Below are positions 1-52,863 of a stretch of 52,863 bases of DNA, in pieces. The DNA comes from Klebsiella pneumoniae (lineage in GTDB: Bacteria; Pseudomonadota; Gammaproteobacteria; Ga0077536): NCBI GenBank assembly GCA_945876945.1, contig CAMCQE010000012.1, forward strand, positions 1-52,863, written 5' to 3'. The position numbers and the translations under genes were made by a program. The notes under the pieces are model-generated. The model saw nothing but the letters and a program-made list of their open reading frames with translations, was not told where the DNA came from and did no database searches. The stretch's first letter is position 1. The number at the start of each line of letters is the position of its first letter.

Positions 1-158
1 AGCAAGCCGTTCTCAGAATGCATGATGCATTCGCGCCCGGCTGGCAGATGTTCGGCCACCCGCATCGGCATGCCGATGCCAAGGTTCACATAAGCGCCGT
101 CGGGCAGGTCTTCGGCGGCCCGGGCCGCGATGGCGTCTGGCGATAATCCGGCGCTCAT
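1..158 (-). CDS. scoB: 3-oxoacid CoA-transferase subunit B, N-terminal part (cut by window edge)
   Basis: The N-terminal 52 codons of a family I CoA-transferase B subunit are present; the rest lies beyond base 1. The translation starts MSAGLSPDAIAARAAEDL, continues with the glycine-rich NLGIGMP stretch and reaches S-E-N-G around residue 48. In this family the glutamate of the SENG motif (E49 here) carries the CoA thioester intermediate, so the catalytic residue is inside the visible part. The ATG at 158 overlaps the scoA stop by 4 bases, as expected for translationally coupled A/B subunits. The acyl substrate (succinyl-CoA with acetoacetate or with oxoadipate) cannot be told from this fragment. 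Confidence 0.85.
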   Translation of the reverse strand, partial: MSAGLSPDAIAARAAEDLPDGAYVNLGIGMPMRVAEHLPAGRECIMHSENGL

Positions 159-823
159 AGCCCTAACTCCACCATGCGTTGGACGAAAATGCCCGGCGTG
201 ACCACGGTCTCGGGTGGCACTTCATCGACGAAGCGCCGCACCTCGGCGATGGTGGTGCTGGCCGCTGTGGCCATCACCGGATTGAAATTGCGCGCGGTCT
301 TGGCGTAGGTGAGATTGCCCCAGCGGTCGCCGGTCGCGGCATGGATGAGCGCCACATCGCCGCGAATGGCCCGCTCCATTACGTAATGGCGCCCCTCGAA
401 CTCGCGCACCTCCTTGCCCGCGGCCAATTCGGTGCCGTAGGCGGTGGGCGTAAAAAACGCCGGAATGCCGGCGCCACCGGCCCGGATGCGCTCGGCCAGC
501 GTGCCCTGCGGCACCACTTCCAAGTCCAGACGACCCGCATCGTAGCGCGCTTCAAACGCCACCGAGCCGGCGGAGCGCGGGAAGGAGCACACAATCCGGC
601 TCACGCTGCCTGAGCGCAGCAGCTTCGCCAGCCCCTGCTCGCCGCTGCCGGCGTTGTTGCTAACGATGGTGAGATTGCGCAGACCGAGGTCGCTGATGGC
701 TTCCAACAGGACCACCGGCACGCCGGCATCGCCAAACCCGGCGACCAGCACCACCGCCCCGTCCCGCAGATCCGGACAGTCGGCGAGCGCGTCTGCTACC
801 CCGCGATAACGTTTGTCGATCAT
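155..823 (-). CDS. scoA: 3-oxoacid CoA-transferase subunit A
   Basis: A 222-residue A subunit of a family I CoA-transferase, which moves CoA from succinyl-CoA to a 3-oxoacid. The length is normal for the family. The CoA-binding loop GFGDAGVP is near residue 30, and the C-terminal half has the usual GDVALIHA and GNLTYAKTARNFNP segments. The ATG at 823 is preceded by a purine-rich GGAGGGA ribosome-binding site. The stop overlaps the scoB start. Family members include ScoA, AtoD and PcaI, and nothing in the neighbourhood (no thiolase or catechol genes) decides between ketone-body and beta-ketoadipate use; the symbol is therefore generic. Confidence 0.88.
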   Translation of the reverse strand: MIDKRYRGVADALADCPDLRDGAVVLVAGFGDAGVPVVLLEAISDLGLRNLTIVSNNAGSGEQGLAKLLRSGSVSRIVCSFPRSAGSVAFEARYDAGRLDLEVVPQGTLAERIRAGGAGIPAFFTPTAYGTELAAGKEVREFEGRHYVMERAIRGDVALIHAATGDRWGNLTYAKTARNFNPVMATAASTTIAEVRRFVDEVPPETVVTPGIFVQRMVELGL

Positions 824-880
824 GAGATCCCTCCCCTCGCCATGACTACGCCACTATGCCCCGCCCGCATCGGGGATAGT

Positions 881-1678
881 TCAGGTGGCTGTTGGTTTGT
901 TGTCTTCAAAGCGCCGCCAGTCGCTGCAATCCCAGCCGGTGAGCTGTTCGACTTCCGCGATGTCCGGCAGGTAGTGCGGCAGCACGGCGTCGAATTCCTC
1001 GCGCAGCAGCGGCCGCTGATAGCCCCACACGTTGACCCGGCGCACGCGTTGCAGATGAAAGTCCCCGGGTCCGCCCAGAAAGCGCACGACGTTTCGCACA
1101 TGGCCGGGCTGGTCGCCATTGAAGTCTTCGTACTTTATGAGCAGCAGATTGTGGGCCGGGAACACGCGCTGCGCCTCCCGGATTTGGGCCGCGTAACAGC
1201 CGGCCCCGACGTAGCGGTATTTGTTTTCCCGCGCGACGCGAGTGTCGGCCCCCGACTCCACTTCCACCCGCACGGCGGTGAGGAAATCGCGGCTGTCGCG
1301 CAAGCGGGCGCGGCGATAGTTCCAGGCTGAATGGGCGCGGCGCACCGGCGAGCGCAGGATGGCGATGATTTTAATATCCGGGTTGTAGTCGTAAATCCGC
1401 TGCAGGCAGTGCGGATTCATCAAATAGGTGGGCGTGGCCTCGCCGCGAATCGCCGCCCTGGGCGCGAGGAACAGCCAGCGATGGAGCAAGGAAAAATCGC
1501 TGCCGTCGCCGTAACGCTGTTCGCGGTCAAAGAAATTGAGTTCTTTAATCAAGGGCAGATGCAAGCCCGGCACCGTTCGCAGATAGGCGAACAAGGCCGT
1601 AGTCCCGGCTTTTTCTGCGCCCACGATGACGAAGTCGAGGCGAGGCCGGCGATGAAGATAAGCACGCAGGAGATTCAT
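881..1678 (-). CDS. Sulfotransferase domain protein (PAPS-dependent)
   Basis: About 265 residues from the ATG at 1678. The 5'-phosphosulfate loop is G-A-E-K-A-G-T-T near residue 20 and a 3'-phosphate-binding segment I-L-R-S-P-V-R-R-A-H-S-A-W lies further in, the two signatures of the heparan-sulfate-type sulfotransferase fold. The family transfers sulfate from PAPS to sugars or other acceptors; the acceptor here is unknown. The frame stays open upstream to a GTG at 1795, but the extra 39 residues look unlike protein and the P-loop of this family normally sits within 10-25 residues of the N terminus, so the shorter start is preferred. No good ribosome-binding site is visible for either. Possible role in cell-surface sugar modification. 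Confidence 0.8.
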   Translation of the reverse strand: MNLLRAYLHRRPRLDFVIVGAEKAGTTALFAYLRTVPGLHLPLIKELNFFDREQRYGDGSDFSLLHRWLFLAPRAAIRGEATPTYLMNPHCLQRIYDYNPDIKIIAILRSPVRRAHSAWNYRRARLRDSRDFLTAVRVEVESGADTRVARENKYRYVGAGCYAAQIREAQRVFPAHNLLLIKYEDFNGDQPGHVRNVVRFLGGPGDFHLQRVRRVNVWGYQRPLLREEFDAVLPHYLPDIAEVEQLTGWDCSDWRRFEDNKPTAT

Positions 1679-1918
1679 TGGGACACAAGGAAGCGCAAGG
1701 CGCCGGGCTCCGGAATAGAGTTTTGAACCGGGGCGATGATCGCCCCCCAACGCAGGCGCCGACAAGCGCTTTATGGGATTGACGAGTTGAGGCACCGGCC
1801 CGCATTACCCTGTGAGTAATGTCGTTGAACTTCTGTCCGGAATCCCTATCTTTACTTACACGACGGACAGGGCCTGCAGTGCCCTGCCGCAATACTAAAA
1901 CTTGGAAGGAGACTTCAC

Positions 1919-2581
1919 ATGCCGGGCACAGTCATTTCGCCGCGTCAGGAAACTGCCGCGCTGGCGAGCAACAAAGTGATTCGCAATACCTACACCCTGC
2001 TGGCCCTAACGCTGTTGTTCAGCGCCGTGGCTGGTGCGGTGTCCATGACCATGGGGATTGGCTCTGGCGCTTCGATGGTGATGAGCCTCGCCGCGCTCGG
2101 CCTCATCTGGCTGGTGCTGCCGCGCACTGCCAACTCCGCCGCCGGCATCGGCGTGGTCTTCGCCATCACGGGTCTGCTGGGCGCGAGCCTCGGCCCGATG
2201 CTAAACACCTACCTCAAACTGCCCAATGGCACCGAACTGGTGATGACCGCGCTGGGCGGTACCGGCGTTATCTTCCTTGGACTGTCCGCCTACGCGCTCA
2301 GCACCAAGCGGGATTTCAGCTTTATGGGGGGGTTTCTGTTTGTGGGCATGCTGGTGGTACTCGGCGCGTCGCTGCTTAACATCTTCCTCGAGATGCCTCT
2401 CTTGCAGTTGATGATTCCCGCCGCGGTGGTGATGCTGATGAGCGGCTTCATCCTGATGGATACCAGCCGGATGATTAACGGCGGCGAGACCAACTACGTG
2501 ATGATGACGGTGAGTCTGTACCTGAACATCTTCAATATCTTTATCAGCCTGCTGCAGTTGCTCGGCGCGCGCCGCGACTAA
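1919..2581 (+). CDS. yccA: Bax inhibitor-1 family membrane protein, YccA-like
   Basis: A 220-residue protein made almost entirely of hydrophobic helices, about seven, after a short polar N terminus (MPGTVISPRQETAALASNKV). The N-R-N-T-Y-style region before the first helix and the closing segment SLYLNIFNIFISLLQLLG are typical of bacterial BI-1/YccA proteins. In E. coli YccA is an inner-membrane substrate and modulator of the FtsH protease. The ATG is preceded by a good AAGGAGA ribosome-binding site (about 1905-1911). A short inverted repeat (1868-1886) lies in the leader. The assignment to the family is firm; the YccA function is inferred. Confidence 0.88.
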   Translation: MPGTVISPRQETAALASNKVIRNTYTLLALTLLFSAVAGAVSMTMGIGSGASMVMSLAALGLIWLVLPRTANSAAGIGVVFAITGLLGASLGPMLNTYLKLPNGTELVMTALGGTGVIFLGLSAYALSTKRDFSFMGGFLFVGMLVVLGASLLNIFLEMPLLQLMIPAAVVMLMSGFILMDTSRMINGGETNYVMMTVSLYLNIFNIFISLLQLLGARRD

Positions 2582-2592
2582 AGCTTCTAACG

Positions 2593-2616
2593 CCGGCGGC
2601 GCGCCCGCGCCGCCGG
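2593..2616. other. Strong GC hairpin between yccA and the small membrane gene
   Basis: A perfect 10-bp stem (CCGGCGGCGC with GCGCCGCCGG) around a 4-base GCCC loop lies 11 bases after the yccA stop. It has no T-tract, so it is not a classical intrinsic terminator. It may stabilise the yccA transcript 3' end or attenuate read-through into the next small gene. Confidence 0.6.
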
Positions 2617-2635
2617 TGTCTGGCGGGGAACAGCC

Positions 2636-4143
<1,508 letters not shown>

Positions 4144-4182
4144 TTATAACGAGCCGCGCCGGCGCTTTAGTACCCGTCGCGA

Positions 4183-4566
4183 TCAAAGCGTGCGCGCGAG
4201 CAGCATGCCCAAGCTACAGGCCAACAAACACAGCAACAGGTTCGCCGCCACGTTAATCAGCGCGCGGATCAGCTCGCCGGCTTGCAGCAGCGCCAGCGTA
4301 TCCACCGAGAACGCCGAAAAAGTGGTGAAGGCGCCCAGAAAACCCACCGCCAGCAGCAAGCGCCAAAGCGGGTCAACCCCCGGCCGCTCGCTGGTCAACA
4401 CAAACACCATGCCGGCGGCAAAGCAGCCGGTGACGTTAGCTATCAGCACGCCCCAGGGCAGGCCGCCGCGCGTGAAGCTGGCCGTGGCAAGCATGACCAG
4501 ATACCGGGCAATCGCGCCGGACGCGCCGCCAAGGGCCACCGCAAGCAGGGCCGGAATGCTGTTCAC
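4183..4566 (-). CDS. crcB: Fluoride ion channel CrcB (Fluc)
   Basis: A 127-residue protein with four hydrophobic helices, the normal size of a Fluc subunit, which works as an antiparallel dimer to let fluoride leave the cytoplasm. Signature segments are present: GGASGAIARYL at residues ~13-23, the N-V-T-G-C-F-A-A-G region in helix 2, and GFLGAFTTFSAFS in helix 3 with the conserved T-T-F-S. It sits only 3 bases downstream of rarA, suggesting co-transcription. No fluoride riboswitch is visible upstream, since the gene is inside the rarA-serS run. Confidence 0.93.
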   Translation of the reverse strand: MNSIPALLAVALGGASGAIARYLVMLATASFTRGGLPWGVLIANVTGCFAAGMVFVLTSERPGVDPLWRLLLAVGFLGAFTTFSAFSVDTLALLQAGELIRALINVAANLLLCLLACSLGMLLARTL

Positions 4567-4569
4567 GGC

Positions 4570-5865
4570 CTAAGCCCCACCGGCTTTGTCTGCGCCGCGA
4601 CCACCGCGCAGGTAGCGCAGCTTCTCGGCAATTTTGATTTCCAGACCGCGTTCTACCGGCTCGTAATACCGGCGACCGGCCAGTTCCGGCGGCAGATAGG
4701 TCTGCCCGCCGGCAAACCCGCCGGCTTCGTCGTGGTCGTAGCGATATTCGCGGCCGTGGCCCATTGAACGGGCGAGCGCCGTCGGGGCGTTACGGAGATG
4801 GTCCGGCACGGGCAGGGAGCCGGAGGCTTCGATGTCGGCACGCGCCTTCTTCAAACCGGCGTAGACCGAGTTGCTCTTGGCGGCGACGGCGCAGTAAACC
4901 ACCGCCTGCGCGATCGCGAGCTCGCCTTCCGGAGCGCCCAGACGCTCGAAGGTATCCCAGGCGTCGAGGGCAATTTGCATGGCCCGGGGGTCGGCGATGC
5001 CGATGTCCTCCGTTGCCATCCGCACCACACGCCGCGCGATATAGAGCGGGTCGCAGCCGCCGTCCAGCATGCGCGCATACCAATACAGCGCGCCGTCCGG
5101 ATCGGTGCCCCTTACCGACTTATGCAAGGCAGAAATCTGGTCGTAGAAAGCATCCCCACCCTTGTCGAAGCGCCGCATGCCGGCGCCGCCGACAAAGGCT
5201 TCGATAAAGGCACGGTCCATGAGCTCGCCTGCCCCATGCCCCACTGCGAGTTCGAGCAGATTGAGCGCCCGGCGGGCGTCGCCGTCCGCGGCTACCGCCA
5301 GCGCCAACAGCGCCTCGGGCAGGATGGTCAAAGCGCCCTCTTCCTCCAACACGGTCACCGCACGCGCCAGCAACTCGACAATGGCCTCGCTGTCCAGCGA
5401 GCGGAGCACGTAGACCCGCAAGCGCGAGAGCAATGCGTTATTGAGTTCGAAAGCGGGGTTCTCGGTGGTGGCGCCAACGAAGGTAATCGTGCCGTCTTCA
5501 ATATGCGGCAGGAAGGCGTCCTGCTGGGATTTGTTGAAGCGATGCACTTCGTCTACAAACACCACCGTGCGCCGACCGGCCTGGGCCGCCATCTGGCGCG
5601 CCTCTTCAATGGCGGCGCGAATTTCCTTCACGCCGCTCAGCACCGCAGACACCGACACAAAATGGGCGTCGACCCGTCTGGCAATCAATTGAGCGATGGT
5701 GGTTTTGCCGGTGCCCGGGGGGCCCCATAGCACCAGCGAATGGATTTGCCCGGCTTCGAGCGCGCGCCGCAAGGGCATGCCCTCACCCAATACCTGCGGC
5801 TGCCCCACAACCTCATCGATGCGCTGCGGGCGCAGGCGATCGGCAAGCGGACGAACGTCGGTCAT
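4570..5865 (-). CDS. rarA: Replication-associated recombination protein A (RarA/MgsA AAA+ ATPase)
   Basis: A 431-residue clamp-loader-like AAA+ ATPase acting at stalled replication forks. Walker A is GPPGTGKTTIAQLIA near residues 48-62, Walker B with FVDEVHRFNKSQQD follows, and sensor 1 is GATTENPAF. The C-terminal part carries the RarA tetramerisation region and the GGQTYLPPELAGRRYYEP motif typical of the family. Length is normal. It lies between lolA and crcB, as in other gammaproteobacteria where lolA-rarA are adjacent. Confidence 0.95.
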   Translation of the reverse strand: MTDVRPLADRLRPQRIDEVVGQPQVLGEGMPLRRALEAGQIHSLVLWGPPGTGKTTIAQLIARRVDAHFVSVSAVLSGVKEIRAAIEEARQMAAQAGRRTVVFVDEVHRFNKSQQDAFLPHIEDGTITFVGATTENPAFELNNALLSRLRVYVLRSLDSEAIVELLARAVTVLEEEGALTILPEALLALAVAADGDARRALNLLELAVGHGAGELMDRAFIEAFVGGAGMRRFDKGGDAFYDQISALHKSVRGTDPDGALYWYARMLDGGCDPLYIARRVVRMATEDIGIADPRAMQIALDAWDTFERLGAPEGELAIAQAVVYCAVAAKSNSVYAGLKKARADIEASGSLPVPDHLRNAPTALARSMGHGREYRYDHDEAGGFAGGQTYLPPELAGRRYYEPVERGLEIKIAEKLRYLRGGRGADKAGGA

Positions 5866-5896
5866 GGCGCGCGCCGCTACGCCTGAGCGATGCCGC

Positions 5897-6529
5897 TCAG
5901 CCGCCAGTTCCGTGGATAACGTCCACGCCGGCGGGGGGCTCGAACTTGAAACGCGCCGGCGACACTGCCGGATTGCGGGCGATGGCGGAAAAGCGAATTT
6001 CCGTGGTCTGACCGAGATTGTCTTTCAGCCGCATCACCACTAGCTCACCTTTTTGAAACCCGATTTTGATTTCGGTGAACTGCTGACGCGGCGTTTTGGG
6101 GGCAAGCGCGAGCCAACTAACCGCCTGCTCGGGCGGGAGATCGGTGACGGTGAAATGGGTATCGAGGTCGAAGTCGTCGCCCAGCAAGCGCGCCGGGGAA
6201 TCGGTGGCGCCGGGCGTGACCGGATTTACCGTGACCTGCGCCAGATCGGCGTCGTAAATCCACAGGGTTTTGCCATCGGAGACGATGCGCTGCTGGTAGG
6301 GGGTCTGATAATCCCAGTCAAAGCGCCCGGGCCGCGCAATCGAGACTTTGCCTTTGGCGGTTTCGACCGATGCGCCGCGCTCATCAAACAGCTGTTGTTC
6401 GAAGGTGGCGTCGAAGCCGCGCACGTCGCTCAGGAAATGGCGTAACTGGGCGCTGGCTGCGTCGCCCGCGGTGGCGGCCAGCGGGGCCCACAGCGCCAAC
6501 ATCAAACAGAGGATTCGCACCGGGCTCAA
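5897..6529 (-). CDS. lolA: Outer-membrane lipoprotein carrier protein LolA
   Basis: A 210-residue periplasmic chaperone that takes lipoproteins from the LolCDE complex to LolB at the outer membrane. An N-terminal signal peptide (about residues 1-21, ending A-T-A-G-D) precedes the LolA fold. Characteristic segments are [40 protein letters not shown] split across the early beta sheet, and the late [14 protein letters not shown]. Its start overlaps the ftsK stop by 4 bases. The partner genes lolD and lolC/E are also in this window at about 18.4-20.3 kb. Confidence 0.93.
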
Positions 6530-8841
6530 TCTCTGGGCGGCGGCGGCGGCGCCAGCACTTCGCGGCTGCCGTTGGATTGCAGTTCGCCCACCACCCCGGC
6601 GCGCTCCATGTCTTCCATGATGCGGGCCGCCCGGTTGTAGCCAATCTTCAAGCGGCGTTGCACGCCGGAAATGGAAGCCCGGCGGCTCTCGGTCACGATG
6701 CGCACCGCCTGATCGTAGAGTTCGTCCTGCTCGCCGCCAGACTCGCCAGCGCCGTCAAAACCGGCGCCTTCTTCAATGCCATCAAGCGGCGCGTTGACGA
6801 TTTCGTCGATGTACTCAGGCGCGCCCAGGGCGCGGAGTTCTTCCACCACCTTGTGCACTTCCTGATCCGACACAAACGCCCCGTGCACGCGCTGCGGGGA
6901 AGACGTGCCCGGCGGTAGGTAAAGCATGTCGCCGTGGCCAAGCAGACTCTCGGCGCCAATCTGGTCGAGGATGGTGCGGGAGTCGACCCGTGAAGACACC
7001 TGAAACGCCATGCGGGTGGGGATATTGGCCTTGATCAACCCGGTAATGACGTCCACTGACGGGCGCTGGGTGGCCAGAATGAGATGGATACCGGCGGCGC
7101 GGGCCTTTTGCGCCAGACGGGCGATGAGTTCTTCTACCTTCTTGCCGACCGTCATCATCATGTCGGCGAGCTCGTCGACCACCACCACGATGCACGGCAG
7201 GGTGGCGAGCGGCTGCGGGGAATCGCTGTCGTTGCGGCGCTTGAACAGCGGGTCCAAGAGCGGCTGGCCGGCGTCGATAGCGTCCTGCACCTTGCGGTTG
7301 TAGCCGGCCAGATTGCGCACGCCCAGCATCGACATCAGCTTGTAGCGCCGCTCCATTTCCCCCACACACCAGCGCAGCGCGTTGGCGGCTTCTTTCATGT
7401 CGGTCACGACCGGCGCCAGCAAGCTGGGGATCCCTTCATATACCGAGAGTTCCAGCATTTTAGGGTCGATCATGATGAGCCGGACGTCGTTCGCGGTGGC
7501 CTTGTAGAGCAGGCTGAGAATCATCGCGTTGAGCGCGACCGACTTGCCGGACCCGGTGGTGCCCGCCACCAGCAGGTGCGGCATCTTGGCCAAATCGACC
7601 ACCGAGGGCTTGCCGGCGATGTCCTTGCCAAGCGCCAGCGTTAGCGGCGAAGTGCTTTCTTCGTATTCGCGAGACTTGAGAATTTCGGAGAGGCTGACCA
7701 CCTCGCGGCGCTCGTTCGGGATTTCCAGGCCCACCACCGATTTGCCGGGGATAACTTCCACCACGCGGACACTGACGGTGGACAGCGAGCGCGCCAGATC
7801 TTTCGCCAGATTGGTGATGCGACTGGCTTTGACCCCGGGGGCCGGCAGCAACTCGAAACGGGTAATGACCGGTCCGGGCAATACCGCGACCACCTCGGCC
7901 TCGATGCCGAAATCCCGCAGCTTCAGTTCCACCTGACGGGACATCGCTTCCAGTGCCTCGGCAGAATAGCCGGCCGCTGCGATGCGCGGTTCGTCCAGCA
8001 GGCCCAGGGTCGGTAATGCGGTATCCGGCGCCTCGCTGAAGAGCGTCGCCTGCTTTTCTTTCTCCACCCGCACGCTCGGCTGCACCTCGCGAACCTGAGG
8101 CTCGATACGAGGCGGGGTCCGGCGCTCGTGGCGTTCGGTTTCAATCTCGACAATCGCGGTGCGCTCGCGGCGATCACGTCGTTGCGCCAGCAGCTCTCGT
8201 GCCTGCCGGAAATAGCGGGAGGCCTGCGCCAGTCCGATCAGCGTCCAGTAGCCCGTGTGGTCCATCACGGTAAGCCACGACAGCTCGGTCATCAGGGTGA
8301 CGCCCACGAGGAACAGCGCCAGCATGATCAACACGCCGCCCAGTTCGCCGAACAGGGCAATCAGCCCGCGACCGGTCAGGTCGCCGAGAATGCCGCCCGC
8401 CTGATGCGGGAGGTCGGGAAACTGGCCGTGGGAGCGCAACCACAACAGCGCACACCCCATGAAGACCGTGAGGGCGAGACCGATTCCCTGCACGTAAAGG
8501 CTAGTCAGTTGCTCCGGGCTGGCAGGCTTGCCCCGGCGCCGGCATACCCACCACGCGCCATAGGCCATCGCGAGTGCGCAGAGGAAGGCACTCCGCCCGA
8601 GAAGATAAAAGAGAATGTCGGCGAGCCAGGCCCCGAAGACCCCGCCGCGATTGCGGATCACGCTGTTGCCAAGGCCGGTATGGGACCAGCCCGGATCGTC
8701 CGGGTGGTAGGTCCAGAGGGCGACGAGCACAAACAGACCCACCCCACCGCCGAGGATTAGCAGGCCTTCGCGCAGGCGCTGCGCGAGATGAAGATTGACC
8801 GGAGGGGCCACCCGCTGGGGCCGCCGGATCGCTTGTGCCAT
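6526..8841 (-). CDS. ftsK: DNA translocase FtsK
   Basis: A 771-residue septal DNA pump that moves chromosome ends and activates XerCD at dif. The N-terminal ~190 residues hold four hydrophobic helices, followed by a short charged linker ([11 protein letters not shown] region), so this is a compact FtsK. The motor has Walker [16 protein letters not shown] and Walker [13 protein letters not shown]. The C-terminal gamma domain (about 705-760), containing [21 protein letters not shown], reads KOPS. It begins the ftsK-lolA-rarA-crcB-serS run and is divergent from the DUF1820 gene. Confidence 0.96.
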
Positions 8842-8949
8842 GTGCTAAACCTGATTCTTCAGATGATCGATTAAGTCTGTGTGATCTAAAGCGAATCTGA
8901 TGATACCTACATTAACTTATCAAGACCATCACCGGCCTGTAAGAATTTG

Positions 8950-8963
8950 ATCCGAATTCGGAT
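8950..8963. promoter_or_regulatory. Perfect 14-bp palindrome in the ftsK/DUF1820 divergent region
   Basis: ATCCGAATTCGGAT is a perfect inverted repeat located 108 bases before the ftsK start and 93 bases before the DUF1820 start. Its position in a 215-bp divergent intergenic region suits an operator, but it matches no consensus I recognise. The surrounding region is otherwise AT-richer than the genes. Confidence 0.35.
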
Positions 8964-9056
8964 TGAATGGGTATTCATCCTGTTGGCCAAAGCTGCTCAC
9001 GCCGGCCGCAGCGTCGATGCTAGTATCCCCCGACCTCTCGATGGACGACCTAAACC

Positions 9057-9392
9057 ATGAAACGCCAGCGCACCTACCGCGTGACTTTCCATAATCAGGG
9101 CAAGGTGTACGAGATTTACTGCCAGAACGTGAGCCAGAGCGGCTTGATGGGTTTTGTGGAGATCGAGAATATCGTCTTCGGCGAACGCACCACGCTGGTG
9201 GTCGATCCCAGCGAGGAGCACCTGAAGTCCGAGTTTGAGGGCGTGAGTCGTACCTATATTCCAATGCACGCCATCGTGCGAATTGACGAAGTGGAGAAGT
9301 CCGGTCCGTCCAAAATCTCCGAAAGCCGGGGCGACAAGGTCACGCCCTTCCCGGTCTTTACGCCGCCGCCGGGCGCGAGCCCTGTGAAATAA
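9057..9392 (+). CDS. DUF1820 family protein
   Basis: A 111-residue soluble protein beginning MKRQRTYRVTFHNQGKVYE, with VSQSGLMGFVEIENIVFGE in the middle and an IPMHAIVRIDEV segment. This matches DUF1820, a small family of unknown function typical of gammaproteobacteria, and it is one of the clues to the taxonomic class. The C terminus is proline-rich and probably disordered. Function is unknown. It is the first plus-strand gene after ftsK and precedes the FemAB-like/aat/bpt/infA series. Confidence 0.85.
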   Translation: MKRQRTYRVTFHNQGKVYEIYCQNVSQSGLMGFVEIENIVFGERTTLVVDPSEEHLKSEFEGVSRTYIPMHAIVRIDEVEKSGPSKISESRGDKVTPFPVFTPPPGASPVK

Positions 9393-9428
9393 ACCGCCCG
9401 CCCTTGCCGGCGCCAAGTGCCGAGTGTC

Positions 9429-10601
9429 ATGCCGCCCAATATGCCTGAAATCAGGGTCTTACGCCGACTTTCAGAAGTTTCTTCTGCGGACTGGAACGCG
9501 CTGAGCGACGGGACAGATCCCTTCCTCCGCCACGAATTTCTGTCGGGTCTGGAGCAGCACGGCTGTCTGGACGGTCACGGCTGGGACCCGGTGCATCTTG
9601 CCGCCTTTGCTGATGGTGATCTGGTGGCGGCGCTGCCTCTTTACGCGCGCGACAACTCATACGGTGAGTTTGTCTTTGACTGGAACTGGGCCGATGCCTA
9701 CACCCGGGCCGGCGGGCGCTACTACCCTAAACTCGTCACCGCCGTGCCGTTTACACCGGTCGCCGGGGCCAGGCTGCTACTCAGAGCAGACCACACCGGC
9801 AACGACGCTTTGGGCAGCCAGTTGCTGGAAGCGGCGATCAGCCTCACCACCCAGCTAGACGCCTCCTCCTGGCATTGCCTCTTCCCGCGCGATGAGGACC
9901 TGCCCCTTCTGGAGCACCCGGAGATATTGGTCCGGGAGGGCTGCCAGTACCACTGGTACAACCAGGATTACGCCGACTTCGAGAGCTTTCTGGACAGCCT
10001 GACCTCCAAGCGCCGCAAGGAAATCCGCCGCGAGCGGCGGGACTGCGCGGCGCTGGGGCTAGAAATCGAACTGCTTGAAGGCGCCGCCATCACGCCAGAC
10101 CACTGGGCGGTGTTCTACGAGTTCTACTGCTCCACCTTCGAGCGCAAGTTCGGCGAGCCCCGGCTGACGCTGCCGTTTCTGCGGCACCTGAGCGAGACGA
10201 TGCCGGAAGTGCCCGTGCTGCTGCTAGCCAAAGATCAGGGGCGCTATGTGGCGGGCGCCTTCGCCCTGCGCGGCGCGCACACCCTTTACGGGCGCCATTG
10301 GGGGTGTAGCGGCTATTACCGGAACCTCCATTTCGAACTCTGTTACTACCAGTTCATCGACTATGCCATCCGCCATGGACTGCGCCACTTCGACGCTGGC
10401 GCCCAGGGCGAGCACAAGGTGCCTCGCGGCTTTATCCCCATCAAAACCTGGTCGGTGCATTGGCTGCAGGACGTCGGATTCCGCAAGGCGGTGGCGGACT
10501 TCCTCCGCCGCGAGACCAAGGCGATCGACCGTTACGTCGATGAGGTTGCGGAGCACAGCGCCTACCGCGTGAACTCGGAGCAGGATCCCGAGCCTCGGTG
10601 A
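9429..10601 (+). CDS. FemAB-like / GNAT-fold acyltransferase (peptidogalycan biosynthesis family, DUF482)
   Basis: About 390 residues of the FemAB-like acyltransferase family, with a double GNAT fold. Recognisable stretches are GLEQHGCLDGHGWDP, the basic SLTSKRRKEIRRERR, and the C-terminal GRHWGCSGYYRNLHFELCY and HFDAGAQGEHKVPRGF. Substrate and biological role are not established for this family; a cell-envelope or aminoacyl-transfer function is often proposed. The start is uncertain: GTG 9417, ATG 9429 and ATG 9441 are in frame and none has a strong ribosome-binding site. Its stop overlaps the GTG of aat, linking it to the N-degron transferases downstream. Confidence 0.82.
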   Translation: MPPNMPEIRVLRRLSEVSSADWNALSDGTDPFLRHEFLSGLEQHGCLDGHGWDPVHLAAFADGDLVAALPLYARDNSYGEFVFDWNWADAYTRAGGRYYPKLVTAVPFTPVAGARLLLRADHTGNDALGSQLLEAAISLTTQLDASSWHCLFPRDEDLPLLEHPEILVREGCQYHWYNQDYADFESFLDSLTSKRRKEIRRERRDCAALGLEIELLEGAAITPDHWAVFYEFYCSTFERKFGEPRLTLPFLRHLSETMPEVPVLLLAKDQGRYVAGAFALRGAHTLYGRHWGCSGYYRNLHFELCYYQFIDYAIRHGLRHFDAGAQGEHKVPRGFIPIKTWSVHWLQDVGFRKAVADFLRRETKAIDRYVDEVAEHSAYRVNSEQDPEPR

Positions 10602-11323
10602 GCGACTCGGCGCGTTTCTTCTGTTTCCGGGACGAGCGCTACTACAGCGCGCTGCCCCCAGGCCGGATGGCCCTGAATGACCCCGACGGCCTGCTTGCCG
10701 CCGGCGGGAACCTCGACACTGCCACGCTGATGCATGCTTACAGGCACGGTATCTTTCCCTGGTATTCGGCGGGCCAGCCCCTGCTGTGGTGGGCGCCGGA
10801 CCCGCGTACCGTTTTTTTTCCGAGCCAGTTTCACATCTCACGCTCGCTGGCCCGCACGTTCCGGCGACGGCAGTTTGCGGTAACGCTGGACCAGGATTTT
10901 GCGGCCGTAATGCGCGCCTGCGGTCCCGAACGGACTGACGAGCGTGACACCTGGATTACACCCGCGATGCTCCGTGCCTATACTCAACTTCACGCTGAAG
11001 GTCATGCCCATTCCGTTGAGTGCTGGCGGCACAACGAACTGGTGGGCGGCGTCTACGGCGTAGCGCTCGGACGGGTGTTTTTCGGCGAGTCGATGTTCAG
11101 TCGCGCGACCGATGCGTCCAAGCTCGCGCTTGCTACACTCTGTCACACGCTAGCTATCTGGGGGTTCGAGTTGTTTGACTGCCAGATGGAGAGCGCCCAT
11201 CTCAACTCGCTGGGCGCCACGCAGGTAAGCCGCGAGCGTTTTGGTCGACTGCTGGATGAATTTGCCACCCGATCACCGTCGGCGGTGGCGTGGCGCGAGC
11301 CTCTGGAGATGCCGATTCAATGA
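10598..11323 (+). CDS. aat: Leucyl/phenylalanyl-tRNA--protein transferase
   Basis: A 241-residue transferase that adds Leu or Phe from tRNA to proteins with N-terminal Arg or Lys, marking them for ClpAP. Family signatures are LAAGGNLDTATLMHAYRHG, GIFPWYSAG and WWAPDPRTVFFP. The GTG start at 10598 overlaps the upstream stop by 4 bases (GTGA), and the stop overlaps the bpt ATG by 4 bases (ATGA), so the gene is translationally coupled on both sides. The aat-bpt-infA order is standard in Pseudomonas-like genomes, with clpA often following. Confidence 0.95.
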   Translation: MSDSARFFCFRDERYYSALPPGRMALNDPDGLLAAGGNLDTATLMHAYRHGIFPWYSAGQPLLWWAPDPRTVFFPSQFHISRSLARTFRRRQFAVTLDQDFAAVMRACGPERTDERDTWITPAMLRAYTQLHAEGHAHSVECWRHNELVGGVYGVALGRVFFGESMFSRATDASKLALATLCHTLAIWGFELFDCQMESAHLNSLGATQVSRERFGRLLDEFATRSPSAVAWREPLEMPIQ

Positions 11324-12072
11324 AACCGCCCATTGGGTCCCAGCTGGGATTTTTCGTCACCCCACCGCATAAATGCGGCTACCTGCCCGACCGCGAGGCG
11401 GTGACGATTTTTGTGGATCCCAGACGCCGACCCAACGTTGCCACTTACACCGTGTTATCCCAGCACGGCTTCCGACGTAGCGGCGACCACGTCTACCGAC
11501 CGCAATGCCCCCAGTGTTCCGCCTGCATTCCCGCGCGCATTCCCGTTGAGGACTTCAGCCCCAACCGCGCGCAACGGCGAACGCTCCGCACGAATCATGA
11601 TGTCTCGCTAGTGCCCAAGGCGCCGCGCTACCACGAGGAGCATTTCGAGCTCTATTCACGCTATGTGAATGCGCGGCACAGCGGCGGTAGCATGGAGAAC
11701 CCGGACCGCGACAGCTATCTGGAGTTTCTGACTTCGGTCTGGGCCGACAGCGCTTTTTATGAATTTCGACAGGGCGAACGCCTGCTCGCAGTCTCCGTAG
11801 TGGACCATTTGCAGGACGGTCTGTCGGCGGTTTACACCTTCTTCGACCCGGACGAACAGGCCAGAAGCCTCGGTCGCCTCGCCATCCTCAAACAAATAGA
11901 GCTCGCCCGCGCGATGCAACTCCAATGGCTCTATTTGGGTTACTGGATCGAGGACTGCCGAAAAATGCGCTACAAACGCGAATATGTCCCGCTCGAAATC
12001 CTGCGCGGGAACCACTGGCAGCGGCTGGAGACGCCAGACGATGCGCCTGCGCCTTTACCCGGACGGACCTGA
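11320..12072 (+). CDS. bpt: Aspartate/glutamate leucyltransferase (Bpt, ATE family)
   Basis: A 250-residue arginyltransferase-fold enzyme that attaches Leu to proteins starting with Asp or Glu. The conserved CGYLPDREA near residue 17, the cysteine-rich CPQCSACIPARIPV and the C-terminal YLGYWIEDCRKMRYKREY-type segment (here LGYWIEDCRKMRYK) are all present. The ATG at 11320 overlapping the aat stop gives the correct N terminus MKPPIGSQLGFFVTPPHKC; the frame is open 30 bases further upstream inside aat, but that start would be artificial. Confidence 0.94.
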   Translation: MKPPIGSQLGFFVTPPHKCGYLPDREAVTIFVDPRRRPNVATYTVLSQHGFRRSGDHVYRPQCPQCSACIPARIPVEDFSPNRAQRRTLRTNHDVSLVPKAPRYHEEHFELYSRYVNARHSGGSMENPDRDSYLEFLTSVWADSAFYEFRQGERLLAVSVVDHLQDGLSAVYTFFDPDEQARSLGRLAILKQIELARAMQLQWLYLGYWIEDCRKMRYKREYVPLEILRGNHWQRLETPDDAPAPLPGRT

Positions 12073-12129
12073 TCGGGCAGAATCGGCCACCCCGTTCGGG
12101 GCACCCTCCCCCACGGTTACAGAGGAAGC

Positions 12130-12348
12130 ATGGCGAAAGAAGATCACATTGAGCTAAAGGGCAAAGTTGTTGAGACCCTGCCTAACACGATGTTTCGCGT
12201 AGAACTCGAAAACGGACACATCATCACCGCCCACATCTCGGGCAAAATGCGCAAGAACTACATCAGAATTCTCACCGGTGACACGGTACTGGTGGAGCTG
12301 ACGCCCTACGATTTGAGCAAGGGCCGCATCACTTTCCGCGAAAGATAA
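12130..12348 (+). CDS. infA: Translation initiation factor IF-1
   Basis: A 72-residue S1/OB-fold protein, the exact usual length, starting [20 protein letters not shown] and ending [11 protein letters not shown]-1 binds the A site of the 30S subunit during initiation. The ATG follows an AGAGGAAGC ribosome-binding site at 12120-12128. It lies 57 bases after bpt, in the same order as in Pseudomonas. Confidence 0.98.
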
Positions 12349-12354
12349 AGTCAG

Positions 12355-13113
12355 TCAGGGGTTGCGCGCACTCGCCAGCAGCGCTCTGGCGCGTGCCAAA
12401 TCCTCCGCCGTATCGATCCCCATCCCGCAGGCTTCCAGCGCGTCAGGCACCACGATCGTCGCGCCGTGAGCCATCGCCCGCAGTTGCTCCAGCCGTTCCA
12501 GCTGTTCGAGCGTAGCGGGTGACCAGCGCACAAACTGCTTCAGAAAACCCACGCGATAGGCGTACAGGCCGATGTGTCGACGAAACGGGCCGCTGGTCTG
12601 CCATTCATGGTCGCCATCCCGCGGAAACGGCACCGGCGCGCGGCTGAAATAAAGCGCCCGCCCGGCGTCGTCACGCACCACTTTCACCACATTGGGATTG
12701 CGCCACTCCTCCTCACTCACAATCGGCTCGCAGACCGTCGCGATGGCTGGCGCCGGCGCGGTATTCAGTGCTTGCGCCACCTGACGCACCACCGCGGCCG
12801 ACATAAACGGCTCGTCCCCCTGCAGATTCACAATGATGGTGTCGTCTGTCTCGTCCCGCATCTGCACCGCCTCGGCAATGCGCTCGGTGCCGGACTGATG
12901 CTCTACCGCGGTCATGCAAACCGTGGCACCAAAGCCGCGGGCGATGTCAGCGATACGCCGGTCGTCCGTAGCAATCACGACTTCCAGCGCGCCGCTTTGC
13001 AGAGCTTTGGCGTGCACGCGTTCCAGCATGGTCTGCCCGTCGAGCTCCAGCAGGGCCTTCCCCGGCAAACGGGTCGAGGCCAGACGCGCCGGGATGTAAA
13101 CCTTGAACGTCAT
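12355..13113 (-). CDS. kdsB: 3-deoxy-manno-octulosonate cytidylyltransferase
   Basis: A 252-residue enzyme that activates Kdo as CMP-Kdo for lipid A-core synthesis. The nucleotidyltransferase signature [20 protein letters not shown] is at residues 7-26, followed by VIVATDDRRI and [11 protein letters not shown], which bind CTP and metal. Length matches KdsB. The start overlaps the trm112 stop by 4 bases, making lpxK-trm112-kdsB a single translationally coupled unit, as in E. coli (lpxK-ycaR-kdsB). Confidence 0.96.
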
Positions 13114-13301
13114 TTGGCGAGTTGCTCGATTTCGTCGTCTGACAACTCCCGCGCTTCTTCTTCCAGCATGATCGGAATGTCATCCCGAATCGGATAGGCC
13201 AAACGCGCGCTGCGCGACACCAGCTCCTGCTTTGCGCGGTCGTAAATCAGAGGCCCCTTGGTCACCGGGCAGACCAGAATTTCCAGCAATCGCTTATCCA
13301 T
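13110..13301 (-). CDS. Trm112 family protein (YcaR-like)
   Basis: A 63-residue protein starting [18 protein letters not shown] and carrying the Trm112 core [20 protein letters not shown]. In other organisms Trm112 proteins activate methyltransferases; the role of the bacterial single-domain form (E. coli YcaR) is unclear. Only one of the zinc-type cysteines (CP) is kept. The ATG at 13301 overlaps the lpxK stop by 8 bases; the frame runs 12 bases further upstream, but the E. coli homologue begins at the equivalent MD-RLLEI, so this start is chosen. Confidence 0.9.
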
Positions 13302-14328
13302 CCACATCTCCATTCAGCAAGTTTTCCAGACGCTGCGCGAAAGCTTCGGGCAGTTCTGCGGTAATCGGCACCAGCCAGCAACGCTCACTGGCAAAGGCTT
13401 CGCATTTGATGGCGTCTTTCTCGGTCATCAGGATTGGGCGCTCATCGCCGAATTCAAGATCACTGGCGCGAAAACGATGATGATCGGGAAAGGAATGCGG
13501 GATGATTTTCAGCCCCTTGTCCTTCAGCATCGTAAAGAACCGCTTGGGATTCCCGATGCCCGCCACGGCGTGAACCTGGGCATCACGAAAGGCTTCAAAC
13601 GGCATCGACAGCTCGCGCTGCTTGAGATTACGCGGGCTGACCGGCACGTATTTCATCGCAAACTCATTGCGGCCGGCCTTGCCGTTGGCCACTACGAAGT
13701 CGACTTCGGCCAGCCGCGATGGCGGTTCTCGTAATGGCCCCGCCGGCAACAGGCGCTGGTTACCCAGACGCCGAACCCCGTCAATTACGGCAATCTCAAG
13801 CGCACGCCCCAGCCCGTAGTGCTGAAGCCCATCGTCGCTAATCACGACATTGCAGTCGGTGTGGGCGAGCAAGGCCTGCACGGCGGCGCTGCGGTCCGGC
13901 GCCACCGCGACCGGCCGGCGCGTCCGCCGCGCAATCAGCACCGCTTCCTCGCCGACAGCATTGGGATCGCTATCCGGCCTGACCTGCTGTGGCCAGTTCA
14001 CAGCTTGACCGCCATACCCACGAGCCACGATCCCCGGTCGCAGGCCGAGTGACGACAGAAAGCCTGCCAGCCAAATCACCAGCGGTGTCTTGCCACTGCC
14101 ACCGACGGTGGGATTGCCCACCACAATCACCGGGACCGGCGCATGGTAGATGGCTAACAGCCCAGAGGTGTAAGCCTTGCGGCGCAGACTGAGGATGAGC
14201 CAGAACAGCCACGAGAGAGGCAGCAGCAGAACGGAAAGCGGATTACGTCCGTACCAGAACTCGTCGAGCCAGCGCCCTTCGCGACGCTGGCGGCGGCGTC
14301 CATGCACTCTCTCCCGGGGCTTTTTCAC
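13294..14328 (-). CDS. lpxK: Tetraacyldisaccharide 4'-kinase
   Basis: A 344-residue inner-membrane-associated kinase that phosphorylates the lipid A disaccharide precursor to lipid IV-A. Walker A is [12 protein letters not shown] near residue 73, followed by the arginine-rich ARGYGGQ and the [11 protein letters not shown] segment typical of LpxK. An N-terminal hydrophobic helix ([15 protein letters not shown]) anchors it to the membrane. The start overlaps the exbD stop by 4 bases. exbB-exbD-lpxK-trm112-kdsB therefore appear to be one operon, an arrangement known in several proteobacteria. Confidence 0.95.
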
Positions 14329-14741
14329 TCGGATTCACGAACTTTCGTCGGGAAAGAAACATGGGACAAACCCGCCTTGCCGGCGGCGTCCATGACATCA
14401 ACGATCCGCTGGAAATTGGTATCGCGGTCGGCGCTGATCACCACCGTGGGTGCGTTGCCGCCCGCCGCTTCCCGGAGCGCTTGCACCAGAGTATCCACTT
14501 GGCCGTTTACCAGCGCCTTGCCGCCCACATAAAACTGGGCTTGATGGTCGATGGCCACTTCTATCACTTCCGGGGCCTGTCCGGAGGCACCGGCGCTGGC
14601 GGATGGCAACGTCAGTTTGAGCTGGGAATGTTCGACGAAGCGGGTCGAAACCATGAAGAAAATAAGCAGCAGCAACACCACGTCGATCAGCGAGGTGACG
14701 TTGATATCGATCTCTTCGGTTTTTCTTGAGCTGAATTTCAT
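14325..14741 (-). CDS. exbD: ExbD/TolR family biopolymer transport protein
   Basis: A 138-residue protein with one N-terminal transmembrane helix (about 18-36: TSLIDVVLLLLIFFMVST) carrying the conserved aspartate that takes part in proton translocation, and a periplasmic domain with SADRDTNFQRIVDVMDAAGKAG. It partners ExbB to energise an envelope process through TonB or a Tol-like protein. It overlaps both exbB and lpxK by 4 bases. Linkage to lpxK hints at an envelope role rather than siderophore uptake, but that is inference. Confidence 0.9.
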   Translation of the reverse strand: MKFSSRKTEEIDINVTSLIDVVLLLLIFFMVSTRFVEHSQLKLTLPSASAGASGQAPEVIEVAIDHQAQFYVGGKALVNGQVDTLVQALREAAGGNAPTVVISADRDTNFQRIVDVMDAAGKAGLSHVSFPTKVRESE

Positions 14742-15367
14742 TTGCGTGCCGGCGTGCCTGCTTCCCGCTCACCGTGCAGCACTTCCACCAACTTCAGGGA
14801 TTCCTGCTCCATGGCAATCACCAGTCCTTCGACATGGCCTCGCAGGTGACGATGGAAGTAGAGCGCAGGAATGGCGACCGTCAGCCCCGCGGCAGTGCTG
14901 ATCAAGGCCTGACCGATACCGCCCGCGAGCTGCGCAGGATCCCCAACGCCGCTGGCCTTCAGCGCGCCGAACATCTGGATCATGCCGAACACCGTGCCCA
15001 GCAGGCCCATCAGAGGGGAAATGGCAGCGATGGTGCCGAGGGTGTTGAGGTAGCGTTCCAGTTCAAAAACCGTCAGGCGCCCCGCCTCTTCAATGCTTTC
15101 TTTTATGACGTGCCGATCGTGGTGGCGATTAATCAGCCCCGCCGCGAGCACGCGTCCCAGCGGTGAACCCTTACGCACGGCTTCCAGTTGCTTGTCGTTG
15201 AACGTGCCCTTGCGCAGCGACTGCCAGAGGTCGGCCACCAGATTGTCGGGCAGCACGCGTCGGCGCTGCAGGGACCAGAACCGCTCGATAATGATGGCCA
15301 TCGCCATCACGGATGCCAGCAAGATGGGCCACATGACCCAGCCGCCCGCTTTGATAATTTCAAACAC
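14738..15367 (-). CDS. exbB: MotA/TolQ/ExbB proton channel family protein
   Basis: A 209-residue protein with three transmembrane helices: MWPILLASVMAMAIIIE near the N terminus, TIAAISPLMGLLGTVFGMIQMF in the middle and LISTAAGLTVAIPALYFH late. The last two are the pore-lining signature of ExbB/TolQ. The start is a GTG at 15367, giving MFEIIKAGGWVMW. It heads the exbB-exbD-lpxK-trm112-kdsB series; comEC ends 94 bases upstream on the same strand. Confidence 0.92.
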   Translation of the reverse strand: MFEIIKAGGWVMWPILLASVMAMAIIIERFWSLQRRRVLPDNLVADLWQSLRKGTFNDKQLEAVRKGSPLGRVLAAGLINRHHDRHVIKESIEEAGRLTVFELERYLNTLGTIAAISPLMGLLGTVFGMIQMFGALKASGVGDPAQLAGGIGQALISTAAGLTVAIPALYFHRHLRGHVEGLVIAMEQESLKLVEVLHGEREAGTPARK

Positions 15368-15461
15368 GCGACTTTGCGCTCCAGTTTAGGCGGCGCGTGG
15401 AGGTCGCCGCAGGTGCAGGGAAGTTACCAAAGCGACTCTGTGCAGGGAAGCCGCAGCGCAG

Positions 15462-17741
15462 TCATGGCGCGTGCCAGTAGCGCGCGGTCTGCGGACGAAA
15501 TTGGGTGAACTGAATCCCGGCATCATCCATGTCCAGCGTGATGGCGCCGGCATGGCGGGTATCCAGCACGGGGATGCCGCGCGCGGCATAGCGCGCCAGC
15601 ACGGCGGCAGACGGCAAACCGAAGCGGTTGCGGTAGCCCACGGACAACACGGCCACGCGCGGCGAGACCTTATCGAGAAAGGGGCCAGAGGATGAGGTGG
15701 CGCTGCCGTGATGCGGGACCAGCAAAACCTCGGCGGCCAGCGCCGCACCCTGCGCCACCAGCGCCGCTTCAGCCGGCGCTTCGATATCGCCGGTTAATAG
15801 CAAGGTATGGCCGCCAGCGCTGACACGGAGCACGCATGAGGCGTTGTTCTCAAGGCCCTCAGTGGCGCCCGGCGCTGGATGCAGCACCTCAAACTGGACC
15901 TCGTCCCAGCGCCAGCGCTGCCCCGCCGCGCAGCGCTCTACCATCGTTGGCCAGGCCTGCAGCGGACTGAGGCTCAAACGGTCGATCTGCAAGCCACGCT
16001 GAAGCGCCCCCAGGCCCCCGGCGTGATCGTTATCTGCGTGGCTCACCATCACGCGATCCAGCTGGCGATAACCGCGCAAGCGCAAAAACGGCAACACGAT
16101 GTTAGCCCCGGCATCGGCGCCGCCGAAGGCCGAGGGGCCGGTATCGAAAAGCATCACGTGCGCGTGGGTCTCCAGCACCACGGCGAGCCCTTGCCCAACG
16201 TCCAGCACGGTAGCCTTGAGCGCCCCCACCGCCGGGCGCGAAGGCGACTGGAACGCAATCCCGGCCAGCAGGATCGCGGCCAGCCCGTAGCGGCCGCGCC
16301 CGAGTGGCAAAAGAAAAAGCAGCAGACCGCAACTCGCCAGCAGTACCGTCAGCGCATCCGGCACGTAGTCGAGCGGCAAGGCTGCGGCATGCACCGCCAG
16401 CCATTCAAGTCCTTGCCATATGCGACTCCACAGCACCCCGGCCCATTGCCAGCAACCGGCGGCGAGTGGCGGTGAAAAGACCGCGAAGGCAATCCCGAGC
16501 AGCACCAGCGGCACCACCATCCAGGTCACCAATGGCACCGCCAGCGCATTCGCCAGCGGTGAGATCCAGGCCACACCGGGCGCCACCAGCAACAACAGCG
16601 GCGCGAGCATCAGCGCCAACCAGAGGTGCATCACCGCCCACTGCTGCAATTGGCCCATTCGTTGATGAATATGGCCGACGATGCTGAGCGTCAGCACGGC
16701 ACCGAAAGTCAGCCAGAAACTTATCGTCAAACTCGACAGCGGGTCGCAGAGCAGGACCAGCGCAAAGGCCAGCAGCAGACCGTCGCTGTCCAACAAGGCA
16801 TAGCCGCGCCACCGGCGATAGAACATAAACGCGAGCATGGCGACGGAGCGCTGGGTGGGCACCGGGAAACCGGTCAGCACCGAGTACAGCAGCGAGCCTG
16901 CAAAGCCCAGCACCAGCGCGGCTCGCGGCGCCGGCAGACGGCGACTCAGTGCGGGCGAAAAAGCGATCAGTTGTCGCCCGAGCATATAAAGCGCAAGCGC
17001 TACCATCGAGATGTGCAGGCCCGAAATCGAAATCATGTGCGTGGTGCCGGTATCGCGGAGCACCTGCCATTGGTGATCCGACATGTTGGCGCGTTGCCCT
17101 ACAGCGAGCGCGGCCAGAATGCCGGCCACATCGGGCGCGGGCACCGCAGCCGCAATCGCGGTGCTGATAGTGTCGCGAAAGCTGTCGATGTGTCCCCACC
17201 CGATGGGGCGCTCGCAACGGTTGGCGGGATGTGCAATGACCTGCCCGCGACCGTCCACGCCGTTCGCAAACAACCAGGTTTCGTAGTCAAAACTGCCGGG
17301 GTTGAGGGTGCCACGCACCTGCTTGAGTCGAACGTAAATCCGACACTGACTGCCCGCGGGCGGGCTGAAGCTAGCGTCATAAGACACCAGCAACAGCTGG
17401 CGCGGCCGCAAGGCCAGCGGCCGCCCGTCGAGGCTCAGTTGACTGGGCTTGAACGCAAAGCGGGTGAGGCGCGGTGCGGCCTCCGGCAGACCGAGCACGC
17501 GCCCTTCAATCTGCAGCGCCTGATCTTCGAGCGCGACCGGTAGCCGAGCCTCCAGCGCACAGTGCGCGCGCCAGACCGCCCATCCCAGACCCAGTAAAAG
17601 CGCCACGAGTGGCCAGCATCGGTAGCGCACCGCCGGCAGGGCCAGGCATAGCAGCCCGCCCACCAGCGGCAAACCGGGCAACTCCCGCAGACATTGCACT
17701 GCCAGCACGCCCCCACAGAAGGCGAGGATAGACCACCGCAT
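15462..17741 (-). CDS. comEC: DNA internalisation competence protein ComEC/Rec2
   Basis: A 759-residue inner-membrane channel for single-stranded DNA uptake. The N-terminal DUF4131-like OB region (about 60-180) is followed by the multi-helix ComEC competence domain (about 190-490, including TTHMISISGLHISMVAL). A C-terminal metallo-beta-lactamase domain begins at VLDVGQGLAVVLET, with the metal motif SHADNDHAGG and later LLVPHHGSATSSS. All three domains are complete, so the gene looks functional. No other competence genes are in the window. It ends 94 bases before exbB. Confidence 0.95.
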   Translation of the reverse strand: MRWSILAFCGGVLAVQCLRELPGLPLVGGLLCLALPAVRYRCWPLVALLLGLGWAVWRAHCALEARLPVALEDQALQIEGRVLGLPEAAPRLTRFAFKPSQLSLDGRPLALRPRQLLLVSYDASFSPPAGSQCRIYVRLKQVRGTLNPGSFDYETWLFANGVDGRGQVIAHPANRCERPIGWGHIDSFRDTISTAIAAAVPAPDVAGILAALAVGQRANMSDHQWQVLRDTGTTHMISISGLHISMVALALYMLGRQLIAFSPALSRRLPAPRAALVLGFAGSLLYSVLTGFPVPTQRSVAMLAFMFYRRWRGYALLDSDGLLLAFALVLLCDPLSSLTISFWLTFGAVLTLSIVGHIHQRMGQLQQWAVMHLWLALMLAPLLLLVAPGVAWISPLANALAVPLVTWMVVPLVLLGIAFAVFSPPLAAGCWQWAGVLWSRIWQGLEWLAVHAAALPLDYVPDALTVLLASCGLLLFLLPLGRGRYGLAAILLAGIAFQSPSRPAVGALKATVLDVGQGLAVVLETHAHVMLFDTGPSAFGGADAGANIVLPFLRLRGYRQLDRVMVSHADNDHAGGLGALQRGLQIDRLSLSPLQAWPTMVERCAAGQRWRWDEVQFEVLHPAPGATEGLENNASCVLRVSAGGHTLLLTGDIEAPAEAALVAQGAALAAEVLLVPHHGSATSSSGPFLDKVSPRVAVLSVGYRNRFGLPSAAVLARYAARGIPVLDTRHAGAITLDMDDAGIQFTQFRPQTARYWHAP

Positions 17742-17870
17742 AGCGCTTCCCTGCTCTATTGAACGCCGGTGATTCCTGCCACCGGCGGATGCTGCGTATC
17801 ATATAAGACCACCCGCCGCCTGAAAGGACGGGCCGGAGCCGTGCATCGACGGCACGGTTCGCAAAGCACC

Positions 17871-18407
17871 ATGGATTTTCGTCACTACTTGCAATCGCGC
17901 CTGCCGCAACGGGATGCCTTGGCGGCCAACCCCTGGCTGCGACGCTTTGCACATCTGCTCAATGACCCGGCGCTCTGGCATTTCGGGCGGCGGAGCGTGG
18001 CGCGCGCCGCAGGCTTCGGATTTCTGGTGGCGTTTGTGCCTATCCCCATCCACATGCTGCTGATTTTTCCGCTCGCGTTTGCGCTGCGGCTCAATCTGCC
18101 CGTGGTTGTGGGGGCGCTCTGGATTACCAATCCGGTGACATGGGTGCCGTTCTTTTACTTCGCCTACCGTGTAGGCCTGCTGCTAACGGGGGACGCCGCG
18201 CAGCCGGCGGAAACGCTGCATTTCGCGGCCGACTGGCAGAGCGTGAGTGTGGTGCTGGGGCAGATTTGGCTGCCGCTGTGTCTGGGCTCGCTGATCTGTG
18301 GAGTCGTGGCCGGGCTCACCGGGTATACCCTCATCGACGCCCTGTGGCGGCTCAATATTGCTCGCCGTTGGCGGGCGCGCACCGCGCAGCGCAAGCCCGC
18401 GATTTAA
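17871..18407 (+). CDS. DUF2062 domain membrane protein
   Basis: A 178-residue protein with two or three hydrophobic segments ([53 protein letters not shown]). The G-F-x-V-A-F-x-P-I-P-x-H and N-P-V-T-W-V-P segments define DUF2062, an uncharacterised family often found beside lolCDE or comEC in gammaproteobacteria, as here. The ATG at 17871 is preferred over the open frame that begins at 17769, because the extra N-terminal stretch is basic, low-complexity and not conserved-looking. It converges on lolD with a 4-base overlap of the stops. Confidence 0.85.
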
Positions 18408-19096
18408 GCCTGCTGGAGGGCGCCATCCACCAGTCGGACTATTCTGTCCATGCGCTGGGCGATGGCTACATCATGCGTGACCAACACCAGCGCGGTGCCC
18501 TCTTCCCGCTTCAGCGCCAACATGGCCTCAAGCGTGCTCGCCGCGGTGGCGGCATCCAGATTCCCGGTGGGTTCGTCGGCCAGCACGCATGCGGGTCGCA
18601 TCACCAGCGCCCGTGCGATCGCCACCCGCTGACGTTCGCCGCCCGACAGTTCAGCGGGTCGATGGCCAAGTCGAGCCGCCAGCCCCACCCGCGCGAGCAG
18701 GGCTTCGGCCCGCACCGTCGCCTCTGCCACGCTGGCGCCGCCGATCAGCATCGGCAAGGCCACATTCTCCAGCGCTGAAAATTCCGGTAGCAGATGGTGG
18801 AATTGATAAACGAAGCCCAGCAAGCGATTGCGGGCCAGACCGCGCCGCGTTTCGTTCATGGTGGCGAGGTCTTCACCGGCCAGCAGCACTTGGCCAGCGC
18901 TCGGCAGTTCAAGGCCGCCCAACAAATGCAGCAGCGTGCTTTTGCCAGAGCCCGATGTTCCCAATATCGCGACGCTCTCGCCGGCGGCGACGGCGAAATC
19001 GAGTCCTTTCAAGACCTGGACTTCAAGCCCGCCATCGGCATAGGTTTTGACCAAACCGATGCCCTGCAGGGCGGCGGGGGCAGTTTTTTCACTCAT
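18404..19096 (-). CDS. lolD: Lipoprotein-releasing system ATP-binding protein LolD
   Basis: A 230-residue ABC ATPase powering release of lipoproteins from the inner membrane to LolA. Walker A is [18 protein letters not shown], the signature is [15 protein letters not shown], and Walker B with the D-loop is [11 protein letters not shown]. The ATG at 19096, giving [12 protein letters not shown], overlaps the permease stop by 8 bases and fits the family N terminus; the frame continues 60 bases upstream inside the permease gene, which I treat as spurious. Confidence 0.95.
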
Positions 19097-20333
19097 GGCG
19101 CAGCGCCTCGGCGGGGCGAATCCGACTCGCTCGCCACGCGGGATAAACAGGGGCAATAAGACAGAGCAGCGTGGCGACCAGCGCCGCCGTCACCACGTCG
19201 GCAGTTTCCAGTTCAGCCGGGATGCGGCTGATGTAGTAGACGTCGGGGGACAGAATGTGGAACTGGAACACCCGCTCGATCGTGCTGACGATCTCCTCGA
19301 CGTGCAGGCCGAGCGCGACGCCGAGCACACAGCCCACACTCACCCCAGCCAGCCCGATGATCGCGCCCTGCGTCATGAATATCCGCAGAATCCGCGCGGG
19401 CGTCATGCCCAGCGTCGCCAGCACCGCAATCTCCGACTGCTTTTCGCCGACCACCATCACCAGCGTCGAGACCAGATTGAAGGCGGCCACCGCAACGCTC
19501 AGCAGCATGATCACGAACATCACGATTTTTTCGGTCTGCAGCGCCCGGAACAGATTGGTATGCAAGGAGGTCCAGTCGCGAATCCGTAGCGCAGGCAGCA
19601 GCGGCTGCAAGCTGCCGGCAACGGTGGGGGCCGCGAAGGGATCGCTCACCCGCACCCGCCAGCCGCTCATGCGACCGCCGGTGCGAAAGACCCGCGCCGC
19701 GTCGGCCAGCGCCACAAAGGCGGTCGCCTCGTCGTACTCCTGAACCCCGGCTTCAAATATGCCGACCACGGTGAATGCTTTGAGTCGCGGCAGAATACCC
19801 GCCGCAGTGCGCATGGGCTCGGGTAGCACCAGGGTGACCCGCGCGCCGAGCTCGACGTGCAAGGTATTCGCGAGCCCGCGCCCCAGTACGATGCCGAAGC
19901 TCCCCGGGGCAAGCGCGGTGAACTCGCCCTCACGCATCAGACGCGGCACCTCGGTCACTGCAGATTCGGCGGATGGATCGACGCCCACAATGCGCACCCC
20001 CTGCACATCGCCGGCCTGGGTCAACAGTGCCTCCGCGGTAATGAACGGGGCCACGGCCACGACCCCCGGCGCGCCCGCTATGGCAGCATCGAGTCGCGCG
20101 TCATCCAGGAGGAATCCCTGCTCGCTATCGATAATCAAATGCGCTGACATGCCGAGCATCCGCTCCCGCAATTCGCGCTCGAAACCATTCATGATCGACA
20201 ATATGGTGATGAGCGAAGCAATACCGAGCGCCACACCACCGATTGAAATAGCCGAAATCAGCGAGACAAAGCGCGACCGTCGCCGCGCTCTGGTGTATCG
20301 CCAGCCGATAAAGGCTTCTACAGGAGTGAACAT
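19089..20333 (-). CDS. lolC: Lipoprotein-releasing ABC transporter permease LolC/LolE
   Basis: A 414-residue integral membrane subunit with one N-terminal helix ([27 protein letters not shown] region), a long periplasmic domain (about 50-260), and three C-terminal helices of the FtsX type. The N terminus ([23 protein letters not shown]) and the ending [18 protein letters not shown] are classic LolC/E. Only one permease gene is present, next to lolD, so the transporter may be of the single-permease type (LolF-like homodimer) unless a second copy lies elsewhere. The symbol lolC is provisional. Confidence 0.92.
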
Positions 20334-20396
20334 GTCAGGCGATTATAGCCAGTACCGACCGGCTGAGGCGTTGCGCAAAAAGGCCGAGTGTCCCGC

Positions 20397-21059
20397 ATGA
20401 ATATTCTGGCGCTGGAAACCGCCACGGACGCCTGCTCGGTAGCCCTCTCAATCAACGGTGAAACGCGGCAGCGCTTTCAGATCGCACCGCAACGACACAC
20501 CGAACTCCTGCTCCCCATGGTGGGCGAGTTATGTGCGGAGGCGGGTTTAGCCCTGCCTGCGCTGGATGTCATCGCGGTCAGCGTGGGGCCGGGCGCGTTC
20601 ACCGGCGTTCGCGTCGCAACGGCGTTGGCGCAAGGACTCGCCTTTGCTTTCGAGTTGCCGGTGCTCGGGGTCTCGACCCTCGCCGCACTCGCGCTAGGCG
20701 GCTATCGCGTCAGCGGGGTCCGTGATTGGCTGGTGATGCAGGATGCGCGACGCAGCGAATTGTATTGGGCTCACTATGCCATCGACCCGCTGCATCACGA
20801 GGCCCAACTGGTCGCGCCGGAAACCGTGAGCGCGCCGGCGGCGGTCGTACTGCCGGGCGGGCAGGCGTGGGATGTTGTTGGCAGCGGTTGGGCGATTTAT
20901 GCCGAGCAGACCAGCACCAGCGCCGGTCTACCCGCAGCGTCAAGGCTGCTGTGGCCGGAAGCGCAAGACCTCATTCCGCAGGCGATCCGGGGCTTGAAAG
21001 CGGGCCTGCAGCAGCGGCCAGAGACACTTGCCCCGGTCTATCTCCGTCCTGCGGTCTAG
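20397..21059 (+). CDS. tsaB: tRNA threonylcarbamoyladenosine biosynthesis protein TsaB
   Basis: A 220-residue ASKHA-fold partner of TsaD and TsaE in making t6A37 on ANN-decoding tRNAs. The N terminus MNILALETATDACSVAL and the VSVGPGAFTGVRVATALAQGLA segment are diagnostic. The ATG at 20397 is chosen over a GTG three codons upstream because MNILALET matches the family start. The gene is divergent from lolC/E (63-base gap). A short inverted repeat, AGGCC..GGCCT, follows the stop (21058-21072) without a T-tract. Confidence 0.93.
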   Translation: MNILALETATDACSVALSINGETRQRFQIAPQRHTELLLPMVGELCAEAGLALPALDVIAVSVGPGAFTGVRVATALAQGLAFAFELPVLGVSTLAALALGGYRVSGVRDWLVMQDARRSELYWAHYAIDPLHHEAQLVAPETVSAPAAVVLPGGQAWDVVGSGWAIYAEQTSTSAGLPAASRLLWPEAQDLIPQAIRGLKAGLQQRPETLAPVYLRPAV

Positions 21060-21156
21060 GCCAATTCGGCCTGGTTTGGCCGCCCCCGCCGACCACCACT
21101 AGCGCTCATCACCGCGAATTTTTGCTAAGGCCCTGATCCGTCAAGCCTTCGTTAAC

Positions 21157-21182
21157 TTATCCCCAGTTTTTACCCAGTTTTT
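21157..21182 (+). promoter_or_regulatory. DnaA-box-like site and 11-bp-phased direct repeat upstream of nrdA
   Basis: TTATCCCCA at 21157-21165 differs from the DnaA box TTATCCACA at one base. It runs into two copies of CCCAGTTTTT (21162-21171 and 21173-21182) spaced 11 bases apart, one helical turn. DnaA is known to control nrdAB in E. coli. The region lies about 180-200 bases before the nrdA start. Presence of the motifs is seen; regulation is inferred. Confidence 0.45.
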
Positions 21183-21205
21183 GCCCGCCAGATTCGCAGG
21201 CTGAT

Positions 21206-21253
21206 GCACAGCATATAGTGGTTCCGTGCTTGCGCGACCACATTGGCTTGTGG
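21206..21253 (+). promoter_or_regulatory. Pair of NrdR-box-like sites upstream of nrdA
   Basis: Box 1 GCACAGCATATAGTGG (21206-21221) and box 2 CCACATTGGCTTGTGG (21238-21253) each resemble the NrdR palindrome acaCwAtATaTwGtgt, about 12 and 10 of 16 positions. Their starts are 32 bases apart, three helical turns, which is the spacing seen at known NrdR-controlled promoters. Box 1 overlaps a possible -10 (TATAGT, 21214-21219). NrdR represses ribonucleotide reductase genes according to dATP/ATP. The rest of the 300-base gap (21060-21359) shows no gene. Confidence 0.65.
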
Positions 21254-21359
21254 TGTCATAGCCCCTCACGAGCATTTACCACAGGCCATTTGCGCCGAGG
21301 ACCTCGAGCCTTACCCACAAAACCCGGAAGCACCGGGACTGCGCGTCGGAGAACACGCC

Positions 21360-24254
21360 ATGGACCTAGAAAATTCGACCCTTTCACGTCGCGACGTCCC
21401 AAACCAATGGGCGGCGGACGACAACATTGCGTCGGCCGCCGAACTGGCAGCCACGGCCCCCGGAGAGTTCAAGGTCATTCGTCGAAACGGCAAAGTCACC
21501 GTGTTCGATGGGGACAAGATCAAAATTGCGATTACCAAGGCCTTTCTGGCCGTGGAAGGCGGCAATGCCGCCGCCTCTTCCCGCATTCATGAGACTGTTG
21601 ATGCCCTCACGCACGACGTGGTGCGGGCGATTACTCGCCGCATGCCCGCCAGTGGGGCCGTTCACATCGAAGATATTCAGGACCAGGTCGAACTGGCACT
21701 GATGCGCGGCGGTGAGCACAAAGTGGCACGCGCCTACGTGCTGTATCGGGAGGAGCGCGCCCGCGAGCGTTCGCGCAAAACCGAGCAACAGGTCGCAGAA
21801 GCTCGCCGTCCCAGCCTGATGGTGACCCGCCGCGACGGCAGCAAGATTCCGCTGGATGAAAATCGGCTGGAACAAATTGTGGTCGAAGCCTGTCAGGACA
21901 TCGCCAACGCCAATCCGGCCACCATCCTCGACGAAACCATGCGCTCGCTGTTTGACGGCGTGGCAGAAGACGATGTGGCCAAAGCACTGGTGATGGGCGC
22001 CCGCGTTTACATCGAGCGCGAACCTAATTACAGCTTCGTGGCCGCCCGCCTGCTGATGGATGCCTTCCGCAACGAGGCCCTGTCTTTCATCAGCAATCAG
22101 GCCGACAACGCGACCCAGAACGAAATGACGGAGCGCTATCCGTTCTACTTCGAAAGCTACATCAAGCGCGCCATTGACCTCGAACTGATGGACCCGCGTC
22201 TGGGTAATTTCGATCTGAAGCGCCTGGGGCAGGCCATCAACGCCGGACGCGATTTCCAGTTCAACTACCTCGGCCTGCAAACGCTCTACGACCGCTACTT
22301 CCTGCAAAGCGATGGCACGCGCTTCGAATTGCCGCAGGCGTTTTTCATGCGGGTCGCCATGGGGTTGGCGATCAATGAAATTGAGCCGGAAACCTGGGCG
22401 ATCCAGTTCTACAACCTGTTGTCGACCTTCGATTTCATGAGCAGCACGCCCACGCTGTTCAACTCCGGCACGCTGCGCCCGCAGCTGTCCTCCTGCTACC
22501 TCACCACCGTGCCAGACGATCTGGATGGCATCTTCGGTGCGGTGAAGGACAACGCGCTGCTGTCCAAATTTGCCGGCGGTCTGGGCAACGACTGGACCGC
22601 GGTCCGCGGCATGGGCGCGCACATCAAAGGCACCAACGGTAAATCGCAGGGCGTCGTGCCCTTTCTCAAGGTCGCCAACGATACGGCGGTGGCCGTGAAC
22701 CAGGGCGGCAAGCGCAAGGGCGCGGTGTGTGCCTATCTCGAAACCTGGCATATGGACATCGAAGAGTTCGTCGAGCTGCGCAAAAACACCGGCGATGACC
22801 GTCGCCGTACGCACGACATGAACACCGCCAACTGGGTGCCGGATCTCTTCATGAAGCGCGTGGTGGAAGACGGCGAATGGACCTTGTTCTCGCCCGACGA
22901 CGTGCCGGATCTGCATGACGCCTTCGGGGCCGATTTTGCGCGCCGTTATGCCGTGCACGAAGACCGCGTCCAACGCGGTGAGATTCGCAACTACCGCAAA
23001 CTTCGCGCGCAGGATCTCTGGCGCAAGATGCTCGGCATGCTCTATGAAACCGGCCATCCGTGGGTCACGTTCAAGGATCCCTGCAACGTGCGCTCCCCGC
23101 AGCAGCACGTCGGCGTGGTGCACAGTTCCAATCTCTGCACGGAAATTACGCTGAACACCTCCGCCGGTCAGGAAATCGCCGTGTGTAATCTGGGCTCGGT
23201 GAATATGGCCCAGCACATGACGGCCACCGGACTCGACAAGGTCAAACTCGAACACACCATCAGCATCGCCATGCGCATGCTGGATAACGTTATCGACTAC
23301 AACTTCTACAGCGTGCCGACCGCCCGCGCGTCGAACCTGCGGCATCGGCCGGTGGGGCTCGGCATCATGGGCTTCAACGATTGTCTGTATCAGCTGCGCC
23401 TGCCTTACAGCTCGATGGAAGCGGTGGAATTTGCCGACTCCTCGATGGAACTGGTGAGCTACTACGCCATCAAGGCCTCCACTGATTTGGCGGCCGAGCG
23501 CGGCGCTTACCCCACGTTCAAGGGTTCGCTGTGGAGTCGCGGCATTCTGCCTATCGATTCGCTGGATCTCCTGGCCGAGAGCCGCGGTGGATACTTCGAC
23601 GTTGATCGCAGCATGCGCCTCGATTGGGAAGCGCTGCGCGACCGCGTGCGAACCGTCGGTATGCGCAACTCCAACTGCATGGCCATAGCGCCCACCGCCA
23701 CCATTTCCAATATCTGCGGTGTCAGCCAATCGATCGAGCCGACCTACCAGAACCTCTACGTGAAATCGAACCTCTCGGGCGAATTCACCGTGGTCAACAT
23801 GTATCTGGTCGAGGACCTCAAATCCCGCGGCATGTGGGATGAAGTGATGGTCAACGATCTGAAGTACTACGACGGGAGCGTCGCCCAAATCGACCGCGTG
23901 CCGCGCGATCTTCAGGCGCTGTATGCCACGTCCTTCGAAGTCGATCCGAGGTGGTTGGTCGAAGCCGGATCGCGACGCCAGAAGTGGCTTGATCAGGCGC
24001 AGTCACTGAACCTTTATATGTCCGAGCCGAGTGGCGCGAAGCTCGACAACCTCTACAAGCTGGCGTGGGTTAAAGGGCTTAAAACCACTTACTACCTGCG
24101 CACCATGGGGGCCACCCATGTCGAGAAGAGCACCTTGAAAGACGGCAAGTTGAACGCTGTCCAGCAGGGGGCAACGTCCGCGGTATCGCTCGCCGCAGAA
24201 CAGGCGCCCAAAGTCTGTCTGCTGACCGATCCCGATTGCGAAGCCTGTCAGTAA
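21360..24254 (+). CDS. nrdA: Ribonucleoside-diphosphate reductase, alpha subunit (class Ia)
   Basis: A 964-residue large subunit that reduces NDPs to dNDPs. Two ATP-cone domains stand at the N terminus (about residues 38-125, from FKVIRRNGKVTVFDGDKIK, and 155-245, from SLMVTRRDGSKIPLDENRL), giving the ~960-residue form known from Pseudomonas rather than the ~760-residue E. coli form. Catalytic segments SSCYLTTVPDD and NLCTEITLNT (N, C, E of the active site) are present, and the C-terminal tail ends CLLTDPDCEACQ, the redox-active cysteines. The ATG at 21360 is preferred to upstream in-frame codons because those overlap the NrdR-box region. Confidence 0.96.
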   Translation: MDLENSTLSRRDVPNQWAADDNIASAAELAATAPGEFKVIRRNGKVTVFDGDKIKIAITKAFLAVEGGNAAASSRIHETVDALTHDVVRAITRRMPASGAVHIEDIQDQVELALMRGGEHKVARAYVLYREERARERSRKTEQQVAEARRPSLMVTRRDGSKIPLDENRLEQIVVEACQDIANANPATILDETMRSLFDGVAEDDVAKALVMGARVYIEREPNYSFVAARLLMDAFRNEALSFISNQADNATQNEMTERYPFYFESYIKRAIDLELMDPRLGNFDLKRLGQAINAGRDFQFNYLGLQTLYDRYFLQSDGTRFELPQAFFMRVAMGLAINEIEPETWAIQFYNLLSTFDFMSSTPTLFNSGTLRPQLSSCYLTTVPDDLDGIFGAVKDNALLSKFAGGLGNDWTAVRGMGAHIKGTNGKSQGVVPFLKVANDTAVAVNQGGKRKGAVCAYLETWHMDIEEFVELRKNTGDDRRRTHDMNTANWVPDLFMKRVVEDGEWTLFSPDDVPDLHDAFGADFARRYAVHEDRVQRGEIRNYRKLRAQDLWRKMLGMLYETGHPWVTFKDPCNVRSPQQHVGVVHSSNLCTEITLNTSAGQEIAVCNLGSVNMAQHMTATGLDKVKLEHTISIAMRMLDNVIDYNFYSVPTARASNLRHRPVGLGIMGFNDCLYQLRLPYSSMEAVEFADSSMELVSYYAIKASTDLAAERGAYPTFKGSLWSRGILPIDSLDLLAESRGGYFDVDRSMRLDWEALRDRVRTVGMRNSNCMAIAPTATISNICGVSQSIEPTYQNLYVKSNLSGEFTVVNMYLVEDLKSRGMWDEVMVNDLKYYDGSVAQIDRVPRDLQALYATSFEVDPRWLVEAGSRRQKWLDQAQSLNLYMSEPSGAKLDNLYKLAWVKGLKTTYYLRTMGATHVEKSTLKDGKLNAVQQGATSAVSLAAEQAPKVCLLTDPDCEACQ

Positions 24255-24290
24255 ATCCAGCGTTCACGCCGTAAAGCGGAAGGAATATTT

Positions 24291-25532
24291 ATGTTGTTAT
24301 GGGATGACCCGATCGGCCAGCTGAAACCTCGCGAACCGAAGAACTACACGCAGGCCCTGCCGGTAAACGAACTCCTGCAGAAAGTGGAACAGGCAGAAAA
24401 CATCGCGCCGACGCTCATCGGGAATGAAGCCTCGACCCCCGTGATCGTCGAGCTCAAGGAGCCTGCTGTCGCTGGGGCGCATGCCTCGGGCCTCGAGCAG
24501 CTTGAATTCGGTGCCCGCCGGCTGGCGGTCGACGACAAGAAGATGATCAACTGCCGCGCTGACCTCAATCAGCTGGTGCCATTCAAGTATAAATGGGCCT
24601 GGCAGAAATATCTGAACGCCTGCGCCAATCACTGGATGCCGCAAGAAATCAACATGAACGCGGACGTCTCGCTGTGGAAAAGCCGCGATGGCCTGACCGA
24701 AGACGAGCGCCTCATCATCAAGCGCAATCTGGGTTTCTTCTCCACCGCCGATTCGCTGGTGGCGAACAATCTGGTGCTGGCGGTCTATCGCCACATCACC
24801 AATCCCGAATGCCGGCAGTACCTGTTGCGCCAGGCGTTTGAAGAGGCCCTGCACACCCACGCCTACCAGTACTGCATTGAAAGTCTGGGGCTGGACGAAG
24901 CGGAAATCTTCAACATGTACCGCGAAATCCCGGCGGTACACGACAAGGCCTCCTGGGCGTTGCGCTTCACCGAAAGTCTGGGCGACCCCACCTTCAGCAC
25001 CGGCACGACGGCCGCGGATCAGCGCTTGCTACGCGATCTGATCGCTTTCTACGTGGTGTTTGAAGGCATCTTCTTCTACGTCGGTTTCGTGCAGGTACTC
25101 TCCATGGGTCGCCGCAACAAGATGACCGGCGTGGCCGAACAGTTTCAGTACATCCTGCGCGATGAGTCCATGCACATGAACTTTGGCATCGACGTCATCA
25201 ACCAGATCAAAGTGGAAAACCCACAGCTGTGGACCGAGCAATTCCAGCGGGAAATCGCCGAATTGCTCGACGACGCCATCAAGCTTGAGCTGCGCTACGC
25301 GCAGGACACCATGCCGCGCGGTGTGCTGGGCCTGAACGTGAATATGTTCGAAGAGTATCTGCACTACATCGCGAACCGGCGCTGCGCCCAGATTGGTCTG
25401 GCCGAGCAGTATCCGGGCGCAAACAATCCCTTCCCGTGGATGAGTGAGCTCATCGACCTCAAGAAAGAGAAAAACTTCTTTGAGACCCGGGTAACGGAAT
25501 ATCAGACAGGCGGCGCACTTAGCTGGGACTAA
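24291..25532 (+). CDS. nrdB: Ribonucleoside-diphosphate reductase, beta subunit (class Ia)
   Basis: A 413-residue radical-generating subunit. Iron ligands are seen in [12 protein letters not shown] (E185 and H188) and [10 protein letters not shown], and the tyrosyl-radical residue of class Ia enzymes is kept as Y192, seven residues after E185 as in E. coli NrdB. It follows nrdA by 36 bases with a GGAAGGA ribosome-binding site 8 bases before the ATG. The strong terminator 50 bases after the stop ends the nrdAB unit. No nrdE/F-type ferredoxin or nrdR gene is nearby. Confidence 0.97.
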
Positions 25533-25581
25533 TTGGGCATTAGACCAGACCTCCACGCATGGAGCTAAGCTGCGTTGCATT

Positions 25582-25617
25582 GGTCGGCGGCCGGTAAAAC
25601 GGCCGCCGACCTTTCTT
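25582..25617 (+). terminator. Intrinsic terminator of nrdAB
   Basis: A perfect 12-bp stem, GGTCGGCGGCCG (25582-25593) with CGGCCGCCGACC (25600-25611), around a 6-base GTAAAA loop, is followed by TTTCTTATTC. The stability and T-rich tail fit rho-independent termination on the plus strand, 50 bases past the nrdB stop. Confidence 0.9.
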
Positions 25618-25627
25618 ATTCTTTACC

Positions 25628-25650
25628 GGCCCTCGTGCAACGCGAGGGCC
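25628..25650. other. Second hairpin between nrdB and the chemoreceptor gene
   Basis: An 8-bp perfect stem, GGCCCTCG (25628-25635) with CGAGGGCC (25643-25650), closes a 7-base loop 12 bases beyond the minus-strand chemoreceptor stop. No T-tract follows on either strand. It may mark the 3' end of the chemoreceptor transcript. Confidence 0.5.
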
Positions 25651-25661
25651 TCTGCCAGCGA

Positions 25662-26843
25662 CTAACTCAACCGAAACCTTCCCACGTGGCTCTGCTGCGA
25701 GGCCGCCAGTTGCGCCAGATTCTGGCTCGCTTGGGCGATATGCAAAGAGCCCTGCGTGGCCTCAGTGCCGATAATCCGGATGCTTTCGATGCTGGTGGCA
25801 ATGTGCTGGGCGTTCTGCCGCTGGTATTCAGCGGCCGAAGCAATTTGCGCATTCATCTCCCGGATGGTGTCGACCATCGAGGTGATTGAATCAATTGAAT
25901 GGCCCGCTTGCTGGGCTTGAGAGACGCTGTCCTGCGCCTTCTCCAAACCCGACTGCATGACTTCCACTGCCACATTCGCGCCGTTTTGCAGGCGCTCGAT
26001 CATGGTTTGGATTTCGCGGGTGGATTGCTGGGTCCGGCTGGCGAGGCTGCGCACCTCATCTGCCACCACCGCAAATCCGCGGCCTTGCTCGCCGGCTCGG
26101 GCCGCTTCAATCGCCGCATTCAGCGCCAATAGATTGGTTTGTTCGGCAATGCCACGAATCACGTCGAGCACCTGACCGATATTGAGGCTGTCAGCCTTGA
26201 GATTGCTCAGGGCTTCAGAGGTCTGCATCACCTCGCCGGCGAGTTCTTCGATCGCGCGGCCGGTGGAACGCACCACGCGAAAGCCCTGCTGAGCTTCCTT
26301 GTCAGCGTCGTTGGCCGCGTCGGCAGCGCGTTGGGCTTTCTGCGCTACCGTATCTACCGAATCGGTCATTTCCCGAATGGAATCGGCAACGCGTTCAGTC
26401 TCCGTGCTTTGGCGCGCCATGCCGCTCTTGCTGTGCGCGGTCACCGCCGAGAGTTCTTCCGCTGCCGAAGCAATCGTTGCGGAGCTGGCCACGATGGCAT
26501 CCACCACTTCGATCACGTGCTTGCGGGACTTGGCGAATTCCCAGGCAATCCAGGACATCTCATCGCGACCTTCGAGATGGCATTTGGGGGTGAGGTCACC
26601 TTCGGCCATTTTCTTCAGGGCATTGACGACTACCCGGGTGCGCTCGGCGGCGATACTGCCCAGCAACCAGGCGGCGGCCAAGGGCCCGACCACCGCGACG
26701 GCGCCCACGAGGTAGAGCAGCCCTTCCGCGCCTTTGGGGACGACGAACCCCAACAAGTGGAAAACAGCCTGACAAACCAGTCCAAAAATCACCAAGCCCA
26801 GCATTTGCTGTCGGGTGTTGAGGCGAGTCACCATATCGTTCAT
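25662..26843 (-). CDS. Methyl-accepting chemotaxis protein without periplasmic sensor domain
   Basis: A 393-residue chemoreceptor. Two adjacent transmembrane helices (about 14-32 and 43-62) are separated by only ~10 residues, so there is no periplasmic ligand-binding domain. A HAMP-like linker (to about 105) leads to the long coiled-coil signalling domain with the invariant tip sequence [19 protein letters not shown] followed by [21 protein letters not shown]. Signals must come from the membrane or cytoplasm. The ATG at 26843 has GGAGAG six bases upstream. It lies 71 bases downstream of the MfnE-like gene on the same strand, at the edge of the C1 island. Confidence 0.92.
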
Positions 26844-26914
26844 CAAAATCTCTCCAAGCCGCTTACCTGATGCCGGGTCTATCGGCGCACTTGCGAGATG
26901 TCTTGAACGCGATG

Positions 26915-27526
26915 TCAGTCGGGCAAAACGCGCGCCCCGGCGCGCGCCGCATGTTCGCTGGACCAGCCGACGAGCTCGGGCCCCTGCGATGCGTCAACGC
27001 AGTAGACCGGCAGGCTCTGCACCCGCAGCAGTTGCGGGAACAAAGAATCAAGATAGGCGGCCAGCGCCAGACGCGTGGCAAACGCCGGCACCACTGGCGC
27101 GGGGGAGGACTTCAGCAACACGAGGCCCTCTGCGTTTAGCTTCTGCGCGAGACACAGCGCAATCGAATCCGAGGTAGTACCCCAGTTCTCGGGCAGTGCG
27201 TTGAGGAACGAACAGGCGCTAGCCTCAGGCTGCCAAATGGCGTGCCCCGTCCCAGCCGCAAAATCGAGCGGCGAGCCCAGCACGGGCAAAGCCGGCATCA
27301 GCGCGTGCAGTTGCAGCGCATAAAGCGCCATGGCCTGCAGCGCCATCTCATGAGCATCCCGGTCGTTAAAGTGCCAGCGGCGCTGCTGCTCACGCACCAC
27401 ATCGGCATAGGGCCCGCCACCCGGCACCAGCAACCAGCGCTGCCGTTCGTCGGCGGCGAGGCACGCGAGCCAGTCGCGCAGCGTCGCGCCGCCGGCGAGG
27501 CTACCGCCGACCTTGATGACCCACAT
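26915..27526 (-). CDS. Amino acid kinase family protein, MfnE-like (C1-cofactor biosynthesis)
   Basis: A 203-residue aspartokinase-fold kinase starting [20 protein letters not shown], with the nucleotide loop [15 protein letters not shown] and a later [13 protein letters not shown] segment. Homologues occur in methylotroph H4MPT gene clusters; the archaeal relative MfnE phosphorylates a furan precursor of methanofuran. Here it likely acts in methylofuran synthesis (inferred from family and from the MfnF-like neighbour). The ATG at 27526 overlaps the end of pabB by 26 bases and directly gives the K-V-G-G-S core; upstream codons in the same frame lie within pabB. Confidence 0.82.
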
Positions 27527-28904
27527 GCGCCAGTTCCGCGCGGGCAAAGACCTCAAGCATGGCCGAGGCCTTGGCCAGCGATTCGGCATATTCGGCGTCC
27601 AGTTCCGAATCCATCACGATGCCGCCGCCGGCCCAGCAATACATGCGCCCGCCATGACACAGAAGTGTGCGAATCGCGATGTTGGTATCCATCTGTCCGT
27701 CCGCCGCGAGATAGCCGATGGCCCCGCAATAGACACTGCGGCGCTGTGGCTCGAGCTCTTCGATGACTTCCATGGCGCGCAACTTGGGTGCGCCGGTGAT
27801 CGAGCCGCCCGGAAAGCAGTCGCGCAACACCGTTAAGGGCGACACGCCAGCGGCGAGTTCGGCCCGCACGGTGCTCACCAGATGATGCACTTTGGCGAAA
27901 CTTTCCACGGCAAACAGCTGGGGCACTTGCACGCTGCCAATCACGCTGTGCTTGCCCAAATCGTTACGCAGGAGGTCAACAATCATCACGTTTTCCGCCC
28001 GGTCCTTGCTGCTCACGGCCAGCTCTGCGGCCAGCGCCCGGTCTTCCTCCGGCGTGCGGCCGCGCGGCCGCGTCCCTTTAATCGGTCGCGTTTCAACGCT
28101 GTTGGCCGCCACCCCGATGAAGCGCTCCGGCGACGAGCTCAGGATTTCGCCATCGGGCAAGGCGAGATAGGCGGAATACGGCGCCGGATTAATCGTGCGC
28201 AAGCGCAAATAGGCGTCCCAGGAATCGCCGCGCACGTTCGCAGAAAAGCGCTGCGTGAGATTGACCTGATACACATCGCCCTCGCGCAGGTAGCGCTTGA
28301 TGCGCTGCCAGGACTCGGCGTACTGCGCAAAACTGAGTTCAGGGCCCGCCTGGGACGTGACCTCAAAAGCACTGCCGAAGGCGGCCGGCGTGACGGGCGG
28401 TTGCGCCTCCCACGCCCGCCGCACCAGCGCCTCATCGCAGCTGGCTGCCGGATGAATCACCAGTTCTGCCAGCGCTAACTCGTGGTCCACCACGATGGCC
28501 CAGCCATAGAGTCCAATGGCCATCTCGGGCATGTCGAGATCGCGGATGGCGCGCGCCGGCAGTGGCTCGATGCGCCGCCCTAGGTCATACGCGAAATAGC
28601 CCAGCGCGCCACCGGTAAAAATGCCGTCCTCACCGGTCGGCGGTAACCGCCGCGCGAGCTCGGCTTGCAGGATTTCGAAGGGGTCGCCCTCGCTTGCGGC
28701 TTCACGCGCGCCCTGACTTGTGGTGGTGATCGCACCACGCGTCACCACGGTGGCCAGCGGGTCGCAGGCGATGAGGTCGTAGCGGCCGCCCGCGCAGCCG
28801 TCGCGGCAGCTGTCCAGATAAATGAACCACGGGCGGTCTTTCAGTCGCCCCAGTCGCGAGGCGACGTCCTTGCGGTAGGCAAGGGGAATGCGCTTCAGTC
28901 CCAT
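27501..28904 (-). CDS. pabB: Aminodeoxychorismate synthase component I
   Basis: A 467-residue chorismate-binding enzyme that makes 4-amino-4-deoxychorismate for p-aminobenzoate. Motifs include KGTRPRGRTPEEDRALAAEL (residues ~268-287), ENVMIVDLLRNDLG and PGGSITGAPKLRAMEVIEEL. pAB is the aryl moiety of both folate and H4MPT, and pabB is a known member of methylotroph H4MPT clusters, so the location is functional rather than accidental. The gene overlaps its neighbours on both sides (10 and 26 bases). Anthranilate synthase (TrpE) is less likely given the context and the PIKGTRPR motif. Confidence 0.92.
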   Translation of the reverse strand: MGLKRIPLAYRKDVASRLGRLKDRPWFIYLDSCRDGCAGGRYDLIACDPLATVVTRGAITTTSQGAREAASEGDPFEILQAELARRLPPTGEDGIFTGGALGYFAYDLGRRIEPLPARAIRDLDMPEMAIGLYGWAIVVDHELALAELVIHPAASCDEALVRRAWEAQPPVTPAAFGSAFEVTSQAGPELSFAQYAESWQRIKRYLREGDVYQVNLTQRFSANVRGDSWDAYLRLRTINPAPYSAYLALPDGEILSSSPERFIGVAANSVETRPIKGTRPRGRTPEEDRALAAELAVSSKDRAENVMIVDLLRNDLGKHSVIGSVQVPQLFAVESFAKVHHLVSTVRAELAAGVSPLTVLRDCFPGGSITGAPKLRAMEVIEELEPQRRSVYCGAIGYLAADGQMDTNIAIRTLLCHGGRMYCWAGGGIVMDSELDAEYAESLAKASAMLEVFARAELAHVGHQGRR

Positions 28905-29953
28905 GCGTGCTGATGTCCCGCCAAGGCCACCGCCACTGCCGGCGCGTGGTCACTCGCCACGCCTCGCAGGGCCTCGGGCAGACCGAGCGCGGCGGCGAAA
29001 TCGAGGTAGGGAAAGCCTTGCTCTGCCGCCATCTGACGGGTGAGAAAACGGCCGATGCCGGCGCCCACCACCACACTGCGCGTGCCTTGTCTCAATGCTT
29101 CCACTCGTTCAACTGACGCCATGAGATGACTACGCTGAAGCCCGGCCAGATGTTCAGCGAGCGCGATTAGGTCGGCATGATTCGAGGTAGTGGCATCATC
29201 GCCCACCATCCGCGCCAGCCGCGCGGCGGATTCAGCCCTCGATTTGCCGCGACCGTCGGCGCTGGGCTGCAGATCGACCTCATCGGGCAGCGTGCCGCAT
29301 AGCCGATGCACATCCGCCGTGGTCGCAAAATACTCTGCCGCCAGGCCTTGCCAGACGCCGGCATACGGTGCGCGCTGAGTCAGCGCCATCACCGGGGTTC
29401 TCACCACCCCCTGATACACCAGCTCATCGCTGGCCAGGCGGCTGCGGTCGTCGCGCCCCGCCATCACAATCTCCCCGGCCTGAAGGCGAATGAGATCGGT
29501 GGTCGTGCTGCCGACATCGATGAGTAGCGCATCCGGACACGCCCGCGCCACCGCGCTCGCCGTTGCGTGCCAGTTCATGGACGCCACCGCACGCGCGTCC
29601 ACCGCGTCGCAAGACAACAAGCCGGCATCGGCGGCGTAGACGCGCAGCGGGGCGCCGCCGAGGCGCCGCTGGAACCAATGCGTAATGCCGCTCACGCCCA
29701 CATCCCGAGTTGGGAAGAGGTCGCACATCTCGCCGGTCATGGTCAGCGCGTGGCAACACTGCGCCAACGCAAGCTCCGCCTCGATCTGGCTCACGGCGGA
29801 TTCCAGTTGATCGAGCCCCTGCCACAGCGGGCACGGAATCGACCATACCCGCAGCAATTCGCCCGTCGACGACACTGCCGCGGCTTTGAGATGCGCGCCG
29901 CCCACGTCCCACCCGATGAGCGCGGCCGACATCAAGACCGCACGCTGCGCCAT
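28895..29953 (-). CDS. Hydantoinase/oxoprolinase-like H4MPT-linked C1 pathway protein, MfnF-like
   Basis: A 352-residue ASKHA-type protein starting (from the second ATG) MSAALIGWDVGGAHLKAAAV, with DVGSTTTDLI near residue 145 and the C-terminal VVGAGIGRFLTRQMA. It matches the 'probable H4MPT-linked C1 transfer pathway protein' family related to archaeal MfnF, which couples the phosphorylated furan to tyramine in methanofuran synthesis. In methylotrophs the coupling partner would be tyrosine for methylofuran; this is inference. ATG 29953 and ATG 29932 are both possible starts. The start region is divergent from the HisA-related gene. Confidence 0.84.
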   Translation of the reverse strand: MAQRAVLMSAALIGWDVGGAHLKAAAVSSTGELLRVWSIPCPLWQGLDQLESAVSQIEAELALAQCCHALTMTGEMCDLFPTRDVGVSGITHWFQRRLGGAPLRVYAADAGLLSCDAVDARAVASMNWHATASAVARACPDALLIDVGSTTTDLIRLQAGEIVMAGRDDRSRLASDELVYQGVVRTPVMALTQRAPYAGVWQGLAAEYFATTADVHRLCGTLPDEVDLQPSADGRGKSRAESAARLARMVGDDATTSNHADLIALAEHLAGLQRSHLMASVERVEALRQGTRSVVVGAGIGRFLTRQMAAEQGFPYLDFAAALGLPEALRGVASDHAPAVAVALAGHQHAWD

Positions 29954-30009
29954 GACAGTCGCGCGGACGCCTTCCTACAATGGGCCGTTCGCTTTAACTG
30001 GAAAATTCG

Positions 30010-30711
30010 ATGCATTGCATCCCCGTACTCGATCTTCTGGCCGGCGTGGTGGTGCGCGCGGTGCGCGGCGACCGCGCCGCCTATCGCCCGCTGGTCTCAC
30101 CGTTAGTGGAGTCTAGCCTGCCGCTCGCGGTTGCGGCGGCGTTCTACACGCAATTCGGTAGCCGCAGGTTCTATATCGCAGATCTCGACGCCATTCAGAA
30201 CCAAGGCTCAAATGCGCCGATGGTGCACACACTGGCCGCCGCCTACCCGGACTGCGAGTGGTGGGTAGATGCGGGGATCACGAGCGTTGAGGCTTTTGCG
30301 CACTACGCATCGGCCCCGAATATTCGCTGGGTGCTGGGCAGCGAATCCCTCCCCTCTTTCGCGGCCTACGCGGACCTCGCCAGGTGCGAGCGACGATTTA
30401 TCCTCTCGCTGGACTCGCGCGCGGGGCAGCCACTTGGCCCCGCCGAACTCTGGACCGCGCCCACGCTGTGGCCCCCTGAGCTTATTGCCATGACGCTGTC
30501 CCGCGTCGGCGCCAACGAAGGCCCGGACTTCTCGCTGCTGGCGCAATTAAAACAGCGCTCGCCGCACACCGCGCTGGTGGCCGCCGGGGGCACGCGCCAT
30601 CTGGCCGATTTGCTGGCCTTGAAAAACCTGGGGGTGAATCACGTGCTGTTGGCGAGCGCCCTGCATGACGGCGGCATCACCGCGGAGGACCTGCGCGCCA
30701 TCGCGCCCTGA
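30010..30711 (+). CDS. HisA/HisF-related TIM-barrel protein of the H4MPT cluster
   Basis: A 233-residue (beta/alpha)8 protein beginning MHCIPVLDLLAGVVVRAVRG, resembling HisA at both phosphate-binding halves: FYIADLDAIQNQG early, and VAAGGTRHLADLLAL and VLLASALHDGGI late. The divergence from true HisA and the position beside MfnE- and MfnF-like genes identify it as the HisA/F-related family that accompanies H4MPT and methanofuran genes in archaea and methylotrophs. Its reaction is not established. It is the only plus-strand gene in this part of the island; a 56-base gap separates it from the MfnF-like start. Confidence 0.82.
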   Translation: MHCIPVLDLLAGVVVRAVRGDRAAYRPLVSPLVESSLPLAVAAAFYTQFGSRRFYIADLDAIQNQGSNAPMVHTLAAAYPDCEWWVDAGITSVEAFAHYASAPNIRWVLGSESLPSFAAYADLARCERRFILSLDSRAGQPLGPAELWTAPTLWPPELIAMTLSRVGANEGPDFSLLAQLKQRSPHTALVAAGGTRHLADLLALKNLGVNHVLLASALHDGGITAEDLRAIAP

Positions 30712-30774
30712 GCCGCAGCCTGGCGCCGGGGCGCGCGGGCTGCGGGCTTGCAAGGCGCAGGGCGCCGGCCAGTC

Positions 30775-31461
30775 TTACCAGCCGTGTACTTCGCCGTTCC
30801 ACTTCCAGAAGCTGCCCGTGGTGCTGGCGTTAAGCTGCTTGATGGTGGCCACAATCCCGGCCGCGCTGGCTTGCGGCGTGATGTCGGCGCCCGCGCCGCC
30901 CATATCGGTTTGCACCCAGCCGGGATGAATCACGCACAGATTCACGCCGTCCTTCACCAAATCGAGCGCGGCGAGTTTCATGAACTTGTTGAGCGCGGCC
31001 TTGGTCGCGCTGTAGGCCAGCCCCAGCACCATGTCGAGAGACAAGGCGCCCATCTGGGAAGTAATGGTCACCACTTTCGGATCCGCACTCGTCTTCAGAT
31101 TGGGCAGCAGCGCCTGCAGCACCCGCACCGGCCCCATGGTGTTCACCCGAAAAGTCTCTTCCCAGCTATCAAAGTCCATTTTGTAGGTCGTCTGGTCACC
31201 ATAGTCGGGGCCCAGCACGCCGGCGTTGTTGATGAGCAGATCGATCGTCTGCGTCCCCACGTCTTGCGCCAGTTGCGCGACGGCCGCGGCATCCGTGACG
31301 TCCAGCGTCAACATGCGCACATCGCCTTTCACGGCAGCGAGCGCCGTGGCCGACTGCGGATTGCGGCAGCAGGCCAGCACTTTGTCGCCCGCTGCGGCAT
31401 AAATTTTCACGAGTTCCAGACCAATGCCGCGGTTGGCACCGGTAATCAAGACAGTGGACAT
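30775..31461 (-). CDS. Short-chain dehydrogenase/reductase (SDR) family protein
   Basis: A 228-residue classical SDR: MSTVLITGANRGIGLELVK gives the TGxxxGxG cofactor loop, NNAG occurs at about residue 80, catalytic Ser is in TSQMGAL and the YxxxK is Y-S-A-T-K. The basic residue after the glycine loop (CCRNPQ) suggests NADPH. It resembles C-factor-like SDRs. Substrate is unknown. The ATG at 31461 has GGGAG seven bases upstream; the same frame is open far upstream, overlapping wecB, but without protein-like sequence. A pteridine-reductase-like role is conceivable given SDR pteridine reductases, but nothing in the sequence shows it. Confidence 0.85.
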   Translation of the reverse strand: MSTVLITGANRGIGLELVKIYAAAGDKVLACCRNPQSATALAAVKGDVRMLTLDVTDAAAVAQLAQDVGTQTIDLLINNAGVLGPDYGDQTTYKMDFDSWEETFRVNTMGPVRVLQALLPNLKTSADPKVVTITSQMGALSLDMVLGLAYSATKAALNKFMKLAALDLVKDGVNLCVIHPGWVQTDMGGAGADITPQASAAGIVATIKQLNASTTGSFWKWNGEVHGW

Positions 31462-31633
31462 CATTTCGCTCCCAACATTGTGTGATCGTCGAAGATAGGC
31501 ATCAGCGCGTGTCCACCAGCGTTGGCGAGCGGCGCGGGTCAGCAACTTAACCAGCCTTGGCAACGGAGTCGAGAGCGAATCCTGCGACATCAGCGACAGG
31601 GCGCGCGAGTTCGCAAGCCGGCGCCCGGAGGCT

Positions 31634-32764
31634 TCACGCCAAGGCCACGCGTCTGTGGCCGGCAGTGCGCGCCAGCCCTGCGCGACGCCGGAGCGAGGCA
31701 ACACAACGCTCGGCCGCATGGCCGTCCCACAGCGCCGGTCGCGTGCCTTTGGGCCAGCGCCCATCGACCACGCTCGCCAGATGCGCGGCCAGCGCCGGCG
31801 TGGGCACGAGCCGGTTGGTGCCTTGAGAGATCGTGACCGGGCGCTCGGTGTTTTCACGCAGGGTGAGACATGGAATGCCCAGATAGGTCGTTTCTTCCTG
31901 CACGCCACCGGAATCAGTCACCACGGCGGCCGCGCCGCAAACCAGATTCATGAACTGCAGATAGCCCAGCGGGGCCGTCAGCATGATGCCCGGTGCCGCC
32001 TCGAGCGTGTCTAACAGGCCGAGATCTTCCAGCCGCTTCCGCGTGCGCGGATGCACCGCAAACACGAGCTTCAGATGCGCCGCACTGGCCAGTAACTGGG
32101 TCACCAGCGGGCGCAGCGCGGCTTCGATATCGACGTTTGAAGGACGGTGCAGCGTCACCACCGCATAGGGTTGATCGAGCAAGCCCAGCGCCTCCCGTGT
32201 GCGCTCTGCCGCAATCGCCTCGCGCATCATTTCGTAGCTGTCGATCATGATGTTGCCGACAAAATCGATCTTGGCGGCGTCCACCCCTTCGCGCAGTAAA
32301 TGCACGTCGGCATCGGTTGACGGCGTCCAGTACACCTCGCAAATGGCGTCCGTCACCAGCCGGTTGATCTCCTCCGGCATGCGGCGATCGCCGCTGCGCA
32401 AACCGGCTTCCAGATGAATCACCGGAATGCCGAGTTTGGCGCCCACCAGCGCGCAGGCGGCGGTGCTGTTCACATCGCCCACCACGATGATCCAGTCGGG
32501 CCGCTCGCTGAGCGCCACTCGCTCGTAGGCGACCATCACTCCGCCCAGCTGCTCGGCGTGGGAACCACTGCCCACTTCCAGATGAAACGCCGGCTGTGGC
32601 ATTTGCAGATCGCGAAAAAAAGCGTCCGACATATTGGCGTCGTAGTGCTGTCCGGTATGGACAATCAGGGGCACGGCCCAGTCGGTGTTGCTGAGCGCGC
32701 GATAAAGCGGCGCCACTTTCATGAAATTCGGGCGGGCAGCGGCAATCAAATGAACTTTCAGCAC
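31634..32764 (-). CDS. wecB: UDP-N-acetylglucosamine 2-epimerase (non-hydrolysing)
   Basis: A 376-residue GT-B-fold epimerase converting UDP-GlcNAc to UDP-ManNAc for surface polysaccharides. Recognisable are HLIAAARPNFMKVAPLYRAL, IVHTGQHYDANMSD, HLEAGLRSGDRRMPEEINR and the late VTDSGGVQEETTYLGIPCLT and RENTERPVT. The C-terminal end is arginine-rich. It has no obvious C1 role and stands between the fae and pabB groups, with the SDR gene 172 bases downstream, so this pair looks inserted into the island. A polysaccharide locus exists at the right edge of the window. Confidence 0.93.
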   Translation of the reverse strand: MLKVHLIAAARPNFMKVAPLYRALSNTDWAVPLIVHTGQHYDANMSDAFFRDLQMPQPAFHLEVGSGSHAEQLGGVMVAYERVALSERPDWIIVVGDVNSTAACALVGAKLGIPVIHLEAGLRSGDRRMPEEINRLVTDAICEVYWTPSTDADVHLLREGVDAAKIDFVGNIMIDSYEMMREAIAAERTREALGLLDQPYAVVTLHRPSNVDIEAALRPLVTQLLASAAHLKLVFAVHPRTRKRLEDLGLLDTLEAAPGIMLTAPLGYLQFMNLVCGAAAVVTDSGGVQEETTYLGIPCLTLRENTERPVTISQGTNRLVPTPALAAHLASVVDGRWPKGTRPALWDGHAAERCVASLRRRAGLARTAGHRRVALA

Positions 32765-32896
32765 GGCAGGCTCCAGAGGTAGTCATCACGGCGTTGCGGA
32801 TGGCCAGACTGTAGAGACAAGCGTGGGTCGCGCTGGGCGAGCGGGATCAGGTTTCAGGCAGATTGCAGCCTTTGCCGGCGGAGCCTAATCGCAGGC

Positions 32897-32924
32897 AAAA
32901 AAAAGCCCCACCTCACGGTGGGGC
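32897..32924 (-). terminator. Intrinsic terminator of fae
   Basis: Read on the minus strand, an 8-bp stem GCCCCACC/GGTGGGGC with a GTGA loop is followed by eight T residues (A-run 32897-32904 on the plus strand). It lies 33 bases after the fae stop and is the best-formed terminator in the C1 island, in keeping with a very abundant fae message. Confidence 0.93.
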
Positions 32925-32957
32925 CAGCGTTCGTTCAAGTCGAGAAAACGAATTGGC

Positions 32958-33470
32958 TTATTTGTGCGCCTGGAACGGATGGTCGACGGAACCCTTCTGG
33001 GCGACAACGGTGGCGGCCTTCGGCTCACGGGCCACGGCGCGCTTGATGGACTCTTTCACGGCCTGATAGTTGTAGTCCTGGATTTTCTTGTCGTCTTCGG
33101 CGAGCCAGTGAATGAACACGCCCACGCAGATGAAGACGTCGTCGGCTTCGGCGGCCGGAATGGTGCCGTCTTCAACGCAGTCAGCAACGGCCATCGCCAC
33201 CGCACGCTGGGCGGGGCCGAACATCTGCACGGCCTGCTTGGAGCCCTTGATGGTGACCTTGTTGAACATCACGGTGTTGGGCTTGGTGAGCAGGTTCGGC
33301 GCGACCACGGCCAGCAGGCTGCTGAAGCCGTCCTTGTTGTTGGTCACGCAGTTGCAGAACGCCGCTTCGGCGGCGCTGCCACGGGGTCCCATGATGAGGT
33401 CGATGTGCGCGATTTCGTTGCCATCGCCCACGAGGGATTCGCCAACCAGAACTCTGTCGATAACGGCCAT
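32958..33470 (-). CDS. fae: Formaldehyde-activating enzyme
   Basis: A 170-residue enzyme that condenses formaldehyde with H4MPT to methylene-H4MPT in the cytoplasm, the entry step of the pathway. The start [20 protein letters not shown] is followed by the catalytic histidine H22 in A-H-I-D-L (His17 in Methylorubrum numbering) and [18 protein letters not shown]. The ending FQAHK is close to the usual form. AGGAG stands 7 bases before the ATG (33478-33482), one of the strongest ribosome-binding sites here. It follows the CitG-like gene by 107 bases and may have its own promoter in that gap. Confidence 0.98.
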
Positions 33471-33577
33471 GATTCATCTCCTGAATGTATTGAGGGAACT
33501 TGCTTGCCAGCGCTGTTCGCGCCGGCCGGTGTTGAGAGCCACCCTGCTCGTCCACCGCGCCGCCGGGACACTGCAGC

Positions 33578-34459
33578 CTACTCCGGAGGGGGTCGACATT
33601 CGCGCAGGGCCTGCGCCAATTCAAATGCGAAAAGACTGGCGACGGTGAGGTCGGCGGTCGTTCCGGGGTTGTGACCTGCAGCCTTGAGTTCGTTATCGAG
33701 AGCTCGCAGCGCCACGCTATAAGCGCCCGGATTCTCGCACGCTTTCCGGAGGCAGGCTACCGCAAGCCCGCGCTGACGTACCCCTTCGGCAATCACTTCG
33801 CCGTGCTTGCGCGCGATGTGCGTATCCGGCATCGCGGCGAGTATCTCGAGATATACCGCAAGCACCGCATCAGACTGGTGTTCTGCGCTCGCCAGCGCCG
33901 TCACCAGCGCCGGTAGCCCAATGCCAAACACCGCGGCGTAGTCGTTCCCGTATTGGGCGGCGATCGCGTCCCGGTCAGCGGCCAGCGCCATGGCTTGCAA
34001 GAGCGTGATGCGGGGCGTGTCGCGAACGTCGGCGACAGCGGCGTCGCCCAGTCCGCCCGGTGCGGCAAGTTGTATCCCGGCAAAAGCGCCGACGGCGTCG
34101 GCCACGCTGAGCTTGGCCAATACGTCGCGCAGGCGACGCTGCAAGTCCACTTCTGGCGAAGGATTCAGCGCCGCACTCGCGAGCGGTGCCGCCAGCAGCA
34201 GAATGCCAAGATTAGTATTGCACCCCACCGCCGCGCGCGTGGCGGCGACCGCCTGCTGAATCCGCTCTCCCACCCCCAGCCCCTCGCCACCCAGCCAGGG
34301 TGCCGAGACGGCCGCACTGCGTAAGAAGTCCCGCGCCTCCATGCCATGCCCTGCAGATTCGATGCTCACGTTGCCGGGCTTGAAGGCAATGACATCGAAG
34401 CGACAGGCGTCGCGATAGGCCTGCATCACCGCCGCCGCCGGGAGCGCGAACCCGCTCAC
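33578..34459 (-). CDS. Triphosphoribosyl-dephospho-CoA synthase (CitG)-like protein of the H4MPT cluster
   Basis: A 293-residue all-helical CitG/MdcB-family protein. Seen motifs are RFDVIAFKPGNVSIESAGHGM near residue 20 split as AFKPGNVS and GHGMEARDFL, then CNTNLGILLLAAPL, and a late HIARKHGEV and GTTADLTVASLF. CitG makes an alpha-glycosidic ribosyl link for citrate lyase; no citrate lyase is present. Homologues of this type sit between an ATP-grasp gene and fae in other methylotrophs (the orf7 position in Methylorubrum, as I recall). The GTG at 34459 overlaps the ATP-grasp stop by 4 bases. Function in H4MPT/methylofuran synthesis is inferred. Confidence 0.82.
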   Translation of the reverse strand: MSGFALPAAAVMQAYRDACRFDVIAFKPGNVSIESAGHGMEARDFLRSAAVSAPWLGGEGLGVGERIQQAVAATRAAVGCNTNLGILLLAAPLASAALNPSPEVDLQRRLRDVLAKLSVADAVGAFAGIQLAAPGGLGDAAVADVRDTPRITLLQAMALAADRDAIAAQYGNDYAAVFGIGLPALVTALASAEHQSDAVLAVYLEILAAMPDTHIARKHGEVIAEGVRQRGLAVACLRKACENPGAYSVALRALDNELKAAGHNPGTTADLTVASLFAFELAQALRECRPPPE

Positions 34460-35370
34460 CCGCGCGCGCCGTCGAGCAGGGCACAGAAACCCTCGACGAT
34501 TGCGTCCGTCACCGCCGGCCCACAGGCTTGCTGCAGCCCCCACCAGGCCGGCACACCGTTGACTTCGCCGACCCACCACCGGCCCTCGGCGTCCTGCAAG
34601 AGGTCAACGCCCGCGTAATCGATTTCGAGCGCCCGCGCCGCGGCTTCGCTCAAGGCCCGCATTTCAGGCGTTAATGCCTCCGGTGCACACACCCCGCCCT
34701 GGGCGCGATTGGTGACCCAGTGCGCGCTGCTGCGGCTCATCGCAAAGCACGCCCGGCCCTTTACCACCAGCACCCGATAATCCCGATACGGCAAAGCCGC
34801 CGGGGCGATAAACCGCTGCAGGTAATACACCCCGTTCACCGGCATGGCGGACTCGAAATCGGCCAGCGTCTGCACCCGCTGCAAGCCTTCACCCTGTGAG
34901 CCGAACAGCGGTTTGAGCACCAGTTCGGCCCCGCTCGCGAGTTCAGTGCGCACCACCTCACGCGCCGCCTCACGCGCTTCCAGCACCCAGGTGGGCGGGG
35001 TGGGGATCCCGGCTTTGAGCAGCAGAAAAGAGGTCAGCGATTTATCCACGCTGCGCTCGATCGCGCGGCCTTTGTTGTAGACCGGCACGCCCAGCAGATC
35101 GAGCGCGTGCAAGACGTTCAAACGCAGAATCACGGCTTCCAGCGTGCCGCCCGGCACCCCACGAACGAAAGCGCCGGCAGGTAGCGCGTCGAAACCCGGG
35201 ATCTGGATTCGAGCTTGCGGCCCCGCAAGGTCGAGCACGCAGTCGGTCAGTGACGCATAGCTCGCGTGATAGCCGCGCGCCGCCAGCGCCTTCACCAGCA
35301 CCCGACCGTGCCAGCCGGGATCGTCGGTGAAAATCACCACCCGGCGGTCGCTGCCGCCCGGGTTGCTCAT
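34456..35370 (-). CDS. RimK-like ATP-grasp ligase of the H4MPT cluster
   Basis: A 304-residue ATP-grasp enzyme. After an N-terminal pre-ATP-grasp fold ([19 protein letters not shown]) come the nucleotide-binding [14 protein letters not shown] (~residue 150), [17 protein letters not shown] and the metal-binding [11 protein letters not shown]. The closest type is RimK/LysX/MptN, which add amino acids, often glutamate, to carboxylates. The likely job is attaching glutamate to methylofuran or a pterin precursor; methylofuran of Methylorubrum carries a polyglutamate chain. The start overlaps the mch stop by 4 bases and the end overlaps the CitG-like GTG. It occupies the orf5 position of methylotroph clusters. 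Confidence 0.84.
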
Positions 35371-36350
35371 CCGCCGAACGACAAATCGAGCAGGTCTTCC
35401 CGCAGTGCGCCGCCGTGGAAGGTTTTGCCGCTCTTCAGCGCCGTCACCGCGCAGGCGGCGGGCGAGAACAGCATGGGATCAACTTTGTAGAAGTCGTAAC
35501 CATATTCCTTGAAGACCTCGCCAAACGGCCGGCCGAAATCGCGCGAGGCGCTGCTGGGCAGCTGGGCGGCGAGCTGGCTGGCGTCGTCGTCGGTCGCGTT
35601 CACGAACAAATGCACGAAGCCGCCGAACAGAATGGCGTCGTTGGTGCGCCCCATGGCCTTCATAAAATTACCGGTCGGCGGCGGCACGGGGGCGGTGCCC
35701 GCGCCGTCCGCGATATTGGCCAGCGGGAAATGCAGTTCGTGCACCTTGTGCAGCGCCACTTCCAGCACGCGGGCCACAATCTGCACGCCGCCGGCGAGGC
35801 TGGTGGTGGGCGTGAGAATGACGGTGAGGTCCGTGGGCTCAATCTGGCAGCGCGTAAGGACTTTCTCGATCACTTCGATTGGCGGCTGCCTGTCGGTTTC
35901 GAGCACGATGCAGGTCGCCCCCGGCGGATTGCGGGCGCCGAGTTCCGCAAACAGCGGCTCTTTGCTGCCCATCGCGCGCGCCGGGCCGGAGCCCATCGCA
36001 AAATAGGCGCCCTTGCCTTCGCCGTGGCTCAGGCTCCAGCCCGCATACTGCGAGCCGAGACACGCCGTGACGGGGTCGCTCGCGTGGACATCCACCGTCC
36101 AGCGCCATTTGGGGAAGGCCACACCGGCGCGAAGGTTCACGGTGCCAAGGCCGCCCATACAGATTTCGCCAATCAAACGCCCCGCTTCCAGACCGCCCGG
36201 CGCGTTGATGCCCGCATCCACCACGCGGGTGCCGTTCGGCAACGTGCTAACCGCCACGCGGAGACGGTCGGCGTGATCGATCAACTGCTGAACGAGCGCC
36301 TGACTGGCCTCGCTGACATTGGCATTCGGAATAACTTCAGATTGGCTCAT
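35367..36350 (-). CDS. mch: Methenyltetrahydromethanopterin cyclohydrolase
   Basis: A 327-residue enzyme that hydrolyses methenyl-H4MPT to N5-formyl-H4MPT. Characteristic segments include [52 protein letters not shown] split in its middle, and [19 protein letters not shown]. Length is normal (~320). The ATG at 36350 gives [18 protein letters not shown]; the open frame upstream overlaps the ATP-grasp gene and is disregarded. The start overlaps the upstream ATP-grasp stop by 14 bases, which ties the genes together. Confidence 0.96.
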
Positions 36351-37542
36351 GGCCGTGCCCCCTTGGCTGGGTTGCGGTGCGGGTAATGGGTAGTGAGCGG
36401 TCTTCGATGCCAAGCCAGCTGCGGAGCGCAGCCAAACGTCGGGCAAGACCGCGGCGCGCAGCGGCTGCATCTGCCCCTTCCGCGCGCACTGTGCAGACCG
36501 GCGCGCCAGCAGGCACCGTGCTACCGGGCTGTGGGCGGTCTGAAATCCAGAGCGGCCAGTCTAGCGAGTTCGGGATCCCTTGGGCAGTCGACGCGTAGAC
36601 CACCGCCTGCGCCGCATAGGCCACGCGCCGGCGAATGGGCGGCAAGGCTTGGTCGCGGCAGGCCGCCAGATGGGCGCGAAACACATCGCCCGCCCGCGCC
36701 AGCAAATCGAAGGTAGCGGTGGGGCGCGGGTTGATTTCGATCAGCTGCCACTCGCCGCTGGGGGACAGCACAAAATCAATGCCGCACAGGCCGCGCAGGC
36801 CGGTGTAGCGTGCCAGCAGGCCGAGCGCATAGGTGAGGTGCTCTCTCAGCCGTGGCCCGAGGTCGCGCACGACCGCCGCGCCGCCGTACTGGAAGGGCCG
36901 GTCGGCACCGGGCCAGAAGAGATGCTCGCAGAAGCCCAACACGGCCACCTCATGCGCCCCTACCACCGCCGCCACCGACAGCGAACGTCCCGGCATGAAG
37001 GCCTGTGCGAAAGCCGGCGCCTGCAGGGTCTCGCCCGGCACGCCCCAGCGCACATGCCAGCCGCCGGCCTCGCCCTGCGTTTTGACCAGCCACTGCCCGA
37101 CCGAAGGTACCGCCTGCAGACGCACGGCTGGCGTAGGGATATCGAGTTGACGCAGGCGCTCCGCGAGGCGGTCCGGCTGCGCGAGGAAGCGCAGGGTATC
37201 TACCGCGTTGCCGAGCACCACAGCCCCTCGCGTTACCGTCGCCAGCAAGTCCGCTTCCGCCTCGAAGCCCGTGCCGTAGACCAGCGGCGCCCGCGGCGCC
37301 TCAGCGCGCAGCGCGGTGACGGCCAGTTGCAGGCTGTCGGCGTCAAAATGAAAATCGGTAGCCGCCGCAACACCGACCCAGCGCGCGGCGAGGTGGCGGG
37401 TATCGCTATCGCCAAACAGATCCGCCACCAGCGGCACGAAGCCGGCCGCGCGCGCCGCCGCCGCCAGCTGACGGCCAGCGCGGGCGAGAATGATGACCGT
37501 CTTAGCCGACGAGTCGGCGGGCCAGCGCGAAGGCTTCTTCAT
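36337..37542 (-). CDS. ATP-grasp protein of the H4MPT cluster (possible MfnD-type ligase)
   Basis: A 401-residue protein with an N-terminal Rossmann-like part ([19 protein letters not shown]) and a central ATP-grasp domain: [34 protein letters not shown] and the metal/ATP motif [15 protein letters not shown]. It occupies the place of orf17 in methylotroph clusters. The archaeal MfnD, which joins glutamate to tyramine in methanofuran, is also an ATP-grasp enzyme, so a tyrosine-glutamate ligase for methylofuran is plausible but unproven. It overlaps mtdB by 41 bases and mch by 14 bases. Confidence 0.82.
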
Positions 37543-38404
37543 GCGCCAGAAAGAGCGGCTCAGCGGCGCTGTGCATCGCGGCCAGCAAGCCGGTATGCAC
37601 TTTGTATTTCACATCGCCAATGGCCAGCGCGCCGAGCCCGCGCGCCACACCGCCGGCGGTCTCGAGCGGCAGCCCCAGATCTTTTGCCCCGATCCCTTCG
37701 ATGCCGCTGGGCGGTACGGCGTTGGCATCTGCTGCCACCAACAAGCGCTGCGCGCCCGCCAGCATCGCTAGCTCGACCAGCCGCACGCCGGCCTTGGCCG
37801 CGTTGAACAGCACCTCGCTGGTGTTGAGGATGGCCGCGATCTCGCCGGGCTCGCCGCCCGCCGCGCCCCGCAAGTTCACGCCATAGCGCGCGTTGCAGAT
37901 GTCGGCGCTGGCCTGGGCCTCGCGCTCACCGCGTTTGCTCACCAGATAGACCTCCGCGCCACACAGGGCCGCCAGCAAGCCTACGCAATTCCCCACCGGC
38001 CCGGTGCCGCCCAGCACATGAACCCGTCGGCCCGCGAGATCGCGGCCGTCGATGGTTTTCAGCCAGTGCTCCGCCAGCGCCACCATCGCCGCCGCGGTGG
38101 TAATAGCGCCGCTGGGATCGGCCAGCACCGACACCGCAAACGGCGGCACCATCGCGGCGCGCGCGGCGTTCAGCATGTCGATGGCGAGATGAAAATCGCG
38201 GCCACCGATAAAAATCCCGGTGCGTTTCACGCCGACCGGGCTGCGCGAAAAAATCGTGTCCTGGGTCAGCGGATGGATTTCGTCAAGGGTGACGTTGCAG
38301 TAGGGGATCACCGCATCGTAATGCGCCTCGTAGGCCATGTTGATGTCGAAAGGGCTCACGTAGCGGGTAGGACTGAAGACGTGCAGCAGGTAGGGATCTT
38401 TCAT
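37502..38404 (-). CDS. mtdB: Methylenetetrahydromethanopterin dehydrogenase (NAD(P)-dependent)
   Basis: A 300-residue cytoplasmic dehydrogenase oxidising methylene- to methenyl-H4MPT with NAD(P). The N terminus MKDPYLLHVFSPTRYVSPFD and the segments AVIPYCNVTLDEIHPLTQD and RDFHLAIDMLNAARAAM are typical, and the nucleotide-binding loop is VHVLGGTGPVGNCVGLLA. MtdB rather than MtdA is favoured by the neighbours (mch, fae) and the N terminus. The ATG at 38404 follows a GAGA purine stretch; upstream in-frame codons overlap the mptG end. Confidence 0.95.
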   Translation of the reverse strand: MKDPYLLHVFSPTRYVSPFDINMAYEAHYDAVIPYCNVTLDEIHPLTQDTIFSRSPVGVKRTGIFIGGRDFHLAIDMLNAARAAMVPPFAVSVLADPSGAITTAAAMVALAEHWLKTIDGRDLAGRRVHVLGGTGPVGNCVGLLAALCGAEVYLVSKRGEREAQASADICNARYGVNLRGAAGGEPGEIAAILNTSEVLFNAAKAGVRLVELAMLAGAQRLLVAADANAVPPSGIEGIGAKDLGLPLETAGGVARGLGALAIGDVKYKVHTGLLAAMHSAAEPLFLAHEEAFALARRLVG

Positions 38405-38453
38405 CAGATTTCTCGCTTTTTGGTGGCGGCTTGCCGCTAGAGGCCTGACGCGC

Positions 38454-39437
38454 TCAGGCAACTTCCTCAATGCGCGCCCCAAACGCGGCCGCGGTCACCG
38501 CGAGACAGCGCAAGCCCGGACCGAGACGCGGCTGGCAGGCCTGCATGACCGCCTCGGTCGTTACCGCGTCGGGCGTGAAGATAAACCCGGTGGGCCCCCA
38601 GGAACTCTGACCGATCCCCGGCAGGCCGAAGGTGTGCGCGAGAGATTCCAGCACGCGCCCCACTTCCGGACTGGTAAAGCGCCCGCCCTGGGCCGGCGCA
38701 AAGTAATCGCCGACGAGTTGTTGAATGCGCCCCAGGTGCTCGCCAAAGCCCGCAAAATCGGCGTCTGCCACCGCGGGCAAGAGACCGCTCAGCACTCGTC
38801 GCGAGAGTTCGCCGGCGTGCAGATCGGTCATCGCCGGCAAAGTGGTGAACGCGTTTCGCTCGGCCAGACCGCTCAAACCCTGATAGCGCTCATCGAAAAT
38901 CAGCACGCAGTGCCAGTGGGCAGGAAACGCGAGACGACTGAGCAAGGGTGGGGTCGCACTATGCGGACCACGGCCGCCGTCGAGCAGAAATCCGCCCTGT
39001 TCAAAGGCGGCAATCCCAATTCCCGACCGCTCGCCGCGCCCGGCTAGCACCGCGATGTCGCGTGGGCTGCGCGACAAGCCGAGCGCGGTGGCGCAAGCCG
39101 TGCCGGCGGTCAGGGCAAGCAAGGTGCCGGACCCGAGTCCGGCGTGGGCGGGCGGCTTGCTGTGGACTGTGAGCTCGATGCCGGTCTCAGCATCGGCCTC
39201 GGTGACGAGACTTTCGATCAGCGCCGCGACGCGGCTCGCGCCTTCACCGCTGGCGGCAGGCTGCGGCGCCAGCCCGGCTTCGACCACCGCATCGAGCCCG
39301 TTGATGGCGAGCCCGAGGCTGCCAAAGCGGCGCCCCATGCCGCCCTGCAGGTCCACAAAGCCAAGATGCAAACGGGCCGGCGCGATGACGCGATAACGAG
39401 GATAAATAGCGTGGGTCACGCAGGAAAGTCTCGGCAT
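38454..39437 (-). CDS. mptG: Beta-ribofuranosylaminobenzene 5'-phosphate synthase
   Basis: A 327-residue GHMP-kinase-like enzyme that joins p-hydroxy- or p-aminobenzoate with PRPP, with loss of CO2, in the first committed step of H4MPT synthesis. The start region YRVIAPARLHLGFVDLQGG is diagnostic, followed by the GHMP loop AHAGLGSGTLLALTAG and the C-terminal GIGQSSWGPTGFIFT. The ATG at 39437 is weakly supported; a GTG six codons in is also possible. pabB in the same island supplies p-aminobenzoate. It is the first gene of the leftward run and is divergent from fhcB. Confidence 0.9.
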   Translation of the reverse strand: MPRLSCVTHAIYPRYRVIAPARLHLGFVDLQGGMGRRFGSLGLAINGLDAVVEAGLAPQPAASGEGASRVAALIESLVTEADAETGIELTVHSKPPAHAGLGSGTLLALTAGTACATALGLSRSPRDIAVLAGRGERSGIGIAAFEQGGFLLDGGRGPHSATPPLLSRLAFPAHWHCVLIFDERYQGLSGLAERNAFTTLPAMTDLHAGELSRRVLSGLLPAVADADFAGFGEHLGRIQQLVGDYFAPAQGGRFTSPEVGRVLESLAHTFGLPGIGQSSWGPTGFIFTPDAVTTEAVMQACQPRLGPGLRCLAVTAAAFGARIEEVA

Positions 39438-39609
39438 TACGGCGGGCTTGCATACTAACCGATGACGCCGCTCGCATTCGCCAACTGCGGCGCGTTCCCG
39501 GGTAGTGCCGATGAGTGTCGCGTGCTACCGTTCACCCACTTCCCACGGCGGTTGCGAGCGTGGCCGAAGCACACAACGAACCGGATCCTCCAAGCCCGTT
39601 GGCAGTGCA

Positions 39610-40881
39610 GTGCCCAAGCAAAATACCGTCAATTCAGTGCCCGAACTTCTCCGCAACGCGGTCACCTGCCCGTTTTGCAGCCTGCTGTGCGATGACCTGG
39701 AAACGGTCACGCGCGGCACTCAGGTAGGCGTCAGCCACAACGCTTGCCCCAAAGCGCATAAGGCGTTCGCCGCCGCCACGCCCGCCGGATCGCCTCTGGT
39801 GGACGGCCAACCGGTCACGCTGGAGCAGGCGCTTAGCGCCGCCAAGCGCATCCTCACATACGCGCGTCAGCCGCTGTTTTCCGGGCTCGCCACCGATGTC
39901 GACGGCGTGCGCGCCAGCCTTGCGCTGGCCGAGCGCTGCGGTGCGATCGTCGATCACCTGCACGGCGCGTCGATGGGGCACGGGATCCGGGTGCTGCAAA
40001 GTCGCGGTCAAACCATGACCACGCTGGCCGAAGTGCGGAATCGCGCAGACGTCGTGGTGCTGCTGGGCGCCGACATCAACGAGGACTTTCATCGCTTCGC
40101 CGAAATCTGTCTCACGCCGGCTGAAAGCCTGTCGCCCGAACGGCTCGCCGCGCGCCAGATTTTTCATCTCGGGCCACGCGCCCAACGGCCGCGTCAGGCC
40201 GGGCTTAACTGCCAGCCAATCGTGTGCACGGCGGACGAACTCCCGAACTTCCTTGGCGGTTTGCGCGCGCTGCTGCGGGGTCGCCAGCATGGCCTCACCG
40301 GCCGCAGCGCCAAGGCCCTCGCCCCGCTGGCGCACGCGCTCAAATCGGCCGCCTACGCGGTGTTCGTGTGGGCGCCGGGCCAACTGCCTCCCGCCCACGC
40401 CGAACACCTCATCGGCAGCGCGGGCGAACTGATTGCCGAACTCAACCAGCACACGCGCGCCGCCGGCCTCGCGCTCGGCGGTAATGAAGGCGGGCAAACC
40501 GCGCTCGCCACCGCCGCCTGGACCACGGGCTATCCGCTGCAGTTCTCCTATGCCGGCGAGACCCTTGATTACGACCCGCTGCGCTACCAGACCGCGCGTT
40601 TGCTGGCGGAAGATTCGGTCGACGCCCTGCTCTGGATCAGCACCTTCAGCGCGCAAGTACCGCCGGCCAACACCCTGCCCTGCATCGTCATCGGCAACGC
40701 GGCCAGCGCGCTCTCCCGCCCCGGCAGCGTGTACCTGCCGGTCGGCACGCCGGGCATCGATCACACGGGCCAGTTAATGCGCACCGACAGCGTGGTTTCC
40801 CTGCCCTTGCAGAAACTGCGCGACACCGGCGCCTTGTCTACCGCCCAGATGCTGGCCGCACTGGCCGCGACGCTGGATTAA
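39610..40881 (+). CDS. fhcB: Formyltransferase/hydrolase complex subunit B (formylmethanofuran dehydrogenase B-like)
   Basis: About 423 residues from the GTG at 39610. The N terminus holds a cysteine group C-P-F-C-S-L-L-C-D-D (C20, C23, C27) plus C46 in HNACPKAH, matching the place of the [4Fe-4S] ligands in archaeal FwdB. The rest follows the molybdopterin-like fold of FwdB (FSGLATDVDGVRASLALAE, GASMGHG, LLGADINEDFHRF). In methylotrophs the subunit is part of Fhc and has lost redox function. The frame is open to ATG 39511 and GTG 39505, but those codons translate into arginine/serine-rich sequence that does not look conserved. Confidence 0.9.
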   Translation: MPKQNTVNSVPELLRNAVTCPFCSLLCDDLETVTRGTQVGVSHNACPKAHKAFAAATPAGSPLVDGQPVTLEQALSAAKRILTYARQPLFSGLATDVDGVRASLALAERCGAIVDHLHGASMGHGIRVLQSRGQTMTTLAEVRNRADVVVLLGADINEDFHRFAEICLTPAESLSPERLAARQIFHLGPRAQRPRQAGLNCQPIVCTADELPNFLGGLRALLRGRQHGLTGRSAKALAPLAHALKSAAYAVFVWAPGQLPPAHAEHLIGSAGELIAELNQHTRAAGLALGGNEGGQTALATAAWTTGYPLQFSYAGETLDYDPLRYQTARLLAEDSVDALLWISTFSAQVPPANTLPCIVIGNAASALSRPGSVYLPVGTPGIDHTGQLMRTDSVVSLPLQKLRDTGALSTAQMLAALAATLD

Positions 40882-40885
40882 ACCC

Positions 40886-42556
40886 ATGGCCAAACTCATC
40901 GCACTCCACGGCGGCCGCGTCTACGACCCGACCAACGGCGTCGACGGCGAGATTCGCACGATTTATCTGGGGTCCGATGGCATCGTGCCGGCCCCCCTCG
41001 ACCAGGGCGAGATTGGCGAGACCCACGACCTGCAAGGCTGCGTGGTGATGGCCGGCGGGGTCGACATCCACACCCACATCGGCGGCGGCAAAGTGAATTT
41101 GGCGCGGATGCTGTTGCCGGAAGACCATCAGCGCGATTTGGTGGCACGCGGCGTTCATCCACGGATGGGCTGCGGCCACGCCGCGCCGTCGACCTTCACG
41201 GTGGGTTATCGCTACGCGGAGATGGGTTACACCGCCTGCTTTGAGCCCGCGATGCTGTTGGCCAACGCGCGGCAGGCGCATCTGGAAATGGGCGACACGC
41301 CGATCGTCGACAAGGGCGCCTACGTGCTGCTCGGCAACGACGATTTGCTGTTGCGTATGCTCTCCACCGGCGCGGACCCGGCCGCCGTGCGCGACTACAT
41401 CGCCTGGACGCTCGACGCCGCGCAGGCCATGGCCATCAAGGTGGTGAATCCGGGCGGCATCAACGCCTTCAAATTCAATCAGCGCAAGCTCGATCTGGAC
41501 GAAAAGAACACCGCCTACGGGCTCACGCCACGCCAAATCCTGCTCGCGCTGGCCGAAGGCATCCACGGTCTTGGGCTGCCGCATCCGCTGCATATTCATG
41601 GCAGCAATCTGGGCGTGCCCGGCAATGTGGACACCACGCTCGCCACTATCGCCGCGCTCGAAGGACTGCCTGCCCATCTGACCCACATCCAGTTCCACGC
41701 CTACGGCGCAGAGGGCGATCGCAAGTTCTCCTCGGGCGCCGCGCGCATTGCCGAGGCCTTCAACCGCCATCCGAACATCTCGATGGATATCGGTCAGGTG
41801 CTGTTTGGGCAGACCGTGACCGAGTCCGGCGACAGCATGCGCCAATACGCCGGCAGCGCGTTTGCCAGTCCGAAGAAAACGGTGCTGATGGATATCGAAT
41901 GTGACGCCGGCTGCGGCGTGGTGCCCTTCCGCTATCGCGACAAGAATTTTGTGAACGCCCTGCAGTGGGCGATCGGGCTTGAGCTGTTCCTGCAGGCCGA
42001 CGACCCCTGGCGGGTGTTTCTCACCACCGATCACCCCAACGGCGCACCGTTTACCTCCTACCCGCATCTCATTCGCCTGTTGATGGACCGCAGCTTTCGT
42101 AACGACATGCTGGCCACCATCAACCCGGACGCGGCCGCCGCCAGCATCCTCGGTTCGCTGACGCGCGAGTACAGCCTCTACGAAATCGCCATCCTCACGC
42201 GGGCCGGGCCGGCCCGTAGTCTGGGACTCTCCACGCTGGGGCATCTCGGCGTAGGCGCGCGCGGCGATGTGGCCGTGTACCAAGACCATCCCGATCGCGA
42301 GCGGATGTTTCAGCGCCCGCGCTTCGTGTTCAAGGCGGGCGAACTGATTGTGCGCGACGGCCAACTGATAGCCGCGCCCACCGGCGCCACGCACGTGGTG
42401 AAGCCGGACTACGACCGCGGCATCGAAGCCCATATCAACGACTACTACCGCCGCTTCATGACCGTGCGGCCGCAGAATGTGCGGGTGGCGGCCGGTGAAA
42501 TCGACGGTGAGGGTCGCGGCCAGCTCATCGTCCACCACACCCGGCGCGACGCATGA
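40886..42556 (+). CDS. fhcA: Formyltransferase/hydrolase complex subunit A (amidohydrolase)
   Basis: A 556-residue amidohydrolase that hydrolyses formyl-methylofuran to formate. The metal motif GGVDIHTHIGGG gives H62 and H64; further conserved segments are HIHGSNLGVPGN, HLTHIQFHAYG, SMDIGQVLFGQTVT and TTDHPNGAPF with the catalytic aspartate. Length fits FwdA/FhcA. It starts 4 bases after the fhcB stop and its end overlaps the fhcD ATG by 4 bases. It supplies the second active site of the Fhc complex, linked to FhcD by the mobile methylofuran arm. Confidence 0.96.
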   Translation: MAKLIALHGGRVYDPTNGVDGEIRTIYLGSDGIVPAPLDQGEIGETHDLQGCVVMAGGVDIHTHIGGGKVNLARMLLPEDHQRDLVARGVHPRMGCGHAAPSTFTVGYRYAEMGYTACFEPAMLLANARQAHLEMGDTPIVDKGAYVLLGNDDLLLRMLSTGADPAAVRDYIAWTLDAAQAMAIKVVNPGGINAFKFNQRKLDLDEKNTAYGLTPRQILLALAEGIHGLGLPHPLHIHGSNLGVPGNVDTTLATIAALEGLPAHLTHIQFHAYGAEGDRKFSSGAARIAEAFNRHPNISMDIGQVLFGQTVTESGDSMRQYAGSAFASPKKTVLMDIECDAGCGVVPFRYRDKNFVNALQWAIGLELFLQADDPWRVFLTTDHPNGAPFTSYPHLIRLLMDRSFRNDMLATINPDAAAASILGSLTREYSLYEIAILTRAGPARSLGLSTLGHLGVGARGDVAVYQDHPDRERMFQRPRFVFKAGELIVRDGQLIAAPTGATHVVKPDYDRGIEAHINDYYRRFMTVRPQNVRVAAGEIDGEGRGQLIVHHTRRDA

Positions 42557-43449
42557 AAATCAACGGTGTTTTTATCGAAGACACCTTCGCTGAAGCCTTT
42601 CCGATGAAGGCCACGCGACTCATCATCACCGCCCACAACGCGGTGTGGGCCAACCACGCGGCGAACGCGCTCACCGGCTTCGCCACCTCCGTTATCGCCT
42701 GCGGCTGCGAGGCGGCGATCGAGCGCCAGCTCAAACGCTCGGAAACCCCCGACGGGCGGCCCGGCGTGGCGGTGCTGCTGTTTGCGATGAGCAACAAGGA
42801 ACTCACCAAACAATTGCAGCACCGCGTTGGGCAATGCGTGCTGACCTCGCCCACCAGCGCCTGCTACGCGGGTATCGAAACGGGTGATCCGCTGCCGCTG
42901 GGCAAAACGCTGCGCTACTTCGGCGACGGCTATCAGATTGCGAAAAAATTCGGCGCCAACCGCTATTGGCGCGTGCCGGTGATGGACGGCGAATTTGTCT
43001 GTGAGGAAACCACCCGCGTAACCAAGGCGGTGGGTGGCGGCAACTTTCTGATTCTGGCTGAAACCCAGGCGCAGGCGCTGGACGCCAGCGAGCGCGCCAT
43101 CACCGCCATGCGCAAGCTGCGCGAAGTCATCATGCCCGTCCCGGGCGGCGTGGTGCGCTCCGGCTCCAAGGTGGGCTCCAAATATAAAACCCTGCCGGCA
43201 TCGACCAATCACCGCTACTGCCCCACGCTGAAGGGGGTGGTGGATTCGGCCCTGCCCGAGTCCGTGGGCGCGGTGCTGGAAATCGTCATCGACGGCCTCA
43301 CCTCAGAAGCCATCGACGAAGCCACGCGCGTCGGCATCCGCGCCGCCTGCACGCGTGGCCGCAAAGGCGGCATTGTCGCCATCAGCGCCGGCAACTACGG
43401 CGGCAATCTGGGGCCTTTCCACTTCAAGCTGCGGCAGATACTGCAATGA
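42553..43449 (+). CDS. fhcD: Formylmethanofuran--tetrahydromethanopterin formyltransferase (Fhc subunit D)
   Basis: A 298-residue formyltransferase (Ftr homologue) that moves the formyl group from H4MPT to methylofuran. The start MKINGVFIEDTFAEAFPMKA is characteristic, as are TRLIITAHNAVWANHAANAL, SPTSACYAG and MPVPGGVVRSGSKVGSKYK. Length is identical to known Ftr proteins (~297-300). The start and stop each overlap the adjacent fhc gene by 4 bases. Confidence 0.97.
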   Translation: MKINGVFIEDTFAEAFPMKATRLIITAHNAVWANHAANALTGFATSVIACGCEAAIERQLKRSETPDGRPGVAVLLFAMSNKELTKQLQHRVGQCVLTSPTSACYAGIETGDPLPLGKTLRYFGDGYQIAKKFGANRYWRVPVMDGEFVCEETTRVTKAVGGGNFLILAETQAQALDASERAITAMRKLREVIMPVPGGVVRSGSKVGSKYKTLPASTNHRYCPTLKGVVDSALPESVGAVLEIVIDGLTSEAIDEATRVGIRAACTRGRKGGIVAISAGNYGGNLGPFHFKLRQILQ

Positions 43450-44264
43450 GCGGGCTCACGCTAACGCTGGTCGATGCGCCAGATTTCGCGCTGGATATGT
43501 CGGTGCTCACGCCGGCCGCGCTTGCGGGTAAACGCTTGGCGCAAATCCGCGCCATCAAACTGCAACAGGGTCGCAAGCGCGTGGCGCTGGGTGATTTGTT
43601 TGAGGTCAGCGGCGAAGCTGCTGACGATTCACTGACCATCGACCGCGCCACGCGCCAGCTCCACCGCCTCGGCTATGGCCTCACCGGCGGCCTCCTGCAG
43701 GTGAACGGCGACTGCGGCGATGAAGCGGGCCTGCGGATGCGTGGCGGCGCCCTTCGCATCAGCGGCAATGCGGGCGATGGCGTAGGGCTAGGCATGCGCG
43801 GCGGCTTGATTGAAATCAGCGGCAGCGCCGGGGATTTTGCGGGCGGTCCGGCGCCGGGCGACGTCACCGGCATGAAGAACGGCAGCATTCTCATCGGGCG
43901 TCATCTGGGACGCCGTGCAGGTGAGCGTATGCGTCGCGGCTTAATCGTGGTGGGCGGCAATGTGGGCGAAGGCTGCGGCAGCCAGATGGTGGCCGGCAGC
44001 ATCGTGGTGCTCGGTCATTGCGGCCCCGGACTGGGCGCGGGCATGCGCCGTGGCTCGATCGTGCTCGCCAAAGCAGGCGACACGCCCGGTGCCGGCTTCA
44101 CGCTGGCCGGCGAATTCGAACTCGCTTTCCTGCCCTTGCTCATCAATTACGTGGCGAGTCTCAAACCCGGCTGGCGGGGACGCCTTTCTGCGCTGGGCAA
44201 AGTGCAGCGCTGGGTGGGCGACGCGGCCAACGGCGGCATGGGCGAGATTCTGATTCCCGCCTGA
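43446..44264 (+). CDS. fhcC: Formyltransferase/hydrolase complex subunit C (beta-helix)
   Basis: A 272-residue subunit of the FwdC/GltB-alpha-like right-handed beta-helix type, with repeating GxxxGxxMRxGxIxIxG units: G-D-E-A-G-L-R-M-R-G-G, G-V-G-L-G-M-R-G-G-L-I-E-I-S-G, AGERMRRGLIVVGGN and GAGMRRGSIVLAK. It scaffolds FhcD and FhcA. The ATG overlaps the fhcD stop by 4 bases. The gene order B-A-D-C is the standard methylotroph order. It converges on the unknown exported gene with an 11-base gap and no visible terminator. Confidence 0.95.
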   Translation: MSGLTLTLVDAPDFALDMSVLTPAALAGKRLAQIRAIKLQQGRKRVALGDLFEVSGEAADDSLTIDRATRQLHRLGYGLTGGLLQVNGDCGDEAGLRMRGGALRISGNAGDGVGLGMRGGLIEISGSAGDFAGGPAPGDVTGMKNGSILIGRHLGRRAGERMRRGLIVVGGNVGEGCGSQMVAGSIVVLGHCGPGLGAGMRRGSIVLAKAGDTPGAGFTLAGEFELAFLPLLINYVASLKPGWRGRLSALGKVQRWVGDAANGGMGEILIPA

Positions 44265-44275
44265 ATTGCCTGCGA

Positions 44276-45010
44276 CTAGCGGGCGGCGGTTTTCTCGCGT
44301 GGCGTGACCACCGCTGATTTCAGCTGCAAGACTTCGTGAACCAAGGGCGGCTCGCCTCTCGCCCCCGGCACTACGGTTTCCACGCGGTACACATAGCCCG
44401 GCAAACGCTCCGCCACAATCACGCTGTAGGCCTTGTCCGCGAACTGCTCAAACTCGTGGCGCTTGGGATCTTTGGCGTAGGGCTGAAACGTAATCTGCTG
44501 GCCGTCATAGCGCTGGCCCGCAAAATCAAAACTGACCGGCTTGACGCTGGCCGCTTCCGCGAGCGCCAATTTGATTCGACGCTGGAAGTAGCGCCAGCGC
44601 TCGCGGGATTTTCCGTCCGGATCGGTCAGGCGGTTCATCTCGTACACATCGCCCTGAAAGTAGACCTTCAGCACCGGATTCGCATCGGTATTTTCCGCCG
44701 GCGGCACGGGGAAATGTCGCTCGCCGGTAAAAAAGCGGATGGCGCCGTCTTTCAAGCCGTTCGGCTTGATCCTCGTAATGGTGAGCTCGACCGTGTCGGT
44801 AAACCCATGCTCATAGGTACCGGTGCGCTCAAAGTCGTAGTTGAGCACCATGGGCTGCTTGATGGCTTGCAGCTGGTTGCCCAGCCACAGCATTTTTTCG
44901 GCGGTGGAAAACGGCGTTTCGGTAGCATCCGGCGCCGCGGGTTCTGCCGCGCTGCTCAGCGCACCCAAGGCCAGCACCAGCAGCGCGAACAGGCGCGGCT
45001 TAATCATCAT
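44276..45010 (-). CDS. Exported protein of unknown function, last gene of the xoxF cluster
   Basis: A 244-residue protein with a signal peptide (about 1-22, MMIKPRLFALLVLALGALSS followed by A-A-E) and a mature part rich in alternating hydrophobic residues, probably beta-stranded: MVLNYDFERTGTYEHGF, VYFQGDVYEMNR, VSFDFAGQRYDGQQITFQPY and RLPGYVYRVETVV. I do not recognise the family. It overlaps the xoxJ end by 11 bases, so it should be co-translated with XoxJ and act in the periplasm or outer envelope beside the methanol dehydrogenase. The overall look recalls LolA-like or DUF3108-like beta folds, but only loosely. Confidence 0.8.
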   Translation of the reverse strand: MMIKPRLFALLVLALGALSSAAEPAAPDATETPFSTAEKMLWLGNQLQAIKQPMVLNYDFERTGTYEHGFTDTVELTITRIKPNGLKDGAIRFFTGERHFPVPPAENTDANPVLKVYFQGDVYEMNRLTDPDGKSRERWRYFQRRIKLALAEAASVKPVSFDFAGQRYDGQQITFQPYAKDPKRHEFEQFADKAYSVIVAERLPGYVYRVETVVPGARGEPPLVHEVLQLKSAVVTPREKTAAR

Positions 45011-45878
45011 CGCCCCCGCGCTTCTTCTCCAAGGGCAGCATCGGCACGCCGTACTCGGCCAGAATCTGGTCGATCTTCGGCTGGTTTTTCTTGATCAGCT
45101 GATCGATCTGCTGGCGCCGCGCCTCGTCTCCGTGGCGCACCGCCATCGCGATCTGGTAGTCAAACTTGAGCCCCGGTTCGTTATTCAGCGGGATGACCAC
45201 CAGCCCGGCGTTTTTCAATTTCTGCTGGACATAGCCGGCCATCGGGCCCCACAGGAAAGTGAGGTTGATGTTGCCCTTCATGAGTTCGGTCTCGACGATG
45301 TGCGCCGGGTTTTGTTTGGGGTCGCCGGACATCATCGGATAGGCCTCGGCCTGTTCGATGAGGCCTAATCTGGACACCCACTCGGTCGTCGGGCCCTGGT
45401 CCCAGATTCCGATTTTGAGCACGGCCTTGTGCGCATCGGAGAGGTTCTTGAGGTCGTCCTGGGTTTTGATCCAGTCGAGGCCTTGCCCTTTGGCAAACAC
45501 CATCGCCCAGGTGGAATGCAGATAAGGCCGGGTCGTTGCCGCGAGTTCGAAGTTCTCGACAACCCCCATCACCACGTCGCATTTGTATTCGCCGTCTTCG
45601 GTCTCGTTGTTCTTGAGCGTGGCGCGCACAAAGCCCAGACGCTGCGGAAACCAGGTGTAGGCCGCCTTTTGGCCCAACTGGCCGGCAAAGAGTTCGGCGA
45701 TTCGGTTCTCGTAGCCGGAACCGTCTTTCTCGGACATCGGTAAGTTGTAGGGGGGCGCACAAACCTTGAACGGGGCCGGCGCCTCGGCTTCCGGGGCGGC
45801 GACCGCCGTTCCCGCAAGCATCAAGAGCGCCAGCGCGATCAGGGTGCGCGCAGGAGTTTGAACAGGGGCAACAGTCAT
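45000..45878 (-). CDS. xoxJ: Periplasmic substrate-binding-like protein XoxJ
   Basis: A 292-residue exported protein of the family 3 solute-binding fold. A signal peptide ends near T-A-V-A-A-P (about residue 28); the mature protein starts with FKVCAPPYNLPMSEKDGSGYE, followed by AYTWFPQRLGFVRATL and CDVVMGVVENFELAATTRPY. This is the quinoprotein dehydrogenase-associated family to which XoxJ and MxaJ belong; XoxJ is proposed to help load PQQ or lanthanide or activate XoxF. The ATG at 45878 has GAGG 8 bases upstream; an in-frame GTG at 45890 is less likely. Confidence 0.93.
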   Translation of the reverse strand: MTVAPVQTPARTLIALALLMLAGTAVAAPEAEAPAPFKVCAPPYNLPMSEKDGSGYENRIAELFAGQLGQKAAYTWFPQRLGFVRATLKNNETEDGEYKCDVVMGVVENFELAATTRPYLHSTWAMVFAKGQGLDWIKTQDDLKNLSDAHKAVLKIGIWDQGPTTEWVSRLGLIEQAEAYPMMSGDPKQNPAHIVETELMKGNINLTFLWGPMAGYVQQKLKNAGLVVIPLNNEPGLKFDYQIAMAVRHGDEARRQQIDQLIKKNQPKIDQILAEYGVPMLPLEKKRGGDDD

Positions 45879-45948
45879 GGCGATCCTCACCTCATTAACC
45901 CCGGCTGCGCGGGACGCTGGTCACAGCATCCCGTACAGCCATGGTGAC

Positions 45949-46404
45949 TTACTGGATGCGGCCCTTGGCCTTCAGATCGGCTTTCATTTTCTTGATGACG
46001 CGCGCGACCATATTCTTGCCTAGCGGCACATCGTTCAGCGCGGTATCGAGCGCCGCCAGATTGGACGGCGCGCCGTCGCCCACCACGATCGCGGCGACCA
46101 TGCCGGTCGTCATGTGGGGGGTGCATTTGTAGATGTAGGCGCCTTCCTTTTCGACTTTCAGGGTGTAGCCCTCATCACCCATTTTTGATTCCCACTTGGC
46201 AGCACCAGCCGGTAGCATGCCGTCGATGGAAACCGTGTTATGCCCGGCCATCTGGACGAAGCGAATGGTGTCGCCCGGCTTGGCATAAAGCACCATGGGT
46301 TCCCAGTTGGTGATCACGGCTTTCACCACATGTTCGTCAGCCATGACATTCGCGCTGCCGACCACGCCAAACAACACCGCAGACCACAAAAGCTTTGACC
46401 TCAT
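45949..46404 (-). CDS. Pseudoazurin-like blue copper protein in the xoxG position
   Basis: A 151-residue periplasmic cupredoxin. A signal peptide ends at N-V-M-A (residue 22). Type 1 copper ligands are H55 (A-G-H-N-T), C94, H97 and M102 (C-T-P-H-M-T-T-G-M), the same C-x2-H-x4-M spacing as pseudoazurin; the early NWEPMVLYAKPGDTIRF fits as well. The C-terminal helical tail (about 115-151) is basic and lysine-rich. GGAGAG lies upstream of the ATG. It stands between xoxF and xoxJ where methylotrophs usually carry cytochrome c xoxG, so an electron-acceptor role for XoxF is inferred. Confidence 0.9.
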   Translation of the reverse strand: MRSKLLWSAVLFGVVGSANVMADEHVVKAVITNWEPMVLYAKPGDTIRFVQMAGHNTVSIDGMLPAGAAKWESKMGDEGYTLKVEKEGAYIYKCTPHMTTGMVAAIVVGDGAPSNLAALDTALNDVPLGKNMVARVIKKMKADLKAKGRIQ

Positions 46405-46560
46405 ACCTGCACTCTCCAAAGAAAATTAACAACAACTGATAGATCCAGCGCGTGCGCGGCGCCGCCGGCCTTGGCCGTGCGAACGCGGGTCAATGCCAAC
46501 GCACGGGCTGTTCGGCAGGGCACCGGAGTAAAGGTTCCCCCACCTCGGCCTGAGTCCCGA

Positions 46561-46597
46561 ATAAAGAAAACCCGGCCCCCTTGCGGAAGGCCGGGTT
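46561..46597 (-). terminator. Terminator between xoxF and the pseudoazurin gene
   Basis: Read on the minus strand, the stem AACCCGGCC/GGCCGGGTT closes an 11-base loop and is followed by TTCTTTAT. A second hairpin GCAGTG/CACTGC (46601-46616) precedes it. Both lie 22-78 bases after the xoxF stop. They should end most xoxF transcripts and leave lower expression of the downstream genes. Confidence 0.85.
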
Positions 46598-46638
46598 CGC
46601 GCAGTGCTTACACTGCGAAGCAGACGATGATGGCGAGT

Positions 46639-48498
46639 TTACGGCAGGCTGAACACGCTCAGCACGCCGCCCAAGCGGGTAAAGCTGCCGAGACCTTTGT
46701 AGGCGCCAACGGCGCCGAGGCCGTCAGAATCCTGCATCAGGCCGGCCGCCATGCCGATCCCGGCCCAGCCACCCACACCGGACAAAACGCCCACGTACTG
46801 TTTGCCGTTGTGGCCCCAGGTGTTGACGTTGCCGATGATGCCCGAGGGGGTCTTGAACTGCCACAGCAGTTTCCCGCTCTTGGCATCCACGGCCTTCAGG
46901 TAGCCTTCGAGGGTGCCGTAGAACACCACGTCGCCCGCCGTTGCCAGTGCGCCGCTCCAAACGGAGAAGCGTTCCGGGATGGACCATTTGATTTTGCCTT
47001 CACTCGCATCCCAGGCGATGAAGTTGCCCAGATTGTTGTTGTCGGCGTTGTTGCCAAACTCGGGGCCCGGCGACACCTTGCCGGCGGGGAACATGCCCAG
47101 CACCGCATTCACATACGGCTGACCGGCCACGTATTCGCCACCGCTCACCGGCTCGTAGTTCATGCAGACATGGTTAGTCGGCACATAGAACAGGCCAGTC
47201 TTCGGGCTGTAGGCCGCAGGCTGCTGGTCTTTGGTCCCGAGCGCGGCCGGGCAGATGTTGGTGGTCTGGACGTCTTCGCCGTTGCCATGCGGGCTGTACT
47301 TCGCCACCACTTGCGGACGGCCCGTCTTCATATCGACGTGCGTGGCCCAGTTGACCGCCGGGTCAAACTTCTCGGCGACCAGCAGTTCGCCGGTCACGCG
47401 GTCCATCGTGTAGCCAAACCCGTTGCGGTCGAAATGCACCAGCGCCTTGCGATCCTTACCTTTCACTTTCATGTCGGCGAGGATCATTTCGTTGATGCCG
47501 TCGTAGTCCCATTCATCATGCGGGGTCATCTGATAGACCCACTTGGCCATGCCGGTATCGACATCGCGGGCGAAGATCGACATCGACCACTTGTTGTCGC
47601 CCGGACGCACCACCGGGTTCCAGGTGGACGGATTGCCGGTGCCGTAGAACATCAGGTTTTGTTCTTTGTCGTATGGCCACCAGCCCCAGGTTGAGCCGCC
47701 GCCGATCTTCCACTGGTCGCCTTTCCAGGATTTCAGCGAAGAATCCTTGCCGATCGGCTGACCGAGCGAGGTGGTCTTTTCCGGATCGACGAGCATGTCG
47801 GCGTCCGGGCCCATGGAGTAGGCGCGCCACACGCGTTTGCCGGTCTTCAGGTCGTAGGCATTCATCCAGCAGCGCACGCCGAACTCGGCGCCCGAAACAC
47901 CGGTGAACACTTTGTCCTTGATGACGTGCGGCGCGTTGGTGTTGGTCTGGCCCAGTTTGGGGTCGCCGTTCTTCACCGACCACACCACTTTGCCGTCCTT
48001 CGCGTTCAGCGCCACCAGCGTGGTGTCCGCCTGTTGCAGCAGAATCTTGCCGTCGCCGTAGCCGAGACCACGGTTCACGGTGTCGCAGCACATCACGGGC
48101 ACGGTTTCGTCGTAGTCCTGTACCGGCACGTATTCCCACATGACTTCCAGCGTATCCAGATTGATCGCGAAGACGTTGTTCGGGAATGCGGCGTGAATGA
48201 ACAGGGTGTCACCCTTCAGACCGGTCGCCGAGGCCGGCAACACAAGCGGGCCGCCTTCGTGTCCACGCAGCACACCCGTAGAGAAGGTCCAGGCCGCCTG
48301 CATTTTGCCGGCGTTGGTGGCGTTGATTTGTTTCAACTCGGAATAGCGCCAGTTCCAGTAGTTGCCGCCTGGGTAAGCCCAGTAGTTGGCATCCTTGATG
48401 AGCTTCTCTACCTCAGCATTGGCTGTGGCCGCCCCGGAGGCGAACACTGCTGCAAGAGAGGCTAATGCGATGAGCCATCGCTTGAACGATGAGTTCAT
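46639..48498 (-). CDS. xoxF: Lanthanide-dependent PQQ methanol dehydrogenase XoxF
   Basis: A 619-residue eight-bladed quinoprotein. A signal peptide ends near T-A-N-A (residue 28). The PQQ-stacking vicinal disulfide is C137-C138 ([12 protein letters not shown]). Metal ligands by family alignment are E205 (VSGAEFGVR) and N289 ([10 protein letters not shown]); the catalytic aspartate is D312 and the extra lanthanide-coordinating aspartate is D314 in F-A-R-D-V-D-T-G. The second aspartate of this DxD distinguishes XoxF from calcium MxaF. AGGAG at 48505-48509 gives a good ribosome-binding site. It leads the group pseudoazurin-xoxJ-unknown exported protein. Confidence 0.97.
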
Positions 48499-48821
48499 GA
48501 CCTACTCCTTCTTCTCGTTTTCTGTTGACGCTTGGTGATCTCTAAGGCTTTAGACTCCCCCCAACGCCGAGATCGGCAACGTCGGGCGGAGCATTCAAAT
48601 CTTCGGCAGCCGGAGTGGAGTCCCACAGGTTCCCCATCGGCCATCGTCAGGACTCGGACTCGACATCGGCACGGGGTAAGCTGCCGCCTGCCTCCACCCC
48701 CGGTGGGCGGCAAGTCATCGGGTCGCGCCCCGCGCTTTATCGCGCATCGTCGGGGCCTTGCGCGCGGCTGGGGACCGACGTTTCGAACCCGCGCCGCGCG
48801 GTAAGAGGCGCCCGCAGCGCG
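48499..48821 (-). promoter_or_regulatory. Long structured 5' leader of xoxF
   Basis: If transcription begins about 7 bases after the -10, the xoxF mRNA has a ~323-nt leader. It contains several GC hairpins: a stem 48727-48732/48751-48756 (gccccg with cggggc) enclosing a smaller gcgc stem, a nested stem 48683-48711 (ccacc/ggtgg inside gccgcc/gcggc), and GTGG-AGTC-CCAC at 48615-48626. Close to the gene are the inverted repeat GATCTC/GAGATC and CTAAAGCCTTAG. It matches no riboswitch class I recognise, cobalamin included. No good reading frame is visible. Confidence 0.5.
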
Positions 48822-48827
48822 TGCCTG

Positions 48828-48855
48828 ATTATAGTTAAAAACCCTGCCCCGACAA
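48828..48855 (-). promoter_or_regulatory. Consensus-like sigma70 promoter of xoxF
   Basis: On the minus strand, TTGTCG (-35, 48850-48855) and a perfect TATAAT (-10, 48828-48833) are separated by 16 bases. This is the best promoter match I found in the window. A run of five T follows the -35 inside the spacer. The predicted start is near 48821. It lies 65-90 bases after the stop of the four-cysteine exported gene, so xoxF can be expressed independently of it. Confidence 0.7.
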
Positions 48856-48920
48856 CCGCAGCGGGATCAGTGCCCTTCAGTCCAATTCAGCGGGATTTAT
48901 GGCCCGCGGTCGCGCCGGCG

Positions 48921-49331
48921 TTATTGGGGTGCGACAATTTTTTTACCCGGAATTTTGGCTGGCAACTCCAGCTGGCGCACCGCGCCCACGAAGCAGCGCT
49001 TGCGGGCATCGGCCCGGGCATCGGTGATGCGTTTGGTGAGTTCCTTCGCGCGATCCGTTTCCCGGAACAGGCTGCCCTTTTCGCCGGGCATCTGCTTGTA
49101 CACCTCGTAGGTGCGGGCTTCGGTGTATTCGTCGAAATTAACGGTCTGGGCAATGATGTCGATCTGGCAGCTGCAGCGCTGCAGGTTGTCGATCGTCTGG
49201 CCGCCGTTTTCTTTCATGCAGGTCAAAACGCTGTCCACCCGGTCAAGGGTGGGATAGTCGTTGGCCTGCGCGCCCGGGGTCACCGCGAGAATCCCCACCA
49301 GACTGGCTACCATCAGAATCTGTCGCCGCAT
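48921..49331 (-). CDS. Small exported protein with four cysteines upstream of xoxF
   Basis: A 136-residue protein with a signal peptide (about 1-23, MRRQILMVASLVGILAVTPG then A-Q-A). The mature part is helical and charged and holds four cysteines: C38 (VLTCMKENGG), C53 and C55 (QRCSCQIDII) and C113 (RKRCFVGA). The pattern suggests disulfides or metal binding rather than heme, since no CxxCH is present. AGGA stands 5 bases before the ATG at 49331. I have the impression of similar proteins next to PQQ-dehydrogenase genes in methylotrophs but cannot name a family. It is on the same strand as xoxF. Confidence 0.78.
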   Translation of the reverse strand: MRRQILMVASLVGILAVTPGAQANDYPTLDRVDSVLTCMKENGGQTIDNLQRCSCQIDIIAQTVNFDEYTEARTYEVYKQMPGEKGSLFRETDRAKELTKRITDARADARKRCFVGAVRQLELPAKIPGKKIVAPQ

Positions 49332-49470
49332 TGCTGTCCTCCATTGCTGTGTGTCCGGGACCCCGGCCACCATACGCGGAAATCCGGCATCGATCATTTC
49401 TATGGCACAGTTCCGTGCAATCATCCGCCGCGACCTTGATTGCCTTCCACCAATGCGGATTTCTACGCCC

Positions 49471-50478
49471 ATGAGCAACATCCTGATCACCGGTGGCGCC
49501 GGCTACATCGGCAGCCACACCGCCAAGCTCCTTGGCCAGGCCGGTCACCACATTGTGACCCTCGACAATCTCTCCAAAGGCTATGCGGGCGCCGTGCTCT
49601 ACGGCGAGCTCGTGGTGGGCGATACCGGCGATGCCGCGCTCGTCACGCGCCTGCTGCGCGAGCACCATATCGACACCGTGATGCATTTTGCGGCCTGGAC
49701 CATCGTGCCCGAATCCGTCGCCAAACCGCTCATGTACTACCAGAACAACACCAGCAACGCCGCCACCCTGATGGCCTGCGCGGTGACTGAGGGCGTGCGC
49801 AATTTTGTGTTCTCCTCCACCGCCGCCGTCTACGGGGTGCCGGCCGACGGGCGCTGCGCGGAATCGAGCCCCAAGGCGCCCATCAATCCCTATGGCAGTT
49901 CCAAACTGATGGCCGAACAAATGCTCCGCGACGCCTGCGCCGCGAGCGAGATGCGCCACGTCATCCTGCGCTACTTCAACGTGGCGGGCTGCGACCCGGA
50001 GGGCGAGATTGGGCAATCGACCAAAGGTGCCACGCTGCTGGTGAAGGTGGCCTGTGAGGCGGCGACCGGCGCGCGGCCCGGCGTGTCGGTGTTTGGCACC
50101 GACTACCCCACCCGCGATGGCACCGGCGTGCGCGACTACATCCATGTCTGCGATTTGGCCGATGCGCACCGTCTGGCCATGGACTATCTGGACGCCGGCG
50201 GCGAGTCCCGCACTTTGAACTGCGGCTATGGGCGCGGCTTCAGCGTGCGTGAGGTGCTCGATACCGTCGAGCAGGTCACGGGCAAACCGCTCAACATCAG
50301 CTATGCCGAACGGCGTGCCGGCGACCCGCCGGAACTCATCGCCGACGCCTCGCAACTCACCGAACTCTTCGGCTGGCAGCCACGCTACAACGCGCTGGAC
50401 ACCATCGTCCGCACCGGCTACGAGTGGGAATGCAAACTGGCCGCCGGTCAGGTGGTGGACGGCCGGGCGCGCGGCTAG
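49471..50478 (+). CDS. galE: UDP-glucose 4-epimerase
   Basis: A 335-residue extended SDR interconverting UDP-glucose and UDP-galactose (or the N-acetyl forms). The NAD loop is MSNILITGGAGYIGSHTAKL, the catalytic serine/threonine region is FSSTAAVYG and the Y-x3-K is Y-G-S-S-K. VRDYIHVCDLADAH and LNCGYGRGFSVREVL are typical GalE. The ATG at 49471 is clear; the same frame is open upstream only by chance. It is divergent from the four-cysteine gene and begins the polysaccharide locus. Confidence 0.94.
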   Translation: MSNILITGGAGYIGSHTAKLLGQAGHHIVTLDNLSKGYAGAVLYGELVVGDTGDAALVTRLLREHHIDTVMHFAAWTIVPESVAKPLMYYQNNTSNAATLMACAVTEGVRNFVFSSTAAVYGVPADGRCAESSPKAPINPYGSSKLMAEQMLRDACAASEMRHVILRYFNVAGCDPEGEIGQSTKGATLLVKVACEAATGARPGVSVFGTDYPTRDGTGVRDYIHVCDLADAHRLAMDYLDAGGESRTLNCGYGRGFSVREVLDTVEQVTGKPLNISYAERRAGDPPELIADASQLTELFGWQPRYNALDTIVRTGYEWECKLAAGQVVDGRARG

Positions 50479-50604
50479 GCGCGCCTTCGCTTTTGCCGCG
50501 TTTCGCTGAGACGAACTTGCCCTAAGCCTTACACAGGTCAAGAACGCGCCCCGAAAAAAAACCGAGGATGGAGGCCGATTCACTCCGGATAACGCCACCT
50601 CCTC

Positions 50605-52419
50605 ATGCACAGCGGCCACAGCATTACGGGCTTTCTGCAAGGCGCGAACAGCCCGTATCCGCAATGGGACCCGTCATTCCCGTCGCCCGCATCACACTGC
50701 GGAGAGGTCAACCCGCGAGTCTGGATCACGCCCCGCCAACAGGCCCGACGCTATCTCAGCGCGGCCGGCATGGTGTGCGGGCTAACCGGCGACCGGCAGC
50801 ATCGATTTGAAAAAATTGAGCTCGACGCGCGGCACTGGCTGAAAGCGCCGGGCGACGGCCTGCGTCAACTCCGCGGGGCCTTTGCGCTCGCGGTGCTCGA
50901 TCCCAAAACCGGGCAGGCGCTGCTGGCGGTTGATCGCTTCGCGATCGAAAACCTCTACTACCTCGCGACGCCCGCCGGCCTCGCCTTTGCCAGCCGCGCT
51001 GGCCTGCTGGCCAATCATCCGCAGGTGGCGCACCGCTTTCGACTGCAAAGCCTGTACGACGCGTTGTACTTCCATTGCCTGCCGGGGCCGGAAGCGGGAT
51101 ATGTCGGCATGAGTCGACTCCTGCCGGGCCACTACCTGCGCTGGCAGGCCGGTCACTGGGAAACCACCCGCTATGCCAACGCCGACGCCACAGACGATGC
51201 GACCGACACCCCGGCAACGGAGGAGGCGCTGGCCGAAGGCTTGCGTCAGGGGCTTAAAGGCGCGGTCGCACAAGCCCTGTCCCATGATGCCCCGGCCTGT
51301 TTTCTGAGCGGCGGCCTGGACAGCTCGACCGTCACCGGCCTGTGTGCCGCGCTCCGGCCGGCCGACACCGTGGCCTGCACGATCGGGTTCGCGGCGGACG
51401 GCTACGATGAAATGGCCTTTGCCGCCAACGCGGCCCGCCACTTCGGTGTGCGCCATTTACAGCACTACCTCACCGCCGAGCAGGTGGTGGAGGACCTGCC
51501 GACTATCATCAGCGCCTTTGATGCGCCGTTTGGCAATGCCTCCGCCTTGCCCACCTATGCCTGCGCGAAGCTCGCCGCCGCCGCGGGCCATAGCACCATT
51601 CTGGCGGGCGATGGCGGGGATGAGATCTTCGGCGGCAACCAGCGCTACGCCCATCAACAAACGCTGGAGCACTATCGCCACGTGCCCCTGTGGTTGCGCG
51701 AAGCCGTCATTGCGCCCATCGCCCAAGCCCTGCCCGCGGCCTTGAATCGCGGTCTCGCGGCCAAGGCCACCAGCTACCTGCGGCAGGCGGCCATGCCGCT
51801 CCCCGAGCGCCTGATGAGCTGGAACCTGCTCAACCGGATCGCGCCCGCCAGCTTTCTCACGCCATCAATGCTGGCCGAGATCGATCTGGAGGCGCCGCTG
51901 GCGCATTTGCGGCGCAGCTACGCCCGCACCGAAGGCCAACACACCGTTGACCGCCTGCTCCAGCTCGACTGGCAACTCACGCTCGCCGACAGCGATCTGC
52001 CCAAGGTGTCCCGCGCCTGTGCGCTGGCCGGCATCGACGTGGCCTTCCCCATGCTGGACGACGCGGTGGTCGCGCTCGCGCACCGCCTGCCGCCGCGCTG
52101 GAAAGTCGGCGCGCGCGAACTGCGCCCTTTCTACCGCCGCAGCTTCGCCAAATTTTTGCCGCCGGCCACCCTGCAAAAGTCGAAGCAGGGCTTTGGCATG
52201 CCGGTGGGGCCCTGGTTGGCCGGACACCCCGGCCTGCGCGAGTTTGCGGTGGAACAACTGACCTGGCTGGAAGGCCTGGGCCTGCTCCGGCGCGGTTTCC
52301 GCGATGAACTGATGGGGCGCCAGGTGGCCGAGCATCCGGCCTACTACGGCAGCCCGGTATGGGTGTTGATGACGCTGGGCCTGTGGTTGCGCCAGACCCG
52401 CGTGACGCTGGTGTCATGA
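50605..52419 (+). CDS. Asparagine-synthetase-like protein lacking the glutaminase cysteine
   Basis: A 604-residue protein with an N-terminal class II glutamine amidotransferase fold (about 1-190) and a C-terminal synthetase domain. The PP-loop SGGLDSS is intact at residues 235-241, and GDGGDEIFGGNQRY and the late SKQGFGMPVGPWL are typical of AsnB-type enzymes. The N terminus, however, is MHSGHSITGFLQG instead of MCGIxG, so the catalytic Cys2 is absent and the glutaminase should be dead. Such variants occur in polysaccharide loci and in beta-lactam synthetase. Its stop overlaps the next ATG by 4 bases. Confidence 0.88.
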   Translation: MHSGHSITGFLQGANSPYPQWDPSFPSPASHCGEVNPRVWITPRQQARRYLSAAGMVCGLTGDRQHRFEKIELDARHWLKAPGDGLRQLRGAFALAVLDPKTGQALLAVDRFAIENLYYLATPAGLAFASRAGLLANHPQVAHRFRLQSLYDALYFHCLPGPEAGYVGMSRLLPGHYLRWQAGHWETTRYANADATDDATDTPATEEALAEGLRQGLKGAVAQALSHDAPACFLSGGLDSSTVTGLCAALRPADTVACTIGFAADGYDEMAFAANAARHFGVRHLQHYLTAEQVVEDLPTIISAFDAPFGNASALPTYACAKLAAAAGHSTILAGDGGDEIFGGNQRYAHQQTLEHYRHVPLWLREAVIAPIAQALPAALNRGLAAKATSYLRQAAMPLPERLMSWNLLNRIAPASFLTPSMLAEIDLEAPLAHLRRSYARTEGQHTVDRLLQLDWQLTLADSDLPKVSRACALAGIDVAFPMLDDAVVALAHRLPPRWKVGARELRPFYRRSFAKFLPPATLQKSKQGFGMPVGPWLAGHPGLREFAVEQLTWLEGLGLLRRGFRDELMGRQVAEHPAYYGSPVWVLMTLGLWLRQTRVTLVS

Positions 52420-52863
52420 GCGGCAACGCGACCGCCCTGTTGGCCCTGCGCGCGCAAGAAGCCCTGATGCGACGGCCGACCTTTCGCTATCTGGCCGCTT
52501 TGAACGAAAGCCAGTGGGCCTCGCGTGCCAGCCTCCTTACGCTCCAGCAACAGCGTCTGAACGAGCTTCTGGCCTGCGCGCTCGCGCATTCGCCCTGGCA
52601 CAGCGCCCGCCTGCGTGCGCACGGTCTGGCCGGGGCCATCGCCGCCCGCCGGCTGAGCCGCGAGGCGTTCTGCACCTTGCCCACCATGACGCGCGACGAT
52701 GCGCGCCGTCACGGCGACCTGATGGTGTGGCCGGCGGTGCCGGGCGGCGCACAGGCCTACAGCACCGGCGGTTCCAGCGGCGAGCCGCTGCGCTTTTACT
52801 TCGGTCGCGCCCGTCAGGCCGCCGACGCCGCGTGCCGGCTCCGCGCCCGCAGCTGGTGGGGGG
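52416..52863 (+). CDS. CapK/phenylacetate-CoA ligase-like adenylate-forming enzyme, N-terminal part (cut by window edge)
   Basis: About 149 codons are visible before the window ends. The start MSGNATALLALRAQEALMRR is followed by a helical region with AHSPWHSARLRAHG and the adenylate-forming P-loop-like motif S-T-G-G-S-S-G-E-P-L-R-F-Y near residues 111-123, as in PaaK/CapK proteins. CapK-like members are common in capsule and exopolysaccharide loci, where they are thought to activate an acyl or amino acid group; the Asn-synthetase-like protein just upstream would fit a modification step. The ATG overlaps the previous stop by 4 bases (ATGA). Confidence 0.85.
   Translation, partial: MSGNATALLALRAQEALMRRPTFRYLAALNESQWASRASLLTLQQQRLNELLACALAHSPWHSARLRAHGLAGAIAARRLSREAFCTLPTMTRDDARRHGDLMVWPAVPGGAQAYSTGGSSGEPLRFYFGRARQAADAACRLRARSWWG

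Follow-up and report, generated by a model that had tools for sequence, protein, structure and literature searches.

A conserved pseudoknot-type RNA element in the xoxF leader and its possible role in translation initiation

The xoxF locus, its promoter and its leader

XoxF is a widespread lanthanide enzyme. The window (the whole stretch of 52,863 nucleotides that was analyzed) encodes on its reverse strand a PQQ methanol dehydrogenase of this lanthanide type (xoxF, 46639..48498), assigned on the basis of its reading frame, the NCBIfam model TIGR03075 and its solved relatives, the closest of which are the XoxF entries 6dam and 6oc5. Its translation contains the stretch DEWDYDG, with the extra aspartate characteristic of lanthanide-type enzymes. 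The gene is followed on the same strand by those of a pseudoazurin-like cupredoxin (45949..46419; PF00127, with TIGR02375 under its cut-off) and of a XoxJ-type periplasmic binding protein (45000..45890; TIGR03871). Besides xoxF, five other relatives of this gene occur in the window genome among the matches listed; as these reach at most 40% identity, the genome may be devoid of the calcium-type MxaF, and xoxF may be its sole methanol dehydrogenase.

The gene upstream of xoxF (48921-49400, reverse strand) encodes a small, probably exported protein that starts NDYPTLDRVDSVLTCMKENGGQ and has no match in Pfam or NCBIfam. Similar reading frames were noticed by eye upstream of xoxF in L002-L004, L008, L028, L185, and L186, and the product may be an uncharacterized partner of XoxF.

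A promoter of the form TTGTCG-16-TATAAT was located by motif scan at 48828..48855 (reverse strand), in agreement with the sequence-only reading, which had described it as a consensus promoter. It carries 10 of the 12 consensus bases, and promoter-like sites in the 1.3-kb stretch number 2 vs. 0.3 in shuffles. The same kind of boxes separated by a 16-nt spacer recurs in all ten leaders of the same family (window, L002-L008, L028, and L091), at distances of 268–481 nt between the end of the -10 box and the ATG. A further nine of 33 leaders show TTGATG or TTGATA-16-TATAAT, as close as 159 nt to the ATG, and the remaining 14 show weaker promoter matches or none. In the window 329 nt separate the end of the -10 box from the start codon of xoxF, which would place the transcript start near 48821 and give a leader of about 320 nt, the length claimed earlier; the conservation of a promoter this far upstream speaks against a transcription start near the ATG.

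The leader had also been described as hairpin-rich as a whole, a claim that did not hold. The whole-leader fold (-142.2 kcal/mol vs. a mean of -137.7 in shuffles; z -0.83) is equaled or bettered by 21 of 100 shuffles, and whole-leader folding was therefore rejected as evidence of structure. The proposal of a structured leader survives for the last 107 nt (hairpin z -4.18) and finds no support in the upstream part (48603..48821, reverse strand, if transcription starts near 48821), which is unconserved among relatives: the first ~220 nt of ten family members do not align and contain no invariant column. A GTGGTCA/TGACCAC pair, noticed by eye in several family leaders, could not be made out in the same way in the window.

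Architecture and conservation of the leader element

The conserved element as modeled occupies 48496..48602 (reverse strand), with the start codon included at its 3' end, and scores 76.5 and 74.5 bits with the covariance models R1 and R2, respectively, the window copy being one of the sequences used to build both. Its outline became apparent when the window and 19 relatives were aligned over the ~110 nt preceding the ATG, with a GRTCTC motif, a GAGRYC motif and a AGGAGGAGGTC-ATG block standing out; when each sequence was folded with the hexamer held open, a hairpin surrounded the loop hexamer in 20 of 20. The layout comprises a hairpin of about 14 pairs, a predicted H-type pseudoknot formed by its loop and, finally, the strongly conserved AGGAGGAGGTC-ATG start region.

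On the reverse strand of the window, the 5' arm of the hairpin (GCTCCGCCCGACG, 48580..48592) and its 3' arm (CGTTGGGGGGAGT, 48554..48566), both delimited by folding and covariation, enclose the loop hexamer GATCTC (segment A, 48569..48574), recognized by conservation and covariation. This hexamer is complementary to GAGATC (segment B, 48537..48542), located 26 nt downstream and acting as the putative pseudoknot partner; across members, a GRTCTC loop faces a complementary GAGRYC 24–33 nt downstream. The two hexamers account for the inverted repeats that the sequence-only reading had reported near the start codon. The ribosome-binding region (AAGGAGTAGG, 48501..48510) reads TAGGTC in the window. 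Apart from the paired hexamers and the start region, few unpaired bases are conserved; T occupies loop position -4 in 49 of 58 members, and position -1 is a pyrimidine in 57. When the window hairpin is folded freely, a G and a C of the loop pair with each other.

Two additional features were considered and rejected as core parts of the element, since both are absent from the window: a small hairpin with a UUAA loop between GAGATC and the ribosome-binding site (15/58) and a GATC..GATC pair (23/58). The GATC of the CATGATC region is also complementary to the GATC of the pseudoknot strand in 23 of 58 members. Inside the coding sequence, the first codons of xoxF often read CATCG-N6-CGATG, a short hairpin that includes the codons TCG and CGA (window 48495-48472, reverse strand; also L003, L004, L006-L008, L010, L011, L017, L127, and L129), which could be part of the regulatory element or a reflection of the conserved protein start.

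Several comparisons among members support the fold. Fitting to the covariance models biases the alignments A2 and A3 toward the structure; the alignment-free arm-swap test largely escapes this bias. In this test, applied to 33 members, the hairpin formed by a sequence's own arms has a mean energy of -18.8 kcal/mol vs. -12.1 with swapped arms, and none of 10,000 permutations was as good as the own arms (in several members, such as L028 and L138, the own arm is no better than many swapped ones). Double changes were counted in 119 cells vs. 47.0 in shuffles for the 33 members, and in 271 vs. 83.3 for the 58 members, a value reached by none of 500 shuffles and by none of the slid controls (at most 93); in the larger set 91.7% of cells are paired vs. 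70.4% in shuffles, and two-sided changes are found at all 14 stem pairs. The number of pairs that show any two-sided change lies near that of shuffles: 15 vs. 13.0 in the 58 members, reached by 20 of 500, and in the 33 members 93 of 500 shuffles reach the observed count. Hairpin z-scores are below -1 in 55 of 58 members.

All 58 members retain the complementarity between the loop and its downstream partner. Within this pseudoknot helix a two-sided change was observed at one of six pairs, in four members, from A-U to G-C. Conserved pairing among relatives, which had been proposed as a test of the leader's structure, was thus found in both parts, as compensatory change in the hairpin and as universal loop pairing. 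The combination of compensatory change in the stem with pairing of the loop to a 3' single strand corresponds, at the level of sequence comparison, to an H-type pseudoknot, and the existence of a conserved structured RNA with a ~14-pair hairpin and a loop-pairing pseudoknot can be regarded as well-supported. The sequence of the pseudoknot helix is nearly invariant, while the stem turns over.

Distribution and association with xoxF

Within the order to which the window belongs, R1 detected the element in 10 of 36 genomes; L095 was set aside from this count (22.5 bits, E 0.0086, no adjoining xoxF). In a sample of the class, 17 of 369 genomes matched, among them that of the window and two others from its family, and in a sample of the phylum 3 of 398, which correspond to the window copy and two false matches. 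R2 matched 36 of 53 genomes in the order around G153, 3 of 3 around G101 and 2 of 2 around G063. A named relative bearing the element is Methylohalomonas lacus (L018). In the window genome the sole strong match is the one at xoxF, the three others having E > 1.

Successive R1 and R2 searches yielded 70 distinct genome matches: 11 in the window's order, 18 further ones in the class sample, 39 around G153 and 2 in the phylum sample, with none added by the searches around G101 and G063. Of these, 64 lie directly before xoxF, as judged by coordinates or by tblastn, three at contig edges and three are false or doubtful (L095, L144, and L145). The same layout thus precedes xoxF immediately in many gammaproteobacteria. 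L144 and L145 were dropped since their matches lie inside other genes.

In a tree built from 116 XoxF rows, which include duplicates, the bearers fall into one set of 61 rows with a support of 100, made up of 55 bearers and six others. R2 gave no match in five of the latter (L009, L012, L013, L014, and L019), and the sixth, L030, is truncated ahead of its start. Two Rhizobiaceae, L068 and L081, which appeared as bearers by text pattern, were rejected as pattern errors, with no match to R2; no pseudoknot pattern was seen on reading L185 and L187, xoxF relatives without a model match. Inheritance of the element with one XoxF clade, with few losses, would be the simplest reading of this distribution. 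The structure of the element and its association with xoxF can be taken as solid within the sequences compared.

Nine genomes (G153, G232, G268, G374, G800, G810, G815, G823, and G824) have two matches each, and every copy with available downstream sequence precedes a xoxF; some of the second copies score low (34.7–46.5 bits) and may be drifting. Two records deserve mention with respect to their labels. L004 (CAMATU010000020.1) is a metagenome bin whose title names Klebsiella pneumoniae; its XoxF is 89% identical to that of the window and groups with this gammaproteobacterial clade, and the label looks wrong. The XoxF of L077 (NZ_VCCH02000096.1, "Mycobacterium sp. KBS0706") groups tightly with that of Inquilinus limosus, which suggests a mislabeled or contaminated record.

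Possible modes of action and relation to known systems

The start region is itself a feature of the element: of the 58 members, 53 have GAGGTC adjacent to the ATG, vs. 0 of 61 xoxF leaders scored as element-free (a set that includes L068, L081, and the cut-off L030 and leaves out L185). L185, in which the pseudoknot is lost, still has the GAGGTCATG start region. The sequences around the start codon could engage in overlapping and mutually exclusive pairings, and for this reason translational control is favored. GAGATC (B) and the start region GAGGTCATG (D) would be alternative partners of the loop (A) and, where present, of CATGATC (segment C). The mean duplex energy is -11.2 kcal/mol for loop:B and -9.3 kcal/mol for loop:D; in the window, with its TAGGTC, the loop:start-region pairing is weak (-6.2 kcal/mol). 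CATGATC can form 7 bp with GGTCATG, start codon included, in 23 of 58 members, and is missing from the window. Compensatory change in the start-region pairing was not found among members: those with a GGTCTC loop mostly keep GAGGTC, which weakens this pairing. Three of the GGTCTC-loop members changed B to GAGACC. Depending on which of these exclusive pairings prevails, the ribosome-binding site would be accessible or blocked, and the element would in this way set the rate at which xoxF translation is initiated; the balance could be tipped by a ligand, a protein that binds the RNA, temperature or cotranscriptional folding. Control of xoxF translation by the element is considered likely, and the fuller proposal, namely that the last 107 nt constitute a cis-acting RNA of an undescribed family that controls initiation by means of exclusive pairings, is advanced with moderate confidence.

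Other explanations account for parts of these data. The element may be the target of an RNA-binding protein that recognizes the invariant GATCTC/GAGATC helix and acts as a repressor or an activator of translation. A helix that stays nearly constant beside a stem that turns over is what would be expected if its letters were read, and this explanation is seen as a tentative one, somewhat on the unlikely side.

A riboswitch proper, in which the pseudoknot serves as an aptamer and xoxF translation is switched by direct binding of a lanthanide ion, PQQ or a C1 compound, appears rather unlikely. Small pseudoknots adjacent to ribosome-binding sites are a known riboswitch design, and the element was found before xoxF only, where checked. 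Lanthanides up-regulate xoxF in other methylotrophs, according to the portions available of two studies (PMC5018670, PMC10728633), however, the lanthanide responses described in such portions use proteins, e.g., MxaY and PedS2/PedR2. Moreover, almost no base is conserved beyond the paired hexamers and the start region, and the scarcity of conserved unpaired bases disfavors a large ligand pocket and lowers both the riboswitch hypothesis and that of a lanthanide ligand. The specific version in which a cytoplasmic trivalent lanthanide ion stabilizes the pseudoknot and switches XoxF translation is accordingly given a slim chance.

It is likewise doubtful that the element is a constitutive stabilizer of the mRNA or a standby structure, providing a long-lived or well-initiated xoxF transcript independently of any signal. 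Such a function would be consistent with the strong hairpin present in every aligned member and with the fact that pairing of the loop to GAGATC does not by itself occupy the start region, but the element is located at the 3' end of the leader, joined to the conserved start region, and complementarity to this region would be superfluous for stabilization. A DNA-level operator with GATCTC and GAGATC as protein half-sites, suggested by two strongly conserved and complementary hexamers, is scarcely credible given that their spacing varies (24–33 nt), that the promoter, in the leaders where it was identified, is located a long way upstream of both and that the individual pairs of the stem enclosing the loop covary.

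Concerning the proposed translational element, known RNA families offered no counterpart. The Rfam 15 covariance models gave no match at the gathering score in the window and in 18 member-holding loci, and a search of the leader at E up to 10 returned one chance-level match only. In the available parts of the open-access literature on xoxF with riboswitch or lanthanide, no RNA element is placed before xoxF; broader searches contained no report of such an RNA among the matches listed, and names such as "lanthanide riboswitch" or "xoxF motif" had no verbatim occurrence in the open-access literature searched. The xoxF-leader RNA family is apparently undescribed. The association of a conserved RNA with a single XoxF clade suggests an additional, mRNA-level control of this enzyme in these bacteria, and the element represents a defined 107-nt target with testable pairings, so that direct sensing of lanthanides by RNA becomes testable; a lanthanide-stabilized pseudoknot, if true, would be the first RNA sensor for rare-earth metals.

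The preQ1 classes and SAM-II are H-type pseudoknot riboswitches acting on translation. The xoxF element resembles them in being a short leader element whose loop pairs with a downstream strand and which adjoins the ribosome-binding site; it differs in having no Rfam match, in occurring before xoxF only, where checked, and in its few conserved unpaired bases. Protein-binding mRNA pseudoknots are represented by the leaders of ribosomal-protein genes and of T4 gene 32. With these it shares the position of a pseudoknot just 5' of the start codon under regulation, whereas XoxF is an exported enzyme and self-regulation is for this reason unlikely.

Leader RNAs also occur in methylotroph genomes that carry xoxF, in the form of c-di-GMP, cobalamin, TPP, SAM, and glycine riboswitches (PMC12530212, PMC12403871, PMC3621897); unlike the element described here, none of them is placed before xoxF in the available parts of these sources. 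As to lanthanide-dependent control of methanol and alcohol dehydrogenases, the regulators found among the literature matches listed are, in the text available, proteins, including MxaY (PMC5018670) and PedS2/PedR2 (PMC6115532). The xoxF element has in common with them a lanthanide-dependent dehydrogenase gene as its target, but while these proteins, as presented in the accessible portions of both reports, act on transcription, the xoxF element is a conserved RNA of the leader.
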